NCBI GenBank assembly: GCA_028820325.1
Contig: JAPPJO010000026.1
Coordinates: 1 to 64,000, forward strand
Direction of reading: 5' to 3'
DNA length: 64,000 bases
DNA from: Gammaproteobacteria bacterium
GTDB lineage: Bacteria; Gemmatimonadota; Gemmatimonadetes; Longimicrobiales; Gaopeijiaceae
Shown: positions 1 to 64,000 of the stretch, in pieces
Layout of the letters: each line of letters opens with the position of its first letter
Numbering within the stretch: the stretch's first letter is position 1
Position numbers and translations under genes: made by a program
Notes under the pieces: model-generated
Told to the model about the DNA's origin: nothing
The model's input: the letters and a program-made list of their open reading frames with translations, nothing else
Databases searched by the model: none

Positions 1-200
1 CATCGGTGAATTGTGAGGCTGTCGGGAGGGGGCGTCCATTCCATCACATCTGGCTTCTCCGCAAACCGCAGAAATCAGCGCCCCCGTGGCGCGCCCGCCC
101 GAAAGCCGGCCGGGGCGCCCAACTCTGGACGACGAGCCCCGTCGCCGCGAGGTTTCATTCGCGCAGATCGTGCAGTCCATCGAACGAGAGGAATCGAACG

Positions 201-1361
201 ATGGCACGCACGAGAAAAGGCCGCCGGAGCTACGGCGCCGGCGAATGGGGCCGGAACAGGGTCAGGGTGTTTCCCGACCCGAAAACCGGCCTGTTCCAGG
301 TGGAGTGGCGCGAGAACGGGCGCAGGCTCACCCGGTCGCTCGGACACCGCGAGTGGGCGAGGGCGAAGAGGCAGGCGGACGAGTTCGCCGCCGGGTTCGT
401 CGGCCCGGACCTGAACGGCAAGGCGGAAGCCGAGCCGGAGCCGCTCACCCTGGAGATGCTCTTTGACATCTACGGTGAGGAGGTGACGCCCACCAAGAGG
501 CGGAAGTCCTGGCAGCGGGACAGAGCCGCGATGGCGATGTTCCTCGACTTCTTCGGCAGGGACCGAAGGCCGGAGACCCTGTCCCAGCGCGATTGGGACC
601 GCTTCATCCGGGAGCGCCGAGAGGGCAAGGTCGGCCCCAGTGGCAGGCCCGTGGGCAACCGGATGATCGAAGCGGACCTGACATTCCTGATGGCCGTGCT
701 GAACTGGGCGGCGAGGTCGAGGGACGAGCACGGTCGCCTGCTGCTGGACAGGAACCCGCTGAAGGGCCTCCGGAAGCCCGTCGAGAAGAACCCCACCCGG
801 GTTGTTCTCACCGAGGAGGAGTATCAGGCGCTGCTCGGGGTCTCGCGGCGGTTGGACTGGCGGTTCCACGTCGCGCTCGTGCTCGCGCACGAGACCGGGC
901 ACCGGATCGGCGCGGTTCGCAACCTGCTGTGGTCCGATGTGGACTTCGACGGAGAGACCATCCGCTGGCGGGCGCAGCACGAGAAGACGGGCTACGAGCA
1001 CACGACGCCCTTGACCGAAGAGGCGTTGGCCGCCTTGGAGGAGGCGCGGGCGATGAGCGACGGGATCGCGGACGCGCCGGTGTTGCCCGCGACCCGGAAT
1101 CCCTCGGAGTGCGTGGGCTTCCCGCAGACCCGCTTCTGGTGGAAGCGGGCGGAGCGGCTCGCGGGACTGGAGCCGAAGCGAGGGAGAGGCTGGCATTCGC
1201 TGCGGCGGAAGTTCGCCAGCGACCTGATGGACCTGCCGCTGAAGGTGCTCTGCGAACTCGGAGGCTGGAAGGCGGCCAAGACGGTGCTGCGCTGTTATCA
1301 GCAGCCCGACGAGGCCCAACTCAGGCAGGCGATCCGGAGCCGCCGGAGGGCGCGGGGCTGA
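201..1361 (+). CDS. Tyrosine recombinase (phage-type integrase)
   Basis: A 386-residue site-specific recombinase, expected to cut and rejoin DNA at attachment sites to integrate or excise a mobile element. The C-terminal catalytic domain has the full set of family residues: Arg235 (GHRIGA), a Lys in EKTGYEH, His332 and Arg335 (HSLRR), Trp356 (LGGW) and the nucleophile Tyr366 (RCYQQ). The middle third is a helical SAM-like core-binding domain, and the N-terminus is basic like an arm-binding domain. I start at ATG 201 because GAGAGGA sits about 8 nt upstream; an open frame continues further upstream without a comparable site. The gene ends about 100 bp from a break in a neighbouring sensor gene, so it probably drove that insertion. 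The partner end of the element is outside the window. Confidence 0.93.
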   Translation: MARTRKGRRSYGAGEWGRNRVRVFPDPKTGLFQVEWRENGRRLTRSLGHREWARAKRQADEFAAGFVGPDLNGKAEAEPEPLTLEMLFDIYGEEVTPTKRRKSWQRDRAAMAMFLDFFGRDRRPETLSQRDWDRFIRERREGKVGPSGRPVGNRMIEADLTFLMAVLNWAARSRDEHGRLLLDRNPLKGLRKPVEKNPTRVVLTEEEYQALLGVSRRLDWRFHVALVLAHETGHRIGAVRNLLWSDVDFDGETIRWRAQHEKTGYEHTTPLTEEALAALEEARAMSDGIADAPVLPATRNPSECVGFPQTRFWWKRAERLAGLEPKRGRGWHSLRRKFASDLMDLPLKVLCELGGWKAAKTVLRCYQQPDEAQLRQAIRSRRRARG

Positions 1362-2065
1362 AATTCGGTCGGCGGGAACCGAACGGCGGGAAATCGACGC
1401 CCGAATCCCGTAACTTCAATGGTCACAACAGATCCGCACGGAATGGCAAATGCTGGCCCATCGAATACCACCACCCCTACCGGCGAGGTCTCGATGAGCG
1501 TCTCCAGATCCGCGCGCGCCCTGCGCTCCTCACGGTGCGCGCGGGCGTTGGCGATCGCGGTCGCCGCCTGGGCGGCGAACAGCGTCAACACCTCCTCGTC
1601 GGCGTCGGTGAACTCGCGCCCGCCCTCCTTCTCGCCGAGAAAGAAGTTGCCGACGTTCATGTCGCGGTGTCGCAGCGGCGTGCCCAGCATCGTCTTCGAT
1701 GGCATCACCTCATCCGAGAAACCCAGCGCCCGGACGAAGGCGGGCAGGTCCCCCACGCGAATCGGCGCGGCAAGACTCCTGAGGTGTTCGAACAGCTGCG
1801 GGCCGTACGCCCAGGCGACCAGTTCGTCCTGCTCGACCGGAGCAAAGCCGGACATCACCCACTCTTCGGCCTGTCCGGTGCCGTCGACGGTGACGATCAC
1901 GCCAAAACGCGCCCCGGTCAGCGCGCGCGCGCTGTCGACGACCTCCTGCAGCACGGTGTCGAGGTCGAGGCTGGCACTCGCGCGCAGCACGGCCGCACTC
2001 AGCCTGGACACCCGTTCCCGGAGCGCCTCGATCTCCATCCTCAGTTCGCCCGAATCGCCCGCCAT
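1298..2065 (-). pseudogene. GAF-PAS sensor protein, truncated after its GAF domain
   Basis: The first ~200 residues are a normal GAF-domain sensor of the type fused to PAS and kinase or LuxR modules. There is an N-terminal coiled coil (LRERVSRLSAA), then a GAF domain ending in LFAAQAATAIANARAHREE, then the usual entry to a PAS domain (LETLIETSPVGVVVFD). Immediately after VVVFD, near base 1460, the reading frame continues into unrelated sequence and stops at 1298, inside the integrase gene. In intact relatives the PAS domain continues from this point and an output domain follows. The start at 2065 has GGAAGGG upstream. The break point next to a recombinase suggests disruption by integration. 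The remaining peptide could still bind a GAF ligand but has no visible output domain. Confidence 0.8.
1452..1466. other. Probable integration junction of the element carrying the integrase
   Basis: Recognisable GAF-PAS sensor coding sequence ends at about 1460, reading on the minus strand, and sequence to the left does not continue that family. With the integrase ending at 1361, this is the best place for an attachment-site junction. No direct repeat can be tested because the other end of the element is not in the window, so the exact core is unknown. Confidence 0.35.
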
Positions 2066-2169
2066 TCTCTCATCCCTTCCGAACCGCCCGATCGCGCACG
2101 GCGCATGCGCCCCGGACGGCCCGCCCGTTTGCTCGCGTGTCGCTCACTTGTCACGAAGATATATCCGAT

Positions 2170-2183
2170 TTGTCGCGCGACAA
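2170..2183. promoter_or_regulatory. 14-bp perfect palindrome between the GAF sensor and uvrA
   Basis: TTGTCGCGCGACAA is a perfect palindrome in the 183-bp divergent gap between the sensor start (2065) and uvrA (2249). A related half, TTGTCACG, begins at 2148. The position suits an operator acting on one or both genes. No LexA-type consensus or clear -35/-10 pair was found next to it, so the regulator is unknown. Confidence 0.35.
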
Positions 2184-2248
2184 GCGGCAGCACCTCCAGG
2201 AATGCTCCTTCTTGGCCGACGCCCCCCGAACGGTAGTATGTTCTTCCC

Positions 2249-5088
<2,840 letters not shown>

Positions 5089-5092
<4 letters not shown>

Positions 5093-6471
5093 ACAAGAAG
5101 CGAAACGGCGCCGCGCTCCCACCCGGGCCGGCCGTCCTGGCATGCGTCGCGCTGGCCTGCGCCGCCGGGGCCGGCCCGGCGCACGCCCAGGCGTTCGAAC
5201 TGCCCCCGATCCCCATCGACACCTTCTCGCTCGACAACGGGCTGCGCGTGATCGTGAGCGAGGACCACTCGGCGCCGGTGGTGGCGGTCAACATGTGGTA
5301 TCACGTCGGCAGCGCGCACGAGGTCCCGGGAAGGACCGGATTCGCGCACTTCTTCGAGCACCTGGTGTTCGAGGAGACCGAGAACCTGGGCAACGGCGAC
5401 TTCGCCAGGCTGGTCAACAACGCCGGCGGGACGTACAACGGCACCACCTCCACGGACCGCACGGCGTATTTCGAGACCCTCCCCTCCAACCGGGTCAACC
5501 TGTCCTTCTGGCTGCACGCGGAGCGCCTGGGCCGCCTCGTGGTGAGCGAACGCGGCTTCGAGAACCAGCGCGAAGTGGTGAAGGAGGAGCGCCGCCTGCG
5601 CATCGACAACGTGGCGTACGCGCAGGCGCAAATCGTCCTGGATTCGCTTTCCACCGACTACGAGCCCTACCGGCATACGCCGATCGGCTCGATGGAGGAT
5701 CTCGACGCGGCCACCACGGATGACGTGAAGGACTTCTACGAGCGCTACTACGTGCCCAACAACGCCACCCTGGCCGTGGCCGGCGCGGTTACCACCGGCC
5801 AGATCCGGGCGCTGGCGGAAGAGTATTTCGGCGCGATTCCCCGAGGGGAGGACGTGCCGCCGCTGCCCGAGCCGCCGGTCACGCCCCGCATCGACGGGGA
5901 GCGCACGGCTTCGGTCAGCGACGAACACGCCCGGCTGCCGTTCCTCTACATGGGGTACAACGTCCCGGAGGCCGGCCACCCGGACGTCTACCCGCTCGCC
6001 GTGCTTTCCCAGGTTTTCAGCGCGGGCGAGAGCAGCCGCCTGCACCAGCGTCTGGTCAAGGGGGACGAACTGGCTCCGGTGGTCATCTCGGGGCTGCAGC
6101 AGCGGCTCGGATCCGGGCTCATGCTGTTCGGAAGCCTGCCCCACGCAGGCGGCAACATCGAAGAGATCCGCGCCGTCATCGAGGAGGAGATCGAGAAGCT
6201 GAAGGCCGACGGCATCACCGGGCGCGAGTTGGAGAAGGCGCTCAACCAGCAGCGCGCCGCCCAGGTAGCGAGCCGCATGACCGTCAGCGCCAAGGCCAGC
6301 ATCCTGCAGTCCTTCGCGCTCACCTACGGCGATCCCTTTGAGGTCAACAACGTGCTTTCCCGCTACGAGGCGGTGACCCTCGATGACGTCCTGAACGTCG
6401 CCCGCAAGTACCTCGTTCCCGAGAACCGAACCGTTGTCGTCGCCCGGCCCACCGGAGGAGTGATCCCATGA
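5089..6471 (+). CDS. Secreted M16-family zinc metalloprotease
   Basis: A pitrilysin-like (M16) peptidase of 460 residues with an N-terminal signal peptide that ends near AHAQA. The inverted zinc motif HxxEH is at residues 87-91 (HFFEH), and the third zinc-binding Glu is expected in the VVKEE segment at 166-167. It should therefore be catalytically active. GTG 5089 overlaps the uvrA stop as GTGA, and the next gene overlaps this one as ATGA, so the three are translationally coupled. Bacterial M16 proteins often work as an active plus inactive pair, and the following gene fits the inactive partner. Likely location is the periplasm. The link with uvrA looks positional only. Confidence 0.92.
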
Positions 6472-8579
6472 TCGTGCCGCGCAGAACCCCGGGCCGCGCC
6501 CCGCTCGCCGCGCTGGTCCTGGCCGCAGTCGCGCTCGCGAGCCCGGCGGTCGCCGCCGCGCAGGATGGCCCTCCCGAGCCCCTGCCGCTCGACGACATCC
6601 CGTTTCCGGCCTTCGAGGAGCGTCTGCTGTCCAACGGCGCCGACCTGATCGTGGTGCCCCACGACGAGCAGCCGTTCGTCACCGTGAACCTCGTCGTGCG
6701 GGCGGGCAACGCCGCCGACCCCCGCAACCGCGCGGGCGTGGCCGCGACGGTGGCCAGCCTGCTCAACAAGGGCACGGATAGCCGCACCGCGCTGGAAATC
6801 GCCGATGCCACCGACCACATCGGTGCGACCCTGTCCGCGGTCGCGGGCGACGACTGGACGAGCGTGGTTCTCGGAGTCGTGACCTCCCAGCTCGACGCCG
6901 GCCTCGAGCTCCTGGGCGACATCGTCGTCAACCCCAGCTTCCCCGACGAAGAGATCGACCAATACCGCCAGCAGACGGTCACGGGCCTCCAGGTGCAGCT
7001 CGGCTCGCCCGGATTCCTGGCCAGCCGGGAATTCCAGCAGGCGGTGTACGGACGCCATCCCTACGGGCTTCTCCCCACGCCCGAGAGCATCGAGCGCATC
7101 CGGCGTTCGGACCTGATCGCCTACCACCTGCGCCACTACAAGCCCACCAACGCGCTCGTGGTCGTCGCGGGCGACGTGACCGTGGACGACATCGAAGCCC
7201 GCCTCAACCAGGCGCTGGCCGACTGGGAGCCCGGTCCCTCGCGGCCGCCCACCTACTTCGACATTCCCGGCCGCGAAGAGAAGGAGATCATCCTGGTGCA
7301 CCGGCCGGAATCGGTGCAGTCCACCATCCTGGTCGGACAGTCCGCCATGAAGGGCGACCACGAGGACTGGATGCCGCTCAACCTGGGCAGCCGCGTACTG
7401 GGCGGTTCCAGCACGGGCCGTCTCTTCCAGGTGCTGCGCGAGGAAAAGGGATGGACCTACGGATCGTACACGTCCGCGGTGCGCAAGCGCGACCTGGGCT
7501 ATTTCCTCGCCAACGCCGAGGTGCGCAGCGAGGTGACCGACAGTGCCCTCGCCGAACTGCTCAACCAGGTCGAGATCATCCGCTCCGAGCCGGTTCCCGG
7601 CGACGAGCTGTCGGACGTGCAGGACTATCTCATCGGGTCGTTCCCGCGGACCGTCGAGACGCCCCAGGCAATCGCCAGCCAGGTCATGACCTACCGGCTG
7701 CGGGGCCGCTCCACCGAGGAGCTGGTGTCGTACCGCGACCGGGTCGCGGCCGTGGCCCCCGAGGACATCCGGGACGCGCTGGTGGAGCACTTCGATCCGG
7801 AGCGCGCCGTGGTCGTGGTGGTGGGCGACGCCACTCAGGTCCGCTCGAACCTCACCCGCTTCGGCCGCGTGCGCATGGTCGACGCGGAAGGCAACCAGCT
7901 CACCATCGACGATGTCGAGGTAAGGGACTCCGACATCGCCTACGACCCCTCGGTGCTCGAGCCCGGCATCTGGCGCTACCGGCTGATGGTGCAGGATCGG
8001 CAGGTCGCGGACATGGAGCGAGTGCTGGGGTTCGCCACCCGCGACGACGAGCGCACCATGTCCCTGACCAGCACGGTTCGCGTCAACAACCTCACCCAGG
8101 TCTCGGAGGTGTTCTTCTCGCCGCGCAGCTTCCGCCCCATAGCCAACACCTTCCGGCTCATCACCGCCGAAGGGCAGGCGAACTGGGAGCTGGAGATCGA
8201 CGGTGAACGCGTCACCGGCCGGGCCACGGCGACCGGCCGCGAGGAAACCGGGATCGAACGGGAAGTGGTGCGCGGGGCGCTGCTGGGCGAGATGGATGAG
8301 CTGGTGGCGTGGATTTCGGAACTGGAGGAAGGCCAGGAGCTGCGCTATCCGGTCGTCCAGCCCCAGAGCGGCCGCGCGCGCACGGTCACCATGCGGGTTC
8401 GCGGCAACACGGAGATCACGGTTCCGGCGGGGACCTTCGAGGTCGTCGAAGTGCGCTTCAGCGGCGGGGAAGGCAGCCAGCGCGCGTACTTCACCGTCGA
8501 GCGGCCGCGTGTGCTGGTTCGCGCCGAATCCACCGGATCCCCGGTGACCGTCGAGCTGGTGGAGATACCCGGCGGGTAG
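6468..8579 (+). CDS. M16-family peptidase-like protein without zinc motif, with C-terminal extension
   Basis: A 703-residue exported protein with a signal peptide cleaved after about residue 30. Residues ~40-460 form an M16-type tandem fold, but the position of HxxEH reads GVAATVASLLNKGT, so zinc is not bound. Later M16 landmarks remain, such as GGSSTGRLFQVLREEKGWTY. From about residue 490 there is an extra beta-rich domain that resembles DUF3108-type modules; that identification is tentative. It overlaps the active M16 gene by 4 nt, supporting an obligate heterodimer in which this subunit gives substrate binding. A strong terminator follows. Confidence 0.88.
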   Translation: MIVPRRTPGRAPLAALVLAAVALASPAVAAAQDGPPEPLPLDDIPFPAFEERLLSNGADLIVVPHDEQPFVTVNLVVRAGNAADPRNRAGVAATVASLLNKGTDSRTALEIADATDHIGATLSAVAGDDWTSVVLGVVTSQLDAGLELLGDIVVNPSFPDEEIDQYRQQTVTGLQVQLGSPGFLASREFQQAVYGRHPYGLLPTPESIERIRRSDLIAYHLRHYKPTNALVVVAGDVTVDDIEARLNQALADWEPGPSRPPTYFDIPGREEKEIILVHRPESVQSTILVGQSAMKGDHEDWMPLNLGSRVLGGSSTGRLFQVLREEKGWTYGSYTSAVRKRDLGYFLANAEVRSEVTDSALAELLNQVEIIRSEPVPGDELSDVQDYLIGSFPRTVETPQAIASQVMTYRLRGRSTEELVSYRDRVAAVAPEDIRDALVEHFDPERAVVVVVGDATQVRSNLTRFGRVRMVDAEGNQLTIDDVEVRDSDIAYDPSVLEPGIWRYRLMVQDRQVADMERVLGFATRDDERTMSLTSTVRVNNLTQVSEVFFSPRSFRPIANTFRLITAEGQANWELEIDGERVTGRATATGREETGIEREVVRGALLGEMDELVAWISELEEGQELRYPVVQPQSGRARTVTMRVRGNTEITVPAGTFEVVEVRFSGGEGSQRAYFTVERPRVLVRAESTGSPVTVELVEIPGG

Positions 8580-8596
8580 GCGCGGACGGACCCCGA

Positions 8597-8645
8597 AAAA
8601 CGCAGGCTTGTCGAGGGCCGCAAACGTAGCTCTGCCCTGCGTTTT
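8597..8645 (+). terminator. Terminator after the uvrA-M16 operon
   Basis: AAAACGCAGG (8597-8606) pairs perfectly with CCTGCGTTTT (8636-8645) over a 29-nt loop, and the right arm ends in a short T run. It lies 17 bp after the stop of the second M16 gene and before the next start, as expected for an intrinsic terminator. Confidence 0.6.
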
Positions 8646-8720
8646 CCGTTAGTTTCAACAGGTTCCGCAATACCGCCGATTCGTCGGCCCCCAATGCGTT
8701 CATTTCACGAGGAGAAGGGG

Positions 8721-9077
8721 ATGAGGAACGTTCTCGCCATTCTCGCTCTCTCCGGAGTCCTGGCGGCGTGCGCCGGCGTACAGCTGCCTCCCAAGGCGGG
8801 TCCGGAAGAAGTCGAAGTCATCGTTCCGGCGATGGGTCAGGCCGCCCGCGAAGGCTACCGGACGATCGGTCCTGTTACGGCCCGCGCGCCCCTGGGCACT
8901 TCCAACCAGGACATGCTGCTCCTGCTCCGGACCGAAGCCGCGGCGCTCGGCGCGGACGCCATCATCTTCGAGCGCATCGAAGACACCACGCGCACCCAGG
9001 CGACCGCCGACATCGGCCGCAACCAGGGACTCATCGGCCACGCGCTAGCCATCTACTATCCGGCACCGGGCACCTGA
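8721..9077 (+). CDS. Small predicted lipoprotein of unknown function
   Basis: A 118-residue protein with a lipoprotein signal (LSGVLAACAG), so Cys would be lipidated at about residue 17-18. ATG 8721 is chosen over the in-frame ATG at 8694 because AGGAGAAGGGG lies directly upstream and the signal peptide starts properly. The mature part holds an alpha/beta segment (GYRTIGPVTARAPLG, then LRTEAAALGADAIIFERIED) that resembles small YbjQ- or DUF4156-like envelope proteins. I cannot assign it to either. It stands alone between a terminator and gyrA. Confidence 0.75.
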   Translation: MRNVLAILALSGVLAACAGVQLPPKAGPEEVEVIVPAMGQAAREGYRTIGPVTARAPLGTSNQDMLLLLRTEAAALGADAIIFERIEDTTRTQATADIGRNQGLIGHALAIYYPAPGT

Positions 9078-9174
9078 GGCCAATCAGGAGCGTTTCGTTC
9101 CGTCGTCGTCGCGGATGAGGGCGGGGCCTGCCGGCAGCGTGCTCCCGCGCGCCTAACCCCCACGAGGCATCTGC

Positions 9175-11703
9175 ATGGATTCCGCCCCCGGAGAACGGAT
9201 ACTCGCGCGCCTGCTTGAAGACGAAATGCGGGAGTCGTTCATCGACTATTCGATGAGCGTCATCGTCCGCCGCGCGCTCCCCGATGTCCGCGACGGCCTG
9301 AAGCCCGTGCACCGTCGCATCCTCTACGCCATGAGCGAGCTGGGGCTCGGCCCCGGCCGTCCCTACAAGAAGAGCGCGACCGTCGTCGGCGAGGTGCTGG
9401 GCAAGTACCATCCGCACGGCGATTCGGCGGTCTACGACTCCATGGCGCGCATGGTGCAGGACTTCTCGCTGCGCTACCCGCTGGTCGATGGCCAGGGCAA
9501 CTTCGGCTCCATCGACGGGGATTCGCCCGCGGCCTACCGCTACACCGAGGCGCGGCTCACCCCGCTGGCGACCCAGCTGCTCACCGACATCGACGAGGAA
9601 ACCGTCGATTTCATTCCCAACTTCGACGGGCGCATCGACGAGCCCACGGTGCTTCCCGCGCGAGCGCCCAACCTGCTGGTCAACGGCAGCTCGGGGATCG
9701 CGGTGGGAATGGCCACCAACATCCCGCCCCACAACCTGCGCGAGGTGGTCGACGCGACCATCGCGCTGATCGAGAATCCGGACCTCCCCCAGGAGGTGCT
9801 GGAGAGCATCGTCACCGGGCCCGACTTCCCCACCGGCGCCTTCATCTGCGGCCGCCGCGGCATCCGCGACGCATACCGCACCGGCCGCGGCCGCATCGTG
9901 ATGCGCGCCCGCACCGATATCGAGGACGCCGGCAGGCGGACCAACGCCCGCATCGTCGTGCGCGCGATCCCGTTCATGGTCAACAAGACCCGCCTGATCG
10001 AGCAGATCGCCCAGATGGTGCGCGAGAAGAAGCTCACCCAGGTATCGGCGCTGCGCGACGAGTCCGACCGCGACGGCATGCGCATCGTGATCGAGCTGAA
10101 GCGCGGCACCGTGCCCCAGGTGGTTCTGAACCTGCTCTACAAGCACACCCAGATGCAGGCGACCTTCGGCACCATCCTGCTCGCACTGGTGAACGGCGTG
10201 CCCCGCGTGATGGGGCTGCGCGAGATCCTCTTCCACTTCGTGGATCACCGGCACGACGTGGTGGTGCGCCGGAGCGAGTTCCGGCTGGCCAAGGCGCGGG
10301 AGCGCGAACACATTCTCGAGGGCCTCAAGGTCGCCGTCGACAACATCGACCGGGTGATCGCCATCATCCGCTCCTCGCCGGATACCACCACCGCCAGGGC
10401 GCGGCTGCGGGCGGAGCCGTTCTCCTCCCCCCTCACCGAGCGGCAGGCCGAGGCCATCCTCAACATGCGCCTCGCCCGCCTCACCGGCCTCGAGATCGAC
10501 AAGCTGGAGCGGGAGCTGGCCGACGTGCGCGCCGTCATCGCGGAGCTGGACGAAATCCTCTCCAGCCGACCGCGGCGCATGCAGATCATCGTCGACGAGC
10601 TCCGGGAGGTCGCGAAGCGGTTCGGGGACGACCGGCGGACCGAGATCCTCACCGGCGTGGCCGACCTGGAGATGGAGGACCTCATCAAGGATGAGGAGGT
10701 CGTGCTCACCGTCAGCCGGCAGGGCTATCTGAAGCGCATCCCGCTGACCACGTACCGCGCGCAGCGGCGCGGCGGCCGCGGGCTCAAGGGCATGGCCACC
10801 AAGGACGAGGACGAGGTCGGGCACCTCTTCGTGGCCTCCACCCATGACTACCTGATGATCTTCACCCGGTCGGGGAAGTGCCACTGGATCAAGGTCTGGG
10901 AGGCGCCCGACGCGGGGCGCTACTCGCGCGGCAAGCCGGTGGTCAACCTGCGCGACATCGACCCGGACGACGGGATCGCCGCGTTCGTGCCGGTGCGCAC
11001 CTTCGCCCCGGACTGCTACCTGCTGTTCTGCACCCGCAAGGGCATCGTCAAGAAGACGCCGCTCTCGGCGTACGGCAACGTCCGCATGGTGGGCCTGCAC
11101 GCCATTCGGGTGGATGAGGACGACGAGCTGATCGACGTGCAGATCACGGACGGCGCCAGCGAAGTCCTTCTGGCCACGCGCGCGGGCCAGGCCATCCGTT
11201 TCCGCGAGTCGGATGTCCGTCCCATGGGACGGGTGGCGCGCGGGGTGAACGGCATTCGCCTGCGGGAAGGCGACGAGGTGGTGGGCATGATGGTCCCCTC
11301 CGAGGACTCGTCGATCCTGGTGGCCACCCGCGGCGGCATGGGCAAGCGCTCCGCCGTCGATGACTACCGGCTGCAGCGGCGCGGCGGGTTCGGGGTGATC
11401 AACATGAAGACGACGGGGAAGACGGGCCCGGTGGTGGCGGTAAAGGCCGTGCACCCGTCCGACGAACTCATGCTGGTGACGCGCAACGGCGTGGTGAACC
11501 GGCAGCGCGTGGAGGAGATCCGCGTGATCGGCCGGCTGACCCAGGGGGTGCGCCTGGTGAACCTGGACGAGAACGACGAGCTGGTCGATCTGGCGCGGGT
11601 GATGGGCGACAACGGGGACGAGGCCGGCCCCGAGGCCGAAGACGGCGGCCTGCAAGGCGACCGGGAGGCGGCTGCCGGCGCCGGCCGGGAGAGCGCCGGG
11701 TGA
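9175..11703 (+). CDS. gyrA: DNA gyrase subunit A
   Basis: GyrA cuts and rejoins DNA in the ATP-dependent supercoiling enzyme. It is 842 residues, close to the usual length. The breakage-reunion domain has the catalytic Tyr123 in [10 protein letters not shown]. The quinolone-determining region reads [10 protein letters not shown], with the Ser and Asp of the sensitive type. The C-terminal pinwheel domain carries the GyrA box as QRRGGRG at about 11 kb/3 of the gene, which separates it from ParC. ATG 9175 has GAGG about 8 nt upstream. The stop overlaps the GTG of the threonine dehydratase gene, an unusual translational coupling. No gyrB is nearby. Confidence 0.97.
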
Positions 11704-12668
11704 CGGTTCCGTCGCTCGAAAGCGTACGTGCGGCGGCGGCGCGCCTGAAGGGCGTGGCGGTACGCACCCCGCTGCTCTGGTCCCCCGATCTTTCCGATGA
11801 GGTGGGCGCGAGCGTGCGCCTGAAGTGCGAGTCGCTCCAGCGCTGCGGCGCCTTCAAGCTGCGCGGGAGCTACAACTTCATCTCACAGCTCTCCGACGAG
11901 GATGTGGCGCGCGGGGTGATCACCTACTCCTCGGGCAACCACGCGCAGGGGGTGGCGCTGGCGGCCCGCATCCGCGGGGTGCGCGCGGTGGTGGTCATGC
12001 CGACCACGGCGCCGGCCGTGAAGCACCGGGGCGCGGCCCGGCTGGGGGCCGAGGTCGTGTTCGAGGGCACCACCTCGGTGGAGCGGCGGGCGCGGGCGGA
12101 GGAGATCGCCGCCGCCGAGGGGCTCGCGATCGTTCCGCCCTTCGACCATTCGGACATCATCTCCGGTCAGGGCACGGTGGGCCTGGAGATCGCCGCGGAC
12201 TGGCCCGAGGTGGACACCGCGATCGTGCCCATCGGCGGCGGCGGGCTGGCGGCGGGCACGGCGGTGGCGCTGCGGGCCCTGCGCCCCGGCATGCGCATCA
12301 TCGGGGTGGAGCCAGAGGGGGCGGCGTCCATGCGGGCCGCGCTGGACGCGGGCCGGGTGGTGCGCATCGAGCGCATCGACACCATCGCGGACGGACTGGC
12401 GCCCGTGCAGGTGGGCGACCTCACCTACGCGCTCGTGCGCGACCTGGTGGACGAGGTGGTGCTCGTGTCCGACGCTGCCATCCGCGAGGCGGCCGTCTTC
12501 CTGCTCAAGCGCGCAAAGCTGGTGGCGGAGTTCTCGGGAGCGGCCACGGTGGCGGCGCTCCGGTCGCGGGCCGCCGGCTTCGGCGACCGGGTGGCGGCCG
12601 TGATCAGCGGCGGCAACGCCGATGTGGCCGCCCTCGTGGCGCGCGCGGATTCGGCGGCGGAATCGTGA
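11700..12668 (+). CDS. Threonine/serine dehydratase, PLP-dependent
   Basis: A fold-type II PLP enzyme of 322 residues, expected to deaminate threonine to 2-oxobutanoate or serine to pyruvate. Lys53 in [10 protein letters not shown] forms the Schiff base, SSGNHAQG is the substrate/cofactor loop, and GGGGLAAG binds the PLP phosphate. It has no C-terminal ACT domain, so it matches the short catabolic or serine-racemase-like type and not the isoleucine-regulated form. GTG 11700 overlaps the gyrA stop (GTGA), and its own stop overlaps the next gene the same way. Serine racemase activity is an alternative that sequence cannot rule out. Confidence 0.88.
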
Positions 12669-13384
12669 AGCGCCTCATCCTCTTCGATGTCGATGGCACC
12701 CTGGTGTGGGGCGGCCCGGCCAAGGAGGCGTTCACCGTCGCCCTGGCGCGGGTCTTCGGCGCCACTCCTCCCGTGAACCTGACGCTCGATCGGGTCGTCG
12801 AGCTGGCGCCCAAGGTCGTCTTCGCGGGCCGGACCGACCCGCAGATCGCGCGCCAACTCCTGCGCAGGGCGGGGCTCGACGACGACCGCATCGACGAGGG
12901 ATTGCCCCGGCTGTGGACGCTCTACCCGCGTGAACTCGAGCGGCGCCTGCCCGCAAAGCCCGTCACCGCCCTGGCGGGCGTGCCCGAACTGCTGGCGGCG
13001 CTGGGCGACCGCGACGACGTGGCGATGGGCCTGGTCACCGGCAACATCCGGGAGGGCGCGCGCCTGAAGCTGGGTTCGGCCGGGCTGGCGGCGGACGCGT
13101 TCCCGGCCGGCGGCTTCGGCTGCGACCGGGAAAGCCGCAACCACCTGCCCGCCGTCGCCGTCGGCCGGGCGGAGCAGGTGTGGGGGGTAAGCTTTCCGCC
13201 GGAGTCGGTGGTGGTCGTGGGGGACACCCCGCTCGACGTGGAATGCGGCCGCCACTTCGGGGCGCGCACCGTCGCCGTGGCCACCGGGCACTTCGGCGCG
13301 GCCGAACTGGAAGCCACCGGCGCCGACCACGTCGCGCCCGACCTGACCCGCACCCGGGAAGTGGTAGACGTGCTGATGGCGTAG
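12665..13384 (+). CDS. HAD-superfamily hydrolase, phosphatase type
   Basis: A 239-residue haloacid-dehalogenase-like hydrolase. Motif I is FDVDGTL near the N-terminus, with the nucleophile at the first Asp. Motif II is GLVTGN, and motif III/IV is VVVGDTPLDVECG. A helical cap domain lies between motifs I and II, as in phosphoglycolate-phosphatase-like enzymes. The start is GTG 12665, overlapping the dehydratase stop by 4 nt. Its substrate is not predictable from sequence. It ends the gyrA transcription string, and 159 bp follow before the next gene. Confidence 0.85.
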   Translation: MKRLILFDVDGTLVWGGPAKEAFTVALARVFGATPPVNLTLDRVVELAPKVVFAGRTDPQIARQLLRRAGLDDDRIDEGLPRLWTLYPRELERRLPAKPVTALAGVPELLAALGDRDDVAMGLVTGNIREGARLKLGSAGLAADAFPAGGFGCDRESRNHLPAVAVGRAEQVWGVSFPPESVVVVGDTPLDVECGRHFGARTVAVATGHFGAAELEATGADHVAPDLTRTREVVDVLMA

Positions 13385-13543
13385 GCCGGGGGTCGAGAGA
13401 GAACTGCCATCTTGTGCGCGGGTTCGCCGACGCGCCAAGTTAACCGGCGGCCGGAGGTGCGGGGCACACATCGCGCCCGCCACCCCACCACGCGACCAGA
13501 CGCGCGTGGTTTTTCGACAACGACCGGCGACGGAGTAGCGGAG

Positions 13544-14290
13544 ATGTCCAGCAGAGCACGGCAGCGAAAGGAAATGAGGCAGAAGCCCACCGGGGGTGGC
13601 GTCAAGCGCCTTTACCTCATCCTCGGTGGGGTGGCGATCATCGGCGTGGTGGCGGCGGTCTACACGACCGGATCGACGGTGTTCAGCAACGCCGTCACCG
13701 AGCCGGTGGACCTGGGCGACCTCTCCGACGAGGAACTCGTCGACCTGGCGTACGGCAGCGAAATGGGAGACCCGGAGGCTTCCATCTCGGTCGTGGAGTT
13801 CGGGGACTATCAGTGTCCGGGCTGCGCCATGTTCGCCTCCGGGGTCAAGCCCCTCATCGAACTGAACCTGGTCGGCACCGGGCGGGCGAAGTTCGTCTTC
13901 TACGATCTGCCGCTGGTGGGCATTCACTCCAACTCGTTCCTCGCGTCGCGAGCGTCCCATTGCGCCGGCGACCAGGGCGGCTACTGGGAATACCACAACA
14001 CGCTCTTCGATAATCAGTTCTCATGGGCGGCCTCGGGCGATCCGGTGGGTAATTTCGTCGGCTACGCGCGTGCCCTTGGGCTCGACGACGGCGCGTTTCG
14101 CGACTGCCTCAACTCGGACCGGCACGCCGACCGGGTATCGGCGAATCTCCGACTGGCCAGCGCGCTCAGCCTGACCAGCACTCCGAGCGTTCTGGTCAGC
14201 CGCGGGAGCGGAGCCGCGAGAAGGCTGCCCGACACCAGCTACGCCACCATCGAGAATGCGGTCGAGGCGCTGACGGAAGGAGAGCCATGA
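13544..14290 (+). CDS. Membrane-anchored DsbA-like thioredoxin-fold protein
   Basis: A 248-residue protein with a basic N-terminus and one membrane helix (LILGGVAIIGVVAAVY), followed by a DsbA-type thioredoxin domain outside the membrane. The active site is Cys91-Pro-Gly-Cys94 in DYQCPGCAMF. A helical insert contains YWEYHNTLFDNQ, and a cis-Pro loop (TSTPSVLV) follows, as in DsbA/DsbG relatives. It probably oxidises or isomerises disulfides in exported proteins. ATG 13544 is preceded by a purine-rich CGGAG. The stop overlaps the start of the small downstream gene, so both are probably co-translated. Confidence 0.87.
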   Translation: MSSRARQRKEMRQKPTGGGVKRLYLILGGVAIIGVVAAVYTTGSTVFSNAVTEPVDLGDLSDEELVDLAYGSEMGDPEASISVVEFGDYQCPGCAMFASGVKPLIELNLVGTGRAKFVFYDLPLVGIHSNSFLASRASHCAGDQGGYWEYHNTLFDNQFSWAASGDPVGNFVGYARALGLDDGAFRDCLNSDRHADRVSANLRLASALSLTSTPSVLVSRGSGAARRLPDTSYATIENAVEALTEGEP

Positions 14291-14496
14291 GCGGAGGCGA
14301 AACCGCCACGGTGCGCCTGGTGTTCGTCGACAGAGGGGTCTATCACCACGAGGACGTGCGGCTGCCCAGCGCCGGTTTGAACTCCAGCGAACGCCTTATC
14401 GACTGCCTGCGCGAAGACCCGGATGTGCTCGGCGATCTCTACGTGGACCTCAAGCGGCTGTGCGCCGCGTACCGGGTGGAGGACGGGGACGCGTAG
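14287..14496 (+). CDS. Small conserved-looking protein of unknown function
   Basis: A 69-residue acidic soluble protein with no signal peptide or cysteine pair. It overlaps the thioredoxin gene by ATGA, and a strong hairpin follows, so it reads as the last gene of a two-gene operon. The sequence looks like a small beta-alpha fold (VRLVFVDRGVYHHEDVRLP, then helices). I do not recognise the family. Confidence 0.6.
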   Translation: MSGGETATVRLVFVDRGVYHHEDVRLPSAGLNSSERLIDCLREDPDVLGDLYVDLKRLCAAYRVEDGDA

Positions 14497-14510
14497 GAGA
14501 ACGAACGCAA

Positions 14511-14534
14511 GCCCCCGGCGTTCCAGCCGGGGGC
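14511..14534. terminator. Convergent bidirectional terminator hairpin
   Basis: GCCCCCGGC (14511-14519) pairs perfectly with GCCGGGGGC (14526-14534) over a 6-nt loop. It sits in the 51-bp gap between two convergent operons. Neither side has a long T run, so efficiency is uncertain. Confidence 0.6.
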
Positions 14535-14547
14535 GGCGAGAGGTGGT

Positions 14548-15114
14548 TTAGTCCGGGTCGTCGATGTCGGTCAGCACCCCGAGCGCCCGTTCCCGCGTCC
14601 ATTCGTGCACCACGGGAGGAGGCCACGCGCCGGCGCCCGCGCGCTCCAGGATCCTCTCCGCTTCCTCCCGGGCGCGCCGCGCCGTCCCGGCCTCGAGCGC
14701 ATCCGCGTTCAGCGCGTCCCGAAGTTCGTCCTCGTCGAGGAGCCTCGGCACCTGTCCCGGCTTCATCCACACATCGAGAAAGAGATCGGTGGTGCGCCAG
14801 ATGTTTCCGGGCAGCATCTCGACAGGCGTGAGCAGGTTGGCGTAGAAGCCCGTGAACGCGCCCTCGGCGTTGTGGAAGCGGCCGATGTCGTGCCAGAGGC
14901 CCGGAAAGGTGAACCAGACGATGTCCGATCCGGTCTCGAGCACGACCTCTCCGCCCAGTTCCATCGGCGCGGGGACGCGGATGCGGCGCGAGAAGGTGAC
15001 GATCACCTGCGGATTCTGATGGATGATGGGCTGGCGGAAGGTCTGGAGATGATCCGGGGGCCGCAGATAGAGGATGGTGACGTGGGGAAGAGATCGGCCC
15101 GGCTCCGGACTCAT
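14548..15114 (-). CDS. DUF402-family protein
   Basis: A 188-residue protein whose central part (WHDIGRFHNAEGAFTGFYANLL) and the following TDLFLDVWMKPGQ...DEDEL stretch match the DUF402 fold. This fold includes nucleotide diphosphatases and FomD-like phosphohydrolases that use two metals bound by Asp and Glu. The C-terminal helix is Glu/Arg-rich. ATG 15114 overlaps the stop of the upstream XdhC-like gene by 4 nt, so it is the last cistron of the mocA-xdhC operon. A nucleotide-hydrolysing role beside a molybdopterin nucleotidyltransferase is an inference only. Confidence 0.75.
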   Translation of the reverse strand: MSPEPGRSLPHVTILYLRPPDHLQTFRQPIIHQNPQVIVTFSRRIRVPAPMELGGEVVLETGSDIVWFTFPGLWHDIGRFHNAEGAFTGFYANLLTPVEMLPGNIWRTTDLFLDVWMKPGQVPRLLDEDELRDALNADALEAGTARRAREEAERILERAGAGAWPPPVVHEWTRERALGVLTDIDDPD

Positions 15115-15434
15115 ACCCTCTCCACGAAGATGTCCATGATGCCCCCGCATACCGCCGGGCTCCATCCCAGCAGGTCCTCGGTGAGGTCGACCTTCACCAG
15201 GCGCGGGACGCCGTCCTCGATCACCTCGTGCGCCGCCTCGATGACCTCCGCCTCCCCGCACCCGCCGCCGACCGTGCCCACCAGCCCGGTCTCAGGGTCC
15301 ACCAGCATGCGCGAGCCGGCCTTGCGCGGCGTCGAGCCCCGCGTGGAGACGATGGTCGCGAGCGCCGCCGGCCGGCCGGCCCGCACCGTCGCGAGAACGG
15401 CTTCGTATACGTCCTGGTCGCCCGGTGAACTCAT
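15111..15434 (-). CDS. XdhC/CoxI-type N-terminal domain protein
   Basis: A 107-residue protein equivalent to the XdhC/CoxI N-terminal domain alone. It shows the family marks STRGSTPRKAGSRM, GTVGGGCGEAEV and a late CGG. Proteins of this type bind molybdenum cofactor and help insert it into xanthine dehydrogenase or CO-dehydrogenase-like enzymes. ATG 15434 overlaps the stop of the following XdhC gene by 4 nt, so this is a separate coupled protein and not a frameshifted fragment. No molybdenum hydroxylase genes lie in the window. Confidence 0.85.
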   Translation of the reverse strand: MSSPGDQDVYEAVLATVRAGRPAALATIVSTRGSTPRKAGSRMLVDPETGLVGTVGGGCGEAEVIEAAHEVIEDGVPRLVKVDLTEDLLGWSPAVCGGIMDIFVERV

Positions 15435-16441
15435 TTTGCGCTCCCCGCCGGTGGCTTCTTCGCCAGAAAACGCTCGACGATGCGCTCCCGGCTCCTCAGC
15501 GGCGCTCCCGTGCCGCCGCGCCGTTCGAGGATCATCTCCCCCAGGACGCTGATCGCGATCTCGGCCGGCGTCTGCGCGCCGATGTCGAGCCCCACCGGAG
15601 CGCGCACGCGGGCGATGACCTCGTGGGGGATTCCCTCCGCCTCGAGCTGAATGAAGGTGGCCCGGACGCGGCGGCGGCTGCCGATCATGCCGATGTACGC
15701 CGGTTGCGCGTCGCCGTGACGGGCCAGCAGCCGGCGCAGGCACTCGTAGTCGTACTTGTGCCCGCGGGTCACCAGCACGAAATGGCACCCCGCGTGGACG
15801 TCGATGCCGGAGAGGGGATCGGCGAAGTCGATGGTGCGCACGGCGGCGGCTTCCGGGAACCGTTCGCGGGTGGCGAACTCGGGACGGTCGTCCAGCACGG
15901 TGACCTCGAAGTCCAGCAGCGTGCCCAGGGTGGCGAGGGGCTGGGCGATGTGCCCGGCGCCCACCACGATGAGTTCCTGGCGGGGACGGTGGCCCTCCGC
16001 GTACACCTGCAGACGCCGGCCCGCCGGCGTCTGCAGGTTGTGGAGGGATCCGCCGTGCCCGCGCGCCAGCCGCTCGCGGCTCGCGGCGGCCAGCGCGGCC
16101 GCGTCCAGTTCGGGATCCCCGAGCGATCCCTCGACCGCATCCGGACGCACCAGCATGCGGGCACCGGCCGCGCGCCCTTCGCTGTCCGAGACCACCAGCA
16201 GCTCGACCGTGCCCCGCGACCCGCGCAGCGACTCGAGGATGCGGGCGGCCGCCGCAGCCGCGTCGGGGCCGGCGAGATCGCCCGTGCCGGGTGCGGACGC
16301 GACCGGCCGGGGTTTCACGGCCCGACCGGCGGGCGGGTCCGGTACGTCGGTGGGCGGGTCCGGTACGTCGGTGGGCGTGTCGGCCGCGTGGGACTCGCGC
16401 ACCTCGGCCGCGTCGGGCCCCGGCAGCTCGGCCATGTTCAC
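15431..16441 (-). CDS. xdhC: XdhC-family molybdenum cofactor insertion protein
   Basis: A 336-residue accessory protein for molybdenum hydroxylases. The C-terminal half is the XdhC Rossmann domain: IVVGAGHIAQPLATLGTLL, then VTVLDDRPEFATRERFPEA, and later VTRGHKYDYECL and YIGMIGSRRR. The N-terminal ~60 residues are a low-complexity Pro/Asp/Thr linker with a duplicated TDVPDPP, followed by a partial XdhC N-domain. I use GTG 16441 because it overlaps the mocA stop as GTGA, like its neighbours; ATG 16435 is an equally possible start. Confidence 0.87.
   Translation of the reverse strand: MNMAELPGPDAAEVRESHAADTPTDVPDPPTDVPDPPAGRAVKPRPVASAPGTGDLAGPDAAAAAARILESLRGSRGTVELLVVSDSEGRAAGARMLVRPDAVEGSLGDPELDAAALAAASRERLARGHGGSLHNLQTPAGRRLQVYAEGHRPRQELIVVGAGHIAQPLATLGTLLDFEVTVLDDRPEFATRERFPEAAAVRTIDFADPLSGIDVHAGCHFVLVTRGHKYDYECLRRLLARHGDAQPAYIGMIGSRRRVRATFIQLEAEGIPHEVIARVRAPVGLDIGAQTPAEIAISVLGEMILERRGGTGAPLRSRERIVERFLAKKPPAGSAK
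16331..16372. repeat. 21-bp tandem duplication inside xdhC
   Basis: Two adjacent copies of a 21-bp unit beginning GGGCGGGTCCGG encode the repeated TDVPDPP near the XdhC N-terminus. The length is a multiple of three, so the frame is kept. It is most likely replication slippage in a disordered linker. Confidence 0.8.
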
Positions 16442-17037
16442 GCCACCTGGAAGTGCCGGCGGTACTCGGCCGGCGTATCGATGTCGGCGACCACGCCGGC
16501 GTCCTCCACCGGACATTCGCGGACGCGGGAGGGGCGCCGCCGCACGACCGTGCGGGCTCCTTCGGGAAGGGCGGGGTCGAGAAGTTCGGGGAACAGGCGG
16601 CGATGGAAGAGGGCCGGGTGACCGCGCCGGCCGCGCCAGGTCGGGAGCACGATGTCGGCCGACCCCTCCTCGAAGCACGCCGCCAGCGCCCGCACCGTGG
16701 CGCCCGTCACCAGCGGGTGATCGACCGGGCAGACGGCGCATCCGTCCATCCCGCCGCCCCACCCCGCCAGCGCCAGCCGGATGGACGAAATGGGTCCCTC
16801 GTCGGGGTCGGGGTTGGCCGCCGCCACGGCGCCGGCAGCTTCCGCTTCCCGCGCCACGGCGCCGGCAGCCTCCCTCGCCACCACGACCACCGGGTCGCAT
16901 CCGCCCGCCGCGAGGGCGGACACGACACGCACCAGAAAGGACTGTCCACCCGCATCGAGAAGCGCCTTGGCGCTTCCCATGCGGGTGGACAGTCCGCAGG
17001 CGGGCACTACGCCCAGCAGCTTCGGTGGACGGTCCAC
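16438..17037 (-). CDS. mocA: Molybdenum cofactor nucleotidyltransferase (MocA-like)
   Basis: A 199-residue NTP-transferase expected to attach CMP (or another nucleotide) to molybdopterin, giving the cofactor used by xanthine-dehydrogenase-type enzymes. The N-terminal signature is ACGLSTRMGSAKAL, which binds the nucleotide. NPDPDEGPISSIRLAL and CPVDHPLV (metal-binding Asp) follow, and GRRGHPALF and DIDTPAEY are typical of the MocA/MobA family. The start is GTG 17037 and could be a little upstream. It heads an overlapping operon with two XdhC-type proteins. The coding sequence of the signature forms a 57-bp hairpin, described separately. Confidence 0.85.
   Translation of the reverse strand: MDRPPKLLGVVPACGLSTRMGSAKALLDAGGQSFLVRVVSALAAGGCDPVVVVAREAAGAVAREAEAAGAVAAANPDPDEGPISSIRLALAGWGGGMDGCAVCPVDHPLVTGATVRALAACFEEGSADIVLPTWRGRRGHPALFHRRLFPELLDPALPEGARTVVRRRPSRVRECPVEDAGVVADIDTPAEYRRHFQVA
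16939..16995. repeat. 57-bp near-perfect hairpin within mocA
   Basis: The outer arms GGACTGTCCACCCGCAT (16939-16955) and ATGCGGGTGGACAGTCC (16979-16995) are exact 17-bp inverted copies. Inside them, GAAGCGCC (16959-16966) and GGCGCTTC (16969-16976) pair again around TT. Only 3 nt on one side and 2 nt on the other are unpaired. The whole element is coding, starting about 40 nt after the mocA start, and encodes the conserved nucleotide-binding signature. Confidence 0.9.
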
Positions 17038-17087
17038 GAGGCCGGAATCCCGGCCGGGGTGACCGGGCGGGCGCCCGTCCGGTCCGG

Positions 17088-17855
17088 TCAGAGGATGGGC
17101 CGAACCTGTGCGTTGCTTTCGTCGAGCGTGAAGGTCACAGGCTCACCCTCCACCGTCAGCGGGACGTTCCAGTAGAGCTCGTCGAAGGAGCGCTCCCAGC
17201 GCGCGTACACCCAGTACTGTCCGGCGGGCGCCGCCGTGAGCACGCTACCAGAGGCGTCGGTGGTGTCCACCACCGGGTCGAGGCCGCTCACGTCGATCAT
17301 GAACTGGGCGACCGTGCCGTAGTCGGCGAACGCATCGTCGCCCCACATCTCCCGGAGCATCCTGACCTGGTCGGCCTGCTCGATCATGGATCCCTGGATG
17401 GAGGTGAACTCCTCGAAGGCGGCGTCGCGCTGGCGCTCCACCTGGGCGAGTCGCTGCTCCTTTTCGTCGAACTCCATGAACAGCACCCGGTACTGGGCTT
17501 CGGCGGGATTGAGCCGCTCCATTTCCGTGCTGAGACCGAGAAGGTCCTCCCTCAGCAGCGACCACTCGCTCTCCCGGCTCTGCCATTCCGCCTGTGCCGC
17601 GGCTACTTGGCTTTGAGCTTCGAGCAGATCCGGTGGAATCTCCGGCTCGGGGGTGCCGGCTTCGCGCGCCAGCGAGTCGAAGATCGCGTCGCGGTCGAAG
17701 GGAAGGAGCTGGATTTCCATGTCGGCCAGCGGCCGCACCTCCGTTCCCCCGGCGCCGGCAACCTCCATCTGCGCGTTGATCGTGACGTCGGTCGGCCCGC
17801 ATGCGGCGGAGGCGATGGTGCCGACGAAAGCGAGGAAAAGGATTGCGTTCCTCAT
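17088..17855 (-). CDS. Predicted lipoprotein with coiled coil, unknown function
   Basis: A 255-residue lipoprotein. ATG 17855 is followed by a lipoprotein signal (FVGTIASAACG) and preceded by GGAG at suitable distance. The middle (about residues 70-150) is a charged helical region rich in Gln, Glu and Arg, likely a coiled coil. The C-terminal ~90 residues look like a small beta domain, with SGSVLTAAPAGQYWVYARW recalling carboxypeptidase-regulatory or SpaA-like folds. I do not recognise a family. It lies between the M16-like pair and mocA in the same direction. Confidence 0.7.
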   Translation of the reverse strand: MRNAILFLAFVGTIASAACGPTDVTINAQMEVAGAGGTEVRPLADMEIQLLPFDRDAIFDSLAREAGTPEPEIPPDLLEAQSQVAAAQAEWQSRESEWSLLREDLLGLSTEMERLNPAEAQYRVLFMEFDEKEQRLAQVERQRDAAFEEFTSIQGSMIEQADQVRMLREMWGDDAFADYGTVAQFMIDVSGLDPVVDTTDASGSVLTAAPAGQYWVYARWERSFDELYWNVPLTVEGEPVTFTLDESNAQVRPIL

Positions 17856-17969
17856 GGTGCAGTTACTCCAGGCTATCACGTTGAAACTTCCGAGCTGGCT
17901 CCTTCCGGCTCGCAGGCGATGCATTCGACGTAATTCGGACCGCAAGGTAACTGCCCCCATGCCGATGCA

Positions 17970-19268
17970 TCAAGACGGCGGCCCCCCCGGTCCGTAGACC
18001 AGCACGCGTGGCTCGCCGAGGCCGGCTGCCGCCCGCTGGACCTCCTCGGAAGACAGACCCTCCATGGCCGCACGCAGTTCCCCCGGCCCGCCGTCCGATT
18101 CCGCTTCGATGAGCAATCGGCGGCCTTCGCGCTCGGGATCCGCCATTGCGAGCGCCCGTGCCGACCGGAACCTCCGGTACTGCCGGTTCAGGTCGTCCGG
18201 GGAGAGGTTGCCGGCGGACAGATGATCGACAATGTCCACGATGCGCTGCTCCCAGGCCCGCACGGTCGGCCACTGGGCGGCGATGGTCACCTGCAGCACG
18301 GGCCCGCCGGGCAGCTCGCGCACCTCGACCCGGCGGCTGATCAGCCCCGGAGCGGGAAGGTTGATACCCAGCTGCTCCCCGATCACGTGCGCGAGGAATT
18401 CCATTGGCCGTCGCGGCGTCGTTCCCTCAAACGGGTAGGCGGCCCGGATCCAGTTGTTCGTGATGTCGTCGGCCACCGAGGTCCGGCCGCCCGTCTCCCA
18501 CGCCCACCCCGGGGTGCGCGGCGGCAGCGGCGCGCCCTCCACCACCCAGGCCTGCTCCCCGCGCCGCGCCATCGTCCGGTGCGCGCCGACGATGGAGGCT
18601 GCCTCGGCCGGCTCGACCGCGCCCACCACGGCCAGCCGCGCCTCGTCCATTCGGTAGATGCGCGCCCGCGTCGCCTCCAGTGCCTCGACCGTCATGCTAC
18701 TCACGCTTGACGGAGTGCCCATGGGGGGCCGGGCGCGCTCCGCCCCGAGGAGCGTGCGCCGCGCCTCCAGCTCGAACGCGCGCACGGGCGCGTCACGCTG
18801 GAAGAACACCTGGCCCGACAACTCGGAGCGCGTCTCCGCGGCCAGCGCCGCATCGAGCTGGTCGGCGAACAGCGTGCGCGTGAGAATGCGGTACGCCGTC
18901 GCCCATTCGTCCGACGTTGTCACCAGGGTGACCCAGGTGCGGTCGCCCTCCACTTCGATGGCCGCGACCGCGCCCGTTTCCGCGAGGCTGGCGGCGACGG
19001 CCCGCTCGAGCACCCTGCCCAGGAGCCAGGCGGTTCCCTCGGCGCCGGGCGGGTCGTCGCCGTAGCCGCCTGCGAAGGAGAGGGTGACGGCGACGGCGGC
19101 CGTCCACGGCCGCTCGCTCACCACCACCAGCTGCAGCGTATCCGGGACCGCGGCCAGACCGCTCGCGGGCCGGACGCCCGCCGCCCCCACCGCGGGAGCG
19201 GCGAGCGACAGGATTGCCCCGAGCGCCGTCCACGTGAGCCGCCGCCTCCGAGGGGGCGACTTGGGCAT
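17970..19268 (-). CDS. M16-like peptidase homologue lacking the zinc motif (second of pair)
   Basis: A 432-residue exported protein with a signal peptide (LGAILSLAAPAVGAAG). It follows the M16 fold pattern, with a C-terminal half bearing the family-like ADDITNNWIRAAYPFEGTT and EFLAHVIGEQLG segments. The zinc motif position reads GAEGTAWLLGRVLERAV, with no HxxEH. ATG 19268 overlaps the stop of the upstream paralogue by 4 nt. Together they look like a heterodimer in which neither subunit can bind zinc. A chaperone-like or adaptor role is possible but unproven. Confidence 0.72.
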   Translation of the reverse strand: MPKSPPRRRRLTWTALGAILSLAAPAVGAAGVRPASGLAAVPDTLQLVVVSERPWTAAVAVTLSFAGGYGDDPPGAEGTAWLLGRVLERAVAASLAETGAVAAIEVEGDRTWVTLVTTSDEWATAYRILTRTLFADQLDAALAAETRSELSGQVFFQRDAPVRAFELEARRTLLGAERARPPMGTPSSVSSMTVEALEATRARIYRMDEARLAVVGAVEPAEAASIVGAHRTMARRGEQAWVVEGAPLPPRTPGWAWETGGRTSVADDITNNWIRAAYPFEGTTPRRPMEFLAHVIGEQLGINLPAPGLISRRVEVRELPGGPVLQVTIAAQWPTVRAWEQRIVDIVDHLSAGNLSPDDLNRQYRRFRSARALAMADPEREGRRLLIEAESDGGPGELRAAMEGLSSEEVQRAAAGLGEPRVLVYGPGGPPS

Positions 19269-20455
19269 CAGTTCGCCACCTCGGCGGAAATTGCCTCGGC
19301 CGCGGCGACCTCGTCGAGGAAGGCGGTCATGAGTTCGAAATCGACCTCCTCCAGGCGGCGCAGATAGTCCGCCGCCGCGTCGGCATCGCCCGTGGCGTCC
19401 AGATGTCGGCCGATGACCTCCGCCAGCCCGCCGGGCGAGCGCCCCTCCAGGATCAGCTCCGAGCGGAGCGAAGACTTCGCGTTGCGCACGATGGTCGGGC
19501 TCAGCGCCGCCCGCAGGTCGCGGATGTAGTCTCGAACGCGGGCGCGCATCGCCGTCGCGTTTCGCGAGAAGGCCGCCGCGGTCAACACCAGCCACGACCG
19601 TTCTCCCAGCTCCCAGCGCTCGAGTTGGGGCTCGAACTCGCCGCCCAACTCCCGGAGGCGGTCGTTCGCGATGCGCGCGAGCAGCGCGGAGCGCGGATCC
19701 CGCGCGTTTCCCGACGGATATGCCTCCCCGTACCAGACCCGGATGCGCTCGGGTCTGATGGCCGGGAACCTTCTTGCGGCCGCCTCCGGGAGCCGATCCG
19801 TCTCCGGCGCCGGCCCCGCCTCCCCCAGCTCTGCCAGAGCCGAGAACGCGGCCTCCAGCGGCAGGTCGGCCACCACGACCACGGAGAGGTTGCCCCGGCG
19901 GTGCGATTCCCGCCAGCGCTCCACCAGGCGGGCCGGGTGCAGTGCCGCCAGCGATTCGAGGGTTCCCGTCACCGCCGGAATCGGTGAAGCCATGCGCGAG
20001 CGAAGCCGGAGGCGCAGCGCGCCCCGGGCGGTTTCCCGCTCTTGCCGGTTCATGCCTTCGAGGCGCGTTCGGGCCGCCACGAAGCCGGGCGATGCCGGGC
20101 GGGCCAGCAGCTCCCGCGCAACGCCGGCAAGATGGTCGAAGTCCGCGACCGCGCCGTTCAGGCGATAGACGAGTCCTAGCGAGGAGCGGTGCGCCAGGAC
20201 TTCGATGCCCAGCGTTTCCCGGAGTCTCCGGACGCGTTCCAGCGCCATCAGCTGAATGAGGTAACCGGCTCCGGCGCCGGACTCGGACTCGACGAAGGGA
20301 ACCGTGATGCGGATCGCCGCCGCCGGTGAACCGGTGGCTTCGACGAAGGCGATGGTCGGGCCGTCAGGCGGGCGGAGAACCGTGTCCGGACGGAGCGCCT
20401 CGGGGTCGGAGATGGCGCTCAGGAGGGCGACCCCGGCGAGGAAAACGGCCGTCAC
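19268..20455 (-). CDS. M16-like peptidase homologue lacking the zinc motif (first of pair)
   Basis: A 395-residue exported protein with a short hydrophobic N-terminus. The layout resembles one M16 half-pair: SPAAAIRITVPFVESESGAG near the start, SHRRGNLSVVVVADL in the middle, then SGNARDPRSALLARIANDRL. The family HxxEH is absent; the matching region reads GAGAGYLIQLMALERV. It is coupled to the next gene by ATGA and follows the M23 peptidase by 15 bp, so all three are probably one transcript. Function is unknown; divergence from active M16 enzymes is strong. Confidence 0.68.
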   Translation of the reverse strand: MTAVFLAGVALLSAISDPEALRPDTVLRPPDGPTIAFVEATGSPAAAIRITVPFVESESGAGAGYLIQLMALERVRRLRETLGIEVLAHRSSLGLVYRLNGAVADFDHLAGVARELLARPASPGFVAARTRLEGMNRQERETARGALRLRLRSRMASPIPAVTGTLESLAALHPARLVERWRESHRRGNLSVVVVADLPLEAAFSALAELGEAGPAPETDRLPEAAARRFPAIRPERIRVWYGEAYPSGNARDPRSALLARIANDRLRELGGEFEPQLERWELGERSWLVLTAAAFSRNATAMRARVRDYIRDLRAALSPTIVRNAKSSLRSELILEGRSPGGLAEVIGRHLDATGDADAAADYLRRLEEVDFELMTAFLDEVAAAEAISAEVAN

Positions 20456-20470
20456 CTGCTCTGGGCCGGA

Positions 20471-21409
20471 TCAGGGAATGACGTCGATTACGAACCGGTG
20501 CGGATCGATCGGCCGTCCGTTCTGACGCACCTCATAGTGGACATGCGGAGCCGTCGTGATCCCTGTGCTGCCCACCAGCGCAATGACGTCGCCGCGCTCC
20601 ACTTCCTGACCCGTCCGCACCAGAATCTGGCTCGCGTGCCCGTACAGCGTCTCGTACCCGAAGCCGTGTTCGACGAGCACGGTCAGGCCGTACCCGCTCC
20701 GGCTGCCGGTGGAGGTCACCGTCCCCTTGGCGGTAGCCACGACGGGCGAGCCCGCGGGGGCCGAGATGTCCATGCCCTCGTGCGGGAGCGGCCGGTGGTG
20801 TATCGGATGCATGCGGGAGGAGGAGAAGCGGCTGGAGATGAAGCCGCGGGCCGGAAGGATGGAAGGAAACGACTCCAGCCAGTCTCGATGCCGGTTCAGC
20901 GAATCCGCGGCCTCGGTAAGGCTGGTGCCGAGCAGCTGAACCCGACGCTGGAGCGCCTTCAGATCGAAGGAGGTCGCGAAGGCGTCCTTGGAATACAGCG
21001 AGTCGAGGCCCCACAGAGGGTGCGAGCGGGGCGTGGTGGTTCCGGGGCCACCCACACCCGCCTGGAGCACCTCGGCGTCGATGGACTCCAGCCCGGCCAG
21101 AGCGCGGGCCTGCGCATTCTGTTCCGACAGGCCTTCGACCGCGCCCTCAAGGCCCGCCAGCTGCTGCCGGATGCCGGTCAGCTCCTCGACCATGGCCTGG
21201 TTTTTCGCGGCCAGCTGCCGCGCCTCCATCCGGTGCGCGCCACCGGAGAAGACGAAGAAGGCGACCCCCAGGAGGAGGACCATGACGCCGGCCCCGGAGA
21301 GGAGCAGCCGGGGCGAGACTTCGAACTGCCGGTGCCGACCGCCGCCGGACGGCACTACCAGGATCGAAAACCTGGTCTTCAGCTTGGCGCCGAGTGATTT
21401 GTTTGGCAT
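20471..21409 (-). CDS. M23-family peptidoglycan endopeptidase, membrane anchored
   Basis: A 312-residue LytM-type protein likely acting on peptidoglycan crosslinks or as an amidase activator. It has one membrane helix (LLLSGAGVMVLLLGVAFFVF), then a coiled coil (AAKNQAMVEELTGIRQQLAGL), then the M23 domain. Zinc ligands are the His and Asp of HEGMDISAP and the HxH of APHVHYEVR. These intact ligands suggest an active enzyme. It is co-directional with metG upstream (75-bp gap) and with two M16-like genes downstream. Confidence 0.9.
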   Translation of the reverse strand: MPNKSLGAKLKTRFSILVVPSGGGRHRQFEVSPRLLLSGAGVMVLLLGVAFFVFSGGAHRMEARQLAAKNQAMVEELTGIRQQLAGLEGAVEGLSEQNAQARALAGLESIDAEVLQAGVGGPGTTTPRSHPLWGLDSLYSKDAFATSFDLKALQRRVQLLGTSLTEAADSLNRHRDWLESFPSILPARGFISSRFSSSRMHPIHHRPLPHEGMDISAPAGSPVVATAKGTVTSTGSRSGYGLTVLVEHGFGYETLYGHASQILVRTGQEVERGDVIALVGSTGITTAPHVHYEVRQNGRPIDPHRFVIDVIP

Positions 21410-21484
21410 GCCTCAGGAGTGATCGAGGGCAGGGAGCGACAAACACAGCAGGGGCTTCAACCTATCCGTGCCGGACGAAGCCAG

Positions 21485-23029
21485 TCAAGCCGAGGGCAGC
21501 CGTACCCGTGGGAAGAGAGGTTTGCCCCGCGTGACGGCTCGTCCCGCCAGTGGAGCGTCGAGCGCACGGTCCAGGGTGGGAACCCGGGCAAGCCCCAAGG
21601 TTCCCGCCAGCACGCCCATCTTCGCCGGCATGACCGGCTCCAGCAGTGCGGCGAGCACCGTAAGGCAACGCGCGAGCGAGGCCAGCGTTTCGTCGAGGTC
21701 CGGTGCTCTCTCCGGATCCTTCGCCTGGGCCCACGGCTCCCGCTCCTCCACGTATCGGTTCGCGTGCCGCGCGAGATCCATCGCCGCGCCCAGCGCGCGA
21801 TGCAGGCGAAGGCCGTTCATGAAGTCCCGGTAGCGGCGAAGGGTCTCGTCGGTCTCGGTCGCCAGGCCCTGCCCCGCGGCGTCCGGGAGGGCGCCGTCCC
21901 GGTAGCGCGCGATCATCGACGTCACCCGGCTGGCGAGGTTCCCAAGGACGTTGGAGAGCTCGTCGTAGCGGGTGAGGAAGCGCTCGGGCGTGTACGACGC
22001 GTCGCTGCCGGTGGGCATCTCGCGCACCAGATACCAGCGCACCGCGTCGACTCCGTGCGTCGCGATCAGGGCGAGGGGGTCCACCACGTTCTGCAGCGAC
22101 TTGGACATCTTGGTTTCGCCCACGAGCCACCATCCGTGGGCGAGGATATGCCGCGGCAACTCCAGTTCGCACGCCATCAGGATGGTGGGCCAGTACACCG
22201 CGTGGGTGGTGAGGATGTCCTTGCCCATGACGTGCAGATCGGCGGGCCACCACGACTCGATGGGGGCGCCGAATCCCTGCTCGTCCGGGGCGGCCTCGGG
22301 GTCGATGGCGCCCGATGCGGTCACGTAGTTGATGAGGGCGTCCACCCACACGTAGCAGACGTGTTCAGGGTCGAAGGGGAGGGGAACGCCCCAGCTCACG
22401 CGGCTCCGCGGACGGGAGATCGAGAGGTCCTCGAGCGGCTGCTGCAGGAACCCGAGCACTTCGTTCCGCCGCACGGCCGGAATGATCCAGTCGGGGTTGG
22501 CCTCGATGTGGGCCACCAGCCGTTCCTGGAAGGCGCTCATGCGGAAGAAGTAGTTGACCTCCTCGATCTGGCGTACGGGCCGGCGGCAGTCCGGACAGGT
22601 TTCCCCCGGCCCCAGGTCCTTCTCGGTCCAGTAGCGCTCCTCGTGGATGCAGTACCATCCGAGGTAGCGGTCCTTGTAGATGTGTCCCTTGTCGTGGAGC
22701 CGCTGCAGGAAGGCGGTGACGACGGCGATGTGATCCGCCTCGGTAGTGCGGATGAAGCGGTCGAAGGAAATGTCGAGTTCATCCCACGCCTCGCGGAAGC
22801 GGCCCGCCATGCGGTCGCACAGCTCGATCGGGGTCAGGCCGCGCCGGGCGGCTTCCTCGGCGATCTTGGGACCGTGTTCGTCGGTGCCGGTGAGGAATCT
22901 CGTTTCGGCGCCCGTCTGGCGATGAAAACGGGCCAGCACGTCGGTGAGAATCGTGGTGTAGGCGTGCCCGATGTGGGGCTCGCCCGACGCGTAGTAGATC
23001 GGCGTCGTGAGATAGCGTCGTCGGCTCAT
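21485..23029 (-). CDS. metG: Methionyl-tRNA synthetase
   Basis: Charges tRNA-Met with methionine in the cytoplasm. The 514-residue length fits the short form without the C-terminal tRNA-binding domain. The class I motifs are HIGH at residues 19-22 and KMSKS at 307-311. The connective peptide has CPDC and an upstream YCIHEERYW, so one usual knuckle cysteine is replaced and zinc binding may be partial. The anticodon-binding helical domain follows (SNVLGNLASRV). The start lies 7 bp downstream of the ricT stop, indicating one transcript with ricT and accA. Confidence 0.96.
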   Translation of the reverse strand: MSRRRYLTTPIYYASGEPHIGHAYTTILTDVLARFHRQTGAETRFLTGTDEHGPKIAEEAARRGLTPIELCDRMAGRFREAWDELDISFDRFIRTTEADHIAVVTAFLQRLHDKGHIYKDRYLGWYCIHEERYWTEKDLGPGETCPDCRRPVRQIEEVNYFFRMSAFQERLVAHIEANPDWIIPAVRRNEVLGFLQQPLEDLSISRPRSRVSWGVPLPFDPEHVCYVWVDALINYVTASGAIDPEAAPDEQGFGAPIESWWPADLHVMGKDILTTHAVYWPTILMACELELPRHILAHGWWLVGETKMSKSLQNVVDPLALIATHGVDAVRWYLVREMPTGSDASYTPERFLTRYDELSNVLGNLASRVTSMIARYRDGALPDAAGQGLATETDETLRRYRDFMNGLRLHRALGAAMDLARHANRYVEEREPWAQAKDPERAPDLDETLASLARCLTVLAALLEPVMPAKMGVLAGTLGLARVPTLDRALDAPLAGRAVTRGKPLFPRVRLPSA

Positions 23030-23036
23030 GTCCGGG

Positions 23037-23885
23037 TCAGTCTGAGCGTTTCCCCCGGGGAACCCCGGACACCTCTTTCTTGAGTTCCTTCAGCGTCACC
23101 TTGCGGCGGGCTCCGTCGCCGGCCAGAAGGGTGACCGTCTCGCTCCAGATGTCCACCGCGACCACCTTCTGCCGCCCCAGCGAAGTGTTCACCGACCTTC
23201 CCTCGCGCGGGAACCGCCGACGCGCCCGCACGTACGCGTCGTGCTCGTACTTGAGGCAGCACATGAGACGGCCGCAGCAACCGGAGATCTGCGACGGATT
23301 CAGGGAGAGGCGCTGGTCCTTGGCCAGTTGAAGGCTCACCGGACGCAGGGAGGGGAGCCAGGTCGAGCAGCACAGTTCGCGCCCGCAGCGGCCGACTCCT
23401 CCGAGCATCGCGGCTTCGTCGCGCACGCCGATCTGGCGCAACTCGATGCGGGTGCGGAAGGTGCGGGCCAGATCGCGGACCAGGGCCCGGAAGTCGACCC
23501 GCCGCTCGGCCGTAAAGTAGATGATCAGCTTCTTGCGGTCGAACTGCCACTCCGCCTCGGTGACCTTCATCTTCAGCCTGTGGGCGGCCACCTTGTCGCG
23601 CGCCATCGCGCGCACGCGATCCTCGTCGGTGCGAAGCTGGCTCACGTGCCGGATCTCGTCGGCGAGAGCCTGCCGCAGGACCCTGCGGGACGGTTCCGGC
23701 GTTGCGCATCCGCCGGATGAGGAGCACTTGCGTTCGGCGATGGCGCCCAGGGCGGTCACGCGGCCGAGATCGCGGCCGCGCTCGGCCTCCACCATCACCC
23801 AGCTACCCGGCTGAAGCGCGCCGGGCTGGCAGGCGAAGTAGTCCTTGCGTGTTCCCTTGAACCGGACTTCCGCGAACTCTGGCAT
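23037..23885 (-). CDS. ricT: PSP1-domain protein RicT (YaaT-like)
   Basis: A 282-residue PSP1-family protein. In Bacillus, RicT works with RicA and RicF in an iron-sulfur complex that stimulates mRNA maturation by RNase Y; whether that applies here is unknown. The family cysteines are present in GGVGRCGRELCCSTW and SGCCGRLMCCLKYE. An extra CSSSGGC occurs near residue 55. The C-terminal basic tail follows the PSP1 core. It lies between accA and metG in the same direction with short gaps. Confidence 0.9.
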   Translation of the reverse strand: MPEFAEVRFKGTRKDYFACQPGALQPGSWVMVEAERGRDLGRVTALGAIAERKCSSSGGCATPEPSRRVLRQALADEIRHVSQLRTDEDRVRAMARDKVAAHRLKMKVTEAEWQFDRKKLIIYFTAERRVDFRALVRDLARTFRTRIELRQIGVRDEAAMLGGVGRCGRELCCSTWLPSLRPVSLQLAKDQRLSLNPSQISGCCGRLMCCLKYEHDAYVRARRRFPREGRSVNTSLGRQKVVAVDIWSETVTLLAGDGARRKVTLKELKKEVSGVPRGKRSD

Positions 23886-23914
23886 CTACTCTCGAACCCG
23901 GGTGGGGTACGTCC

Positions 23915-24949
23915 TCAGCCGCCGGCTCTCATGCTTCTGCCGCCCTCCGCATCGAGGCGCGGGCCCGTGAGTCCGGATTCCTCGATCGCCTTCCCGGCCC
24001 AGTCCCCGATCGCCTCGTACTTGCGCCAGCGCCGTGCCAGCAGTTCGTCGGTGTCGAGCGCGGTCAACTCGGCCAGTTGTCGCCTGAGAGCGACGGACAC
24101 GCTCCTCGAGGCGGCTTCCCAGTCGGAGTGGGCGCCCCCGACCGGCTCGCCGATGATGTCGTCCGCCACGCCCAGCCTGAGCAGATCGGCCGAGGTCAGG
24201 CGCAGCGCCTCGGCGGCCTTCTCGCGGTGGTCCCGCGATCGCCAGAGGATGGCGGCGCACCCTTCCGGGGAGATCACCGAATACACGGCGTGTTCCAGCA
24301 TGAGGATGCGGTCGGTCACCCCGATGCCGAGCGCGCCGCCGGACATGCCCTCGCCGATGACGACGGAGACGGTCGGAACCCGCAGCGCCGCCATCTCGCG
24401 AAGGTTGCGGGCGATGGCCTCGCCGATGCCGCGCTCCTCGGAGCCGAGTCCGGGGTAGGCCCCGGGGGTGTCGATGACGGTCACGACCGGACGCCCGAAC
24501 TTCTCCGCCATCTTCATCAGGCGCAGCGCCTTGCGGTACCCTTCCGGATGAGGCATGCCGAAGTTGCGCCGCAGGTTCTCCTTCATGGCCCGGCCCTTCT
24601 GCTGGCCGATGACCATGAGGGACTGTCCGTCCAGGCACGCCCAGCCCGCCACGATGGCCTGGTCGTCCCGATAGCTCCGATCGCCGTGGAGTTCGATCCA
24701 GTCGGTGAAGATGCGCTCCACATAGTCCAGCATGTACGGGCGGTTGGGATGACGCGCCACCTGCACGCGCTCCATGGGGGCGAGGTTCCGGTAGGTCTCT
24801 TCGGTCATGGCCGCGAGACGGCTGCGAAGGACCTCGATTTCGCGCACCACGTCGATGCCCTTCTCGTCCGCCAGCGCGCGCAGGCCGTCGATCTGCCGCT
24901 GCAGTTCGGCGATGTCGCGCTCAAACCTGAGATGTGTGGTCCCGGCCAA
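23915..24949 (-). CDS. accA: Acetyl-CoA carboxylase carboxyltransferase subunit alpha
   Basis: The alpha subunit carries out, with AccD, transfer of carboxyl from biotin to acetyl-CoA in the first step of fatty-acid synthesis. The 344-residue protein has the expected helical N-terminus, ELHGDRSYRDDQAIVAG, and the carboxyl/CoA-binding core RPVVTVIDTPGAYPGLGSEERG and SGGALGIG. The start is TTG 24949, supported by GGAG 7 nt upstream. No accD is nearby. The gene leads a run of minus-strand housekeeping genes (ricT, metG). Confidence 0.96.
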   Translation of the reverse strand: MAGTTHLRFERDIAELQRQIDGLRALADEKGIDVVREIEVLRSRLAAMTEETYRNLAPMERVQVARHPNRPYMLDYVERIFTDWIELHGDRSYRDDQAIVAGWACLDGQSLMVIGQQKGRAMKENLRRNFGMPHPEGYRKALRLMKMAEKFGRPVVTVIDTPGAYPGLGSEERGIGEAIARNLREMAALRVPTVSVVIGEGMSGGALGIGVTDRILMLEHAVYSVISPEGCAAILWRSRDHREKAAEALRLTSADLLRLGVADDIIGEPVGGAHSDWEAASRSVSVALRRQLAELTALDTDELLARRWRKYEAIGDWAGKAIEESGLTGPRLDAEGGRSMRAGG

Positions 24950-25064
24950 GAGCCGTCTCCATTCATTTCATGTTGGGTTTCTGGTGGGTAGGCGGAAACT
25001 GCCATGGTCGCGCATCGGGGCCGCGAATACAAGTGTTTACAGCTTCGATCCCGATGGGGGCCCG

Positions 25065-26837
25065 TCAGTTGCCGCCCGTCTGCATGAGCAGATAGTCGTC
25101 CGGGTCGAGGGTCGTGGTGGAAGGCGCGGCCTCGAGCGGGATGCGGAACGTCTGTTCCCTCCCGGTGACCTCGACGCGGCTGCGTTCAGCGTTGCCGCCC
25201 ACCTCGAACTCGATGTCCAGTGGCAGCCGGAAAGCGGGCCAGTCGGCCTGTTGCGTCTGCCGGATGGTGACCACCGCCTCGCCGGCATCCGCATCCCATG
25301 CGGTTTCGGAGGTGACCACCGGATAACCGGGCCGGTAGAGCCACTGCTCGAAGAACCAGCCCAGGTCGGAGCCGGACGCCTCCTCCATGACGGCGCGGAA
25401 GTCGGAGGTGCTCGCCACGCCGTCGCGGAAGCGCGCGTAGTAGTTGCGGATGCCGGCGAAGAACGTCTCGTCGCCCAGCATGCCGCGCAGCATGTGCAGC
25501 ACCCATCCGCCCTTCGGATAGTTGTTGGCGTTGAGCAGGTTGAAGAGGTTCGTCTCCTCGCGCTCGACCACGGGACGGTTGACGTCGCTCGAGGCGAGCA
25601 CGCGCTGCCGGCTCCCTTCCATCCTTCCGCGGAAGTCCCCGGGTCCGTCGGCTTCCTCGAAGAAAAGCGCCCCGAAGTAGGTGGCGAAGCCCTCGGAGAG
25701 CCACAGGTCGTACCACTCCGACTCCGTGACGCTGTCGCCGAACCACTGGTGCGCGATCTCGTGGGAGACCGTGCCCTCCATGTTGCGGCCCTGGGCGATG
25801 CCCTGCTCGGTGTAGAAGATGGCCGAGGAGTTCTCCATGCCGCCGAAGCGGGTGGCGCTCTGCACGTTGGCCAGCTTCTCGTAGGGGTAGGGGCCGATAA
25901 GATCGGTGAAGAAGTCGACCATCTCTGCCGCGCGCCCGAAGATGCGGGCGCCGTTGTCGACGTCCTGGGGATAGACCCAGTAGGTCACGCGGGTGCAGCC
26001 GTCGCTGCGCGGTGAAACCGGGGAGTCGTCGCAGGCGGCGAGCCCCACCTGGCGCACGGCGAGGTCGGCGCCGCCCACGACCATGGTGTAGCTGGGGATG
26101 GGCACCGAGGTGGTCCAGCGCCAGGTGCGGCGGCCTTCCGCGCCACCCAGGGCGTCGTCGTCGGTTGGGGCGGGCGGCGCCGCGATGGTGCCGTTGGCGA
26201 TGACCTGCCAGGCGGCGGGCGCGTGGATGGTGTAATCCACCGTCGCCTTGTCGCTCGGGTGGTCGACCGACGGGAACCAGAAGCGTGCCCGGTTGGGCCA
26301 GTTGTCGGCGAAGGCCGCCGGGTCGCCGTGCACGTTGTCGCGCAGGATCAGGCCGTCGTCGGGGGTGCCGCCGTAAGCCACGGCCACCTCCACCGGGCCG
26401 GCCGCGTTCGGGGGTGCGAAGATGCGCAGCTTGCCGTCGGCGTACTCGAACGGGGTGCGGACGCCGTCGACCTCGATGGCATGAATGGCGAGGCCCACCA
26501 GGTCGAACTCCATCGGCGTCTCGGGGTCGGCGGGGGGCGCGACCAGAATGCGCGCGCGGCCGTCGAAGTCGCTCCGGTCCAGGTGGAGCGACAACTCCAG
26601 GTCGTAGTGGAGGACGTCGAAGGCGCCCGTGTACTCGCCGGGGAGGGGGGCTCGCCCGGCCTCCACGGGATCTGGCTCGGAGATGCTCATCACGGCCCCG
26701 GGCTGGAGGGGAACGTCCGGGGCGAGCTCGGGGGCCGGGGTGCCGGCCGAGGGCGGGGTGGCGGGGGCGCAGGCCACGAAGCCGAGGCCCAGCGCGAAGA
26801 GCGTAATCGAGGTGCCGGCGAGCCGTCTGGAATACAC
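25065..26837 (-). CDS. Secreted M1-family aminopeptidase (lipoprotein)
   Basis: A 590-residue M1 zinc metallopeptidase that removes N-terminal residues from peptides. The zinc site is HEIAH at 359-363 with the third ligand Glu382 (LSEGF). The exopeptidase motif GGMEN lies about 30 residues before it. The N-terminus has a hydrophobic segment ending in a Cys (LGLGFVACAP), so it is probably an anchored lipoprotein. GTG 26837 is chosen because GGAGGA precedes it by 7 nt; an ATG further upstream lacks such a site. An ERAP/LTA4H-like second domain follows the catalytic core. It is divergent from the serine hydrolase. Confidence 0.93.
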   Translation of the reverse strand: MYSRRLAGTSITLFALGLGFVACAPATPPSAGTPAPELAPDVPLQPGAVMSISEPDPVEAGRAPLPGEYTGAFDVLHYDLELSLHLDRSDFDGRARILVAPPADPETPMEFDLVGLAIHAIEVDGVRTPFEYADGKLRIFAPPNAAGPVEVAVAYGGTPDDGLILRDNVHGDPAAFADNWPNRARFWFPSVDHPSDKATVDYTIHAPAAWQVIANGTIAAPPAPTDDDALGGAEGRRTWRWTTSVPIPSYTMVVGGADLAVRQVGLAACDDSPVSPRSDGCTRVTYWVYPQDVDNGARIFGRAAEMVDFFTDLIGPYPYEKLANVQSATRFGGMENSSAIFYTEQGIAQGRNMEGTVSHEIAHQWFGDSVTESEWYDLWLSEGFATYFGALFFEEADGPGDFRGRMEGSRQRVLASSDVNRPVVEREETNLFNLLNANNYPKGGWVLHMLRGMLGDETFFAGIRNYYARFRDGVASTSDFRAVMEEASGSDLGWFFEQWLYRPGYPVVTSETAWDADAGEAVVTIRQTQQADWPAFRLPLDIEFEVGGNAERSRVEVTGREQTFRIPLEAAPSTTTLDPDDYLLMQTGGN

Positions 26838-27031
26838 GCTGATGTCCTCCGGGGCGGCGAGGAAACCGATGACCGCCGCGTGATTTGCGGGCATGATCCG
26901 TAGCGGTCCAATATTCACGGTGTCGCTGTCCGTCGCCAACCGCAGCGCATTCGGCCGCTTGCCGTGCCCTCGCGCCGCAGCTTCGCCGGATGCGTCTGTT
27001 GCCCCGCCATCCTCCGAAAGGATCCGCCGAC

Positions 27032-28363
27032 ATGGTCCGCTCCTGCCGCTCCACCCGTCGTCTGCCGAAGCTCACTACCGCGTTGTTGCTCTCGCTGGCG
27101 ACGTTTGCGGGGCACCTGGCGGTCCCGGCCCTCGCGACGCCCGCCCCGGCCGCGGCCCGGGCGCAGGAACTTCCGCGCGTCGCACCCGCCGAGGCCGGGT
27201 TCGCGCCCGGCCGCCTGGAGCGCGTCGGCGCAATGCTCGACGACTACGTCGCTGACGGCCGCCTCCCGGGCGCGGTCGTTGCCGTTCTCCGCGACGGCGC
27301 CGTGGTCTACGAGCACGCCACCGGGTTCGCCGACCTGGAGGCGCGCACGCCGCTGGCAACGGATGCGATCTTCCGCATCGCCTCACAGACCAAGGCCATC
27401 GTGAGCGTGGCCGTGATGATGCTGCAGGAGGACGGCGCGCTGCTGATCTCCGATCCGGTCGGGAGGCACCTGCCGGCCTTCGCGGAGACCACCGTGGCCG
27501 AACCGCTGCCGGACGGCGGTTACGACGTGGTGGCGGCCCGGCGGCCGATCACGGTTCGCGACCTGCTCACCCACACGGCGGGGATCGCGTACGGCATGGG
27601 CGGGCCGGGAGCGGACCGCTGGAGGGAGGCGGAGATCACCGGGTGGTATTTCGCCCACCGCGACGAACCCGTGCGCGCGACGGTCGACCGCATGGGGTCT
27701 CTGCCCTTCCAGGCCCAGCCCGGGGAGCGCTTCGTCTACGGCTACAACACCGACATCCTCGGGGCGCTGGTCGAGGCGGTCTCGGGACAGACCCTCGAGG
27801 CCTTCCTGCACTCGCGCATCTTCGAACCCCTGGACATGCGCGACACCCACTTCTACCTGCCGCCGGAGAAGCGGGACCGGCTTGCCACGGTCTACAACCG
27901 CAGGACTCCGGGGGCGCTGGTGCGGGCCCGTGACGGCGAGGGCATGGACGCACAGGGGCAGTACGTCGACGGGCCGCGGACGAGCTTCTCGGGCGGAGCC
28001 GGGCTGCTCTCCACCGCCCGCGACTACGCCCGCTTTCTGCAGATGATGCTCGACGGCGGCACCCTCGGCGACGCGCGCATCCTGTCTCCCGCGAGCGTGG
28101 CGCTGATGACCAGCAACCACGTGGGCGACCTCTTCGCGCCGGGAATGGGATTCGGGCTGGGCTTCAGCGTGCGTCTCGACCTCGGGGAGGCCGGTGAGCC
28201 GGGCTCGCTCGGGGACTACGGCTGGGGCGGCGCCTACCACACCACCTACTGGGTGGACCCGCTGGAGCGGCTGGTGATGGTCTACTTCACCCAGGTCATT
28301 CCCGCCGCCGGCCTGGACGACCACCGGAAGCTGCGGGTGCTGGTGTACGGGGCGCTCCACTAG
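27032..28363 (+). CDS. Secreted serine hydrolase, beta-lactamase class C / EstB fold
   Basis: A 443-residue exported protein of the penicillin-binding-protein-like (class C) hydrolase family, acting as esterase, carboxypeptidase or beta-lactamase-like enzyme. The signal peptide ends near AAARAQ. Ser118 and Lys121 form SxxK (SQTK), and the catalytic Tyr lies in GYNTDILGA. The third box is WGGAYHTTY near the C-terminus. ATG 27032 is preceded by AAAGGA. Its last 68 bp overlap the convergent helical-bundle gene on the other strand. Confidence 0.9.
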   Translation: MVRSCRSTRRLPKLTTALLLSLATFAGHLAVPALATPAPAAARAQELPRVAPAEAGFAPGRLERVGAMLDDYVADGRLPGAVVAVLRDGAVVYEHATGFADLEARTPLATDAIFRIASQTKAIVSVAVMMLQEDGALLISDPVGRHLPAFAETTVAEPLPDGGYDVVAARRPITVRDLLTHTAGIAYGMGGPGADRWREAEITGWYFAHRDEPVRATVDRMGSLPFQAQPGERFVYGYNTDILGALVEAVSGQTLEAFLHSRIFEPLDMRDTHFYLPPEKRDRLATVYNRRTPGALVRARDGEGMDAQGQYVDGPRTSFSGGAGLLSTARDYARFLQMMLDGGTLGDARILSPASVALMTSNHVGDLFAPGMGFGLGFSVRLDLGEAGEPGSLGDYGWGGAYHTTYWVDPLERLVMVYFTQVIPAAGLDDHRKLRVLVYGALH

Positions 28364-28718
28364 CCTCGGCTTGCCGCCGGTAGTGCAGCATGCGCGCCGC
28401 GTGCGCGAAACCGTAGAAGTACTTTCGCAAGCCTTCCGCCGACCCGGGGGGCACGTCGGGATCGAAGAAAAGGCGGCAGAATTCCTCTCGCGCCCTGAGA
28501 ATCTCCTGACAGCGGTGACCGTGCCAGCGCGGGTCGCTGGCGGTCAGGTCGAAGAGCTCCAGCGCTCGCTCAAGGGCACCTTCGAACCGGCTCCGCTTGC
28601 CAGCCTTGTGGAACCGGATGGCGCGCTCCACCTCGCTCCCCACGTTCCCGAGCTGTTCTACGAGTTCCAGGCGGTTCCAGGCACCCGCGGCGGCCCTTTT
28701 GTGGAGCGTTCGGGTCAT
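28296..28718 (-). CDS. Small helical-bundle protein of unknown function
   Basis: A 140-residue all-helical protein with a conserved-looking core (LGNVGSEVERAIRFHKAGK, then ALERALELFDLTASDPRW and REEFCRLFF). The sequence resembles small bacterial four-helix proteins found as singletons, with no assigned function. It has no signal or membrane segment. The Pro/Ala/Gly-rich tail overlaps the 3' end of the serine hydrolase by 68 bp, and the real stop may be affected by that overlap. Confidence 0.65.
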   Translation of the reverse strand: MTRTLHKRAAAGAWNRLELVEQLGNVGSEVERAIRFHKAGKRSRFEGALERALELFDLTASDPRWHGHRCQEILRAREEFCRLFFDPDVPPGSAEGLRKYFYGFAHAARMLHYRRQAEASGAPRTPAPAASGGRPGRRRE

Positions 28719-28982
28719 GTCCGGCAGATCACTCTGCTCTCCGCGGGAGATGGGGGTCGAGACCACCCGTCCGGTAGTCAACTCATCGATTCCTGGTTGC
28801 CGGGGTAGCCGGTGCCCGCCTGGTGTTCCGGATGCGGCGAAGCATGGAACATAAGTCAATCGCCGGTGACCGCGCGCGACGATGACTCCGGTTGCCTCGC
28901 CTGCCGGTGGTGCAAACCTTTGGGCCATTCCACCCCTCGGGCCTGCGGTATTCTCTTCCACCCGACCCCTGCGAGCGCGATC

Positions 28983-31900
28983 ATGTCCCAAGGTACTCGG
29001 AGAACCACCATGGCTGCGGCCTTCGTGGCTGCCTGCCTGACCCTTGCTGCTCCGCCCGCGGTCCACGCCCAGGAGCAACCCCCCGGCGCTCCCGACTCCC
29101 TCGCCACCGAATCCCTCCCGCTGGAGCCGACCCGCGAGGTCCGCTTCCGCACCGAGGAGGGCTCGTGGATGTCGGTCGACGTGAGCCCGGACGGCAACAC
29201 GCTCGTCCTCGACCTGCTCGGCGACCTCTACACCCTTCCCATCGAGGGCGGGACGGCAACGCCGCTCCTGACGGGCCCCGCGTTCGAGAGTCAGCCGCGC
29301 TTCAGCCCGGACGGCACCGAGATCGTGTTCGTCTCGGACCGGAGCGGGGGACAGAACCTGTGGGTGCTCGCAGCGGACGGCTCCGACACCACGCAGATCA
29401 CGCGCGGCAACGACAACCTGTACACGTCGCCCGAGTGGTCGCCGGACGGGGACTACCTGGTGGCGTCGCGCACCTTCAGCCCGCTGGGCGGGGCCGCCAA
29501 GCCGTGGCTCTTCCACCGCGACGGCGGGAGCGGGATCGCCCTGATCGACGAGCCCGAGCAGCTCAAGGCCATCGGTGCCGCCTTCGACCCTGGCGGGCGC
29601 TACATCTACCTGGCGCAGGGGACGCGCGACTGGACCTATGACGCGGCCTTCCCCAAGTACCAGCTCATCCGCTACGACCGCGAGACGGGGCGGCAGGCCA
29701 CGGTGACCGGACGTTACGGGTCTGGGTTCCGGCCCGCCGTGTCCCCGGACGGCGGCACCCTGGTGTACGGTTCCCGGCACGAGGATGCTACCGGGCTGCG
29801 CGCCCGCGATCTGGCCACAGGCGACGAGCGCTGGCTGGTCTACCCGGTGCAGCGCGACGACATGGAGAGCCGCGCGACCCTCGACCTGCTTCCGGGCTAC
29901 GCCTTCACGCCCGACGCCTCGTCGCTCGTCGCCTCCTATGGCGGGCGGCTCTGGCGGGTGCCGCTGGACGGGAGCGAGCCCGCCGCGATCCCCTTCACGG
30001 CCGATGTGGTGGTCCACGCGGGGCCCCGCCTGGACTTCGACTACCCGGTCGAGGACACGCCAACCTTCCGCGTGCGCCAGATCCGCGACGTGGTGCTCTC
30101 GCCGGACGGAAGCGAGGTGGCCTTCACCGCGCTGGGGCGGCTGTATGTCATGGACGCGGATGGGGGCGCGCCGCGGCGCATCGGGGCGGACATCGAAGGC
30201 GCCCTGTTCCACCCGGCCTGGTCGCGCGACGGCGAGACCATCGCGGCGGTAAGCTGGCTGGAGCCCGGCGGCGGGCACCTGTGGACGGTGCCGGCCGATG
30301 ACGGCGACGCCCGCCGGCTCTCGCAGGCGCCGCACTACGTGCAAGCCCCCGCGTGGTCGCCCGACGGCAACCGGGTCGTGGTCCTGCGGGCCGCGGTGCG
30401 CAGCCGCCTGCCCGGAGCGGGGGGCGGCAGCCAGACCGACGTCGTCTGGTACGGGTCCAGCGCGACCGGCGCACCCACCGTCGTGGCCGAAGCCCTGGGC
30501 CGCTCGCAGCCGCACTTCCGCGCCGACCAGCCCGACCGCATCTACATGCATGCGGGCGCGCGCGGGCTGGTTTCCCTGCGCTGGGACGGCACCGACGAGA
30601 AGGAGCACCTCAAGGTGACCGGTTTTTCGGCCAACCGGGGCGGCCCGCCCGCCAACGCGTCCTCGATCCGCATGTCCCCAGCCGGGGGCCGCGCGCTGGC
30701 CAGGGTGGGCAACGACCTCTATCTGTTAACCGTGCCGCAGGTGGGCGGCGAGGCGCCGACGATATCGGTCCGCAATCCCTCTGGCGCGCCCGTGCCCGTC
30801 ACCCGGATCACCGACTTCGGTGGCGAGTTTCCGTCGTGGAGCAGCGACGGCCAGATCGTCGCCTGGGCGCTGGGGAACGCGTATTTCCGATACGACCCGG
30901 CAGCGGCGGAGGCGTTCGCGGACAGCGTGGAGGCGGCCGGCGACGACCCTGAGACGGAGGAACCCGCCGGCGATCCGGTCGAAGGCGGTGCGGAGGCGGC
31001 CGCCTCCGCCGCCCGCTACCAGCCCGTCGAAGTGCGCGTCGCCCTCGACGCGCCCCGCGATCTTCCGACGGGACGACTGCTGCTCAGCGGCGCCCGCCTG
31101 ATCACCATGCGGGGCGACGAAGTCATCGAGCGGGGCGACATCCTGGTCGATGGCAACCGCATCGTCGCGCTCGGCCCGGCCGGGTCGCTGGACGTCCCCG
31201 AAGGCACCGAGGTCCGCGACGTCACGGGCATGACCATCACACCCGGCTTCGTGGACACCCACGCCCACCTCCGTCCGCCGGCCGGCGTCCACACCACGCA
31301 GCCGTGGGGCTACCTCGCCAACCTGGCCTTCGGCGTCACCACCACGCGCGACCCGCAGACCGGCGTCTCGGACGTCCTCACCTACGCCGACCGGGTGCGC
31401 TCGGGCGACATCCTGGGGCCGCGCATCTACTCCACCGGGCCGGGGGTCTTCGGCAACTACCAGGCACGCGAAGGGATCCGCGACCTCGACCACGCGCGCG
31501 ACATCCTCAAGCGGTACTCGGAGTACTACGACACCAAGACGTTCAAGATGTACCTCGCGGGCAACCGCCAGCAGCGGCAGTGGCTGGTCATGGCCGCGCG
31601 CGAACTGGAGCTCATGCCCACGACCGAGGCCGGCCTGGACTTCCAGCTCGACCTCACGCACGCCATCGACGGCTACCCCGGCATCGAGCACAACCTGCCC
31701 GTCTATCCCCTCTATCGGGATGTCGTGCGGCTCTTTTCCGAGACGAAGGTCGTGAACACCCCGACGCTCATCGTCTCCTTCGGCGGTCCGATGGGCGAGA
31801 TCTACTGGTTCACGCGTGGAGACGTCCACGACAACGAGCGCCTGGCCCGCTTCACCCCGCACGAGACCCTCGATGCGCGCACGCGCCGCCGTGCCGGGGC

Positions 31901-32345
31901 CGCGGGGGCCGTGGCCTGGGCCATGGACGAGGAATACGTCTTCGAGGACCACGCCCGCTTCCTCGCCGATGTCGTGGCCGACGGCGGCTTCGCGGGGGTG
32001 GGGAGCCACGGCCAGTTGCAGGGCCTGGGCTTCCACTGGGAGCTCTGGATGGTGGGTTCAGGCGGAATGTCGAACCACGACGCCCTCCGGTCCGCGACCA
32101 TCTTTGGCGCCCATGGCATAGGGCTCGAGAGGGAGCTCGGGTCGCTCGAGCCCGGAAAGCTGGCCGACCTGGCGATCCTTTCGCGCAACCCGCTCGACGA
32201 CCTGCGCAACTCCGTATCGGTCGAGCAGGTGATGATCAACGGGCGGCTCTTCGAGGCCGAGACCCTGGACGAGGTCTGGCCGCGTCAGCGCCCGCTGGGC
32301 TATCGGGGCTTCGTGGAGGATGAGCCGGGCGGTGGCGAGCGATGA
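28983..32345 (+). CDS. Secreted TolB-propeller amidohydrolase fusion
   Basis: A 1120-residue exported protein. After a signal peptide (VAACLTLAAPPAVHAQ), about 650 residues form a TolB/WD40-like propeller with repeated blades such as SPDGNTLVLDL, SPDGTEIVFVSD and SPDGDYLVASR. The C-terminal ~430 residues are a metal-dependent amidohydrolase: DTHAHL gives the HxH, and SHGQLQGLGFHWEL and LGSLEPGKLADLAIL follow. It probably hydrolyses a cyclic amide or peptide-like substrate in the envelope. ATG 28983 is the best start for the signal peptide, although the ribosome site is weak; ATG 29010 is possible. Confidence 0.88.
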   Translation: MSQGTRRTTMAAAFVAACLTLAAPPAVHAQEQPPGAPDSLATESLPLEPTREVRFRTEEGSWMSVDVSPDGNTLVLDLLGDLYTLPIEGGTATPLLTGPAFESQPRFSPDGTEIVFVSDRSGGQNLWVLAADGSDTTQITRGNDNLYTSPEWSPDGDYLVASRTFSPLGGAAKPWLFHRDGGSGIALIDEPEQLKAIGAAFDPGGRYIYLAQGTRDWTYDAAFPKYQLIRYDRETGRQATVTGRYGSGFRPAVSPDGGTLVYGSRHEDATGLRARDLATGDERWLVYPVQRDDMESRATLDLLPGYAFTPDASSLVASYGGRLWRVPLDGSEPAAIPFTADVVVHAGPRLDFDYPVEDTPTFRVRQIRDVVLSPDGSEVAFTALGRLYVMDADGGAPRRIGADIEGALFHPAWSRDGETIAAVSWLEPGGGHLWTVPADDGDARRLSQAPHYVQAPAWSPDGNRVVVLRAAVRSRLPGAGGGSQTDVVWYGSSATGAPTVVAEALGRSQPHFRADQPDRIYMHAGARGLVSLRWDGTDEKEHLKVTGFSANRGGPPANASSIRMSPAGGRALARVGNDLYLLTVPQVGGEAPTISVRNPSGAPVPVTRITDFGGEFPSWSSDGQIVAWALGNAYFRYDPAAAEAFADSVEAAGDDPETEEPAGDPVEGGAEAAASAARYQPVEVRVALDAPRDLPTGRLLLSGARLITMRGDEVIERGDILVDGNRIVALGPAGSLDVPEGTEVRDVTGMTITPGFVDTHAHLRPPAGVHTTQPWGYLANLAFGVTTTRDPQTGVSDVLTYADRVRSGDILGPRIYSTGPGVFGNYQAREGIRDLDHARDILKRYSEYYDTKTFKMYLAGNRQQRQWLVMAARELELMPTTEAGLDFQLDLTHAIDGYPGIEHNLPVYPLYRDVVRLFSETKVVNTPTLIVSFGGPMGEIYWFTRGDVHDNERLARFTPHETLDARTRRRAGAAGAVAWAMDEEYVFEDHARFLADVVADGGFAGVGSHGQLQGLGFHWELWMVGSGGMSNHDALRSATIFGAHGIGLERELGSLEPGKLADLAILSRNPLDDLRNSVSVEQVMINGRLFEAETLDEVWPRQRPLGYRGFVEDEPGGGER

Positions 32346-32388
32346 CTGCCGGCCGTAGCGCGCGGGGGAGCGCCGACAATGTCCCTCA

Positions 32389-32811
32389 TCACCCGTCGGG
32401 CATCCGGACCGGCACGGGCTGGCGCCCGCTTCGCCGAAAGATCCGGAAATCACTGTCCAGCGTAAGGACCACGCTTCCCGGGTGTTGCTGCGACATGCGG
32501 ACGATGCATGCATCCGCCAGCGACATCGGGACATCGTGGTACTTCTTCATCATGCGCCGGACCGTACCGGCTTCATCGCCCAGCCGAAACGACGCGTCGA
32601 GGACGCCGCGCTCGATCAGCGACACCACCGCCCCCTGCGCTCCGGTGGCGAGACGGTGCGCGAGAAAACAGGCCTCGGCGATGACTGCTTCACAGGTCAG
32701 GAACGGAGGGCTTGCCCGGGCCCACTGCTCGCGGGCCCAGCGGTGATACCTGTCCCGGGGATTCAGGAACGCGATCAATGGGCCCGTATCGAGGATGACC
32801 TCCGGTTTCAA
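32389..32811 (-). CDS. PIN-domain toxin (VapC-like)
   Basis: A 140-residue PIN ribonuclease toxin. Acidic residues are in place: Asp at DTGPLIAFL, Glu in CEAVIAEAC, and DACIVR with LDSDF near the end. These would coordinate Mg or Mn for RNA cleavage. ATG 32811 overlaps the antitoxin stop by 4 nt, the standard toxin-antitoxin order. The substrate is unknown. Confidence 0.88.
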   Translation of the reverse strand: MKPEVILDTGPLIAFLNPRDRYHRWAREQWARASPPFLTCEAVIAEACFLAHRLATGAQGAVVSLIERGVLDASFRLGDEAGTVRRMMKKYHDVPMSLADACIVRMSQQHPGSVVLTLDSDFRIFRRSGRQPVPVRMPDG

Positions 32812-33047
32812 CGACCGAACCCGCGCATGTAGTCCGGGTTCACCGACAGGTCTTCCGGCCCGGGGAAGGCGCCAGCGAGGTCTGCTGCTTGAGACAGGGC
32901 CGATTCATGTTGCGTGGACCTCTCCGAGCGCAGAAACGCCTCGAGGATCTCGCGAATCAGCGCGGATCTGCTGACGCCACGGCGACGCGCGGCCTCGGTG
33001 ACCTCCCGGGCCAGTTGCCTCGGCATCTTCAACGATATGGGCGTCAT
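32808..33047 (-). CDS. Ribbon-helix-helix antitoxin (VapB-like)
   Basis: A 79-residue protein whose N-terminal part (ISLKMPRQLAREVTEAAR, then SRSALIREILEAFL) is a ribbon-helix-helix DNA-binding domain, with a C-terminal tail that should block the toxin. ATG 33047 is preferred, with GGGAG upstream; an in-frame TTG at 33068 is possible. A palindrome and promoter lie just upstream, consistent with autoregulation. Confidence 0.85.
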   Translation of the reverse strand: MTPISLKMPRQLAREVTEAARRRGVSRSALIREILEAFLRSERSTQHESALSQAADLAGAFPGPEDLSVNPDYMRGFGR

Positions 33048-33092
33048 CCGCAGTGGATCTCCCTGCAAGGTCTAACGATCATGGGGAATAAC

Positions 33093-33134
33093 GTAGTACC
33101 GTCGACAGTATTACTCAGTGGCGTCCGGGGTCAA
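33093..33134 (-). promoter_or_regulatory. Promoter and palindromic operator of the toxin-antitoxin pair
   Basis: On the minus strand, TTGACC (33134-33129) and TAATAC (33113-33108) form a sigma-70-like promoter with 15-nt spacing. The -10 falls inside a 22-bp imperfect palindrome at 33093-33114, with arms GTAGTACC and AGTATTAC around a GTCGAC core. This is the expected layout for repression by the antitoxin or the toxin-antitoxin complex. Confidence 0.55.
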
Positions 33135-33169
33135 CCCGGGTTCTGCAATGGCTCGGGGCGTAGAGCGCC

Positions 33170-34366
33170 TCACTCCCGCTCCGGCTCGGGCAGCCGGGCC
33201 CACACCATCCATCCCATGCACAGCACCGCGACCGCCCCGATGACGGTGTTGCCGCCGAATCCCAGGTTCGCATAGGAGTACCCCGCCAACATCGCGCCCA
33301 GCGCGAATCCCACCTGCCCGAGCGCGACCGTCAGGCTCATGAGAGAACCGCGCCGGTTGGCGGGCACGAGCGCCGTCAGGAGTGCCGAGTACGGGCTCGT
33401 GCGCATCGCGATCAGCATCATCATCAAGGCGTAGAGCGGATAGGCGACCCAGAGGCTGGTGATGAGCGGCACCGTCGCGAGCATGACCACCGAGAGGCCC
33501 AGGCAGGAGGAGATCACCATCACTTTGCGGCCCACCCGATCCGACAGTCTCCCGGCCTGGGGGCCCGCGATGACGTTGGCCACTCCGGCCACCAGGAACA
33601 GCGATGCGATCTGTTCGGCGGTGGCGTCGTGGAAGGCTTCCAGCCAGGTGGGGAAGTAGACCACGAAAAGCGCGACGCCGAGCGACACGGTGAAGAAGGC
33701 GAGCGCGGCAAAGGCGATCTCCGGGCGGCGCAGCATGACGGCGTAGCCCGCGATCGCGCGGTTGACCGTCAACCGCGAGCGCCGGCGCTTCACGGGGGGC
33801 TGCGGCAGCCGCGTGTACACCAGCAGGAAGGTCAGCGCCATCATGACGCCGAAGAAGTAGAAGGGGCTGCGGAAGCCGAATTCACCCGCCAGCAGGACGC
33901 CCACGGGGATGCCGATGATGAGGCCGACGGCCGACCCGCTCATGACCCAGCCGGTCGCCCATCCGCGCCGCCTGTAGGGGAAATAGTCGCCGACGTAGGA
34001 GACGGCCGCGCCGGAGAGCACGCCGCCCGCGGCGCCCGCGAGCACGCGCACCACGAGGAACTCCGGAAAGGAATCCACGAAGGTGTGCAGGGCCAGAGCG
34101 CAGGTCATCGCCCCCGCTCCCAGCAGCAGGATGCGGCGCCGGCCGATGCGGTCGGAGATCGGGCCGGAGATCACGGCCATGATCCCCACCATCAGGCTGT
34201 AGACCGTGACCAGGGTGCCCAGAAGAGCATCGGCGATGCCCAGCTCTTCGCGGATCAGGGGCAGGATCGGGGCGATCACCATGGTCTGACTGCTCGCCGA
34301 GAACACGAGCAGCCAGAGGGCGAAGACGACGAGGTAGGGGTGGGCCGGTGCGGTATGCTCCTTCAC
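33170..34366 (-). CDS. MFS transporter
   Basis: A 398-residue integral membrane protein with about 12 hydrophobic segments. The major-facilitator loop motif appears as GPISDRIGRRRIL after the second helix and again as GRLSDRVGRKVMV in the second half. It resembles drug or small-metabolite exporters of the DHA1 type, but the substrate cannot be read from sequence. It has its own gap on both sides and is co-directional with ggt upstream, 73 bp away. Confidence 0.9.
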   Translation of the reverse strand: MKEHTAPAHPYLVVFALWLLVFSASSQTMVIAPILPLIREELGIADALLGTLVTVYSLMVGIMAVISGPISDRIGRRRILLLGAGAMTCALALHTFVDSFPEFLVVRVLAGAAGGVLSGAAVSYVGDYFPYRRRGWATGWVMSGSAVGLIIGIPVGVLLAGEFGFRSPFYFFGVMMALTFLLVYTRLPQPPVKRRRSRLTVNRAIAGYAVMLRRPEIAFAALAFFTVSLGVALFVVYFPTWLEAFHDATAEQIASLFLVAGVANVIAGPQAGRLSDRVGRKVMVISSCLGLSVVMLATVPLITSLWVAYPLYALMMMLIAMRTSPYSALLTALVPANRRGSLMSLTVALGQVGFALGAMLAGYSYANLGFGGNTVIGAVAVLCMGWMVWARLPEPERE

Positions 34367-34439
34367 GAGCGGCGTCCGGGTTGTCCCGCGCAGCGCATCC
34401 CGGACCTCTTCGGCCGCTCCTGCCGGAGGAGAGCCGCCG

Positions 34440-36173
34440 TCAGTTGCCCGGCGGTGCCGCCGCCCCTCCGTCCGGGCTGCGCGGGTCGGGGGCGCCGACG
34501 AACTCGCCGGTCTCCGGATCGACTCCGATCGAGCTGGCCCGCCCCTGGCTGCCCCTCACCTGGACCTCGTGGCCCATCGCCTCCAGCGCCGCGAGGTCCC
34601 CGTCCGAAATGCCGCCTTCCTCGATGCGCACGTTGTTCGGGAGCCACTGGTGATGGATCCGGGGCGCGGCCACCGCCTCCTCGATGGTCATCCCGTGATC
34701 GACGATGTTGAGCACCAGTTGCATCACGGTATTGATGATGGTGCGCCCGCCCGGAGTGCCGATGACCGCCACCAACTCGCCGTCACGCGACAGCACCGAC
34801 GGGCTCATGCTCGAGAGCATGCGCTGCTCGGGCCGGGCCAGGTTGGCCTCGGTGCCGATCAGTCCGCGGTCGTTGGTGAGGCCCGGCTTGCCGTTGAAGT
34901 CGCCCATCTCGTTGTTGAGGAGGAAGCCCGCTCCGGGCACGGTGATCTTCGAGCCGTAGCCCTGTTCCAGCGTGTAGGTGACCGAGACCGCCATCCCGTC
35001 GCGGTCCACCACCGAATAGTGGGTGGTCTCGGTGCTCTCCTCCGCCATGACCAGCTGGGACGGCTCGGAGTGGCCGGCCTGGTCGGCGTGGATCCTGTCC
35101 CGCAGCTCGTCCGCGTAGTCCTTGCTGGTGAGCCGCTCCAGCGGCACGTCGACGAAATCGGTGTCGGCCAGATGCTGGGCCCGGTCGCGGTAGGCGAGGC
35201 GCATCGCCTCGGTGAGATGATGGACGTAGGCCGCGCTATTGTGCCCCAGCGCCGCCAGCTCGAAGCCTTCCAGGATGTTGAGCATCTGGACGATGGCGGT
35301 GCCGCCGCTCGAGGGGGGCGGCATCGAGACGAGGTCGTAACCGCGGTAGGTCCCGTGGATGGGAGTTCGCTCCTGCGCCTGGTAGCGGGCCAGGTCCTCC
35401 TCCGTGATCATGCCGCCGCCGCGCACCATCTCCTCGGCCAGGAGGCGCGCGGTCTCGCCGCTGTAGAAGCCGTCGTGGCCCTGGTCGCGGATGCGCGCCA
35501 GCGTGCGCGCCAGATCCGGCTGCCGGAAGAGCTCTCCCTCCTCGTAGGGAACGCCGTCCTTCGAGAACTGCGCGACGCTTGCGGGATAAGGCTCCATGCG
35601 CGGGAGGACGTTGGCCAGTGAACGCGCCAGCGCAGGGCTGAGGGTGAAGCCGTCGCCGGCCAGCCCGACCGCGGGCTCCACGAGATCCGCCCAGGGCGTT
35701 CCGCTGCCGTAACGCTCGTGGGCGAGGGCGAAGCCTGCCACCGTGCCCGGAACGCCGACGGCCAGGTAGCTGCCGTGGTGGATCTCGAAGGAGTACTCGC
35801 CGTCCTCGTCGGTGAACATCTCCGGATGTGCGGCGAGCGGCGCCTTCTCGCGGAAGTCGATGGCCGTTGCGGCGCCGTCGGGGCTGCGGATGACCATGAA
35901 GCCCCCGCCCCCGATGTTCCCCGCGGTCGGGTGGACCACCGCCAGGGCGAGGCCGGTGGCGATGGCGGCGTCCACCGCGTTCCCTCCGCTGGCCAGCACC
36001 TCGGCGCCCACCTCGCTGGCGATCAGGTTGGCGGACGACACCATCCCGTGCTGTGAGCGCAGGCCGAGGGTCGGGGGGACGCCATCCTCCGCCCGGGGGG
36101 GCACTTCGCCTCCCTGGCAGGCGGTCACGGCAACGAGCAGCGGGACGATCCAGCGCGACGTCGAATTCATCAT
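34440..36173 (-). CDS. ggt: Gamma-glutamyltransferase (lipoprotein)
   Basis: A 577-residue Ntn-hydrolase that transfers or hydrolyses the gamma-glutamyl group of glutathione. The autocatalytic nucleophile is Thr383, the first Thr in ETTHYSVVD. The substrate loops NAVDAAIA, GNIGGGGFMVI and PSSGGTA are present. An N-terminal lipoprotein signal (LLVAVTACQG) suggests anchoring in the envelope. Precursor cleavage before Thr383 would give the usual large and small subunits. Starts at the first or second Met are both possible. It is divergent from the rhomboid gene. Confidence 0.95.
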   Translation of the reverse strand: MMNSTSRWIVPLLVAVTACQGGEVPPRAEDGVPPTLGLRSQHGMVSSANLIASEVGAEVLASGGNAVDAAIATGLALAVVHPTAGNIGGGGFMVIRSPDGAATAIDFREKAPLAAHPEMFTDEDGEYSFEIHHGSYLAVGVPGTVAGFALAHERYGSGTPWADLVEPAVGLAGDGFTLSPALARSLANVLPRMEPYPASVAQFSKDGVPYEEGELFRQPDLARTLARIRDQGHDGFYSGETARLLAEEMVRGGGMITEEDLARYQAQERTPIHGTYRGYDLVSMPPPSSGGTAIVQMLNILEGFELAALGHNSAAYVHHLTEAMRLAYRDRAQHLADTDFVDVPLERLTSKDYADELRDRIHADQAGHSEPSQLVMAEESTETTHYSVVDRDGMAVSVTYTLEQGYGSKITVPGAGFLLNNEMGDFNGKPGLTNDRGLIGTEANLARPEQRMLSSMSPSVLSRDGELVAVIGTPGGRTIINTVMQLVLNIVDHGMTIEEAVAAPRIHHQWLPNNVRIEEGGISDGDLAALEAMGHEVQVRGSQGRASSIGVDPETGEFVGAPDPRSPDGGAAAPPGN

Positions 36174-36375
36174 CCGGTTCTCCAGTCTCGATTCGGATTT
36201 CGAACCCGGAATATGAACGGGTGCGCCGCCGAATCACCAGACCCGGCGCGCGAATCCCGGAACCAGCCGCGCCGGGCGCTGGTACTGATGGCGCGGGCGC
36301 GGCTCCATGGCAGCCAGCCCATGCCGCTCCGCCTCCAACCCCTCACGAGACCGCGGACGGAAGGGCCGGCCCGAG

Positions 36376-37131
36376 ATGACACCGTGGGTACGAAGACTGA
36401 TCACCGCCAACGTGGTGGTCTTTCTGCTTTTTGCGGTCGCGGGGCCGCGATCCGACGGCTTCTGGGCGCTCACCCTGGTGCCGCAGCTGGCCTATCTGCG
36501 GCCGTGGACGCTTCTCACCTACATGTTCCTCCATGCGGGCTTCTGGCATCTCGCCCTCAACATGCTGGGGCTCTACTTCTTCGGTCCCCGGCTGGAGCTG
36601 CGCATGGGGTCCGCGCACTTCCTCAGGCTCTACCTGTTCGGCGGTCTTGGAGGCGCGCTCTTCTCGTTCCTGCCTCCCATGGCGCCGGTCGTGGGGGCCT
36701 CGGGTGCGGTGTTCGCGGTCCTGCTGGGTTTCGCCCGCTACTGGCCCCGGGAGCCGGTCTACATCTGGGGCATCCTGCCGATTCGTGCGCGATGGCTGAT
36801 CCTGTTTCTTGCGGGCTTCAGCCTCTTCGCGGGCATCACTCAGGTAGACGATGGCGTGGCGCACTTCGCGCACCTGGGCGGCTTCGCCGGCGCGCTGGTC
36901 TACCTCTGGGCCCGGCAACGCCGCCGGCGGATGGTGCGGCGGCGCATGCAGGGAGTGGTCAAGGCCCGGCCCGAAGCGGAGATGCGGCGCAAGTGGGACC
37001 TCATCCCCGTGGACGAGCTGCACGAACTCAACCGCGCCGAGGTCGTCGCGCTGCTCCGCAAGGTGCAGGCGTTCGGCGTCCGCAGCCTCACGGTGGACGA
37101 GCGCGCGTTTCTGGACCGCATGGCGCCCTGA
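36376..37131 (+). CDS. Rhomboid-family intramembrane serine protease
   Basis: A 251-residue membrane protein with about six helices. The catalytic dyad is Ser109 in GASGAVF and His166 in AHLGGFAGAL, and the HLALNMLGLYFFG segment is a typical second-helix motif. The cytosolic C-terminal tail ends with NRAEVVALLRKVQAFG and TVDERAFLDRMAP, like the DUF6576-type tail seen on other rhomboids. ATG 36376 is preceded by GAAGGG. It cleaves single-pass membrane proteins; the target is unknown. Confidence 0.9.
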   Translation: MTPWVRRLITANVVVFLLFAVAGPRSDGFWALTLVPQLAYLRPWTLLTYMFLHAGFWHLALNMLGLYFFGPRLELRMGSAHFLRLYLFGGLGGALFSFLPPMAPVVGASGAVFAVLLGFARYWPREPVYIWGILPIRARWLILFLAGFSLFAGITQVDDGVAHFAHLGGFAGALVYLWARQRRRRMVRRRMQGVVKARPEAEMRRKWDLIPVDELHELNRAEVVALLRKVQAFGVRSLTVDERAFLDRMAP

Positions 37132-37157
37132 CGCCTCCATCCTTGCCCGGAGTTCCC

Positions 37158-38891
37158 ATGAGCAAGCTGTCCGCGTTTGTTCCGCTCACGCGATCGGTGT
37201 TCCTGCTGGGTGTTCTGATCGTCGCCTGCGAACCGGGCCCCGCCGAGTACGCGGATCTGGTGCTGACGGGCGGCAAGGTCGTGACCGTCGACGACGCGCG
37301 GCCGGAAGCGGAGGCGCTCGCGGTGACGGGGTACACCATCACGGCCGTGGGGACGAACGAGGAGATCGCCGGCCACGTCGGGCCCTCGACCGAGGTCGTC
37401 GAACTCGACGGCCGGCTGGTGATCCCCGGCTTTATCGAGGGTCACGGCCACTACATGAGCCTGGGCCGCTCGAAGATGATCCTCGACCTCACCACCGCTA
37501 CCAGCTGGGACGACATCGTGCAGATGGTGGGGGAAGCGTCCAGCCGGGCGGCTCCGGGCGAGTGGGTGACCGGGCGCGGCTGGCACCAGGAGAAGTGGAC
37601 CTCGACGCCTGAGCCCAATGTCGACGGCGTGCCGCTGCACACCGAGCTTTCGGCTGCGAGCCCGGAGAACCCGGTCAGTCTGGGGCACGCCAGCGGCCAC
37701 GCCTCCTTCGCCAACGCCCTGGCGATGCAGCTCGCCGGGATCGACGACAACACTCCCGACCCGATGGGCGGCACCATCGTGCGGGACGCCTCGGGCGCCG
37801 CCACCGGCCTGATGCGCGAGACCGCCCAGCTCCTGGTGAGCGAAGCCGTCGCACGCTCCGGTGAGGGACGCTCCGCCGAGGACGTGGACGCCGAGTTCGT
37901 GCGCGCGGTCGAGCTGGCCGGTGCGGAGGCCCTGGCCTACGGGGTGACCAGCTTCCAGGACGCGGGCAGCGACTTCGGCACCATCGACCGGTTGCGCGCG
38001 CTGGCGGCGGAGGGCGCGCTCCCGGTGCGCCTCTACGTGATGGTGCGCCGCGAGTCCAACGAGGTCATGAACGAGAAGCTCCCGGCCTACCGCATCATCC
38101 CCGAGGGCAACGACTTCCTGGCGGTGCGCTCCATCAAGCGCCAGATCGACGGGGCGCTGGGGTCGCACGGGGCGTGGCTGCTCGAGAACTACATCGACAT
38201 CGACAACCCGGGGCTGGTGCTCGAGACCGTGGAAGACATCACCGGCACCGCCGAGGTCGCCATCCGGCACGGCTACCAGGTCAACACCCACGCCATCGGC
38301 GACCGCGCCAACCGGGAGGTGCTCGACCTCTACGAGAAGGTGTTCGCAGCCAATCCCGACCGGACCGACCTGCGCTGGCGCATCGAGCACGCCCAGCATC
38401 TCAACCCGGCCGACGTCGGGCGTTTCGCTGAACTGGATATCATCGCCTCGATGCAGGGCGTCCATGCCACCTCCGACGGACCCTGGCTGGCGGACCGCCT
38501 GGGGCGGGAGCGGATGATCCAGACATCCTACGTGTGGCGGGACATCCTGGATGCCGGGGTCATGATCGCGAACGGCACCGACGTGCCCGTGGAGCATATT
38601 TCGCCGATCGCGAGCTTCTACTCATCGGTGAGCCGGCGCATGAACAACGGCCAGGTCCTCTCCGGCGAGCATCGCATGACACGCGAAGAGGCGCTCGAGA
38701 GCTACACCATCAACAACGCCTACGCCGCCTTCGAGGAGCACCTGAAGGGCTCGCTCACCCCCGGCAAGCTGGCCGACATCGTCGTCCTCTCGCAGGACAT
38801 CATGACGATCCCCGAGGACGACATTCCCGCCACCGAGGTCGTGTACACGATCGTCGGCGGCGAGGTGAGGTACTCGGGCCCGGAGGGCTGA
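37158..38891 (+). CDS. Amidohydrolase of the YtcJ type, lipoprotein
   Basis: A 577-residue metal-dependent hydrolase. GHGHY in PGFIEGHGHYMSLG supplies the HxH, NTHAIGDRANR and IEHAQHLNP supply later metal and substrate residues, and NGTDVPVEHISPI is the final Asp loop. A lipoprotein signal (LGVLIVACEP) places it on the envelope. It starts at ATG 37158 after GGAG, 26 bp behind the rhomboid gene, so both may share a transcript. Related proteins act on N-substituted amides; the substrate is not known. Confidence 0.9.
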   Translation: MSKLSAFVPLTRSVFLLGVLIVACEPGPAEYADLVLTGGKVVTVDDARPEAEALAVTGYTITAVGTNEEIAGHVGPSTEVVELDGRLVIPGFIEGHGHYMSLGRSKMILDLTTATSWDDIVQMVGEASSRAAPGEWVTGRGWHQEKWTSTPEPNVDGVPLHTELSAASPENPVSLGHASGHASFANALAMQLAGIDDNTPDPMGGTIVRDASGAATGLMRETAQLLVSEAVARSGEGRSAEDVDAEFVRAVELAGAEALAYGVTSFQDAGSDFGTIDRLRALAAEGALPVRLYVMVRRESNEVMNEKLPAYRIIPEGNDFLAVRSIKRQIDGALGSHGAWLLENYIDIDNPGLVLETVEDITGTAEVAIRHGYQVNTHAIGDRANREVLDLYEKVFAANPDRTDLRWRIEHAQHLNPADVGRFAELDIIASMQGVHATSDGPWLADRLGRERMIQTSYVWRDILDAGVMIANGTDVPVEHISPIASFYSSVSRRMNNGQVLSGEHRMTREEALESYTINNAYAAFEEHLKGSLTPGKLADIVVLSQDIMTIPEDDIPATEVVYTIVGGEVRYSGPEG

Positions 38892-38902
38892 GGCGAACCG
38901 AG

Positions 38903-41533
38903 TCAGGTCCCCGGCGCTGCCTCCTCCCCCCGGCTGCGGTAGATGGCACGCGCCTCGTCGAACTGGGCGTACACGTGCGCCTTCTCGGCGTCCGAACGCC
39001 AGCCGGGCCACTCCTCCGCCATCTCCTGCAGCCTGTCGATCCAGCGGAGCGCGTAGTCGGCCGCGCTCCGGCTGCGAATGGGCGCGCCGGCGACCGTAAG
39101 CCACACCGGGTTGGTGAGCGCGAGCGGGTAGGAGGTGTCCAGCGGTGCGCGGTCCTCCCTGTCTCCACGGACGCGCACGTGGATCCAGCCGCTGCGCTCC
39201 ACCTGCACGGTGCGCTCGACATCGAGTGACAACCGGTCGCCCTCGAACGGTATCTCCTCCACGACCTCTCCGTTCATCACGATGACCGCCGTGCGCATGG
39301 GCACGACGCCCCAGGCGCGGACCCGAACCGTCACCTCGCCGCCGGAGGCCATCTCCAGGTCCTCCCCCGGAATGCGTCCGTCGACCGTGACGTCCAGGAG
39401 CGGGCCGCTGGAGACGAAGGAGTTGCCGGCGCGCATGCCCTCGAACCAGCCCTCCATCGACAACTCGCCGTCCGGCGTGCGGATGTAGGTGCGCATCGAG
39501 CCCACCAGCGGGGTCGCGTGCAGGTTGGAGATGGAGTCCTCGCCACCCACCACGTAGGAGCGCAAATCGTTGCTCCAGACCGCGTAGACGGGCGGATAGC
39601 CGTCCTGTGGGGTGGACCACTCGACGCCGTCGGTGGTCTCGAGCGCCGCGTCCACGATGAAGCCCTTGGCGCCTCCCAGGTTTCCCTCGAGCGGGTCGCC
39701 GCTGTAGCCGGAATGCACGTAGGCGGTGGTCGCGCCCTGCGCCTTGGCCTTCCTGAACATGTCGGTGTTGGAGGGATAGAGGCTCTCGATCGCGGTCTGC
39801 TCGTACCCGGTCACATACGGGGAGATGAGGTGGTCGGTCATCCCGAACATGAAGACGTGCCCATAGAAGGGCGGGCGGTACTCCTGGCCCACCACCAGCA
39901 CCATGTCCGGACGGGAGAGCGGGTGGGCGCCGCCGCCGGGCACGAAGAACTGGTGGTCGAGAATTCGGTTGTCCTTGTTGGCGATCTGTTCGGCCACCAC
40001 GTCCTGGTCCTCGGCCTCCGACATCATCATGAGGTTCTCGAGAGTGTTGTGGAGGTTGCCGGCGTAGTTCATGTGCACGTGGGTCGAGCCGGAGTACCAG
40101 CCTTCGTCGCTCAGGTCCGATATTTCGTCGAGTTGGACGGTCATGCCGACTTCTTCGCCGGCGACGATTTCCACGTCGAACTCGCGGGGGGTGTGCTCGA
40201 AGCCGCGGACGACGGTCATTCGGGCGGTGCCGGGGGGCAGTTCGATCTCGAACGTTCCGATGTGATGGAAGATGTGGTCGCGCGCGCGGCTGATCCGCGA
40301 GTAGGCGTCGGGCGGGGTGTAATGCTTGCCGTCGGAAGCGGTGAGGTGGATGCGCGTGCCGACCGGTTCCCCGTCGGTGTCCATCGTGGTCACCGTGAGC
40401 GTGCCCATGGGCTCCTTCCAGCGGCGCTCCGTGATGTTGACCGTGCGCAGCGCGCCGCCGTAGGTCTCGAGCAGCGCAAGCTGGGGAAGCCCGCCCTCGT
40501 TGGTGATGAAGGCGATCCACTCGCCGTCCGGCGACCAGCGCGGGTGGAAGGCATCGTGCTCGAAGAAGGTGAGCTTGTAGGGCTCGCCTCCTGCCGTGGG
40601 CTGGACGTACAGGTTGTTGAACTGGTCGGCGGCGCCGGCCGTGGACGAGTACACGAAGCGGCGCCCGTCGATGGAGACGTCCGGCTGGGTGCGGTAGAGG
40701 GTTTGCTCCTCCAGCACGGCTACGCGGCTGTCGATGCCGTTCGCGCCCGCGGGGATCCGGTAGACGTTGCCGCTCCCCAGGGGTACGTCGCGGTTGGAGA
40801 CGATGAGCAGCTCCTCGCCCGAGGGCAGCCAAGAGGGCGAGATGTGCATGTCCCACGCGCCGAAGTAGAGGCGGCTGCGCCCGAAGGTGTTGTCGTAGGT
40901 GACCGCGATCTCGTCGCCTGCCCACTGCCCGTCGGCGATCTCGCGGATGTAGATGTTGAAGAAGCCGCTGGGAGCGGTGGAGACGTAGGCAAGGCGGGTG
41001 CCGTCGGGCGAAAAGCGCGGGTCGACGTAGATCTCGGCGTCGTCGGTGAGGCGGTGGACCTCCCCGTTGCTCGTGTCCAGCACCTCCAGCTGGATGGGCC
41101 CGCTGCCCGCGTCGGCGGTGTAGACCAGCCAGCGGCCGTCGGGCGACCAGTTCGGGGAGGAGAGGTAGTCGTCCGAGCGCACCAGCTCGGTCGCGGCTCC
41201 GGTCGCGGGGTCGACGCTCCAGATGGATCCGCTCATTCCCACCGCGATGCTCTGGCCGTCGGGCGCCCAGGCGGGATACCACGGGGTGGAGCTGGGGGCG
41301 GGCGGGAAGTAGTAGTTCTGCATGTAGTTGCCGCCGTGCGCCGACGCCGCGTACGGGCGCCCGGAAGCCGGGTCGGGTCGCGCGGGCGGGGCTTCTCCTG
41401 CGGACGATCCGCCGCCGGAGTCGCACGCCGTGGTCACGGCCGCTACGAGGAGAGAGCCGAGAATCACCGTCGCGGCTCTGCTGGGGCGGAGGGATCGGGG
41501 GTGGCGGCGGGCAAGCAGTTGGACCGCGGGCAT
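38903..41533 (-). CDS. TolB-propeller protein with CehA/McbA-type metallohydrolase domain
   Basis: An 876-residue lipoprotein (signal AAVTTACDSGG). About 330 N-terminal residues form a TolB-like propeller, with blades such as SPDGRWLVYTADAGS, SPDGTRLAYVSTA and SPDGEWIAFIT. A linker of about 100 residues follows. Then comes a PHP-like CehA domain with GSTHVHMNYAG, SEAEDQDVVAEQ, and HSGYSG late metal residues. The last ~150 residues are beta-rich. It probably hydrolyses an ester or carbamate in the envelope. It converges on the YtcJ-type gene with a 12-bp gap. Confidence 0.85.
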   Translation of the reverse strand: MPAVQLLARRHPRSLRPSRAATVILGSLLVAAVTTACDSGGGSSAGEAPPARPDPASGRPYAASAHGGNYMQNYYFPPAPSSTPWYPAWAPDGQSIAVGMSGSIWSVDPATGAATELVRSDDYLSSPNWSPDGRWLVYTADAGSGPIQLEVLDTSNGEVHRLTDDAEIYVDPRFSPDGTRLAYVSTAPSGFFNIYIREIADGQWAGDEIAVTYDNTFGRSRLYFGAWDMHISPSWLPSGEELLIVSNRDVPLGSGNVYRIPAGANGIDSRVAVLEEQTLYRTQPDVSIDGRRFVYSSTAGAADQFNNLYVQPTAGGEPYKLTFFEHDAFHPRWSPDGEWIAFITNEGGLPQLALLETYGGALRTVNITERRWKEPMGTLTVTTMDTDGEPVGTRIHLTASDGKHYTPPDAYSRISRARDHIFHHIGTFEIELPPGTARMTVVRGFEHTPREFDVEIVAGEEVGMTVQLDEISDLSDEGWYSGSTHVHMNYAGNLHNTLENLMMMSEAEDQDVVAEQIANKDNRILDHQFFVPGGGAHPLSRPDMVLVVGQEYRPPFYGHVFMFGMTDHLISPYVTGYEQTAIESLYPSNTDMFRKAKAQGATTAYVHSGYSGDPLEGNLGGAKGFIVDAALETTDGVEWSTPQDGYPPVYAVWSNDLRSYVVGGEDSISNLHATPLVGSMRTYIRTPDGELSMEGWFEGMRAGNSFVSSGPLLDVTVDGRIPGEDLEMASGGEVTVRVRAWGVVPMRTAVIVMNGEVVEEIPFEGDRLSLDVERTVQVERSGWIHVRVRGDREDRAPLDTSYPLALTNPVWLTVAGAPIRSRSAADYALRWIDRLQEMAEEWPGWRSDAEKAHVYAQFDEARAIYRSRGEEAAPGT

Positions 41534-41836
41534 CGGGGGTCTCCCTGGCTGTTCGGTGGCGGTGCGAGTCGTGCCGGCCGCCGGCGGGCTGGCGGCCCAT
41601 CGATTCTACGGCAGTCTAGGCCGTGGGCGCGTTCCGGGCTACCGGCCCGGCGTCGGCGGCCCGACCACCGGAGCCCCTCGCGAGCCCGCCACGTCGGCGC
41701 GGCCTTTCCGTCGTCACGGTTGCGGGACCATCTTCCGCCTGCGCACCCGCGGCGTTGCCGGAGGAGCAGCCCGCGTCAGACGGTGTACGGCGCAACGGAG
41801 AAGCGAGCCCTGTCCTCACCAACAAGGTGATCCCCG
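41534..41836. other. 303-bp divergent intergenic region
   Basis: The gap lies between the CehA lipoprotein (minus) and the DUF4105 protein (plus), so it must hold promoters for both. I see no convincing -35/-10 pair, repeat or RNA structure, and open frames across it look like overlap artefacts. Confidence 0.5.
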
Positions 41837-43132
41837 GTGTCGAAACCGAGCGCGATGTGCCGAACGAGCCTGTTCCTGGCGGCCTCGCTGGCGGCATGCG
41901 CGGCCTGGCCGGCCTCGGCTGCAGGGGGCCAGGAGCCGGGCCCGGAGGATCAGGGACTCCCGGCACCGGAACCGGGCTCCGAATTGAGCGTCTCGCTCAT
42001 TACCGTCGGCGCCGGACCCGTGGTCTACGAGATGTTCGGCCACAACGCCATCCGCATCCAGGATCCGGCGCGCGGCCTGGATGTGTCGTACAACTGGGGC
42101 ATGTTCGACATCAGCCAGGAGGGCTTCTTCTGGCGTTTCCTCCTGGGCGACTGGCAGTACTGGATGGCTGGCCTGTCCTCCGAAGGAATGATCGCGCATT
42201 ACGTGGCCTCGGATCGCGGCGTGGTCGAGCAGGAGCTGGACCTGACCCCGGATCAGCGCCTCCGGCTTCTCGGCATGGCCGAGCTCAACGCGCTCCCGGA
42301 AAACGCCTGGTACCGATACCAGTACTTCCTCGACAACTGCTCGACGCGCGTGCGCGACGCCCTGGACATCGTCCTGGGCGGACGCCTGCGCGATCGCTTC
42401 GGCGAGGTCCCGGGCGAGACCTTCCGCTTCCACACCCGACGGCTCACGGCAGGCAATGCGCTGGTCTACGTGTCGCTCGACTTCTTCATGGGCGGGCGCG
42501 GCGATCGTCCCGTCACCGCATGGGACGAGATGTTCATTCCCATGATGATGCGCGACTTCCTGGGTGACACGGACCTGGTCACATCCGAAGCCGTCCTGGA
42601 CGATCCGGCCCGCGTCCCTCCGGCCGAGCCGCCTCCGCGCTTCGTCTGGTTCGCCCTGGTCGGCGTGATGCTCGCCGCATGGCTCGCCGGAGCGGCGGCG
42701 GTGGTCGCTTCTCCGCGGCTGAGCACCGCCGGGCCGACCCTGATGGCCTTCCTCAGGGCGGAGTTCGTGCTGCTCGCCGGCGTATGGTCTCTCGCCGCCG
42801 GCCTGTCCGGGCTGGTGATGATCGTGTCGCACTTCACCGCCCACGAGTTCATGCACTGGAACGAGAACTTCCTCCAGGCGAACCCGCTGTCGCTGGTGCT
42901 GGCGGTTGCGCTCGTCCCGGCGGTCTTCGCCGGCAGGTGGCGCCGGCTGGCGGCCCGAACGGCGCTGCTGGCGGCCGGGGTGTCGGTCCTCGGCCTCGTG
43001 ATGCAGGTTGTTCCCGGGCTCGACCAGGTGAACGGGTATCATCTGGCGGTCGCGGTACCGGCGCACCTGGCGGTTGCGTGGGGCGTGCACGCAGTGGTGC
43101 GCGTCGACACGCAGCGGTCCGCGGCAAGCTGA
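41837..43132 (+). CDS. DUF4105-domain membrane protein
   Basis: A 431-residue exported membrane protein. After a signal peptide comes a DUF4105 domain of papain-like (permuted NlpC/P60-type) fold: YEMFGHNAIRIQD has the His, YNWGMFDI follows, and FLDNCSTRVRD has the nucleophile Cys. The second half has about four membrane helices. GTG 41837 is supported by AAGGTGAT just upstream; ATG 41855 is an alternative. The domain is linked in other bacteria with lipid or peptide hydrolysis, but the substrate is unknown. It is followed by the NCS2 permease. Confidence 0.82.
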   Translation: MSKPSAMCRTSLFLAASLAACAAWPASAAGGQEPGPEDQGLPAPEPGSELSVSLITVGAGPVVYEMFGHNAIRIQDPARGLDVSYNWGMFDISQEGFFWRFLLGDWQYWMAGLSSEGMIAHYVASDRGVVEQELDLTPDQRLRLLGMAELNALPENAWYRYQYFLDNCSTRVRDALDIVLGGRLRDRFGEVPGETFRFHTRRLTAGNALVYVSLDFFMGGRGDRPVTAWDEMFIPMMMRDFLGDTDLVTSEAVLDDPARVPPAEPPPRFVWFALVGVMLAAWLAGAAAVVASPRLSTAGPTLMAFLRAEFVLLAGVWSLAAGLSGLVMIVSHFTAHEFMHWNENFLQANPLSLVLAVALVPAVFAGRWRRLAARTALLAAGVSVLGLVMQVVPGLDQVNGYHLAVAVPAHLAVAWGVHAVVRVDTQRSAAS

Positions 43133-43204
43133 TCCCGCGGCCTGATCCCGCAGCGCCAGGCACACACCGTCGCCAACCGGTACCGACTCGATGGGGGAGC
43201 CCGC

Positions 43205-43234
43205 ATGACACGTCGCAGCGAGGAAGCCCGGTGA
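43205..43234 (+). CDS. Nine-codon mini-ORF overlapping the permease start
   Basis: ATG 43205 has GGGGGAG 5 nt upstream, and codes MTRRSEEAR before TGA 43232-43234. That stop overlaps the permease GTG (43231) as GTGA. The layout suggests a translated leader that couples ribosomes to the permease, or a regulatory peptide. Its being translated is an inference. Confidence 0.35.
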   Translation: MTRRSEEAR

Positions 43235-44997
43235 GCCCGGGTGTCGACCGGCAGGACGTCCGCTACGAACCCGACGAGCGTCCTCCCCTGCCGATCACGG
43301 TCGGGCTGGGCATCCAGTACGCCATCCTCTGCATTGCCAGCGTCATCCTGACGCCCACCGTGATGATCACCGTCGCCGGCATGGGCGACGACTACCTGTC
43401 GTGGGCGGTGTGCGCGGCGCTGGTGATCAGCGGGGTGACGACGGCGATCCAGGCGCGCAAGATCGGGCGCGTCGGCGCGGGCTACATCCTCGTGATGGGG
43501 AGCACGAGCGCGTTCCTCGCGGTGAGCGTGACAGCCCTGCAACAGGGGGGGCCGGGCATGCTCGCGACCCTGATCATCGCGTCCGCCCTGGTTCAGTTCG
43601 TCCTGGCGGCGAGGATGGCGCTGCTCAGGCGCATCTTCACGCCCACGGTGGCCGGCACCGTGCTGCTGCTCATCCCGGTGACCCTCTCGCCCCTCATCGT
43701 CAACAAGCTGGGCGAGGTGCCCCCGGACGTTTCACCTGCCGCGGGCCCGGTCATCGCGGGAGTGACGCTGCTGGTGATGATCCTGGTTCCGCTTCGTTCC
43801 TCCGGGGTGCTGCGCCTGTGGGCTCCGGCCATCGGCATCGTCGCGGGCTGCCTCACCGCCAGGCTGGGGTTCGGCATGTACGACACGTCGTCGGTCGCGG
43901 ACGCCGCCTGGATCGGGCTTCCGCAACTCGCCTATCCCGGGGTCGACCTGAGCTTCCGCCCGGAGTTCTGGGCTCTGCTGCCGTCCTTCATCATGGTGAC
44001 GCTGGTGGGCGCGCTCGACACGCTCGGAGACGCCATCGCGATTCAGCGGGTCTCGTGGCGCAGGCTGCGGGCGATCGACTTTCGCTCCATCCAGGGCGCG
44101 ATCTCGGCCGACGGCGTGGGCAATCTGCTGTCCGGCCTCGCGGGGACGGTTCCGAACACCACCTACGGCATGAGCATCAGCGTCGCGGAACTCACCGGAG
44201 TCGCCGCCCGCCGGATCGGGATCTGCGTCGGCATCGTGTTCGTCTCGCTCGCGTTTCTGCCCAAGTTCATCAACCTGATCATCGCGATCCCGGGGCCGGT
44301 CGTCGCGGCCTACTTCGTCATCATCGTGGCCCTGATCTTCGTCTTCGGGATGAGGATTCTGCTTCAGGAGGGCCTGGACTACCGCAAGGGTCTGGTGGTC
44401 GGCGTCGCGTTCTGGATCGGGCTCGCGTTCCAGTTCGACTGGATCTATCCGGAGTACTTCCAGGGCATCTGGGGCGAACTGCTCGGCAACGGCATGACCG
44501 TCGGCGGCTTCACCGTCATCCTGCTGGCGATGTTCGAGGAGATGGTCGGAGGACGTCGATCGCGCCTGAAGACACGGCTCACGCCCGGTATCTGGTCAGA
44601 GATCGACGACTTCATGGTGACGTTCGCCGCGCGCAAGGGCTGGAACGAGGACATGGAGCGGCGCCTGCGCGCCGTGGGCGAGGAGACCGCGCACATCCTC
44701 ATGCGGGGAGCGGATGACGAGGATGAGGAGACGGACGCATCGGAACGCCGCCTGCTTCTCATCGCCGGAAGCGACGGCGGCGCAGCCGACCTCGAGTTCA
44801 TCGCAACCACCGACGAGACGAACATCGAGGACCAGCTGGTGATGCTCAGCGAGGGGGCCCCGAGCGGCGGGTCGGAGATCCCTCTGAGGCTTCTGCGCCA
44901 CTACGCCTCGGCCATCCGTCACCAGCAGTACCACGACATCGACATCCTGTCGATACGGGTGGAGAGCGCCGCGCAGCCGGGCGGGGGGATCGACTAG
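43231..44997 (+). CDS. NCS2-type nucleobase permease with C-terminal extension
   Basis: A 588-residue membrane protein of the xanthine/uracil permease (NCS2) type, with about 12 hydrophobic segments in the first 440 residues. Landmarks include SVILTPTVMITVAG, a QRVSWRRLRAID loop and the conserved GTVPNTTYGMS motif. GTG 43231 is supported by AGGAAG just upstream. About 150 extra residues follow the membrane part. They look cytosolic and soluble, and resemble a degenerate HATPase (anti-sigma-like) fold, with RLRAVGEETAHILM and RLLRHYASAIRHQ. That identification is an inference. Confidence 0.85.
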   Translation: MSPGVDRQDVRYEPDERPPLPITVGLGIQYAILCIASVILTPTVMITVAGMGDDYLSWAVCAALVISGVTTAIQARKIGRVGAGYILVMGSTSAFLAVSVTALQQGGPGMLATLIIASALVQFVLAARMALLRRIFTPTVAGTVLLLIPVTLSPLIVNKLGEVPPDVSPAAGPVIAGVTLLVMILVPLRSSGVLRLWAPAIGIVAGCLTARLGFGMYDTSSVADAAWIGLPQLAYPGVDLSFRPEFWALLPSFIMVTLVGALDTLGDAIAIQRVSWRRLRAIDFRSIQGAISADGVGNLLSGLAGTVPNTTYGMSISVAELTGVAARRIGICVGIVFVSLAFLPKFINLIIAIPGPVVAAYFVIIVALIFVFGMRILLQEGLDYRKGLVVGVAFWIGLAFQFDWIYPEYFQGIWGELLGNGMTVGGFTVILLAMFEEMVGGRRSRLKTRLTPGIWSEIDDFMVTFAARKGWNEDMERRLRAVGEETAHILMRGADDEDEETDASERRLLLIAGSDGGAADLEFIATTDETNIEDQLVMLSEGAPSGGSEIPLRLLRHYASAIRHQQYHDIDILSIRVESAAQPGGGID

Positions 44998-45007
44998 GTG
45001 ACGGATC

Positions 45008-45838
45008 TCAGCCGGTAGCCGCCTTCCGCACAGGCTTCGCCGCGTCCCCCTCGCCTTCCGCGCCGCCCTCTCCCGCGATGCTCGCCTTCAGCGCCGCCAT
45101 CAGGTCGATGATCTGGGCCTGCGGCTCGGCCGAGGGCGCCACGGTGATCTGTTCGCCGTCGATCTTCTGCTGGATCAGCTCGAGCTGGCGCTCGCGCACT
45201 TCGTCCTTGTAGTCGTCGGGCTGGAATTCCTCCGCGGTCCGCTGCTCGATCATCTGGACCGCCAGGTCGAGTTCCGCGCGGTTGATCTCGCCCTCCTCGA
45301 CCGGGACTTCGTCCCAGGACCGGACCTCGGTCTGGTAGCGCAACTGTTCGAGCATCAGCCCGTCCCTGTACGGGCGCACCATCACCAGGTACTGCTTGCC
45401 GCGGGTGGCGAAGCGCGCGACCGCAACGCGTCCCGTCTGCTCTAGCGCGGCGGCCAGCAGGCGATAGGCGCGGGCGCCGCCCCGGTCCGGTCCCAGGTAA
45501 TAGGCCCGGTCGAAGTACACCCGCTCGACCTGCTCGGCGGGAACGAACTCGGCGATCTCGATGGCGTCGGTCTTGGGCTGTTCCAGCACCTTGAGTTCAT
45601 CGGGCTCGAAGACGACGAACTGGTTCTTCGCGAACTGGTATCCCTTGACCATGTCGTCCTTGGGCACGACTTGGTTGTTGTCGGGGTTGAAGTACTGCTG
45701 ACGCACCCGGACGCCGGTCTTGCGGTCGATCCAGTTGAAGCTGACGCGCGCGCCCGACTTGCTGGTCGCGAACAGCTTGACCGGGATCGTGACGAGACCG
45801 AAGGAGATGCTGGAGGTTCCGATCGCTCGTGCGGCCAT
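45008..45838 (-). CDS. ku: Ku-family DNA end-binding protein
   Basis: A 276-residue bacterial Ku homologue that forms a ring on DNA double-strand ends and recruits LigD. The N-terminal core (TSSISFGLVTIPVKLF, RYQTEVRSWDEVP) is intact. The C-terminal tail is short, acidic then basic, and likely contacts LigD. ATG 45838 begins MAARAIG. It is divergent from ligD with a 79-bp shared gap, so the two can be co-regulated. Confidence 0.95.
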   Translation of the reverse strand: MAARAIGTSSISFGLVTIPVKLFATSKSGARVSFNWIDRKTGVRVRQQYFNPDNNQVVPKDDMVKGYQFAKNQFVVFEPDELKVLEQPKTDAIEIAEFVPAEQVERVYFDRAYYLGPDRGGARAYRLLAAALEQTGRVAVARFATRGKQYLVMVRPYRDGLMLEQLRYQTEVRSWDEVPVEEGEINRAELDLAVQMIEQRTAEEFQPDDYKDEVRERQLELIQQKIDGEQITVAPSAEPQAQIIDLMAALKASIAGEGGAEGEGDAAKPVRKAATG

Positions 45839-45917
45839 GATGTCCCCGGGGAATCGGTATCCGTAATCGGCGGGGGAGCTTACATGATGGTTGCGAGGGT
45901 CGGCAAAGGGAAGGCCG

Positions 45918-48443
45918 ATGCCTGATCGCGCATCCCGCGACAAGCTCGCCGAGTATCGCGCCAAGCGGCAGGCGTCGCGCACTCCGGAGCCGTTCGGCGG
46001 CGCGGCGCTGGCCGGAAGCCGTCTCTTCGTCGTCCAGCAGCACGATGCCACGCGCCTGCACTGGGACTTCCGGCTGGAGCTGGACGGGGTTCTGCTCTCG
46101 TGGGCCGTTCCCAAGGGGCCGTCGCCCAACCCGCAGGACAAGCGCATGGCCGTCCACGTGGAGGACCATCCCCTGGACTACGCGGAGTTCGAAGGCGTGA
46201 TCCCGGAGGGCAACTACGGGGCCGGCTCGGTCATCCTCTGGGACAAGGGCGTGTGGGTGCCGGTCGAGGATCCGCGCGCGGGGCTCGAGAGCGGCAAGCT
46301 GCTCTTCGATCTGCGCGGCTTCAAGCTGAACGGCCGCTGGACGCTGGTGAAGACGCGCCAGTCCGAGAACTCGTGGCTCCTGATCAAGGAGTCCGATGCC
46401 TGGGTGGACGAGCGCGGCACCGGCGCCTACCCGGTCGAGTCGGTCTATTCGGGGCTCTCGGTGGACGAGGTCGCGCATCCGGAGCGGCGTCAGGCCGCGG
46501 TGGAGGAGCGGGCCCTGGAGCTGGGCGCGCGCGAGCTCCGGGTCGAGTCCCGCACGGTGCGGCCGATGCTCGCGACCTCGCGCGACACCCCGTTCACGCG
46601 CCCCGGGTGGGTCTTCGAGATCAAGTACGACGGCTACCGCATCATCGGCGCCCGCGAAGGCGGCGAGGCGGTGCTCTGGTCGAGGAACGGGAACGATCTC
46701 ACGGCGACTTTCCCGGAGATCGCCCGGGCCGTGCGCGGCCTCCCGTTCGGCCATGTGATCGTCGACGGCGAGGTGGTGGTCCACGACGCCGCCGGGCTGC
46801 CCAGCTTCGGCCGCCTGCAGAAGCGCGGCCGCCTGCAGAACCACGCCGACATCCAGCGCGCCGCGGTCGAGCTCCCCGCGCGCATGTACGTCTTCGACCT
46901 GCTGGCGGTGGGCGGCCTCGATCTGCGCGGCCTGCCGCTGCTGGCGCGCAAGCAGGTGCTGCGCGAGGTGCTGCCTCCCGCGGGGCCGCTCCACTACTGC
47001 GATCACATCGCCGAGACGGGCGAGGTCATGTACGAACACGTCACGCAGATGCGGCTCGAGGGCGTGGTCGCCAAGAAGGCGGACAGCATCTACGTGTCGG
47101 CGCGCTCGGGCTCCTGGATGAAGATCCGGGCGGTGGAGACCGGGGACTTCGTCGTCGTCGGGTGGTCGGAGCCGCGGGACGAGCGACCAGGGCTGAGTTC
47201 GCTGCACCTGGCCCGCTACCAGGGCGACACGCTGGTGCACGCGGGCAGCGTCGGCACGGGATTCACGGCCGACCAGCTCGCCGAGATCCGTGAAATGCTC
47301 CTCGAGATCGAGGTCGACGAGTGTCCGGCTACCGGAGAGGGAGTTTTCATGCCCGGCCGCGTGCAGCGCTGGGTCCGCCCGGAGCTGGTAGCGGAGGTGC
47401 GCTACAAGGAGTGGACCGAGGCGGGTCTGCTGCGTCATCCGTCGTTTGTCCGCTTCCGCGAGGACAAGCGGCCGCGCGAGTGCTTCCTGGAGGACGACGC
47501 GGCATCCCGCGAGGCGCTGGCCGAGCCCCTGCCGGTGCGCGCACCGAGCGTCGCGCGGGATGTGCATTTCACCAACCTGGACAAGGTGTTCTGGCCGGAG
47601 GAGCGCTACACCAAGGGCGATCTCATCGACTACTACCGGGCCATCTCACCCTGGCTGCTCCCGTACCTCGCGGACCGGGCCCTGGTCATGACGCGCTACC
47701 CGGACGGCATCGACGGCAAGTCGTTCTACCAGAAGGACGCGCCCGAATGGGCCCCGGACTGGCTGCGCACCGAGACCGTCTTCTCGGAGAGCTCCGGGCG
47801 CGATCTGAACTACTTCGTCGCCGATTCGCCGGAGGCCATCCTCTACATCGCGAACATGGGCACCATCCCGCTGCACATCTGGCACAGCCGCCTGGAGACG
47901 CCTTCCCGCCCGGACTGGTGCGTGCTGGACCTGGATCCCAAGGAGGCTTCGTTCGCCGATGTCATCCGGGTGGCCCGATGCATCCGCAGGGTGTGCGGGG
48001 AGGCGGGACTGCCCTGCTACGTGAAGACGAGCGGGTCGTCAGGGCTGCATGTCATGATCCCGCTGGGGCGGCGCTGCACCTACGAGCAGTCGCAGCTCTT
48101 CGGCGGGGTGATGAGCCGCGTGATCGCGGTCGAACTGCCCGAGATCGCCACAGTGGAGCGGCGGGTGAGCCGGCGCGAGGGCAAGGTCTACCTGGACTAC
48201 CTGCAGAACGGCCACGGCAAGCTGATCGCGGCTCCCTTCTGCGTGCGACCCAGACCGGGTGCCCCCGTTTCCATGCCCCTGGAGTGGAGCGAGGTGGAGG
48301 ACGGGCTGGCCATCGGGCAACACACCATCCGCACTGCGCCCGCGCGCATGGCTGCGTTGGGAAGGGACCCGCTGGCCGCGGTGCTGGAAGAGGAACCCGA
48401 CCTGGTAGCCGCGCTGGAGCGGTTGATGGGGTGGTTGAGTTAG
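45918..48443 (+). CDS. ligD: Multidomain DNA ligase LigD (PE-Lig-Pol)
   Basis: An 841-residue repair enzyme that trims, fills and seals ends held by Ku. Domain order is 3'-phosphoesterase first (HDATRLHWDFRLELDG and HVEDHPLDYAEFEG), then the ATP ligase with Lys236 in EIKYDGYR, then the polymerase, with Asp671 and Asp673 in DLDPKE. This is the same order as Pseudomonas LigD. ATG 45918 follows AAGGGAAGG. It is divergent from ku; both would make a complete non-homologous end-joining system. Confidence 0.95.
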   Translation: MPDRASRDKLAEYRAKRQASRTPEPFGGAALAGSRLFVVQQHDATRLHWDFRLELDGVLLSWAVPKGPSPNPQDKRMAVHVEDHPLDYAEFEGVIPEGNYGAGSVILWDKGVWVPVEDPRAGLESGKLLFDLRGFKLNGRWTLVKTRQSENSWLLIKESDAWVDERGTGAYPVESVYSGLSVDEVAHPERRQAAVEERALELGARELRVESRTVRPMLATSRDTPFTRPGWVFEIKYDGYRIIGAREGGEAVLWSRNGNDLTATFPEIARAVRGLPFGHVIVDGEVVVHDAAGLPSFGRLQKRGRLQNHADIQRAAVELPARMYVFDLLAVGGLDLRGLPLLARKQVLREVLPPAGPLHYCDHIAETGEVMYEHVTQMRLEGVVAKKADSIYVSARSGSWMKIRAVETGDFVVVGWSEPRDERPGLSSLHLARYQGDTLVHAGSVGTGFTADQLAEIREMLLEIEVDECPATGEGVFMPGRVQRWVRPELVAEVRYKEWTEAGLLRHPSFVRFREDKRPRECFLEDDAASREALAEPLPVRAPSVARDVHFTNLDKVFWPEERYTKGDLIDYYRAISPWLLPYLADRALVMTRYPDGIDGKSFYQKDAPEWAPDWLRTETVFSESSGRDLNYFVADSPEAILYIANMGTIPLHIWHSRLETPSRPDWCVLDLDPKEASFADVIRVARCIRRVCGEAGLPCYVKTSGSSGLHVMIPLGRRCTYEQSQLFGGVMSRVIAVELPEIATVERRVSRREGKVYLDYLQNGHGKLIAAPFCVRPRPGAPVSMPLEWSEVEDGLAIGQHTIRTAPARMAALGRDPLAAVLEEEPDLVAALERLMGWLS

Positions 48444-48744
48444 CCGGCCACGTCGTCGGCGAATCGCCGCTGCATTCGGCAAATGACGGCTACGCACGGG
48501 GGGCGTGATAGCTGCGAGCGATGGGACCCTCGGCCGCGAGAGTACACCCCTCTCCAGGACCCTCTGCACGGTGTTGCATTTTCGAAAAGGCAACATATTG
48601 TTGCATTTACGGTTTTGCAACACGCTGGCGAGGGTTTCGGTGGGGTTGGACGCTGGCCTTGGATCGGGTCTTCAGGAGCCACCGCGACGGCATCCACCCA
48701 GGCGTGCCCGGATCCACCCCGTCACCGCGACCGGATCCACCCCG
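48444..48744. other. 301-bp tail-to-tail gap with a palindrome cluster and 23-bp repeats
   Basis: The region lies between the ends of ligD and the alpha/beta hydrolase gene. It holds no gene I can support. A block richer in A and T at 48573-48621 carries repeated GTTGC half-sites, and a 23-bp tandem array runs from 48710 into the neighbouring gene. Both are listed separately. Confidence 0.7.
48573..48621. promoter_or_regulatory. Cluster of GTTGC half-sites forming palindromes
   Basis: GTTGCATTT occurs at 48573-48581 and again at 48600-48608. GCAACATATTGTTGC (48590-48604) is a 15-bp palindrome, and TTGCAAC lies at 48615-48621. Four half-sites in 49 bp, with an A/T-rich background unlike the surroundings, suggest a protein-binding site or the promoter of a lost gene. 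No intact gene starts beside it. Confidence 0.4.
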
Positions 48745-48778
48745 TCACCGCGACCGGATCCACCCCGCTACCGCGTCC
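48710..48778. repeat. 23-bp tandem repeat, three copies, overlapping a gene's 3' end
   Basis: Units begin GGATCCACCCCGTCACCGCG at 48710, 48733 and 48756; the first two are identical and the third has a few changes. A degenerate copy lies near 48681-48700. The third copy and half of the second are inside the hydrolase coding sequence, which ends GWIRSR at 48745. The array thus duplicates a C-terminal codon run past the stop. Confidence 0.8.
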
Positions 48779-49416
48779 GCCACCTCCGCCATCACTTCCT
48801 CGTGGGTGCGTCCGCTTCTCTTGAGCACCTTGAACGAGTGGTCCCCGCCCTCGACCACGTGCAGCGTCGCGCGGGACCCCAGCCGCTCGACCACCGGGCG
48901 CAGGAAGTCCAGGTTGGCCAGCCGGTCGCGCGTGCCCTGGACGAACAGCAGGGGCAGCTCGACCTGGTGGAGATGTTCGCTCCGCTCGATGCCGGGCGGC
49001 TTCCCGATGCCGTGCAGGGGGAAGCCCAGGAAGGCGATCCCGCGCAGTCCCGCCAGCGGGGCGTCCGCCGCGGCCAGCGAGGTCATGCGGCCGCCCATGG
49101 ACTTGCCCCCCGCGAACAGCGGCAGGTCGGGAGCGGCCTCGTGCGCCGCCGCCACCGCCCGCCGCACCGTGGCCGTCAGGATGCGCTGCGGGTTGGGGTA
49201 CCGCCGACCCGCCTCCATGTAGGGGAACTGGTAGCGAAAGGTGGCGACCCCGCGGTCGGCCAGCAGCCCCGCGACCTCCTCCATGAAGACGTGGCGCATG
49301 CCCGCGCCCGCGCCGTGCCCGAGGACCAGCAGCGCGCTCGCGTCCCGCGGCCGCACGAGCAGCGCCGAGACCGAAGTGCCGGCGACCTCGAAGGAGAGCG
49401 CGCGAGCCGAGGTCAT
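48745..49416 (-). CDS. Small alpha/beta hydrolase
   Basis: A 223-residue alpha/beta hydrolase of the KANL3/Tex30-like bacterial group. LVLGHGAGAGM provides the oxyanion area, GGKSMGGRM holds the nucleophile Ser, and FVQGTRDRLA and GGDHSFKV supply the Asp and His. ATG 49416 is chosen for the compact N-terminus; an ATG at 49461 is in frame but adds a basic stretch. Its stop lies inside a tandem repeat. The substrate is unknown. Confidence 0.85.
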   Translation of the reverse strand: MTSARALSFEVAGTSVSALLVRPRDASALLVLGHGAGAGMRHVFMEEVAGLLADRGVATFRYQFPYMEAGRRYPNPQRILTATVRRAVAAAHEAAPDLPLFAGGKSMGGRMTSLAAADAPLAGLRGIAFLGFPLHGIGKPPGIERSEHLHQVELPLLFVQGTRDRLANLDFLRPVVERLGSRATLHVVEGGDHSFKVLKRSGRTHEEVMAEVADAVAGWIRSR

Positions 49417-49465
49417 CCGGCCAACCCCGCGTGGGCTCGGGCGGGCCCACCGCCGGCCCACCTCC

Positions 49466-49738
49466 TCATCCGCCGCTGATCGCGGGAAGCACGAAGATCT
49501 CGCTGCCCGACCCGACTCGCGTCCCGAGGCCTCCCGTGAAGCGGATGTTTTCGCCGTCCACGAAGATGTTCACATGGGGCCGCAGCGCACCCTGTTCGGT
49601 CATCAGGCGGTCGTAGAGGCCCGGGTGGGAAGCGTTCAACGCGCCCAGCACCCCGCCGACTGAATGCCGAACCGCCATCTCCACCACCGCCCGCCCGCCG
49701 GCCAGCTCGCGCAGCGCCTCCGGGAGCACGATCTTCAC
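49466..49738 (-). CDS. MoaD/ThiS-like small sulfur-carrier protein
   Basis: A 90-residue ubiquitin-like protein ending in Gly-Gly (LPAISGG), the site where MoaD and ThiS proteins are activated and thiocarboxylated. FVDGENIRF and the late acidic region fit the fold. It starts at GTG 49738, overlapping the stop of the BNR gene. It may serve molybdopterin synthesis or another sulfur-transfer pathway; no MoaE or ThiF partner is visible nearby. Confidence 0.82.
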   Translation of the reverse strand: MKIVLPEALRELAGGRAVVEMAVRHSVGGVLGALNASHPGLYDRLMTEQGALRPHVNIFVDGENIRFTGGLGTRVGSGSEIFVLPAISGG

Positions 49739-50883
49739 GCCACGCACGCCTTCACGCACACCACCGGCGGGAGCCCGTCGCGCACCAGTTCCCAGGAATC
49801 GCCGTCGTCGCGCGAGGCGTACACCTTGCCGCTTCGCGTTCCGAAGAACACCTGACCGGGCGCCAGCGTCGCGAGCGCATCGCGCAGCACCGTCTCGTAC
49901 GCGTTCTCCTGCGGAAGCCCCTCGGTGAGCGGGTGCCAGTTCGCCCCGCCGTCGCGCGTCCGGTACACGCGCAGCTTCGCGTCCGGGGTGCAGCGGAACC
50001 CGTCCGACTCTATGGGCACGATGTAGACGGTGTCGGGATCTCCCGGATGCATCGCCATGGCGAAGCCGAAGTCCGAAGGGACCCCGTTGGCGATGTCGAC
50101 CCAGGTATCCCCCCAGTTCTCGCTCCTGTAGAGCCCCCAGTGGTTCTGCAGGAAGAGCCGTCCCGGGTTCGCCGGATGATGCGTGATCTTGTGCACGCAC
50201 TGGCCGAACTCGGGGTGCTTGTCGGGGAGGAACTCCGCGCGCACGCCATGGTTGCGCGCCTCCCACGTGGCCCCGCCGTCGTCGCTCCGGTAGGCGCCGG
50301 CCGCCGAGATGGCGATCATCATGCGCCCGTCCGGCTCGCCGTCCCCGACGATGGTGTGCAGGCAAAGCCCTCCCGCGCCCGGCTGCCAGCGCTCGCGGTG
50401 GGGATGGTTCAGGAGGCCCTCCACCGGCTGCCACGAGTCCCCGGCGTCGCGCGACTCGAAGAGGCACGCGGGCTCGACCCCAAGGCGGATCACATCGGGC
50501 TCGGCCTCCGAACCGGGCCGGATCTGCCAGATGCGCTTGAGCGAGAGCTCCGAATCCTCCGGGAACCTGACCCGGCGTTCATCCTTCCCGGACCAACTCG
50601 CCCCGAAGTCGTCGGAGAAGCGGAGCGTCGTCCCCCAGAAGGGGCTGCCCGGCGCCGCCCACAGGCGCGATCGGCCGGCGCGGCCGTCGTAGGCCATCGC
50701 ATAGACTTCCTCGCCGGGAAAGTGCGGCCCGTCCAACTCCCAGCCGCCGCCCTCGCGCGCGCGGCCCACGAAGGCCCCCTTTGTCGTGCCGAGCAGCAGG
50801 ACCGTTTCTCCCGCGGAGACCGTGAAGCCGGTCGACGTCTTCATTTCCACATCCCCGTCATCGTTTTCCACATCATTTGGCAT
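49735..50883 (-). CDS. BNR/sialidase-like propeller protein
   Basis: A 382-residue propeller-type protein with several Asp-box (BNR) repeats, for example SDDFGASWSG, SRDAGDSWQP, RSDDGGATWEA, RSENWGDTWVD, RTRDGGANWHP and SRDDGDSWELV. No signal peptide is visible. Relatives are annotated as exo-alpha-sialidase or glycosyl hydrolase, but catalytic residues were not identified here. The start at 50883 is uncertain; ATG 50844 is possible. It overlaps the MoaD-like gene by 4 nt. Confidence 0.82.
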   Translation of the reverse strand: MPNDVENDDGDVEMKTSTGFTVSAGETVLLLGTTKGAFVGRAREGGGWELDGPHFPGEEVYAMAYDGRAGRSRLWAAPGSPFWGTTLRFSDDFGASWSGKDERRVRFPEDSELSLKRIWQIRPGSEAEPDVIRLGVEPACLFESRDAGDSWQPVEGLLNHPHRERWQPGAGGLCLHTIVGDGEPDGRMMIAISAAGAYRSDDGGATWEARNHGVRAEFLPDKHPEFGQCVHKITHHPANPGRLFLQNHWGLYRSENWGDTWVDIANGVPSDFGFAMAMHPGDPDTVYIVPIESDGFRCTPDAKLRVYRTRDGGANWHPLTEGLPQENAYETVLRDALATLAPGQVFFGTRSGKVYASRDDGDSWELVRDGLPPVVCVKACVA

Positions 50884-51019
50884 CTCTTGCGCGATCCCGC
50901 CGACAACCCGTTGAAGACTATCGGGAACGGGGGCGGACACAAGACGTGCTGGCCGCACGACCCGGCTCCGGCAGTGATGGCGTCTGGCGCATCCCCCGGA
51001 TCCCGTGCATCATTCCGCC

Positions 51020-51760
51020 ATGCGCATCTGGACGGGAACCAGCGGCTTCGCCTACAAGGAGTGGAAGGGCCGGTTCTACCCGGAGAAGCTCCCGCAGCGG
51101 GCCTTCCTCTCGCACTACGCCGGCGAGCTGCCCGCCGTCGAGATCAACAACACCTTCTATCGGCTGCCGAAGGTCGATCTGCTGATGAAGTGGGCCGAGC
51201 AGGTCCCCGAGCGCTTCCGCTTCTCGATCAAGGCGTCGCGCCGCATCACGCACTTCAAGCGCCTCGGCCTCTCGAGCACCAACGAGACCACCTACCTGGT
51301 CGAGACCTGCGCCACCCTCGGGCCGCGGCTGGGCGTGATCCTCTTCCAGATGCCGCCCAACATGAAGAAGGATGCGGGGCGTCTGGCGGCGTTCCTGGAT
51401 CTGCTTCCCGACCGCACGCGCGCCGCGTTCGAGTTCCGCAACCCGGCCTGGTTCGACGACGAGGTGCGAACACTGCTCGCCGACCGCGACTTCGCACTGG
51501 TGCACGCGGACGTCGACGACCCGCTGCCGGGCGTGCCCGCCGACCGGCCCCTGCCCTCCGGCACCTGGGGCTACCTGCGCATGCGCCGCCTCGGCTACAC
51601 CCAGGGTGAGCTGGGGCGGTGGATGGAGCGCGTCCAGGGGCAGGGCTGGGACGAAGCCTTCGTCTTCTTCAAGCACGAGGACGAAGCCGCCGGACCGGCG
51701 ATGGCGAAGGACTTCCTGTCGCTGGCCGGGGCGCCGGCATTCCGACGCTCCCCGGGATGA
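51020..51760 (+). CDS. DUF72-family protein
   Basis: A 246-residue TIM-barrel-like protein of the DUF72 family. It opens with IWTGTSGFAYKEWKGRFYP and has VEINNTFYRLP, FRFSIKASRRITH and FEFRNPAWFDDE, all typical. The function is unsettled in the family; a nuclease- or hydrolase-like role has been suggested. ATG 51020 is divergent from the BNR gene with a 136-bp gap. Confidence 0.9.
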   Translation: MRIWTGTSGFAYKEWKGRFYPEKLPQRAFLSHYAGELPAVEINNTFYRLPKVDLLMKWAEQVPERFRFSIKASRRITHFKRLGLSSTNETTYLVETCATLGPRLGVILFQMPPNMKKDAGRLAAFLDLLPDRTRAAFEFRNPAWFDDEVRTLLADRDFALVHADVDDPLPGVPADRPLPSGTWGYLRMRRLGYTQGELGRWMERVQGQGWDEAFVFFKHEDEAAGPAMAKDFLSLAGAPAFRRSPG

Positions 51761-51771
51761 GCGTCCCAATC

Positions 51772-52149
51772 TCAGATGGAATCGGAGATCCGGAGTAGCG
51801 CGTCCCGTCCCCGCCGCGTCAGCCGATACTTCTGATTCTTTGCCCGCGGCGCGTCGGGGCGAGTCATTTCCACGAGGCCGGACGACATCGCCGGACGAAG
51901 GTAGCTCTTCCGAAATGATGGCCGGTGCGAGAGACTCATCTGGGCCATGAGGGCGCTGGCAGCCTTCGGGCTGGTCTTCAGTGCTGCCAGCAGCACGGCA
52001 ACTTGGTCGCTTACTTGGTCGCTTGCTTGGTCGCTCAATGATACCGAGCGGGCTGCCTCCAGGATCACGCCGAGCATGAACTCGATGAACGATGTGCTTT
52101 CGCCCGCTTCAGAACTCCGCCGGATCGCCCTGTAGTAGTCGTTCTGGTG
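51772..52149 (-). pseudogene. Fic-family protein, C-terminal remnant
   Basis: Reading from about 52149, the frame gives HQNDYYRAI, then FIEFMLGVILEA, then SDQASDQVSDQV and a winged-helix-like segment LSHRPSFRKSYLRPAMSSGL ending near 51772. This is the C-terminal part of Fic/DOC AMP-transferases with a winged helix. The catalytic HPFxxGNGR region is absent, and a stop lies upstream at 52213-52215. The first in-frame ATG (52077) gives only 101 residues. I call it a decayed gene. A triple 12-bp repeat encodes the SDQ stretch. Confidence 0.75.
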
Positions 52150-52328
52150 GGACCGTCCTGACGGATGGTGCAGCCGCTCATCGAATCTAATGCTTTCGGG
52201 TTTTGTTCTCCATCATCGCTGGCCAGATCCGGGCGTCGCTCCTACTCTGTCCGAGTGCGGCTCCACCACCGCCGCGGGCAGATGCCTTCTCATCTCGGAG
52301 GCGCATGGGCGCAAGGAGAGAACACCCG

Positions 52329-52913
52329 ATGGCCGAGTCACGCAGAACCTTCCTGAAGCAGTCCGCGGCAACAGTGGCCGTGGTTTCGTTGCCGAGTTGC
52401 GCGCCCACCGCGGCGGAGAGCCCGGACGCGCTCGCTCCGGCCACGCTTCGGGCCGTCGGCGAGGCGGTGTTGCCGGAAGAGCTGGGCGCGGAGGGCCGCG
52501 AGCGGGCGGTGGCCGCCTTCGAGCTCTGGTCGGAAGGGCTGGAGCCGGTGGCCGAGATGCCCCATCCCTACCTGGTGCCCGTGACGGTCTACACGGGGCC
52601 GGATCCCCGGCCCGGATGGGCCGCCCAACTGAGCGGGCTGGACATCGAGAGCGGCAAGCGCTTCGGGATGTCGTTCGCCGAGGCCGGAGTGTCCGAGCGG
52701 CGACGGATCCTCGAGCCGCACGTGCGCCGGGCCGGTCCCGACTTCGGCCGGCCGGGGAACGCCGCGCACATCGCGGTCGCGCTCGCGGCCCACTTCTTCG
52801 CCTCCCCGATCGCGACCGATCTCTGCTACGGCCGAGCCATCGCCAGGCAGCAGTGCAGAGGCCTCGCGGGCGCCGGAAACGAACCCGCCCCGCTGCCGGG
52901 AGCCGCGTCATGA
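52329..52913 (+). CDS. Tat-exported small subunit of a GMC dehydrogenase
   Basis: A 194-residue protein with a twin-arginine signal (ESRRTFLKQSAATVAVV) and an export region ending near CAP. It resembles gluconate 2-dehydrogenase subunit 3, which travels with the flavin subunit as a folded complex. ATG 52329 follows AAGGAG. Its stop overlaps the ATG of the dehydrogenase (ATGA), so both are made together. The cytochrome subunit often found in such complexes is not present here. Confidence 0.83.
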   Translation: MAESRRTFLKQSAATVAVVSLPSCAPTAAESPDALAPATLRAVGEAVLPEELGAEGRERAVAAFELWSEGLEPVAEMPHPYLVPVTVYTGPDPRPGWAAQLSGLDIESGKRFGMSFAEAGVSERRRILEPHVRRAGPDFGRPGNAAHIAVALAAHFFASPIATDLCYGRAIARQQCRGLAGAGNEPAPLPGAAS

Positions 52914-54490
52914 GCCAGGTCATCGAGAGCGACGTCTGCATCATCGGGGGCGGCATCAGCGCGGCCATGGTTGCGGAACGTCTCGCGGAGCGCACCGAGG
53001 CGTCCATCACGGTCGTCGAGGCGGGGGGCCGCACGGCTTCTCTGGAAGAGAGAACGGCGACCCGCGCGCGCATGCTCGCGTATGGCGAGAACCCCTACCC
53101 GAACGACCACATCCCCGGTCAGACCGGCACGGGCGAGATGTACCAGTCGATGGTCCTGGGGGGCGCCGCGATGCACTGGGGGGGCGCCGTGCCCCGGTAT
53201 TCGCCGGAGGACTTCCGGGTGCGCTCCCTCTACGGGGTCGGATACGACTGGCCCATCACCTTCGACGATCTGGAGCCCTACTACCAGGAGGCCGAGGAGC
53301 GCATGGGCGTCGCCGGGGAGCAGGGCCCGCCCGAGTACGATCCCCGTTCCAGGCCGTATCCGATGCCGCCCCTGCCGCTCTCCTGGAACCTCGAGCGCAT
53401 GCGCGAGTGGACGGACGCGGCGGGCATCCCCTTCTGGACCCAGCCGTGGGCGCGCAACACCGAGCCGTGGCAGGGACGCAACGTGTGCCAGCGCTGCGAC
53501 ACCTGCGCGGTCTGCCCGACGGGCGCCAAGTACACCCCGGATTTCGCGTTCGACCGCCTGCTCGCCGCGGGGCGAATCCGGCTGCACGGCCGCACGCTGA
53601 TTCGCTCGCTGAATCTGGCATCGGGCTCGGACCGCATGGAGACCGCCACGGGATTTCATCAGGACGCCCCCGACCAGCCCGTCGAATTCCGGGCGCGAAC
53701 CTTCGTGCTGGCTGCGGGCCACAGCTGGAGTTCGCATCTCCTCCTGCTTTCGGCCAACAGCCGCTTCCCCAACGGTTTGGCCAACAGCACGGACAACGTC
53801 GGGCGCTACATGACCGGGCACTGGTTCGCCAGCGGCTTCATCGAGCTGCCCATGAGGCTCTACCCGGGGATCTTTCCCAACAACAGCCTGCTGTCGCACC
53901 GCTTCGCGAGTCCGGGGCCGCTTGACCGCTACCTGCGCCACGACATCCGGCTGTGGGAATCGACGGTGGGCCGCGAAGCCCGGCTGGCGACGGACGACGG
54001 GCGGGTCCTCTGGGGCGACGAGGTGATGGCCGACTGGCGCGCGCGCACCCGGTCCACCGCGACCGCGCGCATCCGGTCGTACTACGACGTGATTCCCACC
54101 CCCGATAGCCGTCTCACGCTCGACCCGGGCATGCGCAACGCGCACGGCGATCCGATGCCGCGCATCGACTACGTGGCGGGGCAGGCCACCCTCGACCTGG
54201 AGCCGCACACCCACGAGACCCTGCTGGACCGCTTCGACGAGCTCGCGCGCGCGGCGGGCGGGCGCATGATGAGCACGCGGGCGTCACGCCTGTTCGAGCA
54301 TCCGGGCGGCGGTTGCCGGATGGGCGACGATCCCGCCACCAGCGTGGTCGACCGCTGGGGACGCACCCACGACCACGAGAACCTTTTCGTGGTGGGCGCG
54401 CCCACGATCGTCTCCAGCGGCTGCGCCAACGGGACCCTCACCTTCTGCGCGCTGTCGCTGATGGCCGCGGAGGAGATTGCGAAGGGTTAG
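52910..54490 (+). CDS. GMC-family FAD-dependent dehydrogenase
   Basis: A 526-residue flavin oxidoreductase related to gluconate/fructose dehydrogenase large subunits. The FAD site starts with CIIGGGISAAMVAERL. The family marks HWGGAVPRY and the C-terminal FEHPGGGCRMGDDP and ENLFVVGA are present. An additional CQRCDTCAVCPTGAKY suggests an iron-sulfur or structural metal site. The protein has no signal peptide and probably leaves the cell with its Tat-tagged partner. Substrate is an alcohol or sugar; which one is unknown. Confidence 0.9.
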   Translation: MSQVIESDVCIIGGGISAAMVAERLAERTEASITVVEAGGRTASLEERTATRARMLAYGENPYPNDHIPGQTGTGEMYQSMVLGGAAMHWGGAVPRYSPEDFRVRSLYGVGYDWPITFDDLEPYYQEAEERMGVAGEQGPPEYDPRSRPYPMPPLPLSWNLERMREWTDAAGIPFWTQPWARNTEPWQGRNVCQRCDTCAVCPTGAKYTPDFAFDRLLAAGRIRLHGRTLIRSLNLASGSDRMETATGFHQDAPDQPVEFRARTFVLAAGHSWSSHLLLLSANSRFPNGLANSTDNVGRYMTGHWFASGFIELPMRLYPGIFPNNSLLSHRFASPGPLDRYLRHDIRLWESTVGREARLATDDGRVLWGDEVMADWRARTRSTATARIRSYYDVIPTPDSRLTLDPGMRNAHGDPMPRIDYVAGQATLDLEPHTHETLLDRFDELARAAGGRMMSTRASRLFEHPGGGCRMGDDPATSVVDRWGRTHDHENLFVVGAPTIVSSGCANGTLTFCALSLMAAEEIAKG

Positions 54491-54505
54491 CCGGGGATCC
54501 CCGGG

Positions 54506-55702
54506 TTACATCGGCACGCCCGCGACCGTTCCCGTCGTCCCGGCGGTGGCGGGGTGGGTTTCGCGATCGGCCGTCGGGTCTCCTGCTTGCACCTCGAGCC
54601 AGTCCGTGAACCTGCGTTCGGGCCGGCCCTCCCACGCCCGGCGGTGCCAGGCATCGCTCGCGAGCAGCGAAAAGCCCAGCGTGGCTTCGCAGAACACCAT
54701 CTGTTCGCGCGCCGTCTCCACCTTTCCCCAGCTTGCGGCCTCGCGCAGGGTCGAACCGGACAGGGCGCCGTCGCGACTGTCCGCGACCGTGAGCTGCACG
54801 GCATATCGGTGCATCGATACCTCCGAGGGCGTAGCCTCGCCGGTCCCATCCCCTGAAGCGGGCGCCCGCGCCGAGGCGGCATCGTCCTCTTGCAGCATCT
54901 CCGCGGCCACCACGATGTCCTGGGCAAAGTTCTTGGGAACCCCTCCGCCGAGCATGAGCAGCCCCGTAGCGCGGGAAGCGAGCTTGATCCGGGCGAGCTC
55001 GAGGAAGTCCCTCCCCGAGTCCAGCGACACCGGTTCGCGCCCCTCGCGCGCGGCCGCGGCCTGGTGCAGCACGATGCCGAACCCGGCGGAGCAGTCGCTG
55101 AGAGCGGGCACGAAGACCGGAACCCTCTTCCGGTACGCCGAAAGCACCACGGATTCCGACTCGGGGAAGCTCACATCGAGGAAGCGGCCCATTTCGGTCA
55201 GGATCTCACGCGACGAATACGGGCGCGCGGAAAGCCGATCGAAGATGCCCCTCATCGTCCGGTCGCAGACGCGCAACTCCCGCTCGTCGATGTAGGTGTC
55301 GTAGATGCGGTCGATGGCTAGCTCGCGCAGACGTTCATCCGGCACCACCGGATGCTCGGGCGAGCCTGGAGCCATGTAGTGCCGGAACCCCAGAGCCTCG
55401 AAGAAGTCCTGATCCACCATGTTGGCGCCCGTCGACACCACCACGTCCACCATGCCTGAGTCGATCAGCGTCACCAGCGCCTTCTTGAGGCCCGCGGACA
55501 CGAGCGATCCCGCGAGCGTGAGGATGACGGTGCACTCCGGGTCGGCGAGCATCTCCGAACAGATGTCCGCCGCGCGCGCCAGGTTGCGGGCCTGGATGGC
55601 CGTCGGCCGGAACTGGCCTATGACCGGGCGGGCGTCGAACGCGCGGATGTCGACGTGCTCCACCGGGCGGCAAAGAAGATCGCGTCTGGCAGGATCGGTC
55701 AC
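54506..55702 (-). CDS. Deoxyhypusine-synthase-like protein
   Basis: A 398-residue bacterial homologue of deoxyhypusine synthase. The catalytic Lys is Lys327 in the ASWGKVE motif. The NAD-binding and substrate areas include SGLVSAGLKK-like LAGSLVSAGLKKALV and STGANMVDQDFFEALG. Bacteria lack eIF5A, so relatives are thought to make polyamines such as homospermidine. GTG 55702 is preceded by GGAGG at 4 nt. It is divergent from argR and the arginine genes, which suits use of arginine-derived amines. Confidence 0.85.
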   Translation of the reverse strand: MTDPARRDLLCRPVEHVDIRAFDARPVIGQFRPTAIQARNLARAADICSEMLADPECTVILTLAGSLVSAGLKKALVTLIDSGMVDVVVSTGANMVDQDFFEALGFRHYMAPGSPEHPVVPDERLRELAIDRIYDTYIDERELRVCDRTMRGIFDRLSARPYSSREILTEMGRFLDVSFPESESVVLSAYRKRVPVFVPALSDCSAGFGIVLHQAAAAREGREPVSLDSGRDFLELARIKLASRATGLLMLGGGVPKNFAQDIVVAAEMLQEDDAASARAPASGDGTGEATPSEVSMHRYAVQLTVADSRDGALSGSTLREAASWGKVETAREQMVFCEATLGFSLLASDAWHRRAWEGRPERRFTDWLEVQAGDPTADRETHPATAGTTGTVAGVPM

Positions 55703-55838
55703 GAAGCCTCCACATGCGGAAAGCGGTTGAACGGACCGGTAATCTGCCGGAATCGGCGGCATTTCTCCATTCCCGGTACCGCCGGGGTGAGCGAGATTGT
55801 CCGGGGCACTCCTCGCCCGCGGCCAACGCCGGCAGGGG

Positions 55839-55866
55839 TTGACGATTCCGCGGAACTGCATATCAT
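55839..55866 (+). promoter_or_regulatory. Predicted promoter of the argR operon
   Basis: TTGACG (55839-55844) and TATCAT (55861-55866), with 16-nt spacing, form a good sigma-70-like pair. It faces argR, and the predicted start would lie just ahead of three operator-like repeats. Confidence 0.5.
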
Positions 55867-55885
55867 GTGCATATCACTGCTAGTA

Positions 55886-55962
55886 TGCCATTCTGTCATG
55901 TGACGTCTGCCAAAATGTCAGACCGACCACAGATTCCCCTGCGATCCTCTGCCAGAATGTCA
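55886..55962. promoter_or_regulatory. Three TGCCANNNTGTCA repeats, likely operator sites
   Basis: TGCCATTCTGTCA (55886-55898), TGCCAAAATGTCA (55908-55920) and TGCCAGAATGTCA (55950-55962) match the pattern TGCCANNNTGTCA. They are 22 and 42 bp apart, about two and four helical turns, so they lie on one face of the DNA. The half-sites also form a weak palindrome. They sit downstream of the predicted promoter, in front of or within the argR start, which suits autorepression. Confidence 0.55.
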
Positions 55963-56433
55963 GACCGACGAACAGCCCCTGCGCAGCGCCGGATGGTGAT
56001 CACGAGAATCCTGGAGAACCGCGAAGTCGCCAGCCAGGAGGAACTCGTGCGCCTGCTGGGAGAACGCGGGATTGTCGTGACCCAATCCTGCATCAGCCGG
56101 GACCTGGCCCGGTTGGGAGCGATGAAGGGTGCTGGCGGCTACAGCCTGCGGCCTCTCAATCTCTCGGAAGAGGACCGCCGCACGCTCTCCAGCTACGCGC
56201 GCGCCGTGCACGCGGCCGGTCCGAATCTGACCGTTGTGCGCACCGCGACCGGGGCCGCCCAGCGCATCGCGCTCTTCCTCGACCGGATGGGCTGGAAGGA
56301 AGTCCTGGCGACACTGTCGGGCGACGACACCATCTTCATCGCAACCCGAAACCGCAGCGAACAGCGTGCCCTGGTGGGCCGGCTGCGCCGCGAGGCCGGC
56401 CTGTCGGGCTCACGGAACGAGGGCAATGCGTAG
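55957..56433 (+). CDS. argR: ArgR-family transcriptional regulator
   Basis: A 158-residue ArgR/AhrC-type regulator. The N-terminal winged helix reads RILENREVASQEELVRLLGERG and VTQSCISRDLARLGAMKG, the family DNA-binding signature. The C-terminal domain, including VVRTATGAAQRIALFLD, should form hexamers and bind arginine or a related effector. ATG 55957 is one of several possible starts (55915, 55993); all have weak ribosome sites, and 55957 falls inside the third operator repeat. The end overlaps the next gene by 8 nt, so it leads an arg operon. Confidence 0.9.
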   Translation: MSDRRTAPAQRRMVITRILENREVASQEELVRLLGERGIVVTQSCISRDLARLGAMKGAGGYSLRPLNLSEEDRRTLSSYARAVHAAGPNLTVVRTATGAAQRIALFLDRMGWKEVLATLSGDDTIFIATRNRSEQRALVGRLRREAGLSGSRNEGNA

Positions 56434-57484
56434 CATCGTCATCGACAAACTGGCGTCCGTGGCCTCGGATCTGGGTGCCGAGCGCGAGATCCGCGTCGGC
56501 GACCGCATTCCCAGCGAGGAGGGCGTGATGGTGGCGGTCGAGGTGCTGAACGAGAAGTCCTCCTACAACCAGTTGGAACTGGCCAGCGGACGCATGGCGC
56601 GCGTGCGCCGCGGGGATGTCGTCGTGGGCGCGCTGGGCCACCGCAAGGCGCTGTTCGGCTACTCCGGCCACGTGCCCGCAACCACGCGCCCGGGCGACAC
56701 GGTGCAGATACTGAACATGGGCGGCGTGCTGGGAATATGCGACGCCGTCAACGCCTCCCTGGGACAGCCCTTCGACGCGCGTGTGCTCGGGGTGGTTCTC
56801 GAGTTCCCCTATCTCGGCGAGCGCGTGGGCGTCCCGGCCCGGGTGGGCGGCGACCCACTCGACACCGGGGCGCGACTGGAATTGGGAGGAGTTCCCGTGG
56901 TGGCCCTCGCCGGCACCTGCATGAACTCCGGCAAGACGGCGGCGGCATGCGCGGTGATCGGGCGCCTCCGGCACAGGGGTCATGTAGTCGACGCCTTCAA
57001 GGCAACCGGCGTCTCGCTGCGGCGCGACATCCTGGCGATGGAGGACGCGGGTGCGCGCAACACGTCCATCTTCACCGACTTCGGCGTCGTCAGCACCGGG
57101 CCCGGCAATGCGCCGGACCTGGCGCGCACGATGCTGCGCCGCCTGGCGGCCGAGCGTCCCGACGCGATCGTCTTCGAGTTGGGCGACGGAATCCTGGGCG
57201 CATACGGCGTGGAGGCCATCCTGCGGGACGACGCCGTGCGCGCAAACATCTCGTGCCTCCTCCTGTGCGCGTCCGATCCGGTCGCTGCCTGGGGCGGCGC
57301 GAGGCTGCTCGAAGACGAGTTCGGGATGACTCCAGCCTTCATCACGGGGCCCGCGACCGACAACCAGGTCGGGCTCGACATCATCCGGGAAAGAACCGGG
57401 CTGGAAGGGGTGAACGCGGTCACCCACGGCGCTCGCCTCGGAGACGCCGTAGCCGCCCGCATCGGGCTGGGGGCGCATGCCTGA
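56426..57484 (+). CDS. P-loop protein of the arg operon, DUF1611/DgcN-like
   Basis: A 352-residue protein. A beta-rich N-terminal half is followed by a P-loop domain: Walker A is GTCMNSGKT at residues 163-171, with Lys170. Then come AFKATGVSLRRDIL, VFELGDGILGAYGVE and a late THGARLGDAVA segment. The order of these elements resembles DUF1611 proteins, whose characterised member DgcN N-acetylates D-glutamate. The match is by eye and distant. It lies between argR and argC with overlaps on both sides. No other candidate for the first arginine step is nearby. Confidence 0.7.
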   Translation: MRSIVIDKLASVASDLGAEREIRVGDRIPSEEGVMVAVEVLNEKSSYNQLELASGRMARVRRGDVVVGALGHRKALFGYSGHVPATTRPGDTVQILNMGGVLGICDAVNASLGQPFDARVLGVVLEFPYLGERVGVPARVGGDPLDTGARLELGGVPVVALAGTCMNSGKTAAACAVIGRLRHRGHVVDAFKATGVSLRRDILAMEDAGARNTSIFTDFGVVSTGPGNAPDLARTMLRRLAAERPDAIVFELGDGILGAYGVEAILRDDAVRANISCLLLCASDPVAAWGGARLLEDEFGMTPAFITGPATDNQVGLDIIRERTGLEGVNAVTHGARLGDAVAARIGLGAHA

Positions 57485-58568
57485 ATCGATTCCCGCCATT
57501 GTACTGGGCGCATCCGGGTACGTGGGCGGCGAGCTGCTTCGCCTTCTCGCGTCCCACCCCTGCATGCAGCCGGCCGCGGTCGTGTCGCGAAGCCGGAGGC
57601 ACGAGCCGGTGGAAACAGTCTTTCCGAACCTGCGTGGTGTGTGGCCGGACCTGCGCTTCACCGGCATCGACGACCTGCCCGACACGCTCGGTGACCGCTG
57701 CGCCATCTTCTCGACCGCCGCCCACGGAGCCAGCGCCCAACTGGTCGACCGGGCCCTCGGCGCCTGTGCGGAGCGGCAGTGCGTCCCGAGCGTGGTCGAC
57801 GTATCCGCGGACTTTCGCTTTCGTGACGCCGAGGCCTACGAAGCCGTCTACGGGATCGAGCACGGCGCCCCGGATCGCATGCCGATGTTCCGGAGCCTGC
57901 TGCCGGAGCACGCCACCATACGCAAGCCCCGGCACGTCGGCCATCCCGGGTGCTTTGCGACCGGAATGCTGCTCGCCGCCATGCCGCTGATGCGCCCCCA
58001 GGCAAGGGGCCGCCCGGCCGGACGTAGTCGCAGCGCGCTGGTCGATCCCCGCCTGATGGTCAGCGCGGTGACGGGGAGTACCGGGGCGGGCCGCGCTCCC
58101 AGGCCCACGACCCACCACCCGACCCGGCACGCCAACATGTTCGCGTACAAGCCGCTCGCGCATCGCCATGCGCCGGAAGTGGAAGGGATCCTGAGGGCAT
58201 CGACCGGCCGGGGCGTACAACTGCACTTCGTTCCGACGTCCGGCCCGTTCGCGCGCGGCATCTACATGGTGTTGCATGCCCGGCTGCTCGACGGCGTTGA
58301 CGCGAGCCGGGTGCGTGACGCCTATGCCGATCACTATGCGAAGGCGCCCTTCGTGCACCTGGTCGATGCGCCGCCCAGGCTGAAGGACGTGGTGGGCAGC
58401 AATCACGCCCATCTGGCCACGGCGGTGAACCGGGGCACGCTGGCGGTCACGGTGGCGCTCGACAACCTGGTCAAGGGCGCTGCCGGAGGGGCGATCCAAT
58501 GGATGAATGTGCTGCACGGGCTTCCCGAAACCACCGGGCTGACCACTCCGGCAGCGTCATGGATGTGA
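57477..58568 (+). CDS. argC: N-acyl-gamma-glutamyl-phosphate reductase
   Basis: Reduces N-acylglutamyl phosphate to the semialdehyde, third step of arginine synthesis. The Rossmann N-terminus reads VLGASGYVGGELLRLL. The active Cys159 lies in HPGCFATG. GSTGAG and the C-terminal LDNLVKGAAGGAIQWMNV resemble the Bacteroidetes-type ArgC more than the enterobacterial form, in which NPGCYPT is usual. Bacteroides uses N-succinyl intermediates, so the acyl group here is open. It overlaps the upstream P-loop gene by 8 nt. Confidence 0.92.
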   Translation: MPESIPAIVLGASGYVGGELLRLLASHPCMQPAAVVSRSRRHEPVETVFPNLRGVWPDLRFTGIDDLPDTLGDRCAIFSTAAHGASAQLVDRALGACAERQCVPSVVDVSADFRFRDAEAYEAVYGIEHGAPDRMPMFRSLLPEHATIRKPRHVGHPGCFATGMLLAAMPLMRPQARGRPAGRSRSALVDPRLMVSAVTGSTGAGRAPRPTTHHPTRHANMFAYKPLAHRHAPEVEGILRASTGRGVQLHFVPTSGPFARGIYMVLHARLLDGVDASRVRDAYADHYAKAPFVHLVDAPPRLKDVVGSNHAHLATAVNRGTLAVTVALDNLVKGAAGGAIQWMNVLHGLPETTGLTTPAASWM

Positions 58569-58623
58569 ACGCGTGGCCCACCGCGAGCGGATCCGGCCTC
58601 AGCGGGCAGCGCCGGGCGCCGAG

Positions 58624-59814
58624 ATGAACACACCAGCTCCGACCCTCGTTCCGGACGCGCGCCAGGCCGAAGCGCGGCATCTGGCCCAGGTGTACGGCCA
58701 GTTGCCTCTGGAGCCGGTATCGGGCCGGGGCGCCTATCTGCGGTGCGCCGACGGGCGCCGGCTTCTCGATCTCTACGGCGGGCACGCGGTGTGCGCGCTC
58801 GGCTACGGTCACCCGCGGGTGCTTGAAGCCATCCGCAGGCAGGCGGGCGAACTGATGTTCACCAGCAACGTGAACGCGCTGAGGGTGCGGGCACGGGCCG
58901 CCGACAAGCTGGCCGAGTTCGCGCCGGACGATCTCGACTGCGTTTTCTTTGTCAATTCGGGAGCGGAGGCCAACGAGAACGCCCTCAGGCTGGCCTGCAG
59001 ATTGACGGGCCGCAGGCGCGTGGTCGCGCTGGAACACGGATTCCACGGCCGCTCGGCCGCCGCCGCCGCCGTGACCTGGCGGGCCCGCGAGCGCTGGTAC
59101 GGCTTCCCGGACACCCCGTTCGACGTGACCTTCGTGCCGCGCGACGACGCGGCCGGAGCGGTTGCCGCCATCGACGACGAGACCGCAGCCGCCATCATCG
59201 AGCCCATCCAGGGCATCGCGGGCGCGTACGTGCTCCAATCGGACCATGTGCGTGCCTTGCGCGCGGCCTGCGACCAGCATGGCGCCCTCCTGATCGCGGA
59301 CGAGGTGCAATGCGGCATGGGACGGAGCGGGAAACCCTTCGCGATCGAGCACACCGGCGTAGTGCCGGACATGCTGACCACCGCGAAGGCGCTCGGCGCC
59401 GGGTTCCCCTGCAGCGCGCTGATCATGTCACGAGCTCTGGGCGATCAGCTGCGAATCGGGGACATGGGCAGCACCTTCGGGGGCGGTCCGCTCGCGTGTG
59501 CGGTCATCGAAGCGGTGCTGGACACGATCCGCGAGGAGGGGCTTCTGCAGCAGGCGGCGATGCGCGAGAAGGAGATACGCGCCAACTGCCTCGCGGGACC
59601 GGTGCTCGGCATCCGGGGCCGCGGCATGCTGCTCGGACTCAAGTGCAGGACAAGCGCGCGCGAAATCCGCGATGCGCTCCTGCACCGGGACATCCTCACC
59701 GGAACCAGTTCGGATGCGTCATGGCTGCGCGTCATGCCTCCGCTCACGCTGCGGGCGTCGGAAGCGGCGCAGTTCGCCGAGGCCCTGGGCGCCATCGCGC
59801 AGGACGGCACGTGA
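58624..59814 (+). CDS. argD: Acylornithine aminotransferase
   Basis: A class-III PLP aminotransferase of 396 residues that converts acylglutamate semialdehyde to acylornithine. Lys255 in TTAKALGAGFP binds PLP, NSGAEANENALRLA and FHGRSAAAA are the phosphate and substrate loops, and IADEVQCGMGRSG holds the conserved Asp. ATG 58624 is preferred; a GTG further upstream is in frame. It stands between argC and argB, and its stop overlaps the argB start by 4 nt. Confidence 0.92.
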   Translation: MNTPAPTLVPDARQAEARHLAQVYGQLPLEPVSGRGAYLRCADGRRLLDLYGGHAVCALGYGHPRVLEAIRRQAGELMFTSNVNALRVRARAADKLAEFAPDDLDCVFFVNSGAEANENALRLACRLTGRRRVVALEHGFHGRSAAAAAVTWRARERWYGFPDTPFDVTFVPRDDAAGAVAAIDDETAAAIIEPIQGIAGAYVLQSDHVRALRAACDQHGALLIADEVQCGMGRSGKPFAIEHTGVVPDMLTTAKALGAGFPCSALIMSRALGDQLRIGDMGSTFGGGPLACAVIEAVLDTIREEGLLQQAAMREKEIRANCLAGPVLGIRGRGMLLGLKCRTSAREIRDALLHRDILTGTSSDASWLRVMPPLTLRASEAAQFAEALGAIAQDGT

Positions 59815-60752
59815 AGCGGTCACGCGCCGCCGACCGGAGGTTTGCCGGCCTGCGCGCCGCGGCGCCCTACGTGCGTCTCTTCCGCGAACGCATCTTCGTC
59901 CTGAAAGTGGGCGGTGAAGTCCTCAGGAGTTCCGGGCGCATCGATGCTCTGATGGAACAGGTGGGGATCCTCAACTCCCTGGGGATCCGCCTGGTTCTCG
60001 TGCATGGCGGTGGGCCCCAGTCCACCGAACTCGCGCGCCGCCTGGGCCACGAGCCCCGCATGGTGGCGGGCCGCCGGGTCACGCGTTCAGAGGATCTGCG
60101 CGTCGCCGCCCAGGTCCTGAGCGGCGAGGTCAACACGGCCTTGCTGGGCGCGTGCCGAAAGGAAGGGATTCACGCCGTGGGCGTCTCGGGGGTCGACGCC
60201 GGCCTGGTGACAGCCACCCGCCGTCCGCCGATGCACATGGAGGGGGAGGGACCGGATCCCGTGGACTTCGGATTCGTGGGAGACATCGCAACCGTCGATC
60301 CCTCTTCGCTGCACGTCTTCCTGGACCAGGGGTGGGTGCCCGTCGTGAGCCCGCTTTCGGCGGATGCGGAGGGCCGGCTGCTCAACATCAATGCGGACAC
60401 CGTGGCGAGCGCGCTCGCCCAGGCGCTCGAGGCCACGAAGCTCGTTTTCACCATGTCGGCGCCCGGCATTCTCCGCGACCTTGAGGATCCGGCGACGCTG
60501 ATCTCCTACCTTGATCTTGCGGGGCTCCGCGAGTTGCACGAGCAGGGCGTGCTCGCCCGTGGAATGCTCGCCAAGGCGGCGGCCATCGAGGGCGCCATCG
60601 AGGGCGGCGTCCCCCGCGTGCACCTCATTTCCGGGAGCGCGCGCGACAGCCTGCTGCGCGAGATCTTTACAAACGAGGGCTCCGGCACCCTCATCGTGCG
60701 GAGCGTCGGAACGCTGTCGAGCGACGAGCAGCAGGCGGGCGAGGGGGGATAA
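59811..60752 (+). CDS. argB: Acylglutamate kinase
   Basis: A 313-residue amino-acid kinase that phosphorylates N-acylglutamate, second step of arginine synthesis. FVLKVGGEVL, VLVHGGGPQSTELARRLG and GRRVTRSEDL are the family core, and FGFVGDIATVD and LLNINADTVASAL are closer to Bacteroidetes-type ArgB proteins. It begins at GTG 59811 overlapping argD. Immediately after its stop, remnants of a different gene begin, so any further arg genes are not next to it. Confidence 0.92.
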   Translation: MKRSRAADRRFAGLRAAAPYVRLFRERIFVLKVGGEVLRSSGRIDALMEQVGILNSLGIRLVLVHGGGPQSTELARRLGHEPRMVAGRRVTRSEDLRVAAQVLSGEVNTALLGACRKEGIHAVGVSGVDAGLVTATRRPPMHMEGEGPDPVDFGFVGDIATVDPSSLHVFLDQGWVPVVSPLSADAEGRLLNINADTVASALAQALEATKLVFTMSAPGILRDLEDPATLISYLDLAGLRELHEQGVLARGMLAKAAAIEGAIEGGVPRVHLISGSARDSLLREIFTNEGSGTLIVRSVGTLSSDEQQAGEGG

Positions 60753-60753
60753 G

Positions 60754-61455
60754 GAATCGAAGGGATGCGACAACTGCTATGCCGCGACTCTGGCAAGCAG
60801 ACTGCTTCGCGATGCCTACCTTGCCCGCCCGCCGGTGGTGGATTCGGACGTCACGCGCGCCGACCCATTCGCCGTGCGCATCTGGCCGGAGCGACTCTCA
60901 CAGCCGGAGAGGTGGCGCGATCCTCGAATGATCTTCGTCAACAGCATGAGCGACTTGTTTCATGCTGATGTCCCGGCGGAGTTTGTCCGCGGAATCTTCC
61001 GGACGATGCTCCGAGCTGACTGGCACACCTACCAGGTTCTCACCAAGCGTCCCAGCCGCGCCTTGCGCTTCTGGAGGCAGAATCGGGACCTGTTCGATGG
61101 TGGGCCGTTCCCCTCACACATCTGGCTGGGGGCCTCGGTTGAGGATCAGTCGGTGGCCTACCGCGTTCGCCACCTGCGGAGTGTTCCCGCGATGGTTCGA
61201 TTCCTCTCCTGCGAACCACTCATCGGTCCGCTCCGGCTCGACTTGACGGGCATTCACTGGGTAATCGCAGGTGGAGAGAGTGGCCCGGTACGCCGCCCAA
61301 TGAAGGCCGAGTGGATCATTGAGCTTCGGAATCAATGCCAGGTTGCGGACGTTCGGTTCTTCTTCAAGCAGTGGGGCGGGCACACGCCCAAGGCCGGAGG
61401 CCGTGAGCTTGAGGGCAGGCTGTGGGACGAGATGCCCCAGGCGGCCGCTGGCTGA
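60754..61455 (+). pseudogene. DUF5131 (phage Gp37/Gp68) protein, N-terminally truncated
   Basis: The frame begins within the family at GCDNCYA, two codons after the argB stop. The usual first ~20 residues, including the EWT...WNPVTGC segment with the first of three cysteines, are missing. The rest is well preserved: RMIFVNSMSDLFH, YQVLTKRPSRAL, HIWLGASVEDQ, FLSCEPLIGPL, VIAGGESGP and FFFKQWGG. The family may use the three cysteines for a metal cluster as in radical SAM enzymes. With the first cysteine and start lost, I treat it as non-functional. Its stop overlaps the next fragment by 1 nt. Confidence 0.8.
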
Positions 61456-61801
61456 TGGGCGGATTCGAGGCTGACACACCCCACGTGGGCGGACTGGAAG
61501 ATGACGGCCACTACACGCCGTCCATCAAGGAGCATTCGCTCCGCAAGATCAGGCTGCACAACCACTACGTTTCCGTCTTCAGTACGGCAATGAACGACAA
61601 GTGGCCTCAGCGCGCCTATCTCGCATGACCCACCTTGGCTATCAGGCAACAACACTTCACGAGGCGGCGGAGGCAGTCCGCCTAAGCCACGGCAACGTCC
61701 TGCAATACTATCTCGTGTTGTATAGCAAGGACCGATTGGCTAACAAGTTCTGGCGCGCGGCTCGCGACGCGCTGGATGAGCAACGCGGTCTTGGATTCTG
61801 A
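61455..61801 (+). pseudogene. TcmP (three-Cys-motif partner) protein, internally deleted
   Basis: Two pieces in different frames remain. From 61455 a 57-residue piece carries the family N-terminus (EHSLRKIRLHNHYVSVFSTAM, KWPQRAYLA). Its stop at 61626-61628 overlaps an ATG at 61625, which opens a 58-residue piece ending like the family C-terminus (VLQYYLVLYSKDRLANKFWRA). The middle ~200 residues are missing. TcmP genes commonly sit directly behind DUF5131 genes, as here. The module is decayed. Confidence 0.65.
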
Positions 61802-61879
61802 TCTCACTCCCTTAATCGACCGTTCAGCCTCGGTGCGAATTCAGAGAGCAGCCAGCATGTCTTACCGGGACTGGGGTCG

Positions 61880-62689
61880 TCAGCTCCCCGGTCCCTCGAA
61901 CATCCCCCCCGGCAACTCGAGCGACGCTTCCATGTTCTCGAAGTTGACGCGTGAGTAGCCGGTGGAATCCGGACGGCCCGCGGAGAGCAGGAGCGGGCCG
62001 TGCCGCGTCCACTCCGTCCAGGCCAGCGTGAAGGCGGGCTCCGGGTCGCTGGCGGTGCGCCAGTGCTGCCAGTAGGCCATCAGCCCCGTTTCAGGATCGA
62101 CCCAGCCGCGGTACTTGTTCTGGGGGGTGCGCCCGACGGCGTCGAAAGTGAGTTCTGCCACTTCGTAGGCTCGGCCGTCCATCGCCATCTCCCCCAGATA
62201 GACGGTGTTGACCCCCGGGTCGGCCCACTTGTAGGGCATCAGGAACCAGTAGGTGTCGTTGATGAAACTGCCGTGGGCGCGGTCCGCGAGTGAGTCGGAA
62301 ACGGCCGGGTCGGTGACGAGTTCGCCATCAAGCCAGATGCGTTCGCCCTCGGCGGGATTGCCGGTGTTGATCACGGCCACGATTTCCTGGTCCCCCGAGC
62401 TTCCCGCCATGCGGTACATCCCGCCCCAGACATCCCACCGGTGGGAACGCCGATCGAGGACCGGGCCCCCGCGGTCCACAACCCGGTCGAACGCGATGTA
62501 GCGCACCCGCTCCCATCCCCCGTCCGGCGCCATCTCCTCCATCATGCGCGCGTAGATGCGTTGGAGGTCCGGGTCCTCGAAGTACGTGCGGGGTCCGTCG
62601 TCCGCCGGAGAGCATGCCGATGTCCAGAGGGCGGCGGCGACAAGGACAGCGGGAACACGACGAATGACCGGGAAAGAGATGACACGCAT
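61880..62689 (-). CDS. Predicted lipoprotein of unknown function
   Basis: A 269-residue lipoprotein with a clear signal (LVAAALWTSACSP). ATG 62689 has GGAGGAG just upstream. The mature protein is beta-rich and contains RSHRWDVWGGMYRM, AHGSFINDTYWFLMPYKW and GWVDPETGLMAYWQHW. This pattern recalls outer-membrane-associated DUF6503-type lipoproteins; I cannot confirm it. It stands alone and converges on the decayed TcmP fragments. Confidence 0.7.
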   Translation of the reverse strand: MRVISFPVIRRVPAVLVAAALWTSACSPADDGPRTYFEDPDLQRIYARMMEEMAPDGGWERVRYIAFDRVVDRGGPVLDRRSHRWDVWGGMYRMAGSSGDQEIVAVINTGNPAEGERIWLDGELVTDPAVSDSLADRAHGSFINDTYWFLMPYKWADPGVNTVYLGEMAMDGRAYEVAELTFDAVGRTPQNKYRGWVDPETGLMAYWQHWRTASDPEPAFTLAWTEWTRHGPLLLSAGRPDSTGYSRVNFENMEASLELPGGMFEGPGS

Positions 62690-62776
62690 GGGCTCCTCCA
62701 TGTACTGATGGGCAGACACCGAAATACTAGACATGGGCGAGTCCCCCTGCCAGCGCCGGGATGCGGCCGACTCGCG

Positions 62777-63685
62777 CTACTCTTCCGGCGAATACAACGT
62801 CGTAGTCAGGTAGCGCGCGCCGTCGTCGGGCGAGATGGCGGCGACGCGATGGCCGGGCCCGATTTCGCGCGCGATCTGAAGCGCGGCGTATACGATGCCG
62901 CCGCTGCTCATCCCCAGGAAGAGGCCTTCCTCGCGGGCGAGGCGCCGCCCCAATGGGAACGCATCCTCTTCGTACACCGTCATCACGCGGTCGAGCACGG
63001 TCCGGTCCAGGTTCTCCGGGATGAAGCCCGGTCCCATTCCCTGGAACTGGTGCTGCCCGCGTTCGCCGCCCGAAATGACGGGCGAGCGCGCCGGCTCGAC
63101 CGCCACCACCTGGATGCGCGGATCCATCTTCTTCAGGAACCGCCCGGCCCCGCTGATGGTCCCGCCGGTCCCCGATCCGTACACAAAAACATCGATGCGC
63201 CCCTTCATGTCGGCCCAGAGTTCCGGCCCGGTGGTCTCGTAGTGGATGCGCGGATTGGCGGGATTGGAGAACTGGTCCGGGTAGAAGGCGCCTGTCTCCG
63301 ATGCGATGCGCTCGGCTTCCTCTCTCGCCGCAAGCATGCGCCGCTCCGGGTCGGTGAGCACGAAATCGGCTCCGTACGCCGACAGAGTCCGCTTGCGCTC
63401 TTCGCTCATCGACGACGGCATGCAGAGGATGAGCCTGTATCCGCGCCAGGCCGCGATCTGCGCCAAGCCGATGCCGGTATTCCCGGAGGTGGGTTCGACG
63501 ATGGTGCCTCCGGGCTTGAGCAGCCCACGTGCCTCGGCATCGTCGACCATCGCCCGCGCGGTCCGGTCCTTGATCGACCCGGCGGGATTCATGCCCTCCA
63601 GCTTGAGCCACACCTCCGCCATGGTCGGCTCCACGACGCGCGCGAGGCGCAGCGTCGGCGTCCGTCCGATCAGTGCATCGATCAT
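62777..63685 (-). CDS. cysK: Cysteine synthase
   Basis: A 302-residue PLP enzyme of fold type II that makes cysteine from O-acetylserine and sulfide. Lys39 in GSIKDRTA forms the Schiff base, EPTSGNTGIGLA is the substrate loop and GSGTGGTISG binds the phosphate. CysM-like or cystathionine-beta-synthase-like specificity is possible; there is no C-terminal CBS domain. It lies 19 bp from the amidase stop in the same direction. Confidence 0.92.
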   Translation of the reverse strand: MIDALIGRTPTLRLARVVEPTMAEVWLKLEGMNPAGSIKDRTARAMVDDAEARGLLKPGGTIVEPTSGNTGIGLAQIAAWRGYRLILCMPSSMSEERKRTLSAYGADFVLTDPERRMLAAREEAERIASETGAFYPDQFSNPANPRIHYETTGPELWADMKGRIDVFVYGSGTGGTISGAGRFLKKMDPRIQVVAVEPARSPVISGGERGQHQFQGMGPGFIPENLDRTVLDRVMTVYEEDAFPLGRRLAREEGLFLGMSSGGIVYAALQIAREIGPGHRVAAISPDDGARYLTTTLYSPEE

Positions 63686-63704
63686 GGTGGCTGCCCGGGG
63701 GTAC

Positions 63705-64000
63705 CTACCCGGACGCCGCGCTGTCCAGATCCGGGTATTGCCTGTGGTGGTCGGTGGCGTCCTGGTACGCGCGCGCCACGGTCAACAGCTCGGTCTCGCG
63801 GAAAGGTTGGGCACAGAAGGTCATGCTCGTCGGGAGCCCGGCATCGTTGAAGCCGTTGGGCACCGCAAGGGCCGGATGGGTCGCGTAGTTGGTCATGCTG
63901 CTCGCGTTGCGGCCATGGCTGTACGGCGGCGGCTCATCGGACTGCTGCCCCGGCGGGCGGCGCGGCCCCCGCGGGATGAGATAGACATCCACCCCCGAGG
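63705..64000 (-). CDS. Amidase-signature family protein, C-terminal part only
   Basis: The last ~98 codons of a larger gene that continues past the right edge. The visible part (ATHPALAVPNGFND, LPTSMTFCAQPFRE and TELLTVARAYQDATDHH) is the C-terminal end of an amidase-signature enzyme. The catalytic Ser-cisSer-Lys triad lies outside the window. It would transcribe into cysK. Confidence 0.82.
   Translation of the reverse strand, partial: SGVDVYLIPRGPRRPPGQQSDEPPPYSHGRNASSMTNYATHPALAVPNGFNDAGLPTSMTFCAQPFRETELLTVARAYQDATDHHRQYPDLDSAASG

Follow-up and report, generated by a model that had tools for sequence, protein, structure and literature searches.

A P-loop protein encoded before argC as a predicted N-acylglutamate synthase

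The locus raises the question of which protein makes N-acylglutamate in an arginine operon where a P-loop protein, here called X, stands between argR and argC. From gene order, profile searches and a structure model, we propose that X is probably the N-acylglutamate synthase that opens arginine synthesis here, replacing both ArgA and ArgJ. As such, X would likely be a new, unrelated route into the pathway.

The operon and its conservation

The window (the whole stretch of DNA that was analysed, 64,000 nucleotides) carries the following features:

55957..56433, + strand: argR, arginine repressor (Pfam PF02863 61.6 bits and PF01316 50.8 bits, both above cut-off)
56426..57484, + strand: X, P-loop protein of 352 aa, predicted N-acylglutamate synthase (family match, synteny, structure model)
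56912..56938, + strand: Walker A motif (P-loop) of X, residues 163-171 (five residues invariant in 48/48 members of set A2)
57477..58568, + strand: argC, N-acyl-gamma-glutamyl-phosphate reductase (TIGR01850 274.3 bits, cut-off 233.6)
58573..59814, + strand: argD, N-acylornithine aminotransferase (PF00202 306 bits; TIGR00707 320.9 bits, below the cut-off of 410)
59811..60752, + strand: argB, N-acylglutamate kinase (TIGR00761 203.2 bits, cut-off 151.3)

The open frames and profile matches bear out the earlier description of argR, X, argC, argD and argB as packed or overlapping genes. Indeed, argR and X overlap by 8 bases, as do X and argC, and argB begins with a GTG codon at 59811 that lies within the argD stop. 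The open frame of argR reaches upstream as far as 55867 and its start was called at 55957, while an alternative ATG start for argD is found at 58624. The argD product fits acetylornithine transaminases best, with scores below the cut-offs of those models. A scan for an ARG box upstream of argR with the E. coli consensus gave a best site with 6/18 mismatches.

The position of X is conserved among relatives. In all 80 kept loci from close relatives, X comes next before argC among the ten genes sought and is itself preceded by argG (72 loci) or argR (8 loci); the more distant clade-B loci have the same arrangement in 11/11 cases, with argG (10) or argR (1) before X. Because X precedes argC in 80/80 kept relatives, this arrangement is more than a product of chance. 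One Gemmatimonadota cluster, L150, reads argG-X-argC-argD-argF-argB-M20 hydrolase-argH-argR; it contains a candidate for each step after N-acylglutamate, the deacylase included, and X is the sole gene left over.

The family and fold of X

X belongs to a family with neither Pfam nor NCBIfam assignment that comprises thousands of unannotated proteins, 6778 of the 8000 scored candidates being matches. X itself matches no Pfam family at E ≤ 1, nothing near cut-off in NCBIfam and, with any usable score, no PDB sequence; literature searches gave no paper on the family among the matches listed. If our reading is true, a function would be assigned to these thousands of proteins. In the tree, arginine-type X proteins (clades A and B) form a single branch with a support of 0.91, and paralogues are located beside M20 hydrolases (clade C) or ABC transporters (clade D). 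The invariant Walker A residues are G163, M166, G169, K170 and T171; K192, D201 and E251, which lie beside Walker A, are likewise invariant in 48/48 members, and D218 is another invariant residue.

The structure model of X (pLDDT 94.2, pTM 0.90) has a beta-rich part at residues 1-126 and, at residues 153-352, a fold that Foldseek and VIA-align find in common with DUF1611, BioD, CTP synthase and DgcN. BioD is at the top of the Foldseek list and CTP synthase at the top of the VIA list; BioD and DUF1611 are equally close to the P-loop domain, and DgcN is slightly farther than both. The N-terminal part has no clear counterpart among the matches listed, in a search made with the whole model and with lists filled by one domain. 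The DUF1611-fold rows begin at model residue 47, 56 or 99, yet align only 180-189 residues in total. If X is the synthase, the SIMIBI P-loop fold would be found to serve the committed step in the synthesis of an amino acid.

The earlier note saw in X a resemblance to DUF1611 (PF07755), a family that includes DgcN, a D-glutamate N-acetyltransferase. This did not survive the HMM check, as PF07755 matches neither X nor any other protein of its genome; membership is not supported, and the P-loop domain of X has the fold of this family. Profile-profile comparison with DUF1611 is weak for clade A alone (probability 31, 70 columns) and reaches a probability of 65 over 206 columns with the paralogues added. 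DgcN, whose structure 7xrj bears the title N-acetyltransferase, acts in D-glutamate breakdown, whereas X is predicted to act on L-glutamate in arginine synthesis. From BioD and CTP synthase, X differs by its extra N-terminal part and its location in an arginine operon.

As modelled, the fold decides neither for acyl-CoA nor for ATP chemistry. It is conceivable, although we would not expect it, that X carries out the first step as a BioD-like ATP-dependent ligase, with free succinate or acetate activated at the P-loop and joined to glutamate without CoA. BioD and CTP synthase, which use ATP, match the fold of X a little better than DgcN does, and the BioD counterparts of K192, D201 and E251 are residues that we take to bind ATP and Mg. 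A bolder and rather doubtful version would make X the founder of an enzyme class of its own: N-acylglutamate ligases that have a P-loop and the BioD fold, are driven by ATP and produce N-succinylglutamate from free succinate. Arginine synthesis would then have a CoA-free start across a large set of Gammaproteobacteria and Gemmatimonadota, with the clade C and D paralogues as amino-acid N-acyl ligases of other pathways.

X in relation to known first-step enzymes

We searched for first-step enzymes with profiles for ArgA (TIGR01890) and ArgJ (PF01960) and, in the genome of the window, with PF00583 as the one GNAT model. In the genome of the window, which is 97.4% complete, PF01960 has no match (the control was positive in 10/14 genomes) and the ArgA model responds only at ArgB, with 137.8 bits against a cut-off of 202.85. 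The statement that no ArgA or ArgJ is visible, made earlier for the locus, is thus upheld genome-wide by profile. PF00583 identifies three GNATs there, none of which matches a glutamate acetyltransferase model. A Xanthomonas-like fusion of a GNAT to argB was considered and rejected: AA_kinase is the sole Pfam match of argB, with no GNAT domain, and in X genomes the match to the ArgA model lies over the kinase part. Weak separate matches to the GNAT part (E 5e-8 to 9e-4) are found in some X genomes and none in G000, and neither of the two ArgH scanned is an ArgH-GNAT fusion.

The same pattern is seen across genomes. ArgA scores above cut-off in 0/45 genomes with arginine-type X versus 10/10 genomes with paralogues only (Fisher P 3e-11, uncorrected for kinship); these ten are a subset of 13 paralogue-only genomes, all of which have ArgA. 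In the class of G070, ArgA is present in 0/6 genomes with X versus 184 of the 268 without X (P 0.001), and is missing too in the other 84 (E ≤ 1e-80). ArgJ was found in 0/30 X genomes and, among 61 Gemmatimonadota genomes, in 0/10 with X versus 26/51 without (P 0.003); the total is 0/40 arginine-X genomes, with G107, G130, G208, G257 and G324 outside this count. X is predicted to share its reaction and pathway place with ArgA, and its role in making N-acylglutamate with ArgJ, but arginine-type X was found alongside neither (45 and 40 genomes, respectively). It also differs from both in sequence, since neither the kinase nor the GNAT domain of ArgA is found in X and PF01960 does not match it.

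Altogether, X being the only gene left over in L150, together with synteny and the absence of ArgA and ArgJ, we conclude that X most likely makes N-acylglutamate. The proposal of a new N-acylglutamate synthase in the earlier note is supported by synteny, by absence and by elimination. If it is true, the arginine-synthesis gap would be closed in many uncultured Gammaproteobacteria and some Gemmatimonadota, and false genome-based calls of arginine auxotrophy could be corrected. Neither X nor ArgJ is present in 25/61 Gemmatimonadota genomes, including five from the family to which the window belongs; these, with the 84/268 genomes lacking both X and ArgA, weigh against our reading, as they imply that related lineages have other first-step enzymes or are auxotrophic.

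The 25 genomes are also consistent with a reading that we find unlikely, in which the first step is performed by an unrelated enzyme encoded elsewhere, such as an unrecognised GNAT (e.g. ArgA2) or M20 protein (e.g. ArgA3), and X has another role, for instance in acyl removal or recycling. In PMC9026213, ArgA2, a GNAT and N-succinylglutamate synthase of Bacteroidetes, and the M20-like ArgA3 are proposed as ArgA displacements sited with arg genes; BT3761 is likewise treated in PMC7311316. X resembles them as an unrelated ArgA replacement located with arg genes, but is a P-loop protein and neither a GNAT nor M20-like. A search of 38 among the 45 X genomes found M20 genes in all 38, and the L149 and L150 clusters each contain one. 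Against this reading stand the missing ArgA and ArgJ, the position of X before argC in 91/91 loci, and the L150 M20 protein, which fits ArgE/DapE deacylases best (157 bits, below the cut-off of 217.6); to our knowledge, a P-loop fold would also be unusual in a deacylase. That X is a SIMIBI NTPase regulating or chaperoning ArgC or ArgB, and no acyltransferase, is highly improbable: HypB, UreG, MeaB and SRP GTPases are among the matches of its P-loop domain, but such a role leaves the mutual exclusion of X with ArgA and ArgJ unexplained.

The proposed pathway and its acyl group

As the predicted synthase, X would acylate L-glutamate on its alpha-amino group. Its P-loop domain may hold the phosphates of acyl-CoA, as we presume for DgcN, with which it shares the fold, and glutamate may bind near the invariant D201, D218 and E251. 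ArgB, ArgC and ArgD would then convert N-acylglutamate to N-acylornithine.

The carbamoyltransferases give an indication of the acyl group. In the published succinyl-type (SOTCase) set, the Glu92 site holds A, S, P, V or Q, the Asn185 site P, and the Lys302 site V, I or E. In 71 carbamoyltransferases from relatives, the Glu92 site is A in 69, P in one and V in one, the Asn185 site is P in 71/71, and the Lys302 site is V (37), A (31) or E (3) and never K. Since alanine at the Lys302 site belongs to neither published class, all three sites match the succinyl set in 40/71. Because these neighbouring enzymes show no acetyl-type signature and for the most part agree with the succinyl type, the acyl group in the gammaproteobacterial relatives and in L150 is probably succinyl, and a knotted carbamoyltransferase without acetyl-type residues would act next there. 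If true, the succinyl arginine route would reach beyond Bacteroidetes.

The earlier hint of a Bacteroidetes-like, succinyl pathway is thus supported in relatives but does not carry over to the window's own genome. The carbamoyltransferase found there is of the classical ornithine type, and the acyl group would therefore be removed ahead of that step.

A P-loop gene within arginine operons

On the + strand of the window, argR, X, argC, argD and argB follow one another, X being the P-loop protein predicted to be the N-acylglutamate synthase of the operon. Two of the genes discussed below are:

54506-55861, - strand, deoxyhypusine-synthase-like gene, divergent from the adjoining argR
56426-57484, + strand, X, 352 amino acids

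The genes do overlap or lie tightly packed, as the earlier note had described: argR/X and X/argC share 8 bases each and argD/argB a start-stop overlap. ArgR domains, ArgC and ArgB exceed curated cut-offs (Pfam or one NCBIfam model each), and ArgD matches N-acylornithine transaminases with scores under their cut-offs (Pfam, NCBIfam).

A species-genome scan for X matched 415 stretches, of which 370 were confirmed and 80 loci kept; ten reference genes were sought around each. The full order argR-argG-X-argC-argD-argF-argB-argH occurs in 62/80 loci, ten others keep it with gene(s) absent at one or both ends, and eight have the window's order, all including the deoxyhypusine-synthase-like gene. Among the genes sought, X directly precedes argC in 80/80 loci. 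This is also the case in 11/11 loci of clade B, which together with clade A forms the arginine-type X; there, X is preceded by argG (10/11) or argR (1/11). The deoxyhypusine-synthase-like gene of the window scores 500.1 bits against a cut-off of 500 for the 1,9-bis(guanidino)-5-aza-nonane synthase model (NCBIfam), and may link arginine to long polyamines.

The first step

Neither ArgA nor ArgJ, the usual enzymes putting the acyl group on glutamate, was visible to the earlier note, and profile searches found neither in the window's own genome (97.4% complete): ArgJ is absent, and the sole match of the ArgA model TIGR01890, even at E <= 10, is ArgB, under cut-off. By PF00583, this 5 Mb genome encodes only three GNAT proteins, whose best matches (ArsN1, AAC(6')-Ii and, weakly, AAC(6') models) are each under cut-off. 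ArgJ was found in 0/30 other X genomes. ArgA exceeds its cut-off in 0/45 genomes with arginine-type X versus 10/10 whose sole family members are paralogues of clade C or D (Fisher P = 3e-11, uncorrected for kinship). In the 274-genome class of G070, a genome with both arginine-type X and a clade C paralogue, arginine-type X occurs in 6 genomes, ArgA (E <= 1e-80) in 184 and both in none (P = 0.001, kinship uncorrected); ArgA is present in 13/13 paralogue-only genomes. Among 61 Gemmatimonadota genomes, 10 have X, 26 ArgJ, none both and 25 neither (P = 0.003, again without kinship correction). Within the window's family, six of the genomes belong to other genera, and in 5/6 of these neither ArgJ nor X was found. 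Since genomes with neither enzyme exist, a lack of ArgA and ArgJ is not by itself proof of a role for X.

A single cluster of the Gemmatimonadota locus L150 comprises argG, X, argC, argD, argF, argB, an M20 hydrolase gene, argH and argR. The hydrolase carries both M20 Pfam domains and best matches the ArgE/DapE family (157 bits, cut-off 217.6); locus L149 keeps this order, argB and argH again flanking an M20 match. Each step downstream of N-acylglutamate has a candidate gene in L150, leaving X as the sole remaining gene and glutamate acylation as the sole remaining step. However, for 12 genomes of Veillonella and Dialister one study proposes that an M20 protein, ArgA3, is the N-acetylglutamate synthase (PMC9026213), so that the elimination, which points strongly to X as the glutamate acylation gene, is not closed.

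To our knowledge, none of the known first-step enzymes considered here is a P-loop protein. These are ArgA, ArgJ, ArgO, a short form and a corynebacterial form (PMC3827942), a bifunctional synthase-kinase (PMC4490483), and ArgA2 and ArgA3 (PMC9026213). Our literature search, whose coverage excluded most subscription papers, found no paper on the X family.

The acyl group

The knotted carbamoyltransferases of three X clusters (L008, L115 and L150) exceed the N-acetylornithine model cut-off (3/3 scanned). According to PMC4581275, overall similarity separates the acetyl from the succinyl enzymes poorly, and three residues discriminate them: Glu92, Asn185 and Lys302 in the acetyl type; A/S/P/V/Q, P and V/I/E in the succinyl type. 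In 71 knotted enzymes from X loci, we found A (69), P (1) or V (1) at site 92, P at site 185 (71/71), and V (37), A (31) or E (3) at site 302; the L150 enzyme adds V, P and E. No acetyl-type residue occurs at any of the three sites in these enzymes. The succinyl rule is satisfied at all three in 40/71; in the remaining 31, site 302 is Ala. Instead of a knotted enzyme, the window's genome has a classical ornithine carbamoyltransferase (382 bits, cut-off 281), a 72nd sequence set apart from this count, and its acyl group is therefore not readable from these residues.

The X family and its paralogues

For X, Pfam yields no family at E <= 1, NCBIfam only chance-level matches around the P-loop (CobB and MobB), and the solved structures no sequence relative at E <= 10. 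In a protein search (E <= 0.001), 6778/8000 scored candidates match X, and none of the best 120 of these has a precomputed Pfam domain. The proposed resemblance to DUF1611 (PF07755) comes down to a remote relation: the profile does not match X of the window. It gives matches under cut-off at 6/8 X genes of clade B among the Gemmatimonadota genomes, and one over cut-off at the X paralogue L100, over just 42 residues around the P-loop.

Record titles of X loci are mostly Gammaproteobacteria or unnamed Proteobacteria, including Chromatiales, Woeseiaceae, Steroidobacteraceae and Nevskiales; others (Klebsiella, Rhodospirillaceae) probably reflect mislabelled bins. The eight nearest loci (94-99% identity) are titled Gemmatimonadetes or BD2-11 clade (5/8) or Gammaproteobacteria (3/8). 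The window itself probably belongs to Gemmatimonadota. In a tree of 48 sequences, clades A and B form one branch (support 0.91), and clade B (42-47% identity) alone is non-monophyletic.

Clade C paralogues (L118, L119 and L120) are 30-35% identical to X. Of their three genomes, G098 has ArgA, and G070 and G257 have arginine-type X (2 of the 45 above). An M20 hydrolase adjoins the paralogue in 3/3 loci; the two scanned match glutamate-carboxypeptidase-like hydrolases, under cut-off. Clade D paralogues (L121-L129) are about 23-33% identical to X, and ArgA is present in 9/9 of their genomes. An ABC transporter gene adjoins them in 9/9 loci, the one scanned having ABC_tran and ABC_membrane domains.
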